A stretch of 64,000 nucleotides of DNA. Source: Phaffia rhodozyma (lineage: Eukaryota; Basidiomycota; Tremellomycetes; Cystofilobasidiales; Mrakiaceae). The DNA lies in assembly GCA_014706385.1 (NCBI GenBank), contig JACGZH010000004.1:1674001-1738000 (forward strand), in the 5' to 3' direction. Positions 1 to 64,000 of the stretch are shown piece by piece. The first letter of the stretch is position 1. The number at the start of each line of letters is the position of its first letter. The notes beneath the pieces were generated by a model. The model searched no databases and was not told where the DNA came from. It was given only the letters and a program-made list of their open reading frames with translations. The translations under genes were made by a program, and so were the position numbers.

Positions 1-1440
1 TCGCCTACAGAACGTCTCAAGAAGTCCGTCCTCGCATGCAATCACTGTAGACAAAAGTACGTCTTGTCTTGTTCGCAATTGTAGTCACAGAACCCCTTGT
101 GGCTGAATGTTTCTGAGATCCTTCTCAAACTTTCTCTTCTCTTTTCTCTCTGCAAACAGAAAAACAAAATGCAGTAGTCACAGGCCGTCTTGTGTTAGCT
201 GTCTGAGGTCAAACAGAACATGCGTATATGCGTCCACTCCCTCTGACCGGGCGGCCGGCAGCAGAGAGAAACGGCCAGAAGCCTCACCTGTACTACCTGA
301 ATCAGATCCCATCCTAGGCCCGAATTTTACATCAACTCTCGGCGTCGCGTTGGCCAGGCCTCGACCAAGAAAACGAGCAAGAACAGATAGTCAGTTAGGT
401 GGACCAAAGACTCGACAGCGAGGTAGTCACACAGTTAGTGAAAGTACTTTGACCAATGACCCAGAAACGTCTCGATGGGTCCCATCAATTGTGAGTCTTC
501 TTTCTCTCTTCTCTGTTTGTTCTGTCACATGGGTGCCGTCTGACTTGGGTATCAATCATCTCTACCTGGTTATTTTTAACTCCTTCAGTCTTGTGCACCC
601 TCGCCTGTGTCACAATCTCCTTCTGAAGCGATGACGTCTCTTTCGCCATTGTTCTCTCGCTCAGTAATGCCATCCACGTCTTCGTGTCCCAGTTCAAGCA
701 CGATGTCGACGATGTCGACGATGTCGATTCCTACGCCACAAGGCGATCATGCTACCTGCGACTCTGTCGAGAACCCTTCATCCTCGGCCATCGTTGACTA
801 TCAAGAGCTGGCTTACAATTCCAGGGTTTGGTCATCGACACCGGCCTGGCTGGAGCAACCATCGTCTTCAGTCATTCCCAAAAGTCCGGTTAGTGCGGTC
901 TACCATCCAATCCCGATGTACCCCTCTTTCTCTTGGCCAGTACCGGCGGCTACAACGTCGGAGATATCACCAACCATCACCACCGCTACCAGCCTGGCGC
1001 TCGACAACCCTTTGGACCCATACGTATATACTCCTCCGTCGACAGCGGCGTCGGTCGCTTCGACTTGCACTAATATATCTAACGGAGACCACTTGTTCAA
1101 CTACCCCTATCCATTCCAGTTCTCATCAGAACTGCCATTCTCGCTTCCAGAACACCCTTTTTCATCTGTCGGGCCGGAGGAATCATTCTTTTCGATCCCG
1201 GCTTACTCTGCGCATCATGATCTCCCTCTCGAACCGGTCGAATTAGACCGTACGGCGATCACAAAGGTGGAGACCGAGCCAGAGATGGAACCTGAATGGG
1301 GTTATCCTCACACGTTGCATTCCCTCCATCAATCATTGGCGATTCATGTGAATCCTCCGATGAGGAAGCGAGTGAGCGACTTGTGGAACGTGCAGAGTCT
1401 CGAAAATCCAGTGGTCGATCCGTTGAGCGCTTGGAGCTAG
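1..1440 (+). CDS. Zn2Cys6 (fungal binuclear cluster) transcription factor, 5' end cut by window
   Basis: This is a nuclear DNA-binding regulator whose N-terminus lies before the window. Three exons are visible: 1-56, 160-490 and 589-1440, with introns starting GTACGT and GTGAGT. Joining the first two exons gives a complete Zn2Cys6 cluster with spacing C-x2-C-x6-C-x6-C-x2-C-x6-C, starting at ACNHCRQKKTKC; the first intron splits the cluster itself. Just after it comes a basic stretch (RPRPRKRAR), as expected for a linker or nuclear localisation signal. The remaining roughly 280 residues are rich in Ser, Pro and Thr, with a short Met-Ser-Thr repeat near 690-730, and no fungal_trans domain was recognised. 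The stop is TAG at 1438-1440. The target genes cannot be inferred. The DNA-binding assignment is seen directly; a role as activator or repressor is unknown. Confidence 0.85.
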
Positions 1441-2829
1441 CTATATGAAGAGTCTCGATAGGCTCCTCTTTTCTTTACTTTTTATCTTCTGCTTGTCTGC
1501 TTGCTGTGAACTCAATGCATATACCCTTCTTTCAACCCTTCTCTTTTTGTGCTATATCCTTTCTCTTCGTTCCTTGCTCTTGCCATTTTGCCCCAAACCA
1601 TTCTCTATCCCTCGTCACTTGTCGCTCTTCTCCTTCGTTTCTTGTATTATGTATAGCTGTATACATACGCACACTCTTCTTCTGACTTTCGTACGACCCA
1701 AAAGAACACAAAAGAAAACACAGGCAGTCTCTTGCTTGCTTCTTCTCTTCTCTTCTTTATCTTCTTCACTTTTTGCCTTCATCTTTTTCTTTTCTTTCTC
1801 TTTCTTCTTTTAAGGAAAACGTTATCTTATCTTCTTTAGCTTTCAACTATTTCATTGTCTTTTATACCATATCTTTCATACTGCCCTTCACTTGTATAAC
1901 CCCTTTTGCCTGTTGATCTTCTTCTCTATTTTCGCTGTTCTTCCATTCTGCTCTTCCTCCAGCCTGTTTGTTCTAAAACGGCCTACGAAGAAACAGAACG
2001 AAGGAGAATGAATAAGTTGAGCTCAGTCGGCCTTCGAATCCTATCCTATCAATTTCATTTTAAATCTGCAGATATGTTCTTTTTCTTTTTCTTCTTTTTT
2101 TTTCTTTCTCGATATCAATAGACATAGACGTAGACGTAGACATACATCTTTACTATACAAGACCTTTCTAGAACTAAATGTAAGAACCAAGGTAACGGGA
2201 GAAGAAACGAAAACAAACAACGTGAAGTACGAAGAGTGACAAACAATGAAATAGACAGTAATTTTAATTTTTTAAAAGGAAAGAGAAAAGAAAAGAAAGA
2301 AAGAAGAAGAAGAAGACGATGTCTGAGATGAACTGACTGAACAATCGATCGGCTAGCCGGATGAAACCAAACAGAAATGTGAAGAAAACGCGAACTGACG
2401 CAGGAACAAGAGGGGGTTGCATGTGATCCTAGAATGGTTCATCGAAGGAATCAAGTTTCGATAGCCGACGGATCGTATCTTGCCAATCTTGGGAGATCTT
2501 CGTGGTACTCGGGCATCGAGCTTATTAAAAGTGAATCCGGTTTGCCCCATGCAAAACAAGAGATAACAGCACAAAAGAGAGAAGAAGAGAACAGGAACAG
2601 AAACAGGGTGCAACGCCGAGAGCGAAGGATGCAGATCGCAAATGAGGACGGAGAATGGGTCCGGACGGGAAGGAGGCAAAAAAAGGAAAAGAGCAAGATG
2701 GCGGATAAGTAAAGGGAACGCCATAATGCACATGCATCGAATCATTCCTCGACGCCCGAAAATAAACATATCGGAGGGAAAAAGAAATCTTCGGAGTCGA
2801 AGTGGCGGAAGAAATCGGAAAAGACAAAG
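1441..2829. other. Intergenic / 3' UTR region between convergent genes
   Basis: About 1.4 kb lies between the transcription-factor stop and the conservative HIR1 stop. It is strongly strand-biased: pyrimidine-rich on the + strand to about 2110, then purine-rich, as expected for two convergent 3' UTRs. Short open frames here look random. A small extra HIR1 exon ending near 2451 is possible on the minus strand (see the HIR1 entry). Confidence 0.6.
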
Positions 2830-5800
2830 TTATGAGGGAGATAGGGCAGACGTACATAAAACAGCGAGAACGTCCCTCAAATGATCCTTCTTCCGTCCAG
2901 CGACAATACCGGGACCAAAACGGGGGCTTGTCGAGGCATGAATGATCGGAGGGGGCGTTAGGGTTGACGTGTGCGTCGTCGACTTGTTGATCCCCGACAA
3001 TGTTCTAAATCCGTGCAAAAGTGTTTGATTCCGGAAGAAGAAAAAGAAGACGAATCAACACCAGAGAAGACAACCAAGTTATTTTTGTTTCTCCGCGAGA
3101 TGAGATGTCAAAATGACTGATCAGGTATTCGGGAACAAAAGTCTATGATGCGCATGTATGCGAAACAGTCTTTACTGTTTCGGATATGGTAGACATGTCG
3201 GAGAGGTAAAAGGAAGTAAAAGGAAGTGAATGAATGAAAGACTAACGCTCGATCAGCTCCAAACATATTTCCACTGCCGATCGATCCGACAGCCAAGTCC
3301 TCTAATAATTCCTCGACCTTTTCGACGTTTCCTTGTTCTGCCAACCGCTTAGCATAAGTTCCCAGATACGAAGCATATTCATCCACCGGCACTCCTAAGG
3401 CCTGACTGGCATGCAATCTGGATTCAAGATGGCCGAGTGTGATCGCTTGGGTAAAAGAAATGGGTGAACTTGGACCATCATTTGCTGAACTTTCTACCTG
3501 TCGAACGACTCTCCCTGCCTCTTTGAGATTCTCATCGTCCACACCATCAGTCTCCGAATCTTGCTGATTGATGAGCGCACCGATAGAAGCCTCGAGTTGT
3601 GGGATGACTCGTTTTGAATGAACGATCGTTGAAGTTCTGGACGTACGGTCGGATGAGGATTCCCAATGATCAGAGCCTCTCGACCACCATCTACTCGAAA
3701 GGACGATCCAACAAGCCAAATGTTGACAGAATGTCAAAGCTCGGCCGTTCGAGAGGACGAACACATGGGCGTGGTTGGAACGGAGACTGGATCGGAAAAT
3801 TGTTGGTCTTTTCGTGCTCGTTGAGGTGAGTGGTCGGAGGATGGTGGAGATATTGGGTTGAGCTGATGCGTAAATAGCGGTCTTGGTCTTGATATTCCTA
3901 TATATGGGCAAAGGCAGAGATCGATCAACATGAAATACAACTTGTCTATAAGACCAAAAAGGAACAAAGAAAGAAAAGAAAAAACAAATGGACAGACCAA
4001 TTGTACATCGTTCCCAGAGCAGTCACAGCGGAAAGGCCCGTCTTGGAAGCCTCGAGGATCGAACATGGCCCGTCAAGGAAAAGGGTGGGCAAGATTCGTC
4101 TTCCCTGAAGAGAATATACGGTGAGAGTACCATCTTCGCAGGATAATGCGGCAAAGAACATGGTAGCAACAACAGAGATGACCGGGCTGGACAGATAATC
4201 TGACCAGATGATTTTGTTTGACGAACGCGCTGAAATTTCGATTGGGCCTAAACTCAAACATCATTTTAGTAAAAATTCAACTTTCAGGGGAAAAAAAAGG
4301 GAGAAAAATCTGGCACACGACAAGAGGAAAGGGAAGAAAGCAAACTGACCGGTATTTGTATTACGAACTTCAATTTTTGGAGAGTCCGCATTGTCGGAGA
4401 ACTTGGCAGATAAGAGCGCCTTGATAGACGGTATTGGGAGCACGTTCCCACCCGTTCGGGTTTGATCTAAATTGACAAACGACATTTCTGGTCGCGCCGA
4501 TCGCAGATCTCTCTCGAGATCATCACCTCCCATCATCGTCCTCGTCCTCGCTTTCAATTCAGATAAATCTCCAGAAGCTTTTCGTTTCCCGTTCAGCGAT
4601 AGTCCAGACTGCTCGACGTCCGTTCGCATCTCTATGTCTCTCATTCCTGGATTAGCCGAACTGGTTGAGGGCATCTGTGGAGGAACCCCGAGTGTGGAAG
4701 ATGAGGACGATATGGCTGGCGGGGCCTGTGAGTTTCCGAAGACTGCCTGGTTGACACCGACGATGGAAGAACCGGTCTGAAGCATCGTCGGTTGGATCCG
4801 TTTCTTTCCGTTTTTCATCGTGATCGTCTGTGTCAACGGAACGGGTACAGGGACCGGTAGAGTGGACGATATCGGATTACTCTGTTCAGCCAACGAGGTC
4901 TTGCCCGTCATACGGGGTATGAGCGTCTTGACGGCCGTGGTAATAGGAGCCGGTGTACGAGAGACCACTTGGCTGACAGGATCCGTCTTTGATTGAGAAT
5001 GTTTTCTGAAATGCTCGTATGTGCTCAAAACGACCTTGTGTGAGAGAGAGGGAGAAGGAGTCAGCGGTCAGAAAGAGGAACGCACTCGGCCGTATGATAT
5101 GCAGAGCGAGGAAAGCCGGGTTACCTCGAGAGCGCCCTCTTGTGCAAATCCGCTAATTTCTTTTTTGGTGAAATCGAAACAAGCGATACTTCCATCCGAA
5201 GAGCAAGCGTACAACGTTCGGCCTTGTGTTGTCCTTTGAAACGAGAAAACGAGAGCGAAAAGAAGAATTCGCTACAAGATCAGAAGAGAAGAAAGAGACA
5301 GAGAAAGAAAAATAGCGGCAACGTCGACCTACCATGATAGATCCCAAATCTTTCCATCGAAACATTCGGTAACCACCAGGAGCGGTGACGGCTCGTTGTT
5401 CTTCCAAATACTAATCGACCGATCATCCGATCCCTTATGAGCACAAAATGAAATTCAAAAACATCTCAGCCCAAGGCCAGAGAAAAGAAGCAGAGGAAGA
5501 AAATAGTAAACAAAGAGAGAGGTACGGACCAAAGCAACCATGCACGATGTCCTATTCCGCGTAAGTTTCTCTCCTTTAGGGATGAACACCCGAGGGTTGA
5601 ACGCCTACAATCATCGTCAATAAAAGAGGAAAAGGTCAAGGAGAAATTCAAGATCCACATCAGCAATATTCGGCCATCTGTCTATCTCCCTCCTTCGAAA
5701 GAAGGTATCGATACGAACGGTCACTTCCACCGTATTTTCATGTCCCACAAAGCAGATATCTTGTTTCCATCCATGCCGTTGGATGACGGCCGCCGTGAAG

Positions 5801-7999
5801 ACCGCTCTGTTCATTGCGTTTGACGAGGCGATGAACGCACCATCAGGCGACCAACTTGAAGAAGAATGAGAATGAAGAATTTTTTTAAAGGGGAGTAGAG
5901 TAAGTCGCAATTGCTTCGACCGGAACCTACTGCCAAACAAATCAGGGAAAGAAGATGACGAAGAGAAACTCACCTGAGCCTTCGGAAAAAGGTTGAACCT
6001 GGAGAATTCACGAAAGGCTCTTTGATCGTTTGTTGGAGTGTCCAATCTGATGTTTTCCAGATCTTGACAGATTTGTCATCGGACTAAACCAACTCGACCA
6101 AATCCAGCCGTCCGTTTCGTTTGAAAGGGGAACAAGAGCAAGAGGTCGGTTCATCAGTGGTGATCAATTGAATATATATATATCCATAATTGATGAAAAG
6201 ACAGACCTGTGTAGCCAGATATTCACCAACAGGGTCCCAACAAACTCCTTTCACGAAGTCCTCATGTTGAGCGATCTTTTTGATGATTTCTTATTGACCA
6301 ACGACCCGTTATTGAAATGAAATTCAATGAGTTTATCTCAAACCCTCAGGCAGACTAGCACGCGCAAAGAAAAAAAAACGCTTCTGAGGAAGAGAGAAAA
6401 GAAATGAGGGGTACGTACGAAAAGTTGCGGTGTTCCAAACATAGACCATACTATCCAAACCGACAGTGGCTAGCATTGCATCATCCCTTGACCACGCGAG
6501 ATCGACCACATCTAGTTTTAACCCCCATTCATGATAACGAACGAAGAAAAGCGGTCCATGTCGGAAGCAGCGTTCGCGATGTGATCGACCATTCATCAAG
6601 CACAAACAAAAGAAGAAGAAAAAAGAGAAAAGAGCTAAAAGGCAAACAAAAAGAACGGACCACTGGAATGACCGACGAGTCGCTGGAGGGGCTTCCAAGT
6701 CTCGACGTTGACGTCTGTCGATCCAAAAATTCGACCTCCTCCGACGCTGTTCAAAGAAAGACAAGATGGAGGGAGGCGAAAATAAGAACCGCTGACACGA
6801 AGGAAATTTTAGAGACACAAGAGTCAGAAATCAAAGAAACGAACGGATCCAGATCCCCTGTGGAACGCGACGCGACGCGACGAAGAAAGAAACAGACGCG
6901 TCAGTTATATGCCTCAAAGACAAGAAAGAAAGAAACGAAAAGAGCATACAGATCACAACAATTTTGTCATCCGAACCGGAAGCCAGGAAACGCCCGTGAT
7001 GAGCCCATCTGACGCACAATACCGGTCCTGAAAGTCCCAAGCCCGAAATTAAGACCAAGATGCATACAGAATCCCGTAAGCCAAGATAGTTCAGTGAAAC
7101 CCTCTTCGTTCGCTCTCAAACGAAGTCACTGAGAGAAAAGAGCTCGGATTGCAAAGAGAAGAAGAAGAAGAGAGAGCAAGTAGAACAGACCATCATGTTG
7201 AGTCATCGTGCACAGTAACCTCGGGTTTGACTCGTTCTTCTCAACCTCTTCATCCAATATTGGAAGTGTCGACCAAATCCTTATCTTGCCGTCTAAACAT
7301 GTTCCCAAAACAAGTCGAGTCATTAGTTAAAATCAGACTCGGCATTACTCTTGACCTTCCCAAGCGCTAAGTCTCAAGCGTCAGTGAGAGTGAACGGCAG
7401 AAAGAGGAACGGACCAAGACTACCGGTAGCCAATCTAGAACCATCTGGATGAACGCTGACCGAATAGATAGGCAACCTCCCTCGTTTGCCTTCCGACTTT
7501 GCGTCTGTTGGTCTTGCCCGAATGCATGCGCGATAGAGGGTACGAGTAAGTCAAGACGATTGATAGAAACAAAGGATCCAAACCAGCGAGGCGGAAGAGA
7601 AAGAAAGGGGGAGAAGATCAGAGCAGAGTGAAGATAGTCAGCGCTACTGTAGATCATCCACAAATCGTTCGTCTGTTATTCCAATCTCCATGTCCTCAGC
7701 CTGACTAAATGTGACAGTAGCGACGCAGATGGCTGAGGTTGTATCGTCATCTGGTTAACACATTTGTCAAGATGGTTGCCCAGCCGAACATATGATGTAT
7801 CGTCTGGATTGGTTGCTGAAACCTCAGTATTCAATCCTTCCGAGGATCTCCAGCGGACCTCGAGAGGGTATCCAGAAAGAGAGACAGAGAGAGGAATCGG
7901 GAAAGAAAAACAGAAAGAGAAACAGGAAGAAAAAGAAAACGAGGAAGAATCATCAAGCGTACCCTCATGTTTCACCCAAGCTGGTTTGATCAATTTCAT
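2830..7999 (-). CDS. HIR1: HIR1/HIRA histone chaperone (replication-independent H3-H4 deposition)
   Basis: Subunit of the HIR nucleosome-assembly complex, acting in the nucleus on histone H3-H4 and in histone-gene repression. The start MKLIKPAWVKHEG at 7999 matches the family N-terminus. Spliced exons give a seven-bladed WD40 propeller, with segments such as YSVSVHPDGSRLATGS, CVRWAHHGRFLASGSDDK, VDLAWSRDDAMLATVGLDS and VCWDPVGEYLATQSDDKSVK. A B-domain-like basic motif follows (KNGKKRIQPTML, about 4.8 kb), then the C-terminal Hira domain (IIWSDYLSSPV, about 4.2 kb; LESRLHASQAL, about 3.4 kb). At least 13 introns are present, including a 13-nt microexon at 6845-6857. The last recognisable block (GRKKDHLRDVLAVL) lies near 2.85-2.93 kb with a stop at 2830. 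A further exon ending at 2451 (reading EYHEDLPRLARYD) cannot be excluded. Confidence 0.9.
6845..6857 (-). other. 13-nt internal microexon of HIR1
   Basis: Between the exon ending SDDKIVVI plus one base (donor GTATGC) and the exon beginning VGGGRIFGS, only a 13-nt exon bounded by CCACAG and GTTCGT restores the reading frame. It supplies W-D-L-D plus two bases of Pro, completing the WD-repeat ending I-W and the family's following acidic residues. Phases agree on both sides. Confidence 0.75.
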
Positions 8000-8594
8000 T
8001 CTCGCCCTCTTCGTTCAAGATCAGCTCTCCGATTCTACGTGTTTTCGGATTTTGAAGCTAACTTCGATGTCGGGTTTCAATATCGATCTCAATATCAACG
8101 TCCAGGTTTCCAAGATCTATAGTTCAACTCCAAAGTGAACGATTTGATGTGGTCAAAAAGAGGAAAGAGCGAACGATAGGAAGGCGAAGAGACAGAATGA
8201 TCTATAGGAATTGTTTTGTTGCATCATCCGCGTCGCTTGGGCCTGGCACGAGCATTGGGTTAGCACAGCCCGGAGTGTAAACACGTGACAATGTATTTAC
8301 TTTTTCATAGTATATATTTTTTATTTTTTTTTGAAAGAATAATGAAGATCTAGGCAAAAGGAGATTATTTGGAGAGCAGAGAAAAACACCGGGGAGACCG
8401 AGGAAAGGAAATGATAGAAAGAGGAGTGTATATGAAGCAAACCGGGATGGGATAGATAATTGATTGTACGAGCAAGGAAAGGGATTGATGGAGACTATAG
8501 AACAGAGACATACACAATGATATGTTTTTTTTCTCTTTGTTTTTAGAAGTTTTCTGTTAATTACAAAAACCATCTACTTCAAGTTGCCAAAAGC
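8000..8594. other. Intergenic spacer HIR1 promoter / NCS1 permease 3' end
   Basis: About 600 bp separates two genes transcribed leftwards. It should contain the HIR1 promoter and the permease 3' UTR. A T-rich run (8310-8333) is visible. No gene, RNA gene or repeat element was recognised. Confidence 0.5.
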
Positions 8595-10965
8595 TTAGAG
8601 CTTGGGTTCTTCCTCATCGGCGAGCTTCTTGGAAGTCTCGTTACCGAACGTCGGGACGGCAAGCTCACTGTTGGATCCGACCGAATCTGTGAGCTCATCG
8701 AAAGTGCCAAAGACGTCGGCGTCGTCGACCTGGCCGACGCCCGGAGGACGATCAATCTTGTTAAGGACGAGCCAGAGGAAAGTCGCGATAGCAAAACCGA
8801 GTGGCCACGCCAAGTAGGACAACCTGACCAGTTTGAGGGAGACCACGACCTTGCCCTTGGTGACGGTAGATATGAAACCAGGGAGAGACGGTCCAATAGA
8901 GCAGGCCCAGACGAAAGGTGCCTTGAGGTTGACTCCATGGAAGAACCAATAGTCGGACGAGTAGTTGGGGGTGTACAGGTGGGATAACCTGACCTTCTGT
9001 CGACGAAGGACGAAGTAGTCGGCAAACATGATACCGGCAAGAGGGCCGAGGAAGATGGAGTAACCGGAGAGGACGGAGAGGAAGGTGGTGGCCGTATTGA
9101 CGAGCTGCCAGGGGTTGATGGCGAAACCGACGACGGCGACGACGGCAGATCCTCGCTTGACATCGATATACCTGGGGAACATGGTGGCCAAGTCAATTCC
9201 ACCCACAACACCACAGGTGACGACGTTGATGCAAAGCTGACTGCAGATGAAGGAGAGCGAGAGGAAGAACAAGGCGGCCCGGCAACCGGAGGTGGGGTTG
9301 TGTTGTTGGATGGCTTGGATCATCTTGTACGGTTGCCAGAGCAGTCCAGATTCAGGATACAATCCAGCTCCGCAACTAGTGATGATCAATCCGATGACTG
9401 AGGTGCCGATCAAAGAGGCTGGGACGATGAATGCCTGACCCCAAACTGAAAGTAGCGAGAGGAAAGGGAAGAGGAAGAAAACACACGCGCACATTAGCGA
9501 TCAACGAAACATAGTATGACTGTAAGAGTTGGATACTTACTTTGATCTCCAGGCTTTCGGGCGTATCGAGAAAAGTCTATTGGGCGAGACGTGAGCGAAA
9601 CGATGAGATCGTGAGTTGATTGAAGGGAGGACTAGAGCGGAAGGATAGATTGAGGAACCTACCGGCAGCATAGATGATAGCACCGGACCAGGCTCCGATC
9701 TTTGCGGTAATTCCTCTGGTCATGGCCCAACCAAGCTGAACGCTGGTGAGAGGCTTTATTTTGAGCAACTTGGAGGTATCATAGATAAGTGGTCCGGCAT
9801 TTCCTTGCTTGGCAACAACGTAGGCCAACAGGGCGATCGTCGCGATGGACACACAGAACGACGAGACAACGGCTGGGATTCGGTATCTTTCCGGTCGGAC
9901 GAACAGTAGAGGGAACGCAAGACACCAGAAGATGACGTAGCAGATGAAGTCATTGGTTTTCATGTTTGCCGAGGCGGGGAAGTGGTTCTTCATGGTGTAA
10001 AACCCGGGCCAGAAGGTGGCGATCAAGTTTTTGACAAGCTGACCACCGAACCAGCCTTGGTAACCGTACCAAACGAAACTGAGAATAAGCCTGTTGGCGA
10101 CGACGAACCAGGCTCCTCGGACTCCCCAAGGAGCTCTATTTCCGACGGCGAAGGGAATGTGCCAGCTGAGGCGGATGAAAGACGATAGGAAGTGAACAAG
10201 GAAAAACAAAGGATGTGAAGAGAGGGTTTAGTCTACCGGAGACGGAGGCTAGAGAAGGCGCGCAAGCAAATAGAAGAGAGATGACTCACGTTCCACCTTG
10301 CATACCGTTGGCGACTAGAGCGGCGGTAATGATGAGATCAGCAATGACGGTCGCTAGAATGGACTGCCACACGTTCTGTAAAGGAGAATGAAGGGAACGG
10401 ATAAAAAAAGAAGAAAAAAAACGAATAGAGGAAAGATTAGATAAGAGCGCTGTACCAAACCAGACTGCATACGCTAGGGAGTGAAACTATATCAGCAACT
10501 TACAAGACCGAGAGAAAGTAGGGTGGACGACCCAGCAAGATCAGACACATTGATAGCTGGAGGCGTGATTGGTACATTCGGTTGTGGATACGAACGTATG
10601 TGCGCACGTGGAAGGTCAATTAGGAATCATCAGCTGACAAGAAAAATTGAAGAAAAAGAAGAAGAAGAAAATAAGGATGAAACTGACTGGTAGCGAGCCA
10701 GAACCAGAAGAAAGTGGTCTTTGTCCAAGTTCTCCTTGAAGGAGGCAAAGGTTTGATGTCTTCGTTGATCTGACAAAGGAATGGATTGACCGAAGGAATG
10801 ATAAGAACATTGACAACGATAGCAACAAGGGCAAAACAAGACGTTGATACATACATAAGGCGATGGGTCACCGACGACTTCTGCAAACCTGAACGTCCTC
10901 CTGAAGACACTCATGCTCTGATAGGGCGAGGGCGAGAACGCCGATGTTGAGGCTGATGTCTCCAT
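8595..10965 (-). CDS. NCS1-family permease (uracil/allantoin/purine-related transporter)
   Basis: Plasma-membrane nucleobase:cation symporter-1 family member. Exons run leftwards from METSASTS (10965). The cytosolic lead ends in the family pattern NEDIKPLPPSRRTW, followed by TM1 (TFFWFWLAT) and further helices. The WYGYQGWFGGQ segment and DFSRYARKPGDQ match conserved NCS1 positions, as does GFAINPWQLVN in TM8-9. A long 3' exon (8595 to about 9450) holds the last helices and an acidic tail ending EEEPKL. About seven introns were placed; the small exon around 10.5 kb (INVSDLAGSS) is supported by phase and family order. Substrate cannot be told from sequence alone: uracil (Fur4), allantoin (Dal4), uridine and thiamin (Thi10) carriers share this fold. 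The start could also be a downstream Met (SMSVFRRTF). Confidence 0.88.
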
Positions 10966-13212
10966 TTGCAAAGAAGCTTGGTATGACAAGAACGATCGAG
11001 AGGGAGAGAATGAAGGGATGTACGAGAGCAGGAGAGAAGAGACCGGAATTGATAACGATGGATGATCTACTTTATAGTGTTCGTCCTCCCGGAAGTTTTT
11101 CTCGCTTTGCAATCCTTCACGTTTCTTTTTAGTCTACACTGGAAGCCAGCTCGATCGAAGAGCAAAGATTGGAAAGCAAAAGAAGCAATGAGGAAAAAAT
11201 GTCAACAAAGGCAGGACCAAAGTTTGGATTAAAAAAAAATGCTTGGGGATAGGCTGACAACGGGCGAGTCAAGGCAAGACGAGGCAAGACTAGAGGAAAG
11301 GAAATACAATGGGAAAGACCAAAAAAAAAAAAAAAGTAGGATAGAGCAAATGAGAAACCCAATGGAACACCACACCCACACAACCATACACCCTCGCACA
11401 AACATATCTTCAAGGATGATACCGGAACAGAAGGCAGTAGAGAATTTTTAGAGAGGAGAACCCGATCGGCGTTCGATCAGTCGAGGGAGAAAGTCAGTGA
11501 GTGAGTGAGGAAGTGTCTGTGTGTGGGTGCGTGGGTGTGTGCCTGGATGCCTGTGTGCGTGTATGCGAACATGCATGCTCACTCTAGCCTCTCCCCCAAC
11601 AGACCGGGGACAGGCGGCTAGTGACGTCTTGTCGAGACGGTCGATCCTCGTTTCTGTAGTCTTTCCTCTCCTTCCCTTCCCGAGCCCCTTTCTGTTTTCC
11701 CTTTCATTTCCCAACAGGAACACTCAAAAGGCTCACTTACCCGGATGATCAATAGAAGAAGAGGGGGGGGGGCAGTGACAGAGACAGGGCGATCACAGAC
11801 AAACACACGGCTGATGGAGGCGCGGGCACGGCGGCAAGAGAGATTGATAGGTGATAGGGAGAGGAAGACGGACAGAGAAGCTCCTTCTTTCTTTTTTCTT
11901 TCATCTACCTTTCTTTCTCTTCTTTTTTAATTTTTATTTTAAAATCATATAACAATGAGGCGCCTGAACGAAGAATGAAAAGAGAAAAAATGCTCATCGG
12001 ATCAATCGCTTTCCGGTAGCAGAACGTTACCAAAGCGTCCTCTCTCTGGATGCATGCCTGTTTGGCTGATCGTCCAGTTCGATTACCCCAACAAAGTCGA
12101 GAGGGAGAGCAAGGACAGTGTCGAGAGGGAGGGGGAAAGTGATCGACTGTGTTTGTTTATGTGGAATGTTTACTTGGCTGCACTTTCTCGGGGCCGTCTA
12201 GATTTATCATCGGCGTCAGACGTCCGATAAGGAAGGAAAGACGACCTTCTGTTGCGTGTGGGTGTGTATGGCTGGTAAGACCGCGTGTAGGTCGTGCGCG
12301 ACTGCGCGTGTTGTCTTCCCCATTAGATTCGTGCCCACTCGTTCTGACACACCCACGTGCCTTCGGACGAAATCGGACACCGTTTGGATTCACGACATCC
12401 GTTACAAGTCAACCCCCTCGTTCTCCCCCCAACGTTACAAACCCACTCTCATCCACCGTCATCCACTGTCATGGCTTACCCGTCAATCTCCGTGACTTAC
12501 GTAGCCACTCCGCCTTGTAACCATGCCGCCCGGCCGTCGAGCCGACCGGCCCGGGGCCGATTGAAGCCGTGCACAGCCACTGCGGAAGCACAAAAAATGA
12601 CGATAAAAACTAAAATAACGATAAACACGGAGTTTTAGCCTGCATGCCCTGGTTACCGACCGTAACCAAGACCGACAGCACCGCGCTCTCCTGGCGCCCT
12701 GCCCTCTTTTGTCCCCTCTCCTCTCCTCGCCTCTCGCTCCTCCCAACTTCCCATTTGATCGTTTTTTTTTCTTCTTGTCTTTTCTTTTCTTTTCCTTTCC
12801 ATGAAGGTCGTTCTGTTGGTTCTCTTTCTGGGTCTTTTTCTTTTTGTTGCGTGTGTGTCTGTGTTCTGTGTGTTCGTGCATCTCTCAAACGAGTGTGTCT
12901 TACATTGTGTGTGTGTGTGTGTGTGTGTAAGTGTGTGTGTGTATAGCCATCGTATCCATCGGTTTCCCTATTGTGGCCCAACCTTCGGTTCTTCCTCCCT
13001 CCTTCTCTCTCCCCCGGGGCCCGGCTCAATCCACACCCGCGTCGCCTTATCGTCAACTTTGTCACCCACTTGACGTGTTCATCGATCCAACCCTCTCTTC
13101 TTTCTTTGCCTCGTTCCCTTCGCCTCTTCATATATACATACACACATCGCCTTCTTTCACTACCCAACACCCATCAGACCCATATCGTCAAGCAAAGAAA
13201 GACTCAGACACC
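10966..13212. other. Long gene-poor, low-complexity spacer with GT microsatellite
   Basis: About 2.2 kb separates the divergent permease and MIPC synthase genes. It contains A-runs (11321-11335), GA/GT-rich tracts (11480-11560), a T-rich stretch (11900-11945), a pyrimidine-rich segment (12700-12830) and a GT array near 12908-12942. Open frames here have simple-sequence composition and no family resemblance. It probably holds both promoters and the MIPC synthase 5' UTR. Confidence 0.5.
12908..12942. repeat. GT dinucleotide microsatellite
   Basis: An interrupted (GT)n tract lies upstream of the MIPC synthase start and is probably transcribed or promoter DNA. Shorter related GT-rich stretches occur between 12840 and 12900. 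Confidence 0.85.
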
Positions 13213-15671
13213 ATGGCCTCATCAAAACAGACCAGGTACAGACGGCCCTTGTTTGTGTTTATCATCTTGCTCGCCATCTTTCTCGTCGGTACCGTCATCG
13301 TGCTTTCCTCGGTCACCTGGTTCTTTGGTGTTCCCAATTGGTCGCTTCTCTCCGAGCGAGACGTTCCCTATGCGCCCGGTGAGGTCTGGAAAGGGTTGGA
13401 TCGGTCGAACGATGGGAACGCCTCTTGGGCAGCAGACAACTGGTCCGGACATGTTCAATTAACCGAGGATTGGACCAGGTTGGAGCACATCAAGCCGTTG
13501 TAGGTGTCCCTTCTTGATTCTTGTTTTCTTTTGCTTCTTTCTTCCTCTCTTTCTTGTTCTGCTGTTCTTCTTCTCTTGTCGTCAACGCTCATGCTCTATT
13601 CATCTTTGATCCTTCGGTCAACAGGGAAGGCGAACGGATCCCTCGAATCATTCATCAAACTTGGATGAACGATGAGTTACCCTTGAAATGGAGGGTCAGT
13701 GCTTTCTTTCCTTCCATGTTCAATCCTTCCGGTCCTTTCTCTATCCTTTCCTCTTCTTCCGGTCCATCATCTCTTCCACCCTCTTCTTCCAGCCACGTCC
13801 TCGTCCTTCTAGCTGTTCCACTCTGCCCTCGTCTCTTTTCAATTCCTTCTTGGTGCTTCCCCAGACTCACCTCGCTTCCACTCTTTCCCCACATTCCCTC
13901 TTGAACCATACAGGACGTCTACAAAGAATGCAGACGAGGTCTCCCAAACTATACCTACCATCTATGGACAGACTCGGCCTCGAGAGCCTTCATCGTTGCC
14001 CACTATCCCTCCTTCCTGGCGACGTTCGACTCGTATCAGTACCCAATCCAGAGAGCAGATGCCATCCGATACTTTGTCCTTTATCACTTTGGTGGTATCT
14101 ACATGGACCTCGATGTCGGCTGCAAACGAGACCTCGGCCCGCTCCTCAAAGGTGATTGGGACGTTGTCCTTGCCAAAACCATCCCTGTAAGTCTGTCCTT
14201 CTCTTCTTTTCCTTTCGACACTCTTTGTTTCTCAAGCTTGCTGACGTCTTTGCCTTCGACCTGGTTCTTGCTTTTCCGTCAGGTCGGTGTCTCCAACGAT
14301 ATCATGCTCTCCTCCAAAAGATCCGCTTTCATGGAGATGACCATCCATGGGCTCATCACATTCAACCATGACTACATCACAAACTACCCTACCGTCATGT
14401 TTTCCACAGGGTAATCATCTTATTTGTTCTCCTTTTTTTCCCTCTGTTGTATGAAAGAGCGCAGTAAAAAAACTTACACGACCCCTCTTCTTTCATCCAG
14501 CCCAATGTTCCTCTCGGCACAGTACTCGCTTTACACTTCGTCCCATCCGTTGAGCCCAGTAAACCCAACGTTGGAGATCAGAGTCATGCCAAAGTCTCTC
14601 TATGGAAAGAACGCCTCTCCTGAAGAAGCTCCACACGCCTTTTTCTCCCACTTTTACGGCTCATCCTGGCACGCCGACGACTCTGGTTTCATCATCTTCC
14701 TTGGCCGTAGAGGCAAGTGGCTCATGCGTCTGGGCGTCCTCGTGGTGACACTCGGTAGCATCTGGCTCATCTGGATGCGTGGCAGAGGAGCCGTCAGAAA
14801 GTCTTCCGGCGGCCTCCGCAGACTAGTCTTCTCTCTCGGCGATACTGCAGCCGGGATGGCCGGGCCTGCTGCCGCCGGTGGAACGTACCAGCTTTTGTCC
14901 TTCCTTCCCTCATCCTCGTCCTCGGATACATCCTCGGCACACACATCGCCGTTGACGTCCCCGACGGTTCCCCTGCCGTCTCCCCTCCTTCCGTTCTCTT
15001 TAGACATGTCCACTCCGTCTTCGACCGCCCATTCGGCCGGTCTTGGCTCTAGACCGTCCAGCCCAACGCCGAGCTCGGCGATCGCACACGCCTTCCGCCG
15101 AGCGGCCAACACATACTCCATCCCCGCCATCTTTTTCTCCACCGTGTCATCCACTTCGTCCCCTTCTGCGCTCGGGTCGAGGAGACCCTCCTTCCAAGGG
15201 CTCCCCACAGTGGCCTCGTCGGCTTCCTACCCTGGCTCATACTCTTCCAGGCGGACCCAGCCCAAACGGGGCGTCCTGTTTTTCCTTCCTGCCTTCTTGA
15301 CACCTGTTCAACAGAGCCAAAGCCCGAGTCCGTACTCGAGTGTTCCTTCCTCCTCCACATCCTCTTCCGCGGCTACACCGAGGACGTCGATGCAGACTTC
15401 ATACCACCAACAGTCCACACTGCACGATCTGGCTGACGGCAACAACAGCAGTAGTAGTACCGCTACCATCACCACCGAGTCTGCTCATTTTCTAGTGCCG
15501 CCATTGTCGGAAAAACAAGAGCCGGGTGAGTTGATCAGAGGAAAGACCCCGCCGCCGTCATACGAGCGGACAGATACGAGGCCTCTAGGTTCCAGAGAGA
15601 AGGCCGTCACAAAACGGGTCGATGACGAGTGGGACGATTGGGCGGAGGAGGATGAAGACCGGACGCCTTAA
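13213..15671 (+). CDS. SUR1: GT32 mannosyltransferase, MIPC synthase catalytic subunit (SUR1/CSG1/CSH1-like)
   Basis: Transfers mannose from GDP-mannose to inositol-phosphorylceramide in the Golgi lumen. Five exons (13213-13499, 13625-13694, 13914-14186, 14283-14410, 14501-15671) join in frame to 642 residues. An N-terminal signal-anchor helix (about residues 13-35) is followed by the GT32 entry motif IPRIIHQTW, then RADAIRYFVLYHFGGIYMD with the DxD metal/sugar-nucleotide motif at residues 184-186, and VMFSTGPMF. A second hydrophobic helix (WLMRLGVLVVTLGSIW) follows the catalytic domain, as in Sur1. The tail of about 300 residues is Ser/Pro/Thr-rich and ends acidic, longer than the yeast protein; topology suggests it is cytosolic. 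The start is the first ATG after an in-frame stop-rich leader (CACCATGG). The partner Csg2 is not in this window. Confidence 0.9.
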
Positions 15672-16798
15672 GGCCTGGGAGACGACTTCCTTTTTTTTTT
15701 AAAAAAATCTCTTTCTCTTTCTTCTCCTCTTTCTTTTTCTTCTTCTGCATCTTTTTTCTGGTTTCGGGCTTAATATTTTCTTTTGCTGCCGCGCTTCATC
15801 TTTTTCTTTTCTAGCATGTTCAATCTACATCTCATAATGCGAGCTTCCTACCTCCATTCGTTCTTCCGTTTCGGTCTCACACCTCCATGTCTGCCTTTCT
15901 TATTACCCTTTTTTTACGTTATGCACTCTTAAGGCATACCTAAATAGGTCAAAAAAATTATCCATACATACACTGTTCACTGATGGAGGAAAAGAACAAG
16001 ATTCTTAACACTCTTTTTACACACTCTTTTCGTCTCGTTTTCATTCTCATTCTCATTGATGATGAAATAGATTTATATCTAGAACACGTTCGTTTCTTTC
16101 TTAAATCAAGATATCTCCTCTTTTTCCTCTTGTGTTCGTTATCTATGGTGCCTTCTTTTCTCTGCCTCTTTCTGTCCTTCAGCTGCTTTTTTTTCTTCTT
16201 CCATGAAAACCTCTGGACGAGCAGCCTCTCCTTCTTCATTTCTCGTTTGATTTTCGATCTTTGATCTTTTTGTCTTTTTTTATTTCCTTCTTGTTCTTTT
16301 TTCTCTTGTCCGGTTTTGCTCCCTGGATAACATGCAAGCAGCGCTCGGCTCGCTCACTAATCTTTTAGGCTTATCGGTCTGGCGATTCAGTAGCTAGCTG
16401 AATTCCGACCGTCACACACAACTGACCGATTATACGTTCACTCGAACGACGTTCCACGGACGCCTCGGCTTTCACCCAGAGTGAACTGATCTCAATTCAG
16501 ATCTTCTCTCCTTTTTCTTGCCGTCCTCTACGATCATCTCTCTGGTCATTTTCAGAAAAGGATCTTAAAGTGAAAATAGGAGAGCGCGCGCGCAGGAGGG
16601 AAGAAAAAAAATAAAAACGATCAGTCTTGGGCTCTTGTCGTTCGTTTCTTGACCTGTTCACTTTTTCTCTTTGTACCTTGTAGAGCGTACGAGTGTCTGG
16701 AAGTCTGAACGTCTTGATGTGTCAATGAAGTTTTTTTTTGTTCATCGACCTCTCTGGAAACACACACACAAACACACACATACACACAGAGCACACAT
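15672..16798. other. Intergenic region between convergent MIPC synthase and WKF-domain genes
   Basis: Contains T-rich 3' UTR sequence (15690-15960), a GC-alternating stretch near 16585, and an AC-rich simple-sequence tract at 16758-16795 just beyond the WKF gene stop. No coding region was recognised. Confidence 0.5.
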
Positions 16799-17884
16799 TC
16801 ATTCAGATAAAGTGACGTTCAAAGCCATCAAGACCAAGTTTGCCCGTTCCTGTCTGGATTCCCTCTCTTTCTTTGTCGTCTCGTCTTCTACTTGTTCCGG
16901 ATCGGTCGGCTCCGGTCCTGGCTCGGCCTCCTCGGCTTCTTCTGCCGTCTGTTCGGCATCTTCTGATGTTGATGTCGACGCGGGAAGTTCTGTCGGAGGA
17001 GGCGAGGCAAGAGTGCGGGCTTGTTGGATGAGATGCTAGCAGTCATCGGTCGACCGGTCCATCCAAGTCAAGTCAGTGACACACACACACACACACGTAT
17101 GTGAACAATTTAGGGTGAGGATAGAATGGGAAAACTCACCTCTCGGCTGCCACCCTTGACTGTCTTCAAATACTCCAACACGGTCTCTAATGATGAATCA
17201 GGAATCTAACCAGGCGAGACAGTCACACACGATGAGCCATTAACAGAAAATTCCAGTTTCCAATCGTCCCTAAATAGTCGGTTCGGCTCTGGTGAACGTC
17301 GCGTACTGAGAGAACACTCACCTCGATGGCGGAAAAGACGTTGCGCATGAGCCAACCTTGTTTGGCTTTAGCAAACTTGAACGCTGGCGTTCCAATCGTC
17401 TTTGCGTATTCAATTGCTGCATCCAACCCAAGCATGAAATATTCAGTCATCTGAATTCGAGTCGTCTCTGAGCCATCTTGACGAGCAAGACAGAGAGAAA
17501 TCGGATGATGGACAGACCTTTGGTGGCCTGAGCGGAGAGGGTAGGTTCAGAAGACGACGTCTCGTCCATGGAAGCTGGTACATCCGAGATATCCAGCTGG
17601 GGAGGAAGTGATGTCGTTGGCTTTTTCTCGTTCTTGTCCTTTTTATCTTTCTTGCTCTTCTTGACCTTCTTGGTCTCGGCTTCGGCCGCGGGAGTCTCCT
17701 CATCCTCCTCGGCCCTGCTCTCAGCTAACGGTTCGGATCCTACCACGGTCACAGTTCCTTCCTGAGACTCTGTCTGTTTGGCCTTCTTGGACTTCTTCTC
17801 CTTAACATTCTCTCCCTCGGTTCTCGATCTCTTGGACTTCTTTGTCTTCTCCAAAGGAGCTGGCTGGCTATCTGTATCCGACAT
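16799..17884 (-). CDS. WKF-domain (C7orf50-like) nucleolar-type protein
   Basis: A conserved eukaryotic family of unknown biochemical role, commonly associated with the nucleolus and ribosome biogenesis. Four exons (17884-17518, 17467-17322, 17205-17140, 17035-16799) join to 271 residues. The N-terminal half is Lys/Glu-rich with runs such as KKSKKDKKDKNEKK. The conserved domain reads FKFAKAKQGWLMRNVFSAIE, then IPDSSLETVLEYLKTVKGGS, matching the WKF pattern (aromatic-Lys-Phe, KxRQxWLL, P-D-x-x-F-x-x-L-L-x-Y-L-x-x-L-x-G). The tail is acidic and Pro-rich. A (CA)n tract lies in intron 3. An upstream in-frame ATG at 18052 would add 56 residues; the Met at 17884 is preferred because it leaves a normal promoter gap to the divergent NEP1 gene. 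Confidence 0.75.
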
Positions 17885-18204
17885 GACCGAGGTAAGAACT
17901 GGTGAGTTATATGGAAGGTCGGGGTGGATACGATCAAGCGTGGGGTGCATAATTTGGAGGGGAACTCCGAGCCTGGCGTCAGGCTGGGAGGATGTTGGAA
18001 AAATAGGCAGAGCGAATTTGAGATTTCCCATTTTCCTCTTTTTTTTGGACATCGAACCACCATCAAACCCGACGGACCGAACGGAAGACCGTCTGTTTCC
18101 TTTTCTTGACTGCTTTCCCAGCCCTGCCTTCTTCGCCCTCGCTCCTTCGTCCTCCCAGACCCATCCGTGCTCGCTTGCGTGTCATCCCATCGAAACCTCT
18201 CATA
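17885..18204. promoter_or_regulatory. Shared divergent promoter, WKF-domain gene / NEP1
   Basis: Only about 320 bp separate the preferred start codons of two head-to-head genes. Both are plausible ribosome-biogenesis genes, so a bidirectional promoter is likely. No specific factor site could be assigned with confidence. Confidence 0.5.
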
Positions 18205-19694
18205 ATGTCAAGCAACCCGACGAAACAGGCGGTGAAATCAAACCTGACCGCCACGGCAACCCCGTTCGTGCCCTCTGGCCGAAACGTCTCTGGGCCATCG
18301 GCCGGAGCAGCGAACAACTCGCTGGCGGACGTTATCATGAAGAACGACACCCAGACGGAGAACGGAGTCAATTCAGACCCGACTCCTTCGTCATCGTCTT
18401 CCTCTGCCAACAACACCAACACCACGGACCGACCGACAAAACCGCTGCCACCACGATCAAACCCGACCATGGTCCCCCAACAGGCCTCGGTTCCGAAGAC
18501 ACCTGTCCAGAAGGAAAATGCTAGACGGCTGATCGTCGTGCTGGAGAGTGCGTGTCTCGAGGTGTACAGGATCTCTGCTGGGAGTGGAGGAAGGGATGGA
18601 AAGGGTGGAAAGGACGCAAAGTACGCGTTGTTGAACTGTGACGACCACCAGGGTATCCTCGCCAAGACTGGGAGAGATATCGCCGACGCCAGGCCAGATA
18701 TCACCCACCAGGTTAGCTCTCATCTCCCTTCCCTGTCGGCTTTCTTTCTGTTCCCAATCTCTTTACCTCAATCTTACATCCCGATATCCGTGGTCTTGGT
18801 TCGCGTATAAACAGTGTTTGCTCACCCTCCTAGATTCGCCGCTCAACAAGGCCGGGCGACTGCAAGTCTACATTCACACCGCAAAAGGTGTCCTCATAGA
18901 AGTCAACCCGCATGTCCGAATTCCTCGTACTTTCAAGCGTTTCTCCGGACTCATGGGTATGTCTCTGGTCAGATTCCCTTGCGGTCTCTTCGTCCATCCA
19001 CTATGCTTATCTATGCTCGCCGTCCTACTCTTCTTCGGTTTCCATAAAACAATAGTCCAACTGTTACACAAACTTTCCATCCGAGGAATGAACGGTTCAG
19101 AAAAGCTTCTTAAAGTCGTCAAGGTGAGCACATCACATACATGTATTCCTCACTCCCTTCTCTGTCCACCTCTGAACTGTTTACTTCGATTTGTACTTTG
19201 TCCGTCCCACAAGAACCCGGTGACCGACCACTTCCCTACCAACACCATCAAATTGACTCTCTCAGGAGACGTGCCCACCGTGAGGTTGTCCAAGTTCTTG
19301 CCGACCCTACCGGAAACGCATAGTATAGCCGTCTTTGTAGGAGCTATGGCTCGAGGGTCAGTCTTCTCTTCTTTCTCTTTTCTTATCCATATATCAGTTC
19401 GTTAAACCTTTTGGGTCTTTTTTTTTTGTCGTAAAACAGAGAGGATAACTTTGCGGACGGCGTGATCGACCAGAAGGTTTCTATCTCAGAGTACTCGCTT
19501 AGTGCCAGTGTGGCTTGTGGAAAGTTCTGCTGTGCCATGGTTCGTCCCACTTTGATTGTTGTGTTCCTTGTGTCGTGAAGAACTGCTGACTGACTTTATG
19601 AACGATTGTTTGCCCCGACTTCCTCTCCTTCTCTTTCTCTTTCTCCCCTGCTGTGCTTTGCGGCCGTTAGGAGGAGATCTGGGATATCATCTAA
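18205..19694 (+). CDS. EMG1: NEP1/EMG1 rRNA pseudouridine N1-methyltransferase (SPOUT)
   Basis: Methylates N1 of the hypermodified pseudouridine of 18S rRNA and is required for 40S subunit assembly in the nucleolus. Six exons (18205-18711, 18815-18956, 19056-19123, 19214-19356, 19440-19539, 19671-19694) join in frame to 327 residues. A low-complexity Ser/Thr/Asn-rich N-terminal extension of about 110 residues precedes the catalytic fold. Diagnostic blocks are [66 protein letters not shown], then [31 protein letters not shown] and the ending EEIWDII. The last exon is only 24 nt. Nep1 usually is about 250 residues, so the extension is unusual; an upstream in-frame ATG at 18106 is less likely. 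It faces the WKF-domain gene across a short divergent promoter. Confidence 0.95.
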
Positions 19695-20554
19695 TTTATT
19701 GACGGATCCCTTTCTCTTTTTCTTGTCATCAGTTCTCTCCCTCTCCTCGCTCCTATCTGTTAAATTCTCAAAATCTAAAAAAACGTCGATACTGATACAT
19801 AGAATCTCCCGACCTTGCCGGCGTCCAATTCCATTTACTGTTTTCTTGTTTCTTGTCAGTCTTATGACATCCGCCCTTCCCCTTGTCAAGAGCGAGGGAA
19901 CGTCTGTTCTTTCCAGCCTTCCTTGCTTCCTCCATCCCTTCCTCCATTCTGAACCATGTCTCCTTGAAAGTACTCTCGATCAATCTTACGTATACGGCCT
20001 TGTCTTCTCCGTCGATCTTCGATCTTCCTCATCCTTCCCTCTCCCGCCTACCCGCTTTTTGTCTTCCTGGTTTCATTGGTTTCTTGGTTTTTCTGAACTC
20101 TTCAACGAGTACACACATACAAACACATGCACACACAAACAAACATATTCTCCTTCCTCCCTTCTCCCTTCCTATTTTACAGTATCGTATTTAGGGATAA
20201 ACAACCCTTCTCTTTTTCTTTCTCGAAACCTATATCTTCTTTGTTCTTGTATAATTCAATGACTCGTTTCTTCGTCTTGATGAACCACTTCACGTTGATA
20301 TCTCTGTCAGGCGCCCTCTCGACTGATGTCTGAATGGAGGACGTCTAGACAAAGGCTGATGTTGAGTTTGGCTAGGAATCTCTCGATTCATTTTTGACTT
20401 AATCTTTATTTTTGAACTTCATGATCATATGGATAAGGGAGACAGACCATGTACCAAAGAGAAGAATACAAGTTGGCAAGATATATTTAAGTAAGTGAGA
20501 AAAAGAAAAGCAGAGAAACGTGGAAAGATTGTCAAGAAATTTCAAAAAGAAAAA
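19695..20554. other. Intergenic region between convergent NEP1 and PRP8
   Basis: About 860 bp of pyrimidine-rich then A-rich sequence, consistent with two 3' UTRs. An AC-rich simple tract lies at 20110-20145. No gene or structured RNA was recognised. Confidence 0.5.
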
Positions 20555-23500
20555 TTAAGCGAAACTGTTCTCCAGATCCGCATCATCATCACCTTCAAGC
20601 TGGGCAAACGACAAGAAGGCGGCCGGTCGATGAATTTCGTCCCAAAAAGGTTTGGGCGTTCCAAGCGAAACCGAATAAGGCATTGTAGGTGAGAACAATT
20701 GAGAAAGTCCGATACCGTAGTTCCAAACGTCTCCAGTGGGGACAAGAGTGGAACCCAGAATCCTGTCCGAGAGTAACAGCTGCACCCGGTTGGCCATCGA
20801 GGCGGAGAACCCAGTGATGTTCCCACTCAGGTCGGTCTGTTTCCTTCCCCATTCGAATCCGGCAGGAGTGAGCTCCCAAGCGGAGAGAGAGATCGATCCG
20901 GGGGTAAACGATGCAGTCAAACAGATCGAAGTAGGCGCCCATTCAGGGTTGGCCGACATAATCTTTGCCTGAGCGCTCACGTCCAAAGGTCCAAGGTGTT
21001 GAGCCTCGGCAGACTGAGTCTTGCACCAACCAAGAGGCTCCAAACCCTGCAGCAAGAACTCGTGTTGAGGAAGTAGGGTAGGAAGCTCGACAGCAGTATT
21101 GCTTCCTCGCTGGGGCACGTACACAACAGCCTTGATCTCCTTGACCTGGGGGTTGTCGGCAGGACTAGATCCATATAAGTAGCAAGCCACTTGGGTTCGA
21201 AGATCGGCATTGACGATGAACGTTCGAAGAATGTTTTTCGGCATCACAAACGTCAGACTGGCAGCGTCATCCTTAACATCGTCGTTCGAAACGAAAATGT
21301 GCTGAACTCGAAGCGGCAAGTTGGTAGCAGAGATAGCTCGGACTCGCCAGTCAGATTTCGATGAGAACACCTGGTTCTCGTAGTTCGTCGTCGTCACCGT
21401 TTGGATCTCATCTCCGTGGATGTTGGTCGTCTTGGTCTGGATCGAAGTGATCTGAGCCTGAGCCTCGGTCGACTTCTCAATCTCAGCCATCTGCTGTCGC
21501 TGGATGGAAGGAGCGGCGATCTCCATACCCAAGATGATATCTCGGATTTCACTGGCCGTCAAGGAGGCAACGTTGACACTGTTCCTCTTTCCGAAATCGG
21601 TCAAGATCAAATCCTTCAAGGCAACTTCGACCTTCATCCAATCCTCGTCACTAAGAGACGGCCAGATGTGGTGAGTCTCGGTGATAACCGACTTGTCAGG
21701 CCTCAAGATGATCTTTGCCTTCTCGTTGTTGACGTGAAGAGCTCGGAGGATCAAGATCAATCGAGAGAAAGCGGTGTACGAGGAAATAGATTTAAGCCAG
21801 TCATCGTAGAGAGAGAAGAGTACCATTTGAGGTTGGGTAGCTCGCTGGATAGACGAAGAAAGATTGCGTGTCAGTGTTTATGAGTAGGTAACGGAAAGGA
21901 CACATATTCAGTACTTACAAGAATGAGATCTCCGAACTTCTCCATCTTCATCGTCGCTTGGAAAGGAAGCTGAAGCTCACTACCCTTGATGACGATGTTG
22001 GGGAAATCGAGCAAGTGAACCTCGAGAGGATCCAACATACCCTTTCGGGTGACAATGACCTGCTTAGGCTGCTCCTCAACTGGAAGCGATCGAATCAACG
22101 CAGCTACTTCTTCTGCAGTTTTCCATTTGGCTAGCTGTCCGAGACGTTTCTGACCAGCCCAAACGGAGGTATGAATGATCTTCAAGAACAACTGTCCGGT
22201 TCGAGGATTGAAAATGAAGATAGCTCCGTTGATGGGTTTTGTCGTCAAGTTACCCTCAAACGTCTTGTGGATGGTGACTCGGTAAACGTTGGTATCGTCG
22301 ACGAACCAGATGATCTGGTTACTAAACAACTCCGAATAGTTCTGAGAGTTCAGGTAAGGCTCCGTCGGCTCGGACGAGTAGAGCTGAAGACCCTTTCGAA
22401 TTCGCTCTCGAAGAACATAAAGTGCAGGATTGGCCTTCATAATCTTACCCATCGCCTGCTGGATCAAGGGCTTCATTCCAGGGAACCAGTTTCCGTAAGC
22501 TGAGTGCAAGTTGTAGGCCAAATCGATAGCGATCAGGACTCCGGTGGGAGATGGGTAGATCGACATCGAATCGGAAGTGTAGTCGAGGAACTTAGATCGA
22601 GTGTATCGCTCAATATCGTGCGAGTCGAAATCTCCCCATCGGAGCTGAACATCACACCACCACTTGTTAGAGGTCGTACCATCCAATACATCCTTGGTGT
22701 CGGTCAACAAGGAAGGTCGAGAGATGTTCCATTTGTAGGCCGAGAAGAGAAGTATATCTCCAGCAGACGAGTTCATCTTGTAGGACTTTCGGGGATGGAT
22801 CGTCTCTTTCTGAACAGTCTCGATCTGTAAAGCCTCGAGCTCTTGATCGAATACCTGACACAAATCCATGACAACAGATTCATGAATCTTTTGCCACAAA
22901 TGCGCTCGGAAGATCTGGATGAGAGAAATCTTCAAAGTAGGGATCTTTCCCATCATGAAGATTCCAGTCAAATCGAGTTGGACCTGGAAACCGACATAGA
23001 CATTGGCTCTGTTGATAGTAGGACTCCACCAAAGAGTGAATCTTCGGTTGGGAATCTGGTTCAAACCAGAACGCTGGGCGTTTGTGAGCTTTTTGAACTT
23101 CATCGAGTCCTCGAAACCACTGGCCTTCTCCCAGAAGAGACCTTCCCAAGTAGGGAAGTACGTTCCCTTGAACAAAGTGTGCTCAAGGATACTTTCTACT
23201 CCTCCGAGAGCAGCGATCACATCAACTCGGTAGTTATTCAGTTGCCAAAGCTTTCCATCGTGTCGTTGAGAAGTCCACCAGAAAGGATTGTGCTTCAGGA
23301 GCTGGTATTGCTTCCAGTCGGTTCGAACACGCCATCCCTTATCGTAAGCCAAGGTGTGTCGGTCTTTCTGGAAGAGAGTATTGATTCGAGGGATTCCTCG
23401 ATCCCAACTATCCTCCAAATCTTCAAGTGTCAACCTTCGGTTCTGGGCGGCAGCCTCCTTCCTCTTCATCGAGTACTCACTCCAGACTCGAGCAGAGTCC

Positions 23501-26500
23501 AAGAATTCAGCCTCCCAGGGTTGAAGGTATCGGAACAAATTGGGGATAAGCTGATCCTCAGTCGAGGTCATACCAGATCGGAAGTGGGTGATACCGCCAA
23601 CATCCGTCTGCTTGGACCACCGAAGATCGGACTGAGGGATCAATACGTGACCCATGGACAACATACCCAGACCTCCCAACTCCTTCGGGGAATAGAAGAC
23701 CACAGGAGGGAAACGAGAAGGCATCTTGGAATTCAATCCAATCTTAACTCGAGTCTGAATCTTGTTCTCAGCCTTGACCAAAGAATCAAGAAGCTCGTTG
23801 GTATGAACAACGGCCTCTCGGTAGTAGGTCATTAATCCAATGATCGCAGTGTTCCATTTCTGCAATAGAAGAGAAAATATCAATACCAATCTTGTCATAC
23901 GTTTGAATAGAGACGGGAAGAATGAGAAATACTCACGTTGACAATCTTGGAGAAAGTAGTGGAACCAGATGACATGAGAACTTGTCGGATTCGGTTGTTG
24001 AATTGCTGAACACCTTCATCGGAGACCCGAAGGAAAGCCTGAGCAGTTCGCTCCTTCGTCTGCTCGTTGTTCAAGTTCCAAACACTATCTTTGAGGGAGA
24101 AACTCTCGGTAAGCGTTCGGATCTTGGGCAAGATTCGAACTTCGAATCCACACATCGAGAACAAGATCTGAGGGTTATCTTTCGAGTAGACAGAGACAAT
24201 GGAGTCGTCCTTGAGAGCAAACAGATAAACACAATCGTTAGGGAAAGATCTCAAGTATCTTCTTACTTCATTCCAAAGAAGAGTTAACGTACCCAGTTGA
24301 TAGTAGTCAATGACATAGGCAACGAGTTCTTGACGTTCCAAAACACGGCTCGTCCGAGATTTACATCGTGCTTGACAAGTCGCATCCTGCAATCTCGTGG
24401 CCAGCATCTCTTGGTGTTGAACCCAATGACGTTCTCATTATTAGGGTCAGGATTGGCCGAGAGATATCGCTGGATCAAGTCTCGAGATTCATCCGCCTCG
24501 AATCTAAAGAAGATATGAATTCTATCAACGTATCGAGTGTAGAGACGGATGGGGTGTCGAGTCTCGGTGGCCGTGTCTCTAAACTGCAAGAAGTTGTTGG
24601 GAAGCTGAGGAGGACCAGCCATCTCGCTAGCTCGTTGCAAACCAAGAATAAGAAGATCCTACACAAACCCATTGGACATCAAGCCATCGTGGTTAGTCTC
24701 CGCAACACTAATGACATCTCAGAGCTCTGTTTGAGGACTAGTACGTACCAAGACCAAACCGTAATACTGGAAAACGAAAGCGGAGAACTGAAGACCTCGA
24801 ATCATACCGAACGTGTTAACATGAGACATGTCTTTGTACGTCAATACAGGATTGTTCTTGGCAGTGATGTAGTCTGCCAAGTTGTGATCGAGGATCAACC
24901 GCAACAACCTGTTGAGGAGGGTAAGATCCATCTTTTCATACACTTTAGCAAGGACGGTCTCCATCATGACGTTGGCTTGTCCTTCACTTGTCTCCCATAC
25001 ATCGGTCTGTTCAACCAGATACAGAGAAAGCTGGTTAGATATGAATGCTCTCGAGATTGTGAGAGTGAAATGACAAGAAGTCATACCAAGTTGTTGACTC
25101 CTTGAGCCATCTTGTAGACAAGAAGCGGCGGGGGCTCAGTATCAGCAGGCTTGATCCAGGCAGGGAAAAGACCACGCTTGTCGGCCTCAAAGAACAAGAA
25201 CTGATCCAGATAGGCATCGGTAATCTTCTCCACAGGCTCGATATCGTAACAAGGGATCAGCTTGTCATATGTGTCGCTGAGTTTGCACAAACGAAGAACG
25301 TAAGCCCCTAGACTAGATCAAGCTCCGACAGGACAAAAACTTACAAGAACTCGATTCCAGCCTCCTTGAAGGCTCGCTGAGTAAGGAGCAATCGCTTGAT
25401 TCGAGAAAGACACTCGTGTGGGTTATCACTATGGTAGCAAGAAAGACGAGCCATCGATCAGAGAGCATTCTAGTCATTAAGGTTGAGAAGAGAACGACTT
25501 ACTAAGCCTGCTCAATCAAAGCCAATTCCTCTCGTTGAGATGCATTGAGTCGACCTTGAACACTATAGGCCTCCTTCAACTTCTCAAGAGCCAAAACCAA
25601 AAGCTTGGTATCATGCTTATACGAGAGAGGACTAGTTTCAGCAGAATTAGGAAGTAGAATGGTTAGATAAAGGTTGGTCTGCAGATGAAATGTCTGCTAT
25701 TCGATGTGAAGATAAGACTTACGGGAAGGGGATTGGAGCTGTAGTTCCGAGATAAACCATAGCTGATCAGTATCATATCAGGTTCGAACGAGCAGAACGA
25801 AGGGACGTACCGAATTTTCGACTTTCGAGCCAGTGAACGACCGAAGAGTAGATAGCAACAGCCTCTTCACTTGAAATGTAAGGCCCGTCTTTGAGATACG
25901 AGTGTTGTCGTTCTTGCTCAGCCTTAAGATAGAGACGAGTGAGTCGACCCAAGTTCTTCTTGACCCTGTCCTCACACACAAGCAAAAAAAGAAATAATGA
26001 TTGGCGTTGATTCATCTTGACCAAATCGTCCACAGGGCGACCAGAAATGCTTACACAGCCTTGTCGACAGTAGCTCCTCGGCGAATTCGCTCTCGGTTGT
26101 AGTGCGCGACCGAAGTCCACCAATCAGACTTGGACTTGATGTATCGAAGGATGATGTTCTCGATGGCCGTGGGCATTCCAGGAACCTTCCAAGGGATATT
26201 GGCCTTCCACTGTGTTGAAATAGAGATGAATGCGAAACAAGTCAGAACAAAACTGGTACACATTGGCAGGGAGAATAGAGAGAAAAAATACGCACGCATC
26301 GCCAGGCCTCGGACAAGTGCTGCAAGATAGTCTTGGCTTTGTTCTGCTTGATCGACTCGGGCCTAAAAGAAGGGAAAAGAAGGTAAGCAACTGCTGGAAA
26401 GAACGTAGTGGACAGGACCAGAGAGATACTCACATCATATCAAGAATGTCGTGCATGACGGCCGCTCGTAATTCAAGATCAAAGTGCTGAGGAAATAAAT

Positions 26501-29500
26501 GAATTCAGTAATTAGACTTTACGTTACTGATGTCGATGGCAGGTTACAACTCACAGACTCGACACGCTGCTTAGTGACACTGTCGATGTAAAGAAGCAAG
26601 ATTAGCACGCATCGCCAAAGACACGACTAAAAGAGGAGATATTAAACTGACGTCTTAGCAACACCCTTGGCGTTTCGACTAGAAAACCCCAGAACACAAT
26701 TGTATCAGTATTACATCGTGTATGGGTATTAGAGATAGAAACGACTGACCCCTCGAATTGACGGGCCAACAAATTGTTTAGCCACCGCTCGAGCAGAGGA
26801 ACTATACCTCTCATGAAGAACAACCAAACTCTCCATCCAGGCTGCCAGAAACCAACTCCAGGACCCTTTCCAACAGGGCCGGTATTGAAACGGTAATATA
26901 TCAAATGCTTGAGATCTTTACACATCCTGATCTGTCTCATGAGCTTGTACTTATATCGGTACACTATCGATGAAGAAATTATAAAAACTAGTCAGCGTCA
27001 TACAGATTATTTATCGATGTGTTCGAACGACACGTACTTCCGGTAAGCTGCCCAACATGAGCGAACATATACTGCAAACCATCAGCAAGCTGGAAGGCAT
27101 CAATGTTTCCAAGACGGAACTGAACGTGAACATCGACGATGAGTTTGGTAAGTCGAAGGATTTCTCGGCAAAGATGGACTAGAACACAAATTGGTAGTAG
27201 AGTCAGATCGCAATCAGTCACCGCCTAGAAAACATGTACGGACAGAGGAAGATTTACATACAGGCATTTCCAAATCGAGACTTCTTTCGCTCTTTAGTAG
27301 TGAGCGTCTTAACCGGCTTCAAGTTCAAGTTCTACAAGACAAATCGCAGATAACACCGGCGATGGTCAATAAAAGTTTGTGAAAATCATACTTGGCGAAA
27401 GAATAACTCACATAATCCAAATGCAGATAGTTCAAGTTCTTTCGGTGAATAAGAAGGTTCAACATATTGTAACCTTGTCTGCAGACCTGAAGACCAGCCT
27501 CAACCCAATCAAGTGTAGTGGATTGGAAGCTTATGAAATACAAGCCAGTCAACTTTGTATGCATGTGGAAAGAGCTTTCTAGGGGTATACACTCACAACT
27601 TGGTGTTCTTTAATGACCTGAACAAGTTACGCTTGGTTTGAGGCTTGGGGTGTCGTCGGTGCAAAGCGTTCAACACATATATTTTAAGCTAATGTGATAA
27701 ATTAAAGGAGAATCAAGTCAGTCAAACAGCGAGCTCGAGATACTAGCTCCTGGTGAGAAAAAGGCAAGGGAGGGCTTACAAGCTTTTGGTACGACACCCT
27801 GACCTTGACAGGCTGGTTAGGAGGGCAATGCTCCAAATACCAATCCTTGACCAAACCAACGTCCTGCGCTCGTCGTGTCCTGCCACTTCTCTTATCGTAT
27901 GGATAAGGTGCCCACCAAAGAGCGATAGCATCGGCCGTGTCATCGTTGCTAAGATCCTGATCATTCAAGAACGGCACGCATTCTTCAGGAAGTTCAAAGT
28001 CGTCTTCATCCTCTCCGTAGGGGAACACAGTGTCCTCGTGAGAGATTGTAGGAAGGTTAGCGGCTTCAACTGCTCGGGAAGAGATGGGCTGAGGAGGTAG
28101 TATAAGATCAAGAGTAGTCAAGCTTAGTTTTAAGAAATACGACCAGACTCTGATAGATGGTGAACATATAAAAGACTAACGTTAATCAAGGGATCAAAGT
28201 AGAACGCGGGAAGATCGGGATCCTCTGTTCGGATGTAAACGTTCTTGGGCTCGTGATAAACACCGATGTGGACAGATCGAGGAAGAGAGTTATAAAGATG
28301 CGGGAAAGCGACCTTGTACTCCGTTCGGATCTGGTTTCGAATAACAACCTTGTTGACATCATTGAACTCGTTCCAATCCTCATCAAACGAATCCATATCT
28401 CGGTACAAAGGCTCGAACTTGGGTCCACCAGGAATAGCCATGTTCAAAGCCTTAGCAGTGTAGAAGCTCTTGAGGTCAAACAGGTAGAACGCGTTCTTGT
28501 CTGCAAAATCACTGAGCAGCGTCCTTCCCAATCGGTATAAGTTGGCCGCCTGGGGGAGTGTCAAAGAAAAGCTTCGGTAACTGCTTCCATTGATGTGAGG
28601 GGTGTCAAGCAATGGTTTGGCGTCGTAGAACCAATTGAGAACAGGAGCGTCTTCCTCATCGTCCAACTCCAACTGAATACCCTCCAACGGCTCCACATCA
28701 AGAACGTTGTCTCCATAATCAAGAGGAGGTTCTTCATCATCAAATGGGGGAAACCGAAGTCGCTTGAAGTGTCGTCGATCTCGCTTCTCTCTCCTCATAG
28801 CAATCCACATGGTGGCCCATTGGGCATGGTACTGTTGGGATTAAAGAAGAGCAAAAAAGACGCGTTCAATATGACAACCTTGAATGCAAGTAATAGGAAA
28901 GACCACGGTGGCAAATCGACACTTACAATAGGCTCTACCACTCGAGGGACTTCATTCACGAATGTGATGGCTCCAGAAATATGATACAATACTGGTACTT
29001 CTCTGACCTGTTCCCAAGGGTTAGGGATGTTTTCAAGTAACTTCATGACCGCGTGGGGGACATATTTGAGAGCTCCTAAGTGAACACGCTTATCGTTTCG
29101 GAACTTTCGAGCAGACATATCCCCATGATCCTTCATAATCTTTCGAAGGTGCTCAGGAGGGAGGTCCTAGAGAGTCGAAGGAAATCATCATTAATGAGCA
29201 CACGATCAACATCGAAAAGAAGGAAAAAAACGAGGCGAGAGGAAAAAAAACCGTCGCCACCAACGACAAAATCACGTTGCGACTAATCCTCGATCGGATC
29301 TCAACACGTCTTGAAACCCCACATTTGCTACTCCCAACTGTTCTATACTTCAAGAGGTCTTCGATGAAACCATAGCTATCTAGTAGAGTGTGAAAAACAA
29401 CTTACTTGCTTGCCACCATCGACACCACCACCACCACCAGCTCTTCGCTTATCACCCCATCGCTTTGCCTGGGTCTGCAACCATTTTCTCTTCTTCGCCT

Positions 29501-29645
29501 CGATCTGTTCAGGAGTGAGAGAAGAGTATGAGGGTCCAGCACCGTTGGCATCTACAAACAGCTGAGGTTGAGGAGGAGGCTGAGAGGCGAATCCAGGAGG
29601 AGGAGGCATAGCAGCCGAGTTGAAACCAGGAGGAGGAAGAGACAT
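20555..29645 (-). CDS. PRP8: PRP8, U5 snRNP core protein of the spliceosome
   Basis: The scaffold at the catalytic heart of the spliceosome, contacting U5 and U6 snRNA, both splice sites and the branch point. The protein starts [19 protein letters not shown] with a Pro-rich head and spreads over many exons separated by short introns. Recognisable blocks include the N-terminal domain ([20 protein letters not shown], about 29.0 kb) and long conserved N-terminal/reverse-transcriptase-like stretches (24-28 kb). One roughly 2-kb exon (23.86-21.92 kb) covers thumb/linker and endonuclease-like regions ([20 protein letters not shown]). The RNase H-like domain follows, then the Jab1/MPN domain near the end ([16 protein letters not shown]), finishing DADLENSFA. 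Size, about 2,300 residues, matches the family. No intein is seen at the Prp8 sites used in other fungi. Confidence 0.97.
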
Positions 29646-30234
29646 TTTTCCAACAGGGGTTTGTGATATTCACGAAAGATCCTCTTTTTCCTTGCCGCTA
29701 GATAAAACGAAAGAAGGAAGATCGAGAGCGAAAAAAAGATGTAGAGCAAAGAGTAGAAGCTCTTTGTCCCTCTTGAAAATGTCCTACGTGCTGTACTTGC
29801 TAAAGTAAGAACAGAACCACCAGGACGGGAGATGGGATTGAGGAAAGGAAGAGTGGAAGAAACAGGCCAGAGCAAGGAGAAGGTTGAGGTCGAAAAAGAA
29901 CAAGGTATTCATGGTTACGGCTGTGGCTGTAAGGCACGGAGTTTGAGGTGTGACCAAGTTACAAAACTTGTGACAAGGACTGGCACTTCGACTTTTCGGC
30001 GCGAGTCTCAAGAATGTTTGTAGTGATTAAAGCAGACCGGATTATTAATAAGAGAGTTGAATAAGAGGTTCTAACAGAGATAATCAGCTTGAAGAAACCT
30101 TGCGTGTGAGAAGGTGTGAGAGCATCCTCTTGTGTATCGGAACCCCCCGCGCATCTGGTCTGTAACTAGGTAAAATACATATGATGGAACTGGAGTGACT
30201 CGCGATCACGAGAGCCGAAGAAAACGAAGCATGA
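29646..30234. other. PRP8 upstream region
   Basis: About 590 bp 5' of the PRP8 start codon, extending to the mobile-element relic at about 30235. It should contain the PRP8 promoter. It is mixed in composition, with no recognisable gene. Confidence 0.5.
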
Positions 30235-30425
30235 GCCATGCAAAAAACACGGTGAGAGTGATCTCAACCGATGGTAGTCGATACATGGCCCTTTTAGACT
30301 GGGATGACCTCGGACCACAAACCACCGAGATCCCATGGGTCATGGGTCAAGTTTGCCCTCGTCGATAGGACAGCGGCAGCGGCAAGAGCAGCAGAAGCAG
30401 CAGTGGTAAACACTAGCACCACTGG
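30235..30425 (-). mobile_element. Solo 3' tail of a Fanzor-type element (copy A)
   Basis: On the minus strand this stretch repeats the end of the element found at 33.6 and 38.0 kb. It includes a degraded Ala-rich coding end (VFTTAASAALAAAA), the 25-residue C-terminal extension shared with copy B, the hairpin at 30300-30335 and the terminal T-run flanked by short inverted repeats. Over about 120 nt it differs from copy B by essentially one base between 30247 and 30370, implying recent common origin or conversion. No other part of the gene is present, so it is a 5'-truncated insertion or a non-autonomous unit. It lies between the PRP8 promoter and the 3' end of the MFS gene. Confidence 0.75.
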
Positions 30426-30624
30426 TGAGTGTTCAACGCGGACGAGTGTCCTCTTTAGCCGATTTCTATATGTTTTCAAGCTGTCGAGATTGATTCCTCT
30501 TTGTTTGCAGAAAACTTCTCTAATTAACTCGACTGACCGTCGATGATGATGAGCAACGTCATGATGGCTCTACAACTTATAGATAAAGGCATGAACATAT
30601 AAAGAGACAGGGCAACAAAGCAAC

Positions 30625-30690
30625 AAGGCAACCTCTACCGATGGTGGTTGGTACACAATCCTTCTGGGCTTGGGTGGCCTTCAGATTGAA
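30625..30690 (-). repeat. Degenerate second relic of the same element tail (copy A')
   Basis: Read on the minus strand this segment aligns loosely with the last third of the element tail. ACCACCATCGG is exact, and the flanking GGATTGTGTACC corresponds to GGATCATGTATCG in the 38-kb copy. Similarity is short, so the call is tentative. Confidence 0.4.
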
Positions 30691-30798
30691 CCAGAACGAA
30701 GAAACCGTCTACAGTCTAAATCAACAAGAAAGAGCACAAACTACAAATTACAATGGCTAGAAAAGCAGAAAAAAGCAAAATAACAGAGAGAAAACTAA

Positions 30799-32993
30799 TC
30801 AAACTTTCTCTGAGGAGACAGCCCTCTTTTTGGCTTTCAAATGGAACCAGAACGAGGAAGCCATGCAAACAACGGTGAATCCAAGGGGTACCTTGTAACC
30901 AACCCTGTAACGTGGTGCTTCGCGGGCCGGGTAAACTAACACGTTCAACCAGCTATCCACTACATAGGAGAGCGTCACCGCTACTCCAACAATGATCGAT
31001 CGAACCTCCGGAGAGGGAGATAGATCGGCCATCCAAGCAACCAAGATAGGACCAACACCGTTCGAGAGCCAAAGCAGATAGTATCCAACCATCTTAGCTG
31101 AGAATGCTTTCGGCCAGATCTACCATCATCAAACATAACCGAACGGAAACACATGGTCAGCTTGAACCCCAGACGGAAAAAAAACAGGTTGGAGAAAAGA
31201 AACGAACAACGAGGATGATCAGTCCCACCAACATGGTCAACATCTGACCAAAGATCCAAAGCCATCTTTTCCCAGTCCTTCCACTCCCCCAGGCACAGCC
31301 TACCATAGCAACCATCTGGATAGCATAACCAATGATAGGGATCATGTTGAGTTGGGAAATACCAAATCGCTTGGTTCCGTCAGCGTTCTTCTCGGCTTTA
31401 AGGAAGAGCACGATCCATGAATTGGAGTTTTGAGCCCACGACCAAGTGCTGAACAATAAATAGCAGGAAGATTCAATACTGAGTTCAAATAGCGAAACAA
31501 GAGGAAGAGACAAAGAAACTTACCTGTAAGCCAAGCAAAAGACATATAAAACCCAGTTGGTGAAGATCTTTTTGACGATACTCCAGCTCAGTCTGGTTGG
31601 GGGCAGTTTTTCAACCTCATTCATTCGAAGCAAAGCTATGCGCTTCTCCTCGTCGTTCAACCAACGCACCCTCGTAGTCACCGGATCGTCGGGGATCATG
31701 AAGTGTCCAAAGAGAGCGACGACGGCAGTCATCAACGCGTTGAACACGAACCTGCAGGAAGGATGACGGGTCACGTCAAGATCGGTTTATACATCAAATA
31801 GAGAAGAGAAGATCTACTTACAGCCATCTCCATCCGGATAGCCCGGCGACACCGTTCATGTTGGTATGCAAAGCGGCTTGCATGAAACCGACAAACATGT
31901 TAGCCGCAGGGTAACTCGTTCCAAAGATGGCAATTCGAGCAGCGAGCTCCCTCGGAGTGCTATTCGAGAAAATAGGTACCATGCACTGGATGAGTTTACA
32001 GACATTCAAAGAAGAGCGTCTAGGGACACTAGTTGACTTACTACCACGAGCAAAGTACACAGATGACTGTAGAGATAGCATTGTTGAACGAAACAGTCAG
32101 CGCACGCGGTTCTAAGGGCTTGCCGAAGTAAAGGGACAACTCACTTCCAGGATAGGCACTGGCCTCAAAAAGTCCGATAAAGAACCGGAGGGCATACATG
32201 CCATGAACGTTATGACAAGCAGCCATGAGACCGGTCATGAGTCCCCAGAGAAGCTCCGCCCCAGGCAACCACATACTCGGTCTGACTTTGGTCAAGATAA
32301 TTTGAGAAGGTATGACCCTTTGTGAATGATCGAATGGAATTGAGGAAGAAGAATAGAAGGTCAGCATCAGCGCAGACGATATTTGATCTGAGCAAACTAG
32401 AGACGAACATGATGGCATAGCCGATTCGATAGGTAGTGTCCATAAAGTTGAGTTCGAGGCCGTACATGCTGAGCTGAAGTTTTTAAAGAGGGGTGTACAA
32501 GAAGAGTTAGTCTACATGCTGCACAAGCTACAACAGACTCAGTTTGAATCCCTTACATCCTCCTTCATTCCACTTGCATAGGCAGTCTTGTAGTTGGCTC
32601 CATCCATGATCTATCGATGAAGAGTAAATCCAACCGCGAAAAGTAGATGAGAACATTAATGGGAGGCGGATAGATAGATATGAGAGAAGTGAATCTGGCC
32701 CTCACCTTGATCACGTACGTGGACCAAGCCCAGGCGATGAGGCAGAGGTCGAGCTTTCGGAGGAATCGTCTCTCCACCTTGGATCTTTTCTTTATAAATT
32801 CTGAAGTTGACTCGTGGCCAAGGGATGCGACCTCATACATTGACCCATCAAGCGATCGTTTTCCTTTGTCGTCGAACGAGTTCTTTTTATCATCTTCGAG
32901 TTTGCCGCCGTCGGAGTGGGCATGAGTGGGCTCGACACAGATTCCCATATGCTCTTGATAGGTTTGGGATGCCGGAGTGGTGGAGGACATCAT
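30799..32993 (-). CDS. MFS permease, allantoate/pantothenate (ACS) family, Dal5/Fen2/Liz1-like
   Basis: Plasma-membrane anion:cation symporter of the major facilitator superfamily. It starts at tandem Met codons (32993, 32990), MMSSTTPASQ, with a hydrophilic head of about 70 residues before RRFLRKLDLCLIAWAWSTYV (TM1). Short exons follow with NYKTAYASGMKEDV and LELNFMDTTYRIGYAIMF. Then come PSQIILTKVRPSMWLPG, the family signature MYALRFFIGLFEASAYPG and the mid-loop DDPVTTRVRWLNDEEKRIAL. The C-terminal helices end KKRAVSSEKV with a stop at 30799. The order and motifs match carriers for allantoate, pantothenate, nicotinate or biotin precursors. AYASGMKED plus LYG/MYG-LELN is closest to pantothenate carriers such as Liz1, but substrate is inference. 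About eight introns are present. Confidence 0.88.
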
Positions 32994-33589
32994 GCGGTAG
33001 AGCAAGGAGAGAGAAGGTAAGCCCAGCTGGAAGACGCGTTTTCTTTGGTGACAATGAAGAAAAACGAGAAGAGAACATATTCGAGAGGCAACTCAGAAGG
33101 CGTTTTTAACAAAAGAGAGAAACAGAGGTTTGAATATCCAGAAAGACGACTGACGACCGGAGAAAGACATGAGCGAAGTTGGCCGAACAGAAGACGAGCA
33201 ACTCGACAACAGAGCCAAGAGAATTTATCAAATTTAATCGAGTTCCGCCCAGTCTCTTTTTCCACTTATACTCAAATTCACAATCGTTAGCTCTTCACTT
33301 TCTGTCACTGTTCACCTGTATATAGGAGTGAACAGATACCAAGCATCGTGGACGAAACAGTCTTCAGTGTACTAGAATCCAGAATCAGTGTTACAGAGTG
33401 AGAATATTGATTTCAAGAATTGAGCCAATATTTTCCCGAGCTGTCGCCGCCTCCCTTTAAACCATACCACGACACCTACTGCATTTCTTGACTGCGAAGA
33501 TCAAACATTGGGAGTGGATGCAATATTCTTACTGACAAAAAAGGAGGACGAAGTCGTTCGGGTAGCGGTTTGTTTGTATATTTACCTAG
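32994..33589. other. Upstream region of the MFS permease gene
   Basis: About 600 bp between the permease start and the left edge of the mobile-element island. It should contain the permease promoter. No coding region or repeat was recognised. Confidence 0.5.
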
Positions 33590-34495
33590 TGCAAAAAGCA
33601 TGGTGAGAGTGATCTCAACCGATGGTAGTCGATACATGGCCCTTTTAGACTGGGATGACCTCGGACCACAGACCACCGAGATCCCATGGGTCATGGGTCA
33701 AGTTTGCCCTCGTCGATAGGACAGCCTCAGCCTCAGCCTCAGCCTCAGTATCAACTTCACGGTGAGCTTCAGCGGCAGGGTCGAATACAAGCATACTCAT
33801 TCCCGCATTGTCCTTCTGATGAAGGGTCAGGTACAATATGTTATGCAACGCATTGACATCTCTATTCCACCAAGTCTGAGAGCAATCAGAGAGATCAGTG
33901 AAAATTATCAGTATTTGACACCCCATCCTGAGACACTATCCTGAGATGTACAGAGTACGCGATTTACTCGACAGACGCTTCGACACTATTTCAGCGCCCA
34001 CACTTTGCCCTTCCCGAGAACTCGCCATGGCATGTGGATCACATTCTCGGCGTCCAGAACCCCAAACCTTACGAGCCTGGAGCAGCAGGAATGCTTTCAG
34101 CTTGAAGAGCAGCGTCTTCATTGGGCCAGGATCATGTCTATGGGAAGTCGATGAGAAGGTACCGTCTCCTGACGCCAGAAGGGCATGTGAGCGTCCTCTT
34201 GATGAGAAGGTTGCTAGCTCGTGGTACGTTTTCTCTCGGCTGATGTCTGCACCTCAGCGGAGGCATCTCCACCGTCGAGCAGGTAGAAACATGGAAAATC
34301 GTCAACGAGACTCAAAATAGATGCGAGAGCAGCGCGGAGAACATCGAGATTGGCAGCTCTGAATGAAGGAACACCTGAAGAAGAAAACCGAAGCAAGACA
34401 ATGAGGCAAGAAAATTAGTCTGCAGTGTTAGCAAGGCAGTTTGCACAGTCAGAGTGAGTGTGAAAGGCACTCGTAATGAAGATCTGATGAAGAGA
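33590..34495 (-). pseudogene. Inverted, decayed 3' half of a Fanzor-type gene (copy B)
   Basis: The minus strand aligns with 37.15-38.06 kb of the right copy, including both introns. Read in order it has a degraded RuvC/insert region, a zinc-ribbon region in which one cysteine codon is now TGA and the frame is shifted, then an intron ending CTCTCAG. After that comes a clear TWWNRDVNALHNILYLTLHQ (RuvC-III) and an Asp/Glu-Ala repeat tail. Unlike the right copy, the frame continues another 25 residues through the tail hairpin to a stop at 33645. Nothing homologous is seen left of about 33590 or beyond about 34495, so the N-terminal half with RuvC-I is missing. It cannot encode an active nuclease. 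Confidence 0.75.
33600..33725 (-). repeat. Element 3' tail repeat, copy B
   Basis: A roughly 120-nt tail almost identical to copy A, and about 80 percent similar by eye to the right copy at 37945-38056. It includes the hairpin arms at 33651-33686 and the terminal T5 tract at the outer edge. Confidence 0.85.
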
Positions 34496-34640
34496 CTATG
34501 TCGTAGGTGGGAAAGGATGCCCGTGTTGTATATGATTCTCAAGCTACAAAGGTACCGAACAAAGACGGTGTTCCCACCAGACAAACCGCGCGGAAGGCTT
34601 GCACGCAAGAAGGGATCGTGAGATGTGTCAGGAGCGCATG

Positions 34641-34710
34641 TGCCATACAGCTACATGCAACTATATGCAACTACATGCAACTACATACAGCTACATACAG
34701 CTACATACTT
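34641..34710. repeat. 10-bp tandem minisatellite (seven units)
   Basis: Seven consecutive 10-bp units of the form CTACATGCAA / CTACATACAG occupy the spacer between the two head-to-head element copies. It could mark the 5' boundary of one copy, but that is inference. Confidence 0.85.
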
Positions 34711-35222
34711 GCAAGCTGAGTATGGGTTGTCTTCAGTGTTCTGGTGGTGTGCGATCCTGAGGATGACAGAATCCCAGAGGACCACGTGCCAGCCGAGCTC
34801 AGTTAGGGTTGCCCTCGCGCAGCACAAGGTTCGCGATCTTTGCCTAGTTATCGCCAATCGGCGGCTTACATTATTGACAACCTCTCCAACCAAGCGTGAA
34901 TCAATGATCAATTGAATGACGATGGGTTGTTGTCCTGGAATCTGTCCTCTGTCTTCTCTTCGTCCTACAAGTTTTGTTCATTGCTCACACTCTACCTAGG
35001 TTCACTTTTACCTTATATTTTTGTCTCTTTATCTATTCATGTCTTTGTCTTTGTCTTTGTCTGAGGACGGTAGAGCCTTCACCAGGTCGTTCATCATGAC
35101 CGACAGCCAGTCGAACTGATCAAAGGGGAAACCGGTCAAAGGAGATTTTCTGCAAACAAGCAGACATCAATCCCAACAGCTTATAAGACACAACGAACTC
35201 GAGACGATCAGAGCGCTCTTCT

Positions 35223-35276
35223 ATATCAGAACATCTCTTCATATCAGAACACTTCTCCATACCAGAACACTCATCA
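35223..35276. repeat. 18-bp tandem repeat (three units) upstream of the Fanzor-like gene
   Basis: Three imperfect 18-bp units beginning ATATCAGAACA / ATACCAGAACA lie directly before the presumed start codon at 35313. They are probably in the promoter or 5' UTR of the element gene. Confidence 0.8.
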
Positions 35277-35312
35277 GTTGCTTTGAGGAGTGCCGCTCCT
35301 CTTGTGTTCGAC

Positions 35313-37944
35313 ATGAAGCGCAAGAGGACGGTTCAGGCCTCGACAAAGTCTTCCCTTGCGGCTAACACTACCGCTACTACTACCGCTACTACTACTACTA
35401 CTACTACTACTGCCACATGCTCAGCCTGCGGTCAGATTGGGCACTCTATGCGATCTAATCACCTCTGCCCGTTTTACATCCCTCGTCAGAGGGTGGAAAT
35501 CCGCGCTAAGTCAGCGGTCCCTATGGTGTCAGGGACAGTAAAGATAGGCTTTGGTTCTTTACTCGCCTTTAAGCCACTGGCTGGCCCGATCGAGTCCGCC
35601 GTTGCCCGGCTAGGAAAGATAACATTCGACGCGTCTCGCCTTCTCAATATCCACATGTCAAAGGTCTGCGCGGATGGAGGGGAGATACCAAACCTTCCCA
35701 ATATAATGCGGCTCTATCTTCAGGCTGTTGGCTTTAACAAGCGTGGAGGAAATCTGCACCAAGGAGCGCCAACACTGAACGAAGGGATCAACCACATCCG
35801 GGACACCTCTTTCCCTGCTGAGCACCAGTTCACAGACTCAAAGCGAGTGATCTCTTTGGCAATGACAATGGTAATGGTGATGCAGCTGGCTGCGAACAGG
35901 GACTGACTGATTTGCTGCTTTCATAGATTCCTGAGCAGAATGATCGGCGCCAAAGCCCTGTTGTAGACCACGGCCTGCCAGAACCATGTCGCCCTGAACA
36001 TGCCGCGCCGGGCTTCTCGGCTCATCTCTTAGTGGCTGGAGACAAACGTTGGAGAAGCGATCCAGAGTCGGATCAGTATCAGCCAGGTAAGGAAGACAAG
36101 TCATCTGAGGAGATATCTGAATAAAGGCTGCAGCGATGACTGACCTATCTGACCTATCCGATACATCTGTTCGTTCTTAGCGCACTGCCCTCTCCCATCA
36201 ACTCTAGGAGCAACTGTCCCCTCTCCCACCTCGAGGAGGAGGAGAGGGTGAAGAAAGAGAAGAGGGAGAAGAGGATAGAGAGGAGGAGCCACCACAAGCT
36301 GCTACATCCTTGGCGGCCTCGCCCTGGCTACTCAAACTCCTCCTTCCTGACCAGCGCACGGTGATGGAGGCGCATCTCCGAGTGTTGTTCGACTTCCTCA
36401 CAGATGACATCTTTGGAGGTTTGCCTCTGACGGGTGAGGCCATCAAGACCTCGTGGCGATTATATCTCCGCCCTCTGTACCGGATACTGACCATCTTTGA
36501 GGAACATGGCCCCCAAGATGCGGCTACAAGACGGACCACTCGTCGCCGGGGGCATGGCCTCCGCCTGTTCTCGCTTCTGCCGCTCTCGTCTCACCGGTCG
36601 TCCTATGTCTTTGTAGACACCATGATACTCTACGACCTTTGGTGCCAGCTCAAATCGGAGGACGCGGATATGGGATATATGCGCGGGGTGACTCAGGTGT
36701 CCTTCCGGGATGACTCTGACACTTGGTGGAAGAGGTCGTTCCATATATCCAAAGTCAAGACCAGAAAGCGACAGTTCGCCATGTCGCTCAGCACGGACGG
36801 CATCGGCGTGTCTGCCGGAATGCTGAGACCCATGTCGTCTTCATCTGGCATCGACGCCTACGGATGGAGATGGGAGGGCGAAGAAAAGGACCGTCACCGA
36901 GTAGAGTATGTGCCGTGGGGTGTGCGGCCAGAGGACGAGGTCGTGGGGCTGGACCCAGGCCGTCGGACGCTGCTCTCGACAACCGCAGGAGGGATCGACA
37001 TGTCTCTGGACAACGGCGGTCTGGCCGAGCACGGCACGCAGTGGTCGCTCTCTCTCAAGTAATGGAGGCACCTTGCGGGGATGGACCGAGACGCTCGGAA
37101 ACAGCGGCTGTGGATGAAGAACCATGCGGAAGTGTCAACCACTATCCATGGTGAGTGCCTCTCACGCTCACACCCACGTTCAAGCTGACTGTATGAACAG
37201 CCTTACTGACCTTGCAAACTGTCTTGCCCACCTCGGTGTCGTGCTTCGGCTTCTTTCTTCGGTGTCTTTCTCCAGATCTTCCTTCGTTCAGATCTGCCAG
37301 TCTCGATCGTCTCCGCGCTGCTCTCGTCATACACTCTCAGTCCTACTCCTGGCTCGCGACCTTCTTCGCTGCTCGAAGGTGGAGACGTCTTCGCTGGGGC
37401 GCGCACATCAGCCGCGAACAAGCGTACCACAAGGTGGCGCTCCGTCTGTCGGCAGGAAGTCCAAGCACCTTCTTGGCCTTCGGCGACGGCGCCTTCTCGT
37501 CGTCTTCTCGTGGGCATGCACCTGGTCCTGTGAAGACGATGTATGCCAAGCTGAGGGCCTCTCCGCTGCTCCATTTTCGCACAGTCCGGGGGTATCGGAC
37601 GTCGAGAGTGTGCTTCAAGTGTCATGGCGAGTTCTCTGGGAGGAACAAAGCGTGGGCGATCAAGGAATGTCGGAGCGTCTGTCGAGTAAGTGCCGTGTGT
37701 TACATACTTATGATAGTGTCTCGATGACTGACCGTTCTCTGTGCTTGCTCATTGATTTCTATGCTTTCTCTCTGCTCTCTCTCAGACTTTGTGGAACAGA
37801 GATGTGAACACGTCGCGCGACATGCTGCACCTAGCCCTTCACCAGGACGAGAACGAAGGGGCGAGAATGCTGGCGTTTGACACCGCTGCTGCTAGTGAGG
37901 CTGATGTTGAGACTGAGGCTGGCACTGAGGCTGGCAGAAACTAA
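35313..37944 (+). pseudogene. Fanzor-type (eukaryotic TnpB/OMEGA) RNA-guided nuclease gene, near full length, probably inactivated
   Basis: Predicted homologue of TnpB/Fanzor. It starts MKRKRTVQ (35313), then poly-Thr from an ACT array and a zinc knuckle CSACGQIGH...C. Proposed exons: 35313-35870, 35927-36086, about 36208/36236-37150, 37201-37685 and 37786-37944. Motifs in order are FAMSLSTDGIGVS (TDG, 36793-36801), VVGLDPGRRTLL (RuvC-I Asp, 36952-36954), WRHLAGMDRDARKQ, FSSSSRGHAPGPVKTM, and YRTSRVCFKC with ECRSVC (zinc ribbon, C codons at 37611, 37620, 37668, 37680). WNRDVN (RuvC-III Asp, 37801-37803) follows. The tail is Glu/Ala-rich with a stop at 37942-37944. Breaks: TAA at 37060-37062 inside a conserved stretch, an exon 2/3 junction that does not phase cleanly, and Gly where related proteins often have Glu before RTS. 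Introns are 50-100 nt with good consensus. A non-TnpB RuvC transposon protein is the alternative, but the motif order argues against it. Confidence 0.72.
35371..35413 (+). repeat. ACT trinucleotide microsatellite inside the Fanzor-like gene
   Basis: An imperfect (ACT/GCT)n array encodes a Thr-rich linker just before the zinc knuckle. It is likely to vary in length between strains. Confidence 0.85.
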
Positions 37945-38056
37945 ACCCATAACCCATGGGAACCTTGGTGATTCGTGGTCCGAGGTCATCCCAGTCCAAG
38001 AGGATCATGTATCGACCACCATCGGTTAAGATCACTCTCACCATGCTTTTTGCATG
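37945..38056 (+). ncRNA. Candidate omegaRNA scaffold / element right end
   Basis: This segment follows the Fanzor-like stop codon and recurs at two other loci. A hairpin at 37957-37993 pairs TGGGAACCTTGG with CCGAGGTCATCCCA (12 pairs, a CA bulge, an 11-nt loop). In copies A and B the left arm is TCTCGG instead of CCTTGG, and each change keeps pairing through G-U or G-C. The segment ends in a perfect hairpin, CATGC-TTTTT-GCATG (38042-38056). In TnpB/Fanzor systems the guide RNA is read from the 3' end of the gene into flanking DNA, so the guide would begin just after 38056. Transcription is not shown by sequence. Confidence 0.45.
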
Positions 38057-38100
38057 TATTTATTATACAAAATTTGAAGAAAACATGACATCATTCACAC

Positions 38101-39525
<1,425 letters not shown>

Positions 39526-41046
39526 GATGTGTAGTTTGGAAAAAGGATGGATTTGAGGTGGATGAAGCCGATTATGGGTTTGAGAACAGGAAGAGTAAGG
39601 GGGAGTGGTCTGAAAAAATGAAGGTAAAATGCAGAAAGAGAGATGGGAGACTGTTCGCGCCTGTTTTTATAGTCGAAAATAGGGGCGGAGAAGGATCGAG
39701 AAGGTGCGGCACCCGTGTTCATGTCACGCATGGATGCCGGATTTACTTCTGGGGCGGAGAAGAGAAGAGCGGAACGTTCGAGTTCGTCACGAGCGGTCGT
39801 TGTGTTATCTAATGATTGCTATGAGAATGACCTATAGATAGCTACTATAGGCGACAGTCGCCAGATAAATAAATTGATGGGCAAGGAGACGGACCTCCGT
39901 GCTTCCGTCCCATGTGATTGGGGGGAAAAAGTCGGACGCGATTGGAATATTCGTCTTTATTCAATTTATCGAGAGAAAAAATTCCTCCTTTGAATTAAAA
40001 AAAAAAAGAAAGGAAAAAAAGAAAAAGGAAAGAGCCTTTCTAGACAATGACAAGCCTGATGAGGCAACTGAGCCACCAGGTAGTCTTCATAGGGACGAAT
40101 AGAGACTATTGATGAAGTCTGATATGTCCAGGGAAAAATTAGCTTGGATAGAGACCGAGAGACGGTTCCATCACGATTGAGCTGACAAGCCCATCTGATG
40201 AGATGTCTTTGTTTTTTTTTTGTTTTTTGTTTTTTACATTTTTTTTACATTTTTTTTGCCACAGTAAGTCTCAGAAGAGGAGTGCAACGCTGTAGGTCTT
40301 TTCGGAAGCCTAGGTTAGTGAATTTTTGGGTTTGACCAAGACATCTCGGTTAGTGAAATCGAGAACTAGCTACGACCTCGAGTCAATGGTTTCTCCAAAG
40401 CACATTCGCGTCGCACGAATTACCGTGATCCGCTATTGACCGTATGTTCTCAGCCCGTGAAGGCACCGGTTTTGCTTTGGAAGACAAGAAAAGGTAGTAT
40501 AATATGATATAATATGGTATAGTAGGGTATTCATTGAATCAAAGCATAGTAGACTACAAGATACAGAAACAGGAAAGAGGAGAACGGGAAAGAGAAGATA
40601 AAAAGGAAAAAAGGAAAGAAATCAGGATGAAGAAGAGATGAAGAAGAAGAAAAGAAAAGAAGAACTCAAGACGAATGCCGTTTAATACTCTGGCAAGATG
40701 GTTACGGTCATGTAACACCGGCGTTGCATCCGCAGCAACCTTTCCTCACGTGGCGCACAGGTCCGATCAAAACAACAACAATCACTTGTCTTCTTATTTA
40801 TACAGACTAATCTGAAGATGAGATCTATCCTTTCTCCTTCTTGTGTTTCTTTCCCTCCGTTCAGTCTATCGCATCCTTCTACCCACACTCGTTCACTCTA
40901 GTTGTCCTTTGGGCTGCTCAAAAGTGGCCTGTTTCCTTCATTGTCGGTCTTTTACTCATGCTCTCCTTTTCGCAGGCGCGCAAGCTGATAACTATCTCGT
41001 GGCTTATTACAGAGTCCCTTTTAGACCTTTCACCCGCCTCCCTCTG
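39526..41046. other. Intergenic region between divergent THI4 and subtilase genes
   Basis: About 1.5 kb. T-run clusters at 40210-40257 (T8-T9 blocks separated by G or ACA) and an AT-rich TATAATATG repeat near 40498-40530 are visible, then a purine-rich tract. It should contain both promoters. No gene was recognised, nor a TPP riboswitch core on the minus strand. Confidence 0.5.
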
Positions 41047-41286
41047 ATGAAGTTCCTTGCTTCTCTTTTCCTTTTGGCCTCCTCGGTCACGGCCGCCGTA
41101 CTCAATCCTTCCGATACTGCTAATTCTATTCCTGTGTGTATTATGTTGTATCGTGTGATTTCCTATGCGCGAAAGTCATCTTCCATATGCTTCGTGTTTG
41201 TACATCGGCTGACGACATAGGAAACATGTGAACTATATTCTTTGTTGCGTTTTTATTAATTGCTTTATTATTACTATTATTACTAC

Positions 41287-41323
<37 letters not shown>

Positions 41324-44300
41324 GGAAACCTATGTTCCTAACAAATGGATAGTTGAGTATTCCTCTGGAGTCGTCAGTAGTAAGCGATCCATGGTAAGTC
41401 TTCTCGTGCCGTGTATCATCTGCCTCATGCGCACTGAACAAATCATGCCTCATCTACTTTGCTTGATCGCGCGCTTTGCTACGCAGGACCCTCATGAAGC
41501 TTTTAGCTCTCATATGGAAAAGAGGGGTATTCTTCACGACGTCCTTCGAGTATTTAGCAGCCAGGGTCTCTTCACTGGAGCTACTATTGCTGTTGCCGAT
41601 GCCGTTCGTACTTTTCCCAATCTTCTTCAAACATATCGTTAGCCAGACACTTGCTCTAGTCATGCTGACCCTTTCAAGTTCCATTGGTGATGTTCGGGCG
41701 CACACATTCAACGACAGGATATTCTATCAGTCCAATCTATCCCTGGCGTCATCCGGGCTTATCCGGTCAGACTCATCCCTCGACCTGATTTCTCCCCCCA
41801 ACCCGGCTCGCTGGCTGGAATCGATACCTAGTTGAGCCTTTCGTTATCTCCTTTCATCGAATTTGTAGCCTAGTGACTGATTTCGATAATCGCGCATCGG
41901 TTATGAATTTACCTTCATCTCATATCTTCTAAACTAAATCAAAAAACCAGCACTCCTCACAAGATGACGAACGTGAGCCAACTTCACAATTTAGGCATCA
42001 AAGGCAAGGGTGTCCAGGTAGCCATCATCGATTCCGGAGTGGATTACAATCATCCTGCTCTCGGAGGATGTTTCGGAACGGGATGCAAGGTCGTGAAGGT
42101 TCGGCTTGTTCTCTCCGTCTTCGTTTCCGTATTAGATTTGATCTAATTGTTACTGAAGCACATCGTCTTCCCTTGCCAATGACATCCCTTGAATCAAAAC
42201 AGGGCTATGACTTTGTGCGTTGCTTACAATGATTCACTCTGTACTCCCCTTGGTTCTGAATCTGATGTCTTCCTTTTGATATATCAGGTCGGAAATGCTT
42301 ATACTGGAGGAACGTCCACTCCCGTCGAAGGTACCAATCCGATCGACTGTTCTGGCCATGGAACCCATGTCGCCGGTATCTTTGGAGCAAATGATAATGT
42401 CAACAACTTGTATGTTCAACGGATATATGGCGCTCGATGCGAATAACAAGAGTCTGAATGCTCTGGATCTGATTAAATACAGTACTGGAGTTGCTCCAGA
42501 AGCTACGATCGCTGCGTACAAAGTGTTCGGATGCACGGGAAGTGCTAGCAACGATGTGATCATTGCTGCTATGCTCCGAGCTGCTTCCGAGGTGAGGACT
42601 ATATTCATGATATCAATTCGAAGGAAGTCATGACTCTATCACTCACCATGCCTTCGTTCTTCGTCTTTCTGCTGTTCATCATAGGGATCTCAAATTATCT
42701 CCATGTCGTTGGGTGGCGCGAGTGGTTGGAGCGAAGATGCTGTCTCTGTCGTAGCCTCGAGAATTATTGCACAGGGAATTATCATCGTGAGTTATCGAGA
42801 GACGTGTCCTCACAACAGCAAACCGTCAATGACTGAAGTAGATTTTATGACGCCTTCATACAGACTGCCGCTGAAGGAAATTCCGGTGCCGAAGGTCTCT
42901 TCTATCCTTCCTTCCCTGGTACGGGTAACGGTGTGATCTCCGTTGGCGCTGTTGACAAGTAAGTTCATCGGCATTGCCCGCTCTGTCTATTCATCGACGT
43001 ATGCCAACCAATAAATTCGCAAACTCAACTTTAATGGTACTTCCTAGCCTCGTGACTCCCGGTCGATACACTCTTCTCTCGACCACCCCACCTACACCCA
43101 TCTTCTATGACGGAACCGCCGCTATCAACGTGTCGAGCTCGACTCAATACCCTATCTATCTAGCTTCCAATTCGACAAGTACTGATTCTCAAGGATGCAC
43201 ACCGTTCACAGTTGATCTTACGGGCAAGGTCACGGTAATCAAGTAAGTAAAGACCTGTTCTCTAAATTCGTTTAGGAACCACCAAGGTATATGTGCTAGA
43301 CAAACTAGCTGACACGTGACTGTTGTTCAAAAGACGAGGGATCTGCACATTTACAGTTAAAGCTCAAAACGTGTACAATGCTGGTGGACGAATCGTTCTT
43401 TTCTACAACGTGAGCCGATCTTGCCCTCTCTTTCCTCTATCAAAAGCTCAATTCAACTAAGTTACTTTCCCTGTCGCGACCATTAGACCGCTAACACCGC
43501 GCTCAGTGAGTATCAATTTGTTCTATAAATTCGTTAACACCTCCTATGTGGATAATGACTGATGATCAAGAACCACTATTGACGGGCATCTTGTCTTTCT
43601 CGTTTCAGCTGCAACTGTCAACGGAGTAGCCGTTCAGTCTGGCACTTTGACTCTCACTGGCGGAACAAACCTCGTCAATGCTGTGGTCGCCAATCCCGCG
43701 CTGACAGTATCGTTCCCTACGGGATTCTACAACTTCCCAAACCCTACTACTGGTGGCTTGGTCTCCACGTACGATTCCTCTTGCCGTTTAAGCATCTTTT
43801 TAAATAGAGTTGGTCTTATCCAAATTACGTCTGCATTTTTATCAAAGGCTTTCTTCTTGGGGACCTACGTTCGATCTGAAGATCAAACCCACAATAGCCG
43901 CTCCGGGAGGGAACATTCTGAGTACCTTGCCATTGAGCCAGGGTGCGTATGGTGTTCAGTCTGGAACTAGCGTAAGTTTCCTTTGAGCCGAATACCATAC
44001 ATGAAATGCTCTGTAGACACTGATGTATCTTCAAATGATTATCTGTTCGCATCAGATGTCTTGCCCCTTCATCTGTGAGTAGATCTCTTGGCACACAAGT
44101 CTAGAGTGACGTGACTGATTGGCTCACCAAGATGAATTCTATCCATAGCCGGAGTCATCGCTCTCTACATTCAAAAAAACGGACGCATTGCTCCTGATAC
44201 TATCACCTCGAAGTTAATCACGAGCTCCCATCCTGTCTCCACTACTGTCAATGGCACCTTAATTCAGCCTGTCATTCAGCAAGGAGGAGGCTTGGTAGAT

Positions 44301-46190
44301 GCCTATGCGGCTGTATTCTCGAAGACTGTTGTGTCTCCTTCTGGATTTGCTTTAAATGATACAACGCACGCTGTGACAAAGTCGACTTTCAAGATCCAAA
44401 ACTTAGGACTCCTTCCCAAGATTTACCAGATTTCTCATGTACCTGCTCAAACAGCTTCTACCTTTTCTAGCGTATGTTCTTCAAATACACACTACTCAAA
44501 GAGCTGACTGATATCAGAAAGTCGCTAAATTAGTTCGATACTTATTTCCTAAACAGAGCTCCGTTCAGCCTAGTCTCTCTCCTGCTTTCGCTCAGAACCC
44601 CGCTCAGGTAACCTTCTCGAGTACCTCGGTCTTGGTCTGGGGTCTCTTGTCATCACAAGTGACTGTTAAGTTCACAGCTCCCGTTTCGACACCTGGAAAC
44701 GTTCCTGTGTATTCTGTAGGTCTATTTTAACCGACCTGTCTTACTGATTGTTGTAACAATTCAGCTTGATAACTGATCCTTCTCACATTGTCTCGACAGG
44801 GGTACATCCAAATCAAGTCCAGTGGTGAGGTGTATACTATTCCTTACGCTGGTGTGGCCACTAGCATGCATGACAACTTCCCTATCCTCGACACGTACGC
44901 GCTTGTTTGATTTTCGTTCCGATCTGGCTAGATTGACCTGATACAACGTTGTCTCCCAACCTTTCCTCATGATTTTCTTCTTCTAGTACCAACTACTACT
45001 TTGGAAGTAACCTTCCTGCCCTCTCTGATGCCAAAGGCGCCTTTGTCACTGCACCTAGAACATTCACTTTTGTCAACGGCGGTGCGCTCAGTTTCTCAGT
45101 CGTTTCTTGTTGTTCCCATTTCTCAACTGATCAGTCTTCGTTGTGTTGTCGCTGTACCTATATAGACGTTCCGTCTGTGATACTTCGGTATGTTTGATTC
45201 TTATCTAAAAAAAGTCTTCATCGAAATAAAATTGAGAAAAAAAAGTTAACAAACCTGACGTGTATATTTTCTAGACTGATCGGAGGAACTGCTAAGCTCC
45301 TCATTGATCTTGTCGCTGCGAATACCACCTTCACTCCGACCATCGCTAAGCGAGACGGAGGCGTTAATGGTCGAATGACCCACGTAGCCAAGCGAGCTGC
45401 GCCTGCTGCTCCCATCAGTCTCGCTCCTCTCGTCCAGGTAGGTTTCGTCTGCGTTACGAACTGCCGTTCAGACTCATTTTGCTCACCCCATCTGACAACA
45501 TATGTATAGTACTCGTACAACTATCGTAACGTTCCTGATTCTACGGCGAATGGAGTTGGATGTACGCAGTCTTTGCCTTGTCTGTTTCGATTCACTTTTT
45601 GTTCGGGCGAATACTGACAAGATCATTCACGATCTTTGATAGATCAAAAATACGCCCTCTCGACGAGTAACACTTCGTTCACTTATGTCACCTCCGACGG
45701 AACCACTGTACGTGTACCCGATGGAAGCTACCGCGTTTTAATCCGGGGTCTGAAGATCTTTGGAGATGAGACTATTGAGAGCGATTATGGTGCGCCTTTC
45801 CATAAATTGTTGCTTGATTGATCAGGCTTCTGGACTTATTCCCCAATCAATTTCGTATCGTCTACAGAATCTTGGCTCAGCCCTATTATCACAATCGCGC
45901 AACAAGGCACTTCAAGTGCTTCCTCCGTTGCCTCATCATCTGCTTCCTCTTCCGCGTCTTCATCCTCTCTTGCCTCTTCGGCTGTGGTTTCTGCCTCTGT
46001 CTCTGTATCTACCTCAACCTCTACCTCCACCTCCGCCTCTACCTCTGCCTCTGCCTCGTCGTCATCCGCTGCCTCTGCCTCCTCGGTTTCTATCGTTACT
46101 ACCACGCAGAGTTCCAGTTCAATAGTTTCTTCGTCCGCCTCTGCTACGCTGACTGTGGCTCGTCGAGCCTCTCACAAGCGGCAGCATTAA
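41047..46190 (+). CDS. Secreted subtilisin-like serine protease (S8, PA domain, Ser/Thr-rich tail)
   Basis: Extracellular or cell-wall endopeptidase. It starts [19 protein letters not shown], a clear signal peptide; exon 1 is 41047-41133. An I9-type propeptide follows ([33 protein letters not shown]). The triad is present: Asp in [13 protein letters not shown] (42030-42032), His in [11 protein letters not shown] (about 42357) and Ser in SGTSMSCPF. The Ser codon (43969-43971) is the last before an intron. The oxyanion block [10 protein letters not shown] and a PA insert ([19 protein letters not shown]) place it with Vpr-like/minor-extracellular subtilases of about 900 residues. An Fn3-like region follows. 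The end is a tail of alternating Ser/Ala/Thr, probably O-glycosylated, finishing ASHKRQH with no GPI signal. More than 20 short introns are present; intron 1 ends in a long ATT array. Confidence 0.9.
41267..41324 (+). repeat. ATT trinucleotide microsatellite abutting a 3' splice site
   Basis: An ATT/ACT array runs up to the TATAG acceptor of subtilase intron 1, standing where a polypyrimidine tract would be. Exon 2 begins GAAACCTATG at 41325. Confidence 0.85.
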
Positions 46191-46584
46191 GTCGAGGTCG
46201 TGATATGCTGTATCTTGCTCTACTAATCTTTCTACATCTGATATTCTACCTCAATGCCATTCGTTTTTTTTTCTTGCTCCCTTAGTATACCCTAATAGGT
46301 TTATGTCTCTATATTCTTCAATCTCTTTCTTCTTCGTTTCGCTTTCTCTCCAAGTTGAATACTATCTAATCTGTCTGTGCTGAGAGCAGGTGAATTTGTA
46401 GATATCTTGTAGTGCCATTTCTAACTTGCTTTTACTCACTCCTTCGAAGCTAATGATTCATCGATCCATCGATCTTCTTCCTCTCGTCGTGCGAAGAAAC
46501 AAGTATAAAAACATGCCATAAGATACATTCCAGTCGTCTGAGACGTACAACCATAGTTTAGCAAACTTTGAGCCCAACTCTTTC
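46191..46584. other. Intergenic region between convergent subtilase and GABA transaminase genes
   Basis: About 390 bp of T-rich then mixed sequence, consistent with two facing 3' UTRs. Nothing else was recognised. Confidence 0.5.
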
Positions 46585-49017
46585 TCACTCCTGCATAGCC
46601 TTGAGAGTATCTTCGACAGTTCGGAGGAAGATCGCCATCTCTTCGTGACCAAAGATCAACATCGGTCGCAATCGGACCTATTTATTAATGGAAAGGAACA
46701 CGTGTGTGGTCAGCACAGATGTGACGAACGGCCTGGGTGTGCTCTCTTCAGGACCAGCATGAGAGAACAAGAGGAAGGAGAAGGAGTGACGCACAGCAGC
46801 ATCTCCGCAACCACCCATCAAGACACCTCGTTCTCTCATCATCTTTACGAACGTATCTCTCTTCTGTCCGTTCTCGAAATCCCAAGCCAAGAAAGTTCCC
46901 CTTCCCTTTCCTCTCAGGCTTCTCGGCCCATCGTACTTTTTGAATAATTTCTCGAGGGACTCGTAGAGCTCGGTACCGATAGCAGCGGTGTGAACTGTGA
47001 GATCATGGGTGTTGATAAAGTCGATGATGGTGTTAGATTGAAGAAGGGTGGAGGGGGAGCCCATCCAGGTGTTGTACATTCGGTATCCATGAGACGGTCG
47101 GGTCTCTCGACGGTGATAGAACCTGTGACGGATGAGCAACAATCAAGTCAACAACCTCGTCTCTTGTTCCATGTTCATCGGATTCGAAGAGAGAACGACA
47201 TTAAAATAAAAAACTTACCCGGCAGCCTGAGCCTTCTTACTGAATGTGACAAAGTCGGGGAACTCATCTTTGCCTTCGACCAGGCCCCAGGCGTCGTGAG
47301 CCCAGAACTGACCAGTCGCTCCGAACCCGGTTTGGACTTCATCCGCGATGAAGAACGCGCCGTGTTGATGGGCGAGTTTGATGAGCGATCTGAAGAAGGC
47401 AGGGGAGGCGTGTCTGTCCCCGCCTTTATGTGATCAATTTATAAGAAGTAAGAAAAGCCATCGACGTCAATGCCGAGTTGAAGCAGGATGTAAGCGTTGA
47501 ATAATAACGAACCTTCAGAGAGGATGGGCTCTACGATCACCGCAGCCACAGGGGACTTCTCCTTCCTGCTCAATCACAATTTACTGTTCAGCCTTCTCGA
47601 TTTCTTTAAATATTTAAATAAAAATGATTCAGATGAAAACGAACCACTGGATCAAAATCTCCTCAGTCGCCTTGAGGCACCGATCTTCTTCTCTCTGGTT
47701 TTCTTCAACGTGATCCTCGAGAGGATACTTGATTTCTGGGAATGGAGCGGCCGGCCAGTCAAACGCCGGAATATCAAGCTAGTGAATGTCACGAACCCGA
47801 AAAGAGATCAGTTGACCATCGAGTGTTGTGCTCGAAACTAAGAACGCAGCGAGAACCCACCTTGTGTATAGCCTTGGATCTGGTGGCTGAAAGACTTCCG
47901 AACGTCCTTCCATGGAAGCCAGAGGTGAAAGAAAGTACAGACAGCTGTGGAGCGCCGGGAGATTGATTGTTCATTACCGATTCTATATCATGTCGCATGA
48001 GTGGGTCGGCTCTCGTGAGTGGAACGAACAGATCTAGAGTAACAGAAGAGATAGAAGTCGTTCTTACCCATCTCTTCGGCGGTAAAGTCGGGCTGAGAGT
48101 TATTGGCTCTCTCTCGAGCCCGGTAAGACATGCATGCCACCTGGAAAGAACAGAACATGACTCGATCAGTTTCAATTTTGAATACAATGCAACGGTCAAG
48201 TACAAAGGGTCGGACCTTGAAAGCGTTCTCGACTGCACTACTTCCACAGAGCATCATCGCGATCTGGTCCAAGCCGCCCTTAGGCTGAACTTTGAGAAGT
48301 CCTTCTTTGAGCCAGGTAGAGTATTGGTAAGGAGGGAAAGACCCCAGTGCTGGTCTGGATGAAGCGGCCACTTGGAATTCGCGCTGAGATGGATAATAGC
48401 CAGAAGAGATGGGTCAGCGCTTGACTTTCTGCTCTTGTCGGGATTAAAGGGTCAACAAGACATACTGTGGAGGCCAACTTCAAAAGCTCCGGGTTGTTGT
48501 AACCGACTGCGATACTGGCGATTTGCTATAGTACGAGAATGTCCCAAAGCTTTTTTGTTCATTCAGCTAACGATGTTCTAAGCAAAATGAGATGCAACGA
48601 ATGGGATTACTGACGGCAAAGACGTCCAAGTATTTGTTTCCATCCACATCAACAAGATAGTTTCCCAGAGATTTGTCATAGTCTACCATAACCTGGTAGG
48701 TTCTAGGATCGATAGTATCATCTGCGTCGGCGAGCTAACGAGTTGTGTTTCAAAAGGGTTGGTCAGCTATTGATGCCAAGTTTACGTAGAGAGCGTTCAA
48801 AGCATAGACTGACAGCCCTTTTGGCCTTGGGACCCATGAAACTCCCGTCAATCAACGTGACGGAGGGCTCTTTGGGTTGCTCCGGAAAGGCATTCTTGGA
48901 TGCCTGGAAGGCAGCGGCGAGCCTGGCAGAAGAGCCATGGATCAAACGCCTGGAGAGACCAACGAACGGACCGAGAGGGATGAGTGACTTTCGGGCTACA
49001 GAGATAGAGGCCATCAT
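46585..49017 (-). CDS. UGA1: 4-aminobutyrate aminotransferase (GABA-T, class III PLP)
   Basis: Converts GABA and 2-oxoglutarate to succinic semialdehyde and glutamate, the first step of GABA use as a nitrogen source. It starts at tandem Met codons (49017). The first 35 residues are Arg/Ser-rich without acidic residues (MMASISVARKSLIPLG), predicting a mitochondrial presequence. Exons then give DYDKSLGNYLVDVDGNKYLD, GYNNPELLKL, PPYQYSTWLKEGLLKVQPKG, MLCGSSAVENAFK, SFTSGFHGRTFGSLSATRSK, AAVIVEPILSEGGDRHASP, the PLP-site region FFIADEVQTGFGATGQFWA, and FSKKAQAAG containing the Schiff-base lysine. NTWMGSP follows and the C-terminus is RLRPMLIFGHEE...KAMQE (stop 46585). Length, about 490-500 residues, fits fungal GABA-T. 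About ten introns. It shares a 476-bp divergent region with the GTPBP1-like gene. Alanine:glyoxylate transaminases are excluded by the ADEVQTGFG and NTWMGSP context. Confidence 0.93.
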
Positions 49018-49493
49018 GTTGGGTGTCACTAGATTGAGACTGAGGGCACAAGATGGTGGATTGGAGAGAAAAGAACAGGCAGATGGAGGACCAAGATTGG
49101 ATCTGTGAACCAAAAGAGAGAAGCTGCGATGGAAGCAGAAGAGAAAGAGCTGAAAGAGACGAGATAGAAGGTAAAGAAAGTGAAGAAGAGAGAAGTTCCG
49201 ACTTGACCGCAACGGATTTTAGAACAAACAGCGATGGATTCTTATAGATTAGATCGCAATTTAAGCGATTATCTAGGCCGAGTCACTTATTTCAGGGCCC
49301 GGTTAATAACCGGTATGGGACTTAAATATAATCATCTATCATTCAAAAACCGAGATAACGTCACGTGCGGGAGCTCGGTTGGACCCAGTGGCAACCTGAT
49401 CATAGTGGCAACCGTTTCCATCTTGACGTTCATCATACACACATATCATACCATCCTACGCACACCACATAGCACATACCTAGTCGGACGAAG
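49018..49493. promoter_or_regulatory. Divergent upstream region, GABA-T / GTPBP1-like gene, with E-box
   Basis: The 476 bp between the two start codons contains an ACGTCACGTG composite (CACGTG at 49362-49367) and several TTATC/GATTA elements resembling GATA-factor sites. GATA-type nitrogen control of GABA genes is known in yeasts. Its operation here is inference. Confidence 0.4.
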
Positions 49494-52400
49494 ATGACGA
49501 CGATACGATCGTTCCAATCAGAGATCGAGGTTGGTCTCTGGCTTCGATGGTCGGTGGTCCATGGTCCATCTCGATCACTCAGTTGACTGACCATCTTTCT
49601 GCCCTTCCCGCGTTCATACCCGATGGTTTGTTTGTAGGAAATTCATGATCGTCATGTCGCTCAACAAAGAGAGCATGCCAAGGAACTTCAGGCTAAGCAG
49701 CAAGAGTTGAAGGCATCCAAGGGTTCTCTCGGAGCAAAGGACAAGAAGATTCAGTTGACCGATCCCTTAGCTGCGTCAGGTCTAAAAGCAGTGAAGAATA
49801 AGGTAGAGATCGTAGCTGGAGGACCCTCACAGGTCAAACCGATAGACATCCACGAAGGAGGGAATAAAGAAGAGCCTGACATCGAGGCCGATCTTAAGGT
49901 CCGTCCAAGTCTTTAAACTGTGACCGATCTCTTACTTTCAATATTGACTCAGTCTTTCTACTGTTCGCGAAATGCAACAAATAGACTCTTCTGCTTCTTC
50001 CTACATCGGACCTGACGACATCCTCCATCAAGGCGCACTTAGCTCCTCGGCTACTCCGCGCGCATGGAGAGTTGATAGTCCCATTTGGAAAGCATCAAGA
50101 CCTGAATAAGCTGTATCATGAGAACAAGGCGCTGAGTGATGAAGAAGCAGGCTACGTAGGTGACGAGTTGGAGGGCGGAGAGAAGGATCTGGAGAGGATA
50201 TCGAGCAGACTGATAGAGGTTGTCAAAGATATGGAAGTTGAGGTTTGTTTAGGATTTCTCGTTTTTGTCATTCTCCTACATAATCACAGCAATATTAACC
50301 CCGGCTCTTGGTGTCGACATTCTATAAATCTAATTTGAAAGGCCGTAGTATTGGATAAAAGTCTTACTCCCTTTCCGCATTGTACTATGCTTATCCGTAC
50401 AAATCCTTCTTCCATAGAGCAGATCAGTCAGTCCTGCGTTCTTTTTCAACATTGGTAGCTTTGATTACTTATCAGTGTCCTAATCAAACAACAGCCGAGC
50501 TTCGGATGGCTGTGATTGGCAACGTTGATGCAGGGAAAAGTACGATGCTTGGAGTTCTCACCCGAGGAGGGCTTGATGACGGAAGAGGTAAAGCACGAGT
50601 AAATCTGTTCAGGCATAAGCATGAGATTGAAAGCGGACGAACAAGCAGTGTCGGGATGGAGGTATGGGCGCACTTTACTATTCTGACTTCGCGCGCGTAC
50701 TTTGTAATTGATGTTGATATTCCTCCTCGATGCTTATCAAACAAACGTATCTCAACCAGATCCTTGGATTTACTTCAACAGGTCAAGCGGTCATCCCCTC
50801 ATCACATACGTCTGTCGCTCAGATAGCTGCCGAAGAATCTGGTTTCATACCTTCGACCGGCACGAGCGCAAGAAGAGAAAAGCTTTCCTGGGATGAAATC
50901 TGCAAACGGAGCGCAAAGGTTGTGTCGTTTATCGATCTAGCTGGACATGAGAGATACCTGAAGGTCAGCGGTCAAACCGTATAGTCAGCATCGACTGAGA
51001 AGGCATAGCTATGTCTACGATGAACTGACCTTGGGTTCTTTACACATTGCAGACTACGATCTGTGTGTATACTCCTCTCTTCTATCCTAAGTACTTTTCC
51101 TCGATACTGAAATTTCAATATTTATTCGCGTTGCGACCCCACTTATAGTTGGTATGACTGGATGTTCACCAGTAAGAACTAAATGTATCTGTTAGCTCTT
51201 TCTCTGTGTAGTTAACGCTCTTGATCGTTCCACGCGTGGCTCTATCAGGACTATGCCATCTTGATGGTCGGTGGAAATGCTGGTTTGATTGGAATGAGCA
51301 AAGAGCACTTGGTGTGTGGATTGGTTTCATTTTTTTTTATCTCGTCATCTACGTATAGCTTCGCCCGATCAAACATGCACACGCATACTTAATGTGTTGT
51401 TATGGCGTCACAGGCGGTCACGTTAGCGCTAAACGTTCCTGTGATAGTTTGCATCACGAAGGTATGTTCTCTCGATGTTTCCTCTTCGTTGCCACAAGTG
51501 GCACGCACATTTCGTTCGTCAAATTTCAAAGTCTTACGCTTTGTCTTAACTCGGATTTGTTCTCACACGTAGATCGATATGACTCCACCACAAGTTCTGG
51601 AGACAACTAAAAAACAATTGACCAAGATTTTAAAGTCTCCTGGTTGTCGGTAAGTTCCTGCGCTGAGACGGCCTTGTTTTTGCAATGTTTTCGATAGATA
51701 GTGATGCATATTGTCTCCCCGTTCCACAGACGAACTCCTGTGTTTGTTGAGTCAGAACGAGACGTCATTGCGCTTTCTCAAAACTTCGTAAAGGAAAGGT
51801 ACGCCTCTCATTTCTGTTTTACCTCTCATCAACAATGTCTACAGCTCATCTTTCGACTCTATGTGATCATATTCTTCAATCAGGTTCTGCCCAGTGTTCT
51901 GTATATCAAACGTGACCGGTGCCGGCCTTCCCCACTTACGATCGTTCCTCAACTTACTACCTTCGAGTTCGTCTCAAGGCCATTACGAAGTAGATGCTCC
52001 GCTGGAGTACTCGATCAGTGATGTCTTTTCGGTTCCGTTTGGTGAGTTTTGCGAAATGTTGGGATACATGTATTTTTATATACTCTTACTGAGGAGTAGT
52101 GATGTTCTGTCTACCTTTGGAAATCAAGTTGGAACGGTCGTGGTGGGTATATTTTTCTTCTTTTTGGAAACACTACGCTCTTTAGATTCTGATTTCACTG
52201 TATCAATTTTTTATCTCTGAAGAGCGGAGTGATTCACAGTGGTGTTGTCAAAACAGGGGATACTGTACTTCTAGGACCCGATTCTGTGGGCCAGTACGTG
52301 ACGACTGCCGTCAAGAGTATACAGCGTAAACGAGCTTCTGTTGAAAGTGCTGAAGCTGGCCAGAGCGTCAGGTAAGCCTATTGATTCGTTTGCGGTGACT

Positions 52401-53136
52401 ATTGATATCAGTTATGGTGTTCAACCCTTGTCTGTTTATATCATTTCCAAAGCTTTGCATTGAAACGAGTCAGGAGAGCAGCCGTTCGCAAAGGTGTGTG
52501 TCCATTCCACTCTTTTCTTCTTAGCGTGTTGGGTTGCTTATCCAGCGCCCTCAAATTTTCCAAGGAATGGTCATCCTGGCCAAGACGGAAGAAGCTCCCA
52601 AGGCTGTAAGAAGGTTTGAGGGCCAGATCTTAGTACTATAGTACGTTGCATTCACTATTTTACCGATATCGGTACTATTTTTTTTTGTTTTCAGAACCGA
52701 TTTTCTTTTCAACAGCTGGTTGATTGATATGCTTATTGCTTATCACAGTCACAATACAACAATTCAACCGAGATACCAGGCTGTAATGCATTGCGGTAGT
52801 ATAAGGCATGTTCTATATCTCTTGTTTTCTTGTTCGGCCATTGGCTGACAGATTGTTCTTTGTTTCTTTCCAACGTCAGACAAACTGCTCGAATCCTTTC
52901 TTTGTAGGTCTCTTTGTCTTTTCTTCCTATTGCAGAACATCATGTGTTCAATATGCATCTTGACTGACTTTTTACTTCTATGCAGGGACCATCCACGAGG
53001 GCTTCTCCGAACAGGTGATCGAGCGAATGTAACGTTTGAGCTAGTGTCAAGTCCTGAATACCTAAAGGAGGGGATGAAGCTCTTGTTCAGAGAGGGAAAG
53101 ACGAAGGGTCTCGGAGTCATAACAAAAATATTGTAG
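49494..53136 (+). CDS. GTPBP1/GTPBP2-like translational GTPase
   Basis: EF-Tu-superfamily GTPase related to mammalian GTPBP1, implicated in mRNA surveillance and ribosome rescue. It starts [12 protein letters not shown] at 49494. A charged region ([18 protein letters not shown]) and [14 protein letters not shown] precede the G domain: G1 [15 protein letters not shown] (about 50.52 kb), switch I area [20 protein letters not shown]3 [12 protein letters not shown], and G4 VCITKID with [15 protein letters not shown]-Tu domains II and III follow ([59 protein letters not shown]) to the end GLGVITKIL. The [15 protein letters not shown] block is diagnostic and absent from EF1A. About 18 short introns were noted. 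The first two exons are joined by phase and could belong to an alternative N-terminus. Confidence 0.88.
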
Positions 53137-53418
53137 GGATAATTCTCAATGGTGCAATAGACCGGTTATCTCTACCTTCTCTTTCTTTTTAGCATGGTGA
53201 TGTTTGTACTCAATTGTAAACATATTGCATGTACATTCTGCCCAGATTTGGTTGTTCCTTTATTCCGCTCTTGCGCAAATAGTCGTGAACTTGAATGTGT
53301 GGACTTAGTCTCTTGCTTGGTTTTTTTTAATAGAGGAATTGTAGATGCATGAGAATAAGACGACTGGTTGAATGATGCTTATGCTGTTGATCGAATCGAA
53401 AACTCGGGAGTCGATAGT

Positions 53419-55647
53419 TTAATACTAAGAATAGTGTATAGGTAAGTGTCGGATTCAGACGAATTTCAAGTAAGCAAAGGAAAGAAACTGACGAGGTAGG
53501 GAATAATCCGGGACTTGACGATCTCGCAGTACTGTAGATGTTGGTCGGTTTCATTTGCGTACGGACGCACATCGAATAATAAGCAAAGATCCAACATGTG
53601 AAAAAGGAGGGGCGATTAAAGAAGATGAACATACTCGATCCCAGTCCTTGCCATACTTCTTCTTGCAGGCATCGTCGTCCCGACGCTGTCGATGAACGAG
53701 AAGGATTGCAAAATAGATGACGTAGAAGTAGGTGAACGGAGTATCAAATCCAGTAGGGAGGCACCATGCCCAACTAAAAAGGGATGTTCCGTCATTGTTG
53801 CGAGACAGGAAAACACGAAGATAGATGAAAGCAACATGAGCTGAATTGATCATTTGAGTGGGAGTAACAAAGCACAAGAACGTATGAGAACACATACGCC
53901 ATCGTCCAATCTATTCAGAAAATACAGAGTTCAGGGAGCAGTAACGATGAAAAGTCAGGCTGAATTCATCTTAGGTGAAGTATATCAGGAAACTGAAGAA
54001 ATGGAGAAAGAGTTACCTCCTAGGTAGTTGGGATGCCTCGATCGCCCCCACCAGCCTGAAGTAAGCAATGCAGTTCCACGCTCGGTTTTCATCGAGGTCA
54101 AGTCTATACCGGATTTTTCAATCGAGAAAACACAAGTATGCGAATGTCCAAATTCAAGTCAATCATTCTGTCCTCTGTTTGTGCCCTCGACCCATCGGTG
54201 AGGGATGAGGTAACTATGCCAGGAAAAGAAGACACATACTCCTAGGGTTCTTTCCTGCTCTAAACCACTCTTTCTCCAAGTTGGCCGCCCGGAAGATGTA
54301 GTAGCCTCCAACCTCAAGTCCAATGATTGCCAGCACGGCCAAGGTCGAGAGTTCGGTCGGGTGGAAAGCGAGGTATCTTGCCTGAAGCGAATACGTGAAT
54401 GGAACCCAGGCGAGATCACCGAGAGACAGCATGAAACCAAAGCCATCGGTGGTGATATCCATCTGGGTAAAGATCGCAGTCTAGATTGAGGAAAGGAAAT
54501 GAGATGATGTATATCAAAAATATGAACACAACGTCAACGATGTCAAACAGAAAGCGCGAACCTCGTTGTAAAGCGCATCAATGACGTAGATTGAGTGGAA
54601 CACGACAACGAGGATCATGGAAGCAGCGAGGTATCCATCGCGGGTGTACTGCTCACAAGCCATCGAGATATCAATGATCATCCAAAGAATGAGTCCTGGC
54701 CGAAGCTCGTTGAAAGTCTTGATATCGAATGAACCAATGGAGGGATTGAGTTCCCGACCCATCCAGAACTGTTGTCCCATGGCATGTACATGTGATATGA
54801 AAGTGTTCAGCTATCAACTGAGCTAACAGTGACGAACAGCGTTGGAGAGAAGAGGCAAAAACCTTACGTCGTAGAAAAATCGACCTGAATTTCCAGCAAG
54901 GGCCATCAATCGCTCGTCCGTGTTCCAATAGCTGACAGCCTGACAGTACAGTGCTTGGGCGATTGACATTGCCAAAGACGCGGTAATGAGGCCAAGATAA
55001 TGATCGTAGATGAAAGTGAAGGATTGGGGACCGGCATGAATGATTCGACCGAGGACAAGGCCGAGAGAGAGGAGAAGGGTTGAAAACCCTGGATTGGGAT
55101 CAATGAGAGTTGAGGTCGGAGGGAGAAGATCGATCTATCAGCTCCTTCTCAATTTTGTGCGCGATCATGAAAGAACGGCAAAATTTGAGAGCACAAACAT
55201 ACCATTGAGCTTGTAGAGCTTCTTCTTCCCGTCCCTCATAGCAGCTCCCTCGACCCATTCGCCTGGCAAGATATACCAACACGCGACTGTGAACGCGTAC
55301 CAAGCGGCGTAGGCCTTGAACGCCTGAGCGTCGAAGAGTTCGTCCAACCACGATCCGGCCAGAAACCTACCGAACCAGGTAGACAATGGGGGTGGACATC
55401 CAGAGTGGGCCGAAGTAGTAAAGTAAAGGAAGTATATAGCAAACGGAGTGATGAAGTTGAGGCCGAATGTACCGATGTGACCTCCGAACTAATGGATGGT
55501 TTGTGAGGGATGCAAGAAAAAAAACACGTATAAGTACTTGATCGGAAGAGACGAGAACAGAGGCAAGAAAGATTGACCGACCTCAAGATCATGATGAGGA
55601 GTCACCGGGTTCAGCACCTTGGTGTCCTTGGAATCGATATCAGCCAT
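53419..55647 (-). CDS. ERG24: ERG24 delta(14)-sterol reductase (ERG4/ERG24 family)
   Basis: ER membrane enzyme reducing the C-14(15) double bond after CYP51 in ergosterol synthesis, using NADPH. It starts [20 protein letters not shown] at 55647. Exons give [51 protein letters not shown] with [35 protein letters not shown] with [19 protein letters not shown], and [40 protein letters not shown] and [19 protein letters not shown] close the family core. The GRELNP and ELRPG context favours Erg24 over Erg4. About 10 introns. The C-terminus [13 protein letters not shown] either reads through to a stop near 53471, or splices (donor GTCAGT, 53492) to a 6-nt exon TATTAA (53419-53424), giving the family-typical ending P-Y-L-Y. 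The latter is preferred. Confidence 0.9.
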
Positions 55648-55815
55648 CCAGAAAACAACAAAGAGGAAGATGAAAACGAAAGATCGAGATCGTCGTTGCT
55701 TTCAAACAAGAAGAGACAAGATGTGGAAAGTGAAAAATGACAACGATATTTAATCGAACCACTTTTCAGCCATCCACCATCATCAACGATAACGACGACA
55801 ACAAGAACGACGACG
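55648..55815. promoter_or_regulatory. Compact divergent promoter, ERG24 / Alba-domain gene
   Basis: Only 168 bp separate two divergent start codons, so core promoters and both 5' UTRs must overlap. The interval is rich in GAC/AAC repeats. No sterol-regulatory (SRE) site was recognised with confidence. Confidence 0.55.
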
Positions 55816-57110
55816 ATGACGACGGCAACAACATCAGCATCTTTATCAGCTGCGTCTTCTATCACTGCCAACAGGCAGGCTGGTTCTTCCTTGCAGCCCA
55901 AACCAGCCGGTCATCAGATGCGAATCGCTTCTCAAGGAACGCTCAAGAACTATGTTACCTTTGCTGTTAATTTTCTCAAAGTATGTCTACCTCCCTCTTT
56001 TCCTCTCTTCTGACATGTTCTGATGGGATTACGCTCATCGGGTTCATTTGCTCGTCGTCCACGTTATCAACATTATTTTTTCTGGCGCTTGAGCAGGAAC
56101 ACCCAACCCGATCTCTGACTCTCCATACTCTCCCGTTCGTTCCTCCTTCGAAAGATTCGGTCGATTCCGCCTCTTCGTCCGAATCACGGACCACGCCTTC
56201 GAATCGTCAAGCGAGCGCCTCGTCGATTCCTCAGTTGATCTCAGTTGTAGAACTCGTTAAGCGGACGTTCCTTTCCCTCTTGTCGCCTCTTCTTGATGGC
56301 TCTGATGCCTCTTCTGGTGAGAAAGTCGACCGATGGGTAGAACAGGCAAGAGAAAGGGGCCTGTGGCAGTACAATGAGACGGGCATCCTTGAGGATATCG
56401 AGCATGAATTTGTCTTCCAGCCACAAGACAAGAAGGCTGGTGAAGAAACAGATGAGGCAGAGCAAGCTTTAGAGAAGCTGAAGCACATATTGGGAGGAAA
56501 GACAGGGTATGTCTTCTTCCGTCTCTCTGCACATCGTTTCCTGTTTGATTTTGGAAAAACATACTGGTTTCTACGCTTACATCGCCCACATCTGCCCCCT
56601 CGTTGCTCGAACCAAAGTCCTAAAATGATACACACGCCATATATGAAGATTACACTCTCCACTGTTCCCATTCCTTCTCTTGCCTCTCGAAAGGAAGTAA
56701 CGTAAGTTGTTCTCTCTCAGCAGCCATTACACTTGCTCGCTCATATGTATTCACATCACTAACGAGAGAACAAAACAATACATCTTATCCATGCACTTAT
56801 TTCTCAATCTTCACTAACAAACAAAAAAAGCTGCCAATCCATTATTCTGCCTCCACGAGTTAAAAAGTCGAAAAACAAAGGTCGACAAGCCCGACGACAA
56901 AAGCTTAAACAGGCCCTGTGTAGGAAAACCGATGAATCCAATACGATCTCCGCTCAAACGAATATTACTACCCCTCTGTCTGCACTCGCTGCTGTTTCTG
57001 AAGATTCTTCTGCTGAGGGATACGCGGCAGGGACTAAACGAACTAGCAGTCAGACAGATGGGGAGAAGGGGGTAGTTGGAGGGAAGAAAAGGCGAAAAGT
57101 CCTGGCTTAG
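55816..57110 (+). CDS. Alba-domain RNA-binding protein, possible RNase P/MRP Rpp25/Pop6-like subunit
   Basis: Four exons (55816-55980, 56097-56506, 56618-56701, 56831-57110) join to 312 residues. After a Ser/Thr/Ala-rich head, residues about 37-55 read HQMRIASQGTLKNYVTFAV, the classic Alba strand-1/helix-1 pattern (basic residue, S-x-G, N-Y-V). SLTLHTLP (strand 2), IPQLISVVELVKRTF (helix 2) and KMIHTPYMKITLSTVP (a late strand) complete the fold. A long polar insertion lies between strand 2 and helix 2, and a charged linker between the later strands. The tail is Lys/Arg/Gln-rich (KSKNKGRQARRQKLKQAL) with a basic end GGKKRRKVLA, resembling a nuclear localisation signal. Alba proteins of this type bind RNase P/MRP RNA or mRNA; which one applies here is inference. 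It is divergent from ERG24 and convergent with the next gene. Confidence 0.7.
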
Positions 57111-57240
57111 AGGGGACTTTTCGAAACTCTCTTTTCTCGTCCCAAAGGCAGAGAACAGAAACGCGTCTGTATGAGAGAGTGGGAAGGGTAGTAAAAGGAA
57201 GGAGGGAGATACCGACTGTATCCCTCAACACAAATCGTGA

Positions 57241-59324
57241 TCACACGCCAAATACCGCTCTGACCTCTTCCTCTAAATCTCTCTCATTCAAGCTTGCCCC
57301 CCAGCCGTCGAATCCACTATCGTTGTAATGAACACCGCCAGCAATAAACTTGGCACTTCTCTCGGCTCGAAGGGTGAGATCGCCAATCAATAATCGGGCG
57401 GGTGTTGGTCCAAGAATGTCGTGTACTGTCTTCCTGGATAGAAAGACGGGCGTAGGATACTGGAAGATAGGGAACTGTGTGTGAAGCAGACTTTGGTATA
57501 TTCGTGAAACAGATAAATGAATTTCCGGTGGACACTCGTCAGCTTTATTCTATGTCTGAATGGAAATAAATGCATGTTTGAGAAGATATGAGTGAAGGAA
57601 CAGGCTTACGTCGCTAGTTCCGAGGCAAGTGATAGATGGGTCTTCGATGCGGGACCGGTAAAGTAAAGTTCACCCCTTTGAGGATCCTCATGGGTTGACT
57701 CGGTATTGTCAAAGTCATCCAGATGATGGTTGTTGTATCTGTTGAGAGGGGCCATGTTCGATGGGAGTGATCTTGAAATCGCCGCCTCTACCTCTGTCGC
57801 CGTCATCGTCATCGTCGACCCGGTTGTCATATTCTGGGACATGTTGGTCGGACTGACAGCAGCCGTGGCCGTCGCTGTAGCAGCATACATATCATCTCTC
57901 GTTTCAAAGATGCTGCCCTTCCGAGCTGTCTTGTTGACAGGAACGGAAGACCGTCGCTGCTTGGCAAGAGAGGAAAGAGAAGGTCGAGGTTGAAGTTGGA
58001 AAGCAAACGGTCGATCGAGTGGTACCGGTGGGGTTGTGTGCATCAGGACACAAGTCAGGAAACTGACGAGCGATCGAATGTGGATAGTTGGGTAGTCTAG
58101 TTTTGTGCAGCGAGGGGCAAAGGAAGAGTAAATTGTTGAAAAAAGAGACCCAAGGAAAGCTTCTTGAGCAAAGACAACCGACTAAAGTCTGAGAGAAAGA
58201 GAAAGATTCAAAAGACTTACGACCCGAGCCGTCGCCTACCAGGCCAACTCTACCCATGGTAAGGGCAAGGTTGATCAATCGAGGGATCCCACTCCCTATT
58301 CTAGTAACCCCCGGAAGATGACCGTAGATGAGCCCAGCAGCAACAACGATCGTTTGGATCGAATGCGAGTTTGACTCGAGGGCCCTAGATTCGTTGAATA
58401 TTCAAAAGTATCAGTCAAAGATAAACAGAATAAACAGATAGGTAGGTCAGACTAGATGAATCTATCAAAAGAGAACGATATATAGCGAATATGATCAGTG
58501 ACGAACCAACGAATGATAGGAGTTGATGGATGACTCGGAGATAGATGCGACATCACGTCTGGATCCGTATCCTGTTGTCATATCAAGCCGTCGTCCGAAT
58601 TCCAAGATCGTAAAGCAAAACCAATGTCAGGTCGACTGGATTATAACTCAGCTCAGAGGATCTGAGCCCCACTCGAGATGAAGAGAATCAAACTTGCGTC
58701 GAGTTGCAGCCGTCCCGTATTTTGCCCTTTGACTCGCAACTTGAGCTCCTCTTCCTCTGTAGGAACGAACGCGTCAACGCCGGTCAAATGGATCAACACC
58801 GGCCTTCTCCTCCCCCGTCTCTGTTCAACCCGGGTGGTCATGCCTTCGAGCACACCCGACATGAGGATTGGGCAATCTGAGTTTGCGAGAGAGAGCACGA
58901 TATCAACATCCGAGCTAACCTGAGCGATGAACGTCCGGTCCATCAAATCACCCCGGAGAGGAAAGACTCGAGGATGAATCATGTAAGAAGGGACCCTGTG
59001 GTGTACAATGAAAAAACGTTCAATAGCTCGCTCGGATCAGAGCCAAGCGCGATGCAAGAGAAAAGAAGAAGGAAAACAAAACCAACGAGGATGACCGATG
59101 AACAGCGACGATCTCGTATCCATTGAGAGAGGCCAATTGAGATACCAAGAAGGATGAACCGACGTAACCAGTAGATCCCAACTAGGTAGTCGAGCAGATT
59201 ATCGCGAGGAAAGCGCAAAAATTTTCATCATAAAGATCAGTAAAAGTAAACTGGATGATCCTGAAACCAAGATATGCTAAAGCTGAAAAGAGCTCACCAA
59301 GAGAATCCTGGGTTTGATATCCAT
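57241..59324 (-). CDS. Rossmann-fold NAD(P)-binding protein (extended SDR/epimerase-like) with low-complexity insert
   Basis: It starts MDIKPRILL at 59324; the next exon gives LGSTGYVGSSFLVSQLASLN, the G-x-T-G-x-x-G dinucleotide-binding turn. IHPRVFPLRGDLMDRTFIAQ and DVDIVLSLANSD follow, with IHLTGVDAFVP as the strand-5-like block. The SDR mid-region is ESNSHSIQTIVVAAGLIYGH, where the I-Y-G ending is typical of extended SDRs. A central insert of more than 100 residues is rich in Thr, Ala, Ser and Met (about 57.75-57.98 kb), presumably a disordered loop. The C-terminus GWGASLNERDLEEEVRAVFG matches the end of fungal epimerase-like proteins. A catalytic YxxxK was not located with confidence, so activity is unassigned. 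Six or seven introns. Confidence 0.7.
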
Positions 59325-60253
59325 TTGGAGGGTCAGACTGAGAGACGTGTTGGGTTGTTGGGTTGTAGGGTTGTAGGGTTGTTGGGTCGAATAGATGTTT
59401 GAAAGAATGGTTTGGTCTTTGATAGGTTTCACTAAGCTTCTGATGTAGATGTGCGCAGAAGCATGACTGTCTCTATCCGAGCGAGAAGAGATTGAAGTGA
59501 AGGAAGCAAAGGGAGTAGAGGGAGTGAAGGGAGTAAAGGAGAGGAAGAGCGAGCGAGATGGACAGAAGAGTCAAGACAGAGAACAAGAACGAGGCGAATC
59601 TGTGAGCAAGGGTGAAGAAGGAGGAGAAGTAAGTCAGCAAGACCCGTTCGGTCTCTTTTCTATGTACAAAGAGGAGCACACGAAATCATTGAATGGTTCG
59701 GAGCCGGAAAGATGACAAATCGAAATAAAGTGAGTTGACTTTTTTTTTTCCTCTTTCTTTATTTTTCTGCTTTTCCGATGTTGTTCCATTCGACCAAGCA
59801 TGTTGATCTCGTCCTGTTTCCATCTATAGTCAGCACTGGACATGAATATATACACATCGATGCAGCACACATGCGTTCCCTCTTTACCCAGACTTGTACA
59901 GATCAGCTCTTCTGTTGGGTATCTGCGAGGTGTGAGTGAGAATGAGGGAGCGCGTGCGCATAATCTAGCCATCAGGCAGCTTGCCTCGCCGCGATTTCTC
60001 TCATGCTTATATTCATCCGGCCCGATTTCGGACCGTTCAAGTGACAAATCACAATATCAGATTTCACCATTGGTTTCGTCATATGTCATCGTCAATAAAC
60101 AGAAAATCTATACAGAACAAGCCGGAAGGAGTCAATACAGGCGAACGTATCCGACAGAAACGTCTCGTGGGCAAGAGGAAGAAAAGGAAGAGCTGGAAGA
60201 TAAGAAGACAGTCGTTAAGAGTATAACTAAAAGTGAAAGATGCATTCCAGGAT
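59325..60253. other. Intergenic region with telomere-like repeat
   Basis: About 930 bp between the epimerase-like start and the FYVE-RING stop; both genes read leftwards. It contains the GGGTTGTT/GGGTTGTA array described separately, then a purine-rich GGAGTGAAGGGAGTAAAGG-type tract at 59495-59560 and a T9 run near 59741. No gene was recognised. Confidence 0.5.
59350..59388. repeat. Telomere-like GGGTTGTW octamer array
   Basis: About five units of GGGTTGTT/GGGTTGTA stand directly upstream of the epimerase-like start codon, probably in its 5' UTR or promoter. The motif resembles telomeric or Rap1-type G-rich DNA. Confidence 0.75.
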
Positions 60254-63200
60254 CTATGTCTCCCTCGCATGGACCGGGCAACTTCTCCCTCGAGAGAGCC
60301 AAGCGCTGAGACAGTTGTCATCGAACGTACACAAACAGTTCAATCGGGCCACCTTCGATCCTGGCTCAAACTCTTCCAAACAGATCACACATTCCATCCC
60401 GATCAACGTCGAGTCTGGTGCAAGCTCGTACACTGCCATAGCCCTCAACACAGATCAGTTCGGGTAGATCTAAACATGAATCCGTGATGGAAGAGATGCA
60501 CGACGAACCAAGATATCTCCCGGTCTGAACGACCGTTTCGCCCTCGAGACACTCCTGGACATGTCTTTCTTGAGCACCCACGTCTCCAAATTCGGCTAGT
60601 GGCTTCAAACATACTGGACAGCTATGACACCCAGACAACATACACACACATATGGACTTATGGATCAGTCCTCTCTACGCAAGTAGCTTCTGAGCGGTGA
60701 AACAAATTGATATATATATATATATATATAAACAGACACATACTCTGCTAGATCACTCCTCGACGAACTGATCGTGGCCCCTGCCACACTGCCTCCCGCT
60801 GTTTGACCAGTTCGATCCCTCCCTTGGCCTTCGCCGCCTTTGTTAAAAGACTGGCCGATCCTTCCTAAAGGCAGGATCATCTCGGTAAAGCACGGGTCGC
60901 ATACTCGGTGGGGCACATGTATCTGATCTGAGATCATCGAGAATGCCATCGATGGATCCAACACAATCTCCGCCGGCAAGAGTCGTGTCGTCCGACGTTG
61001 GGAACACGAGTGACACACGATCTGACCACATCTTCTGCAATGATGTTTTCGTAGGAAAAAGTTGAAACCTCGGTTGCATCGTCTGCAGGCCGACACGTCT
61101 TCGTCCCTCTCCCATACAGGACCTTATCGAAAGAAAATCAAAGAAAAATCCGAACGTCAGCCCCTCGCCATACTTCACTTTTCCCTTCCTCTCTACGTCG
61201 TTTTCATGAGGAAGAAAACTCACGATTTACTATTGGATTTAACCCCAGGCCAACGCCATTCCTTCTGAACGGTATACCAGCCTCCGTCTGAGGGACAACG
61301 AACGTTGCGCTCTCAGAAAGCTGGGTTTCGATCCCTGGGGACTCGTCGGTTACCTGATAGAATTCTGTTGAGAGTGAAACCGAGGAAGATCGAGTCGAGC
61401 CTCGCCCTTGGGGTGAACAGATCGAAGGCGATACCGAGGCCGATTCGCCTGGAACGAGGAACCCGGACGTTTCAGATCCAGAATCACACATCTCGGTTTC
61501 TTCTACATCTGAGCATTGAGAGTTGGATTTAACATATTGTCAACAATAAATCAAAGACGATTTGTGTTTGAGCTCGCCCCTGTCAAAGGCCATAAGCACA
61601 TAAAAGGATCTAACCTTCGGGGTGGGCTGATTCAGAGACGACGAGCCGGAGCGCATCCAACTCTATGTGAAGTGAATTCAACAACCCTTGGGCTGCTTCC
61701 GCTCTGACCTCATCCGAGTCCCCTGTGATCGCAGCAAAAGAAAGAGAGTAAAGTATACGGACCTCAACGCTCATGCAAAGCATATTCGTCGAAGGGAATA
61801 GGAAAAACATACGTTCAATCCCAACCCTCAACCCACTCACCGCTCTCTCCAACTTGCCTAACGTTATCTTCAAGGTAGCCGGCGTTCGCTCATCCGTGCT
61901 CCTTCCAGGGGTTGTCCCGCCACTTCCTCTTCTTCGTCCACCCGCCAAATATCTCGCCCTCGCTAGATAGTCCTCCGTCTTATTCATCTCAAGTTCCATT
62001 CCTCTAACGGAAGACTCTTGCTCGACTGGAAGTGCACTAGCCGAATCCAAACTTTCATTCTTCCTGTTACTCCTGACTCGCGAACCGTCCAGATTGAATC
62101 CGGGAGTGCTCAAACCGTCTGGTTCGAGAAACGGCAATGCGGGCACGTCTAACCGACGTTTCGAAATTCTGACCCAAACCCGACGACGGACCCACTTGGC
62201 GGCGCCTTGTTCCTCGATTGAACTTGTATTCGGTAGGGGGATAGACAGAGACGACGGAGAGGGAAGAAGTGAGGAATGTAACACTGGGGATCGACCGGTG
62301 AGTGCCGAACTTAGTTCGGCGGGTGGATGAGGGAGCCATTGATCTGCAGGTGTAGAGAACGTAGGAGCATACATCCAGCCGGTATGAGGATCACATCGAG
62401 GGTTTGACTACGATTATATATAAATCCATATAGAAACAGTGATGACAATGAGACACCGAATTGAAAATAAAAATAAAAATAAAAAACCAAGAAAACAAGA
62501 ACCACAGACCAGATCAACTTCGAACTGGCTCAGCCAGAACCAGCCTTCCTCTTCCTCTACCTCTCGAGTTCCCGGAAGAGGCATCACAAAGGGTCTTTCC
62601 AACGAAGGCAGGTTGATATCCTCTAGCTCTTCTATTGGCACGACACCCTCCCAATCACCCGGCTTACCAATCGTGTCGAATGAACCTGTCGGAACCCTTA
62701 ACTCCCAGGGAGATCGTCTGCCTTTCTTACCCAGGCCAGAACTAGAGAATCGGGGCCGGCCGGTTGACATGGCGAGAGTCTTCAAGCGCGCGTCGAGTCT
62801 GAGAATGGTTTCAAGTCCGAATTCCAAATGAGCAATGAGAGGCAACTCTGGGAGGAAACTCGAAAACATGCTGAATATTACCTTTGGTTCTCATACACCA
62901 CAATCTATCCTCGCTCGAAACGAATGCTTAGTACGGTGGAAACTTGTGCGTTCTCGACAGAGCTGAGTCACGTACAGGAACGCTACTGTGTACTGCTAAT
63001 ACATTGTATGGCTCCGCCCGAGGTACAACCATGTCCGGCCATCGTTCAGCTTCGAATTGTTGCAATGCCTAAGTTTACCGTCGTCATGTGAAAGAAAAGA
63101 AGAGGTAATTATCAGTACGTTACCTCCAACCTAGGCGGGATGACATCATCATAAGAATGCCTACATACCTCGCAGATAAAGACCTCAAACACACCAGCAC

Positions 63201-64000
63201 AAACATCAAAAGCTGTCTCTCCAAAATGATTTCTCATCAGTGGATCCGCCCTCCATTTTGTGACTAAATAGAGGACGACTGGGAGGTGTCCGTTCGCGCA
63301 GGCACACACTATAGATCAATGTCACAACGCATATTTAGCATTCAGTAAGGTCGGAATCAAGAGATGGAACAGACAACTCACTGAGCGGTGTCCAACCTCC
63401 TTTGGATCGTTTGTCAACCCCTTTCGTTCTTTCTTGACCACCATCTACAGCTTCAGCCGGGTTATACGTAGCAGCAGACGAATTGGCACACTGTATTCAC
63501 AACAAAGAACATGTTCACTTGTTCAGGAGAACTTCTTTTGAAAGCAGGCAGAAGTGAAGAGAACGAACCAAAAACTGAACGATATCCAAGTATCCTCTGG
63601 AACAGGCGTCATGGAGCGCAGTAAATCCTTCAGAATCTCGAGCGTGCGGATCAACTTTCTTCTCTTCAATGAGGTAAGCGATGATATCTAAGTGGCCCTT
63701 CAGAGAAGCTTTATGAAGTGCCGTCTATCATCGCATGCGAAGAATCGTTGAAACAAAAAGATACTTTCTATATCAGTCTTGCCAGAGAATAACAAGGAAT
63801 ATCAGCCAAACAGACAATAGTCAGAAAGACAAACCTCCCCTTCTGCGTCCTGTACATCTACGGCCGCGCCCTCCTCAATCAGATATTTTAATATGTCCAG
63901 CTTGCCATGCGAGGAGGCTAGATGGACAGGCATGATAAGTGTATGAGGTGTAAGCGGCTCGTTTGCTAGAGTGTTGTTAGAAGTCTGTGTGTCCTCGTCA
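60254..64000 (-). CDS. Ankyrin-repeat, FYVE and RING-finger protein (probable endosomal E3 ligase), 5' end beyond window
   Basis: Read leftwards from the right edge: ankyrin repeats (ILKYLIEEGAAVDVQDAEGE, TALHKASLKGHLDIIAYLIE, FTALHDACSRGYLDIVQFL, CACANGHLPVVLYLVTKWRA; 63.1-64.0 kb), then a long Ser-rich linker (61.2-62.9 kb). The FYVE zinc finger has the PI3P-binding patch RKHHCRRCG (about 61.03 kb) and CRRCNRGFNFF. After it come a C2HC motif SCPVCLKPLAEFG...HVQEC (about 60.58 kb) and a C-terminal RING MECVICLEEFEPGSKVARLN with CLCTFDDNC and SCPVH, ending ARET at 60254. FYVE domains bind PI3P on endosomes or vacuoles and RING domains recruit E2 enzymes, so a membrane-trafficking ubiquitin ligase (compare Pib1) is the likely role. 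A zinc-ligand His of the RING appears replaced by Asp. A (TA)n tract lies in the intron after the FYVE exon. Confidence 0.85.
60709..60731. repeat. TA dinucleotide microsatellite in an intron
   Basis: A (TA)n run sits inside the intron between the FYVE exon and the C2HC exon of the ankyrin-FYVE-RING gene. Confidence 0.85.

Follow-up and report, generated by a model that had tools for sequence, protein, structure and literature searches.

What do Fanzors do for the hosts and the elements that carry them? The genome of Phaffia rhodozyma, a carotenoid yeast among the basidiomycetes, may bear on this. The locus described here raises a narrower one: does a stretch of 64,000 nucleotides (the window, meaning the whole stretch that was analyzed) encode an RNA-guided nuclease of the Fanzor type at 35313..37944, as had been predicted from its letters? 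Our answer is that 35022-38055 is very probably a degenerate member of a Fanzor1-only transposon family in P. rhodozyma, for which we propose a mechanism below.

A Five-Exon Frame

The frame runs from 35313 (ATG) to 37944 (the last base of the stop codon), comprising 742 codons plus stop in five exons. These were deduced by comparison, not from RNA; the intron limits come from paralogues and those of intron 3 from homologues.

35313..35842, plus strand: exon 1; start codon, Thr run and CxxC..H..CP motif resembling a zinc knuckle; the donor at 35843 is GC
35927..36086, plus strand: exon 2; in-frame TAG at 35964 and 36030
36181..37150, plus strand: exon 3; TDG motif, RuvC-I GLDPG (D488, 36952-36954), in-frame TAG at 36205 and TAA at 37060
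37276..37685, plus strand: exon 4; RuvC-II site with Glu changed to Gly (37590-37592), C-x2-C...C-x3-C ribbon
37786..37944, plus strand: exon 5; WNRDVN (RuvC-III D696, 37801-37803) and stop codon

Read across the joins, the translation holds STDG, GLDPG (D488), C-x2-C...C-x3-C and WNRDVN (D696), the TnpB/Fanzor order that the original prediction had described over spliced exons. The ribbon and what follows read CFKC...CRSVC-RTLWN-RD, a C4 zinc ribbon and then RD, and by manual count the translation fits the published Fanzor/TnpB motif D-X(125,275)-[TS][TS]-X-X-C4-X(5,50)-RD (PMC3627910, in part).

The start of exon 4 needed care. A start at 37201 was rejected because the aligned homologues, together with an acceptor in matching phase that ends at 37275, place it at 37276. 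Over the revised junction of exons 3 and 4 most homologues align gap-free, and two (P0001 and P0005) carry extra residues there that resemble a retained intron. The limit at 37201 had made all aligned copies look broken; with the corrected one, a 26 bp duplication in the paralogue L003 becomes intronic, and L003 is therefore open. The Thr (ACT) run of exon 1 (window positions ~35362-35415) differs in length among copies, copy L004 having 105 bp more than the window copy.

A Member of the Fanzor1 Family

Alone, the window copy is a faint query. Its Pfam match (PF07282, E 0.012) falls under the curated cut-off, its NCBIfam match is likewise weak, and a single-sequence search of the PDB with the window exons gave no match. 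The translation of exons 3-5 does find relatives among 5.8 billion database proteins, far above chance (best E 5.3e-73, 8000 candidates scored), and only profiles built with such homologues reached SpuFz1 of Spizellomyces punctatus, at 5.4e-19. A structure model points the same way: in a VIA-align comparison, the top seven rows for homologue P0002 are all Fanzor1, the modeled protein being 31% identical to open copy L003, not the window copy itself, and its zinc ribbon being of low confidence. By profile and fold, and by way of these homologues, the nearest relatives are Fanzor1, not Fanzor2, TnpB or Cas12. In this respect the prediction of a spliced Fanzor in a basidiomycete host was borne out. 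A scan of viral_contigs yielded 45 stretches that fit a pattern, none of them confirmed as a relative.

The prediction had also endowed this lineage with a zinc-knuckle head of its own. This part is not supported: an N-terminal C-x(1,2)-C...H...CP occurs in seven of the eight homologues that cover the N terminus in alignment A6 (P0012 is without the first Cys pair; P0019 has its Cys and His spaced further apart), and Amoeboaphelidium P0014 has it too. Amoeboaphelidium lies outside Basidiomycota. It and metagenomic Fanzor1 proteins share a common family with the Phaffia proteins, at 28-39% identity to the open copy in A6; the DPG of RuvC-I is DGG in P0004. PpFz1 of Parasitella parasitica and GtFz1 of Guillardia theta are Fanzor1 proteins among the closest known systems. 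PpFz1 has a cyclophilin-binding RuvC insertion, and the third catalytic residue of GtFz1 is Asn (PMC11423790, in part), whereas 11 of 12 aligned Phaffia copies have Asp. In the open-access literature searched, we found nothing combining Fanzor and Basidiomycota; Fanzor with Cryptococcus returned only a review on another subject, and Fanzor with Phaffia appeared together in none of the matches listed.

Many Copies, Many of Them Gene-less

The window holds three copies of the element.

35022..38055, plus strand: the window copy, ~3.03 kb; limits set by homology among copies, the 3' end sharp and the 5' end approximate
33590..34398, minus strand: copy B, older and 5'-truncated, covering exon 4 and what follows at ~71% identity; it faces the window copy head to head
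30237..30609, minus strand: copy C, short and gene-less; element 5' end closely joined to element 3' end

The window copy is itself probably truncated at its 5' end, because other copies have a longer leader. Near-full copies share ~3 kb. Across the genome there are at least 55 matching pieces (40 scored of 66 candidates; a single copy can account for several pieces), with at least 41 places found when the 3' end is the query and at least 23 with the 5' end. We gathered 64 candidate 3' ends and aligned 58, having dropped two poorly aligning window matches (one of which may be a true end in decay), three ends that were truncated or in doubt, and one duplicate. Upstream of these 58, exons 1, 3 and 4 all find matches in 12 cases and one or two of them do in 13; there is no exon match at 16 ends with at least 600 nt upstream, nor at 17 for which less than 600 nt upstream was examined, too short a stretch to class every one of them as gene-less. 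Several gene-less copies, for example those at the short-context loci L058, L060, L062 and L064, are simply the 5' leader joined to the last ~280 bp. The family is multi-copy, and its gene-less members share the 3' end. Scattered through the genome and alike at the right end, the copies mark the Fanzor as cargo of a mobile element, one that has presumably moved.

Spizellomyces punctatus offers a close likeness. In its genome 134 loci lack the gene, and scaffolds of ghost omegaRNAs were active in human cells (PMC10432273, in part); the Phaffia gene-less copies resemble these ghost loci. Set against SpuFz1 and the Spu-1 and ghost loci, the Phaffia family is marked as different by its introns, by variable 5' ends and, in the window copy, by ends without an inverted repeat of at least 16 nt (shorter ones are possible).

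Some gene-less ends have company. About 2 kb is common, at 95-98%, to L038 (1-2054; contig C3, ~506-508k) and L032 (7221-9264; C12, ~699-701k), and also to L047, directly upstream of the gene-less Fanzor 3' ends. A larger parent transposon, sought through this shared stretch, did not emerge, and the 473 aa frame that it holds in L038 was assigned to no family.

How the Element Might Move

The 5' ends of the copies are nested and variable; the 3' end is constant. A search for the transposase with two profiles found none in the genome. Serine recombinase PF00239, a Fanzor2 or IS607-like trait, gave no match, its control being positive in 10 of 14 genomes; the Helitron profile PF14214 also gave none, a search that is uninformative because its controls were silent too. 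Target-site duplications were rejected: matches of at least nine bases flank 4 of the 50 ends tested (eight of the 58 were skipped by pattern), against 8.8% in mismatched controls.

Could movement be one-ended, by a rolling circle, like that of a Helitron? The constant 3' and nested 5' ends would fit, as would the covarying 3' hairpin described below and the lack of any excess of target duplications, and there is a precedent in the Chlamydomonas Fanzor1 Helitrons CRe-1, CRe-2 and CRe-3 (Bao and Jurka 2013), which share with the Phaffia copies over-represented 3' ends, 5' truncations, internal deletions and a 3' hairpin (PMC3627910, in part). The resemblance has gaps. CRe copies often have target duplications, many truncated ones among them, and a match to known Helitrons; in Phaffia no target duplication stands out, no Helitron protein was matched (with the silent control noted above), and no clear CTRR-type end is present. 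We rate rolling-circle movement as a serious candidate, a little short of an even chance.

The Right End

Whatever moves it, the Fanzor1-only element that we favor ends in a short non-coding block.

37945..38055, plus strand: non-coding 3' end, candidate omegaRNA scaffold; aligned in 58 copies and placed as in SpuFz1 loci (PMC10432273, in part)
38043..38055, plus strand: terminal hairpin ATGC-TTTTT-GCAT; its arms covary across 36 type I copies

Conservation drops after GCA(T) in type I ends, where the loss is sharp, and after CCATATA in type II; a guide, if there is one, would begin at about 38055-38056. Sorting 63 rows by their ends gave 31 of type I (one, L032p9669, because it happens to fit the pattern by chance), 17 of type II and 15 of neither. 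A hairpin with arms that vary in concert occupies the final ~13 nt of 36 type I ends, which were picked by eye. Against shuffles that do not preserve the relatedness of the copies, two-sided cells number 14 vs 7.4 +/- 2.3 (reached by 3/500), and the covariation score and the cells paired were each reached by 0/500; the other two of five measures do not rise above the shuffles (pairs with two-sided change, 3 vs 3.2; pair types, 10 vs 9.6).

Inward of the hairpin the case for an RNA thins. Inner helices proposed by RNAalifold were rejected as unsupported (93.1% of cells paired vs 92.7% in shuffles, reached by 126/500), and five single 3'-end sequences fold no better than their shuffles (z 0.14 to -1.30). 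Among eight long copies, identity in the 3' core is 0.82, not higher than the 0.81-0.90 of the introns, the core being nearly gap-free. An Rfam scan of the window at gathering thresholds gave no match. It is the architecture that suggests an omegaRNA role for the 3' end, since inner helices, folding and conservation lend it no support. The conserved ends, gene-less ones included, might instead be transposon termini and nothing else, which would explain why covariation stops at the terminal hairpin, why folding shows no excess and why identity equals that of introns. Against this stand the place of the block, between stop codon and right end as in SpuFz1 omegaRNAs, and the existence of ghost loci with working scaffolds (PMC10432273, in part). 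We regard bare termini as the less probable of the two, by no means negligible, and keep a putative omegaRNA in the reading that we prefer.

Two loci, L058 (C9:1761900-1762340) and L060 (C9:1786290-1786720), have near-identical bodies and differ over the last ~30 nt, where one has the type I hairpin and the other type II, as if right-end tips had been swapped.

Decay of the Window Copy and an Open Paralogue

The four in-frame stops of the window copy fall at codons 190, 212, 239 and 524, and its intron 1 donor is GC instead of GT. At RuvC-II, where E-x6-C is used for the rearranged site (Yoon et al., PMC10711439, in part), the expected catalytic Glu is absent and Gly takes its place; by manual count this position aligns to E541 of SpuFz1. 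To judge from its sequence, the window copy is a pseudogene from which no nuclease would be made. A working RNA-guided nuclease at 35313..37944, the heart of the original prediction, loses its support because the copy is a pseudogene without the RuvC-II Glu.

Twelve copies, the window copy included, were aligned over the frame (L026 covers about half of it). Stops, frameshifts or both mar 11 of them. The sole exception is L003, on contig C3, with exons from 38731 to 41376, four GT..AG introns, a 732 aa frame and D/E/D kept; a TGA counted in its exon 1 match is at 39238, past the exon end at 39236 and within the GTGAGTGA donor. In a genome-wide search, the whole exon 3 query was matched without a stop only in the window copy and L003. 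S. punctatus, by comparison, has 19 full-length copies. The RuvC-I Asp is present in 10 of the 12 (D488 in the window copy; Asn in L007, a gap in L026) and the RuvC-II Glu in nine (it is replaced by Gly in the window copy, by Lys in L007 and by Asp in L008). Third-position differences exceed those at first and second positions in 13 of 13 copy pairs, 1.4- to 2.3-fold in the closer ones, a comparison made with the earlier exon 4 limit (37201). Selection thus probably acted on the protein as the family expanded.

Nuclease-dead TnpB-like repressors are a precedent for RNA-guided binding after cleavage is lost. Retention of the window copy as such a binder would suit a protein whose catalytic residue is gone and whose ribbon and fold motifs remain; its four stops, the stops, frameshifts or both in 10 of the 11 other aligned copies, and substitutions that resemble ordinary decay in no particular context leave this highly improbable. 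(The substitutions show no sign of RIP-like or CpG-specific mutation, for which we looked.) Equally hard to credit is a working gene whose stops are bypassed by other splicing or recoding: the copy keeps its Cys ribbon along with GLDPG and WNRDVN, and exons 3 and 4 are open over long stretches, but it also has stops at four different sites, a donor that is no longer canonical and a catalytic Glu turned to Gly, and the open paralogue shows none of these defects.

A Proposed Mechanism

For the Fanzor1-only element, of which the window copy would be a decayed member, we envisage the following. An intact copy would make the Fanzor1 nuclease, which would bind an omegaRNA transcribed from the 3' end of the element; the adjoining flank would serve as guide, matching DNA would be cut, and cutting would aid persistence of the element. 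A transposase or replication process that recognizes the terminal hairpin would move Fanzor-bearing and gene-less copies alike. One may go further and imagine a single intact Fanzor1 serving gene-less right ends genome-wide, each with an omegaRNA guided by its own flank, and ends that also swap hairpins (L058 and L060); this we consider rather unlikely.

Saito et al. describe the removal of multiple gene copies as an obstacle to learning what Fanzors do (PMC10432273, in part). With a single apparently intact Fanzor1 and many gene-less right ends, one deletion in Phaffia could show if the protein is needed by the short copies.

Neighbors

The locus had been called a mobile island. A mobile repeat is supported; an island is not, given the neighbors.

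~20.5-29 kb of the window: PRP8
~31-33 kb of the window: MFS-like transporter, read from frames; first exon without a Pfam match
38230-38907, minus strand: THI4 exon; matches a Phaffia rhodozyma protein at 100% identity across 87% of the query, next best 85%

The Fanzor elements sit among these genes, and no larger island is seen. The window that holds THI4 also has a cytosine/purine/thiamine permease at 8598-9500 (Transp_cyt_pur, E 1.2e-37).

Elsewhere in the genome, reverse transcriptase (RVT_1) matches gather at contig ends (C2:0-51k, C10:0-13k, both ends of C14, and also C8, C9, C11 and C13). Those on C2, C10 and C14 form tandem arrays with a spacing of ~3.5-5 kb and have the look of telomere-proximal non-LTR retrotransposons. 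Several Fanzor copies, the open one (C3, ~38 kb) included, lie within ~100 kb of contig ends on C2, C3, C8, C10, C12, C13, C14 and C15.
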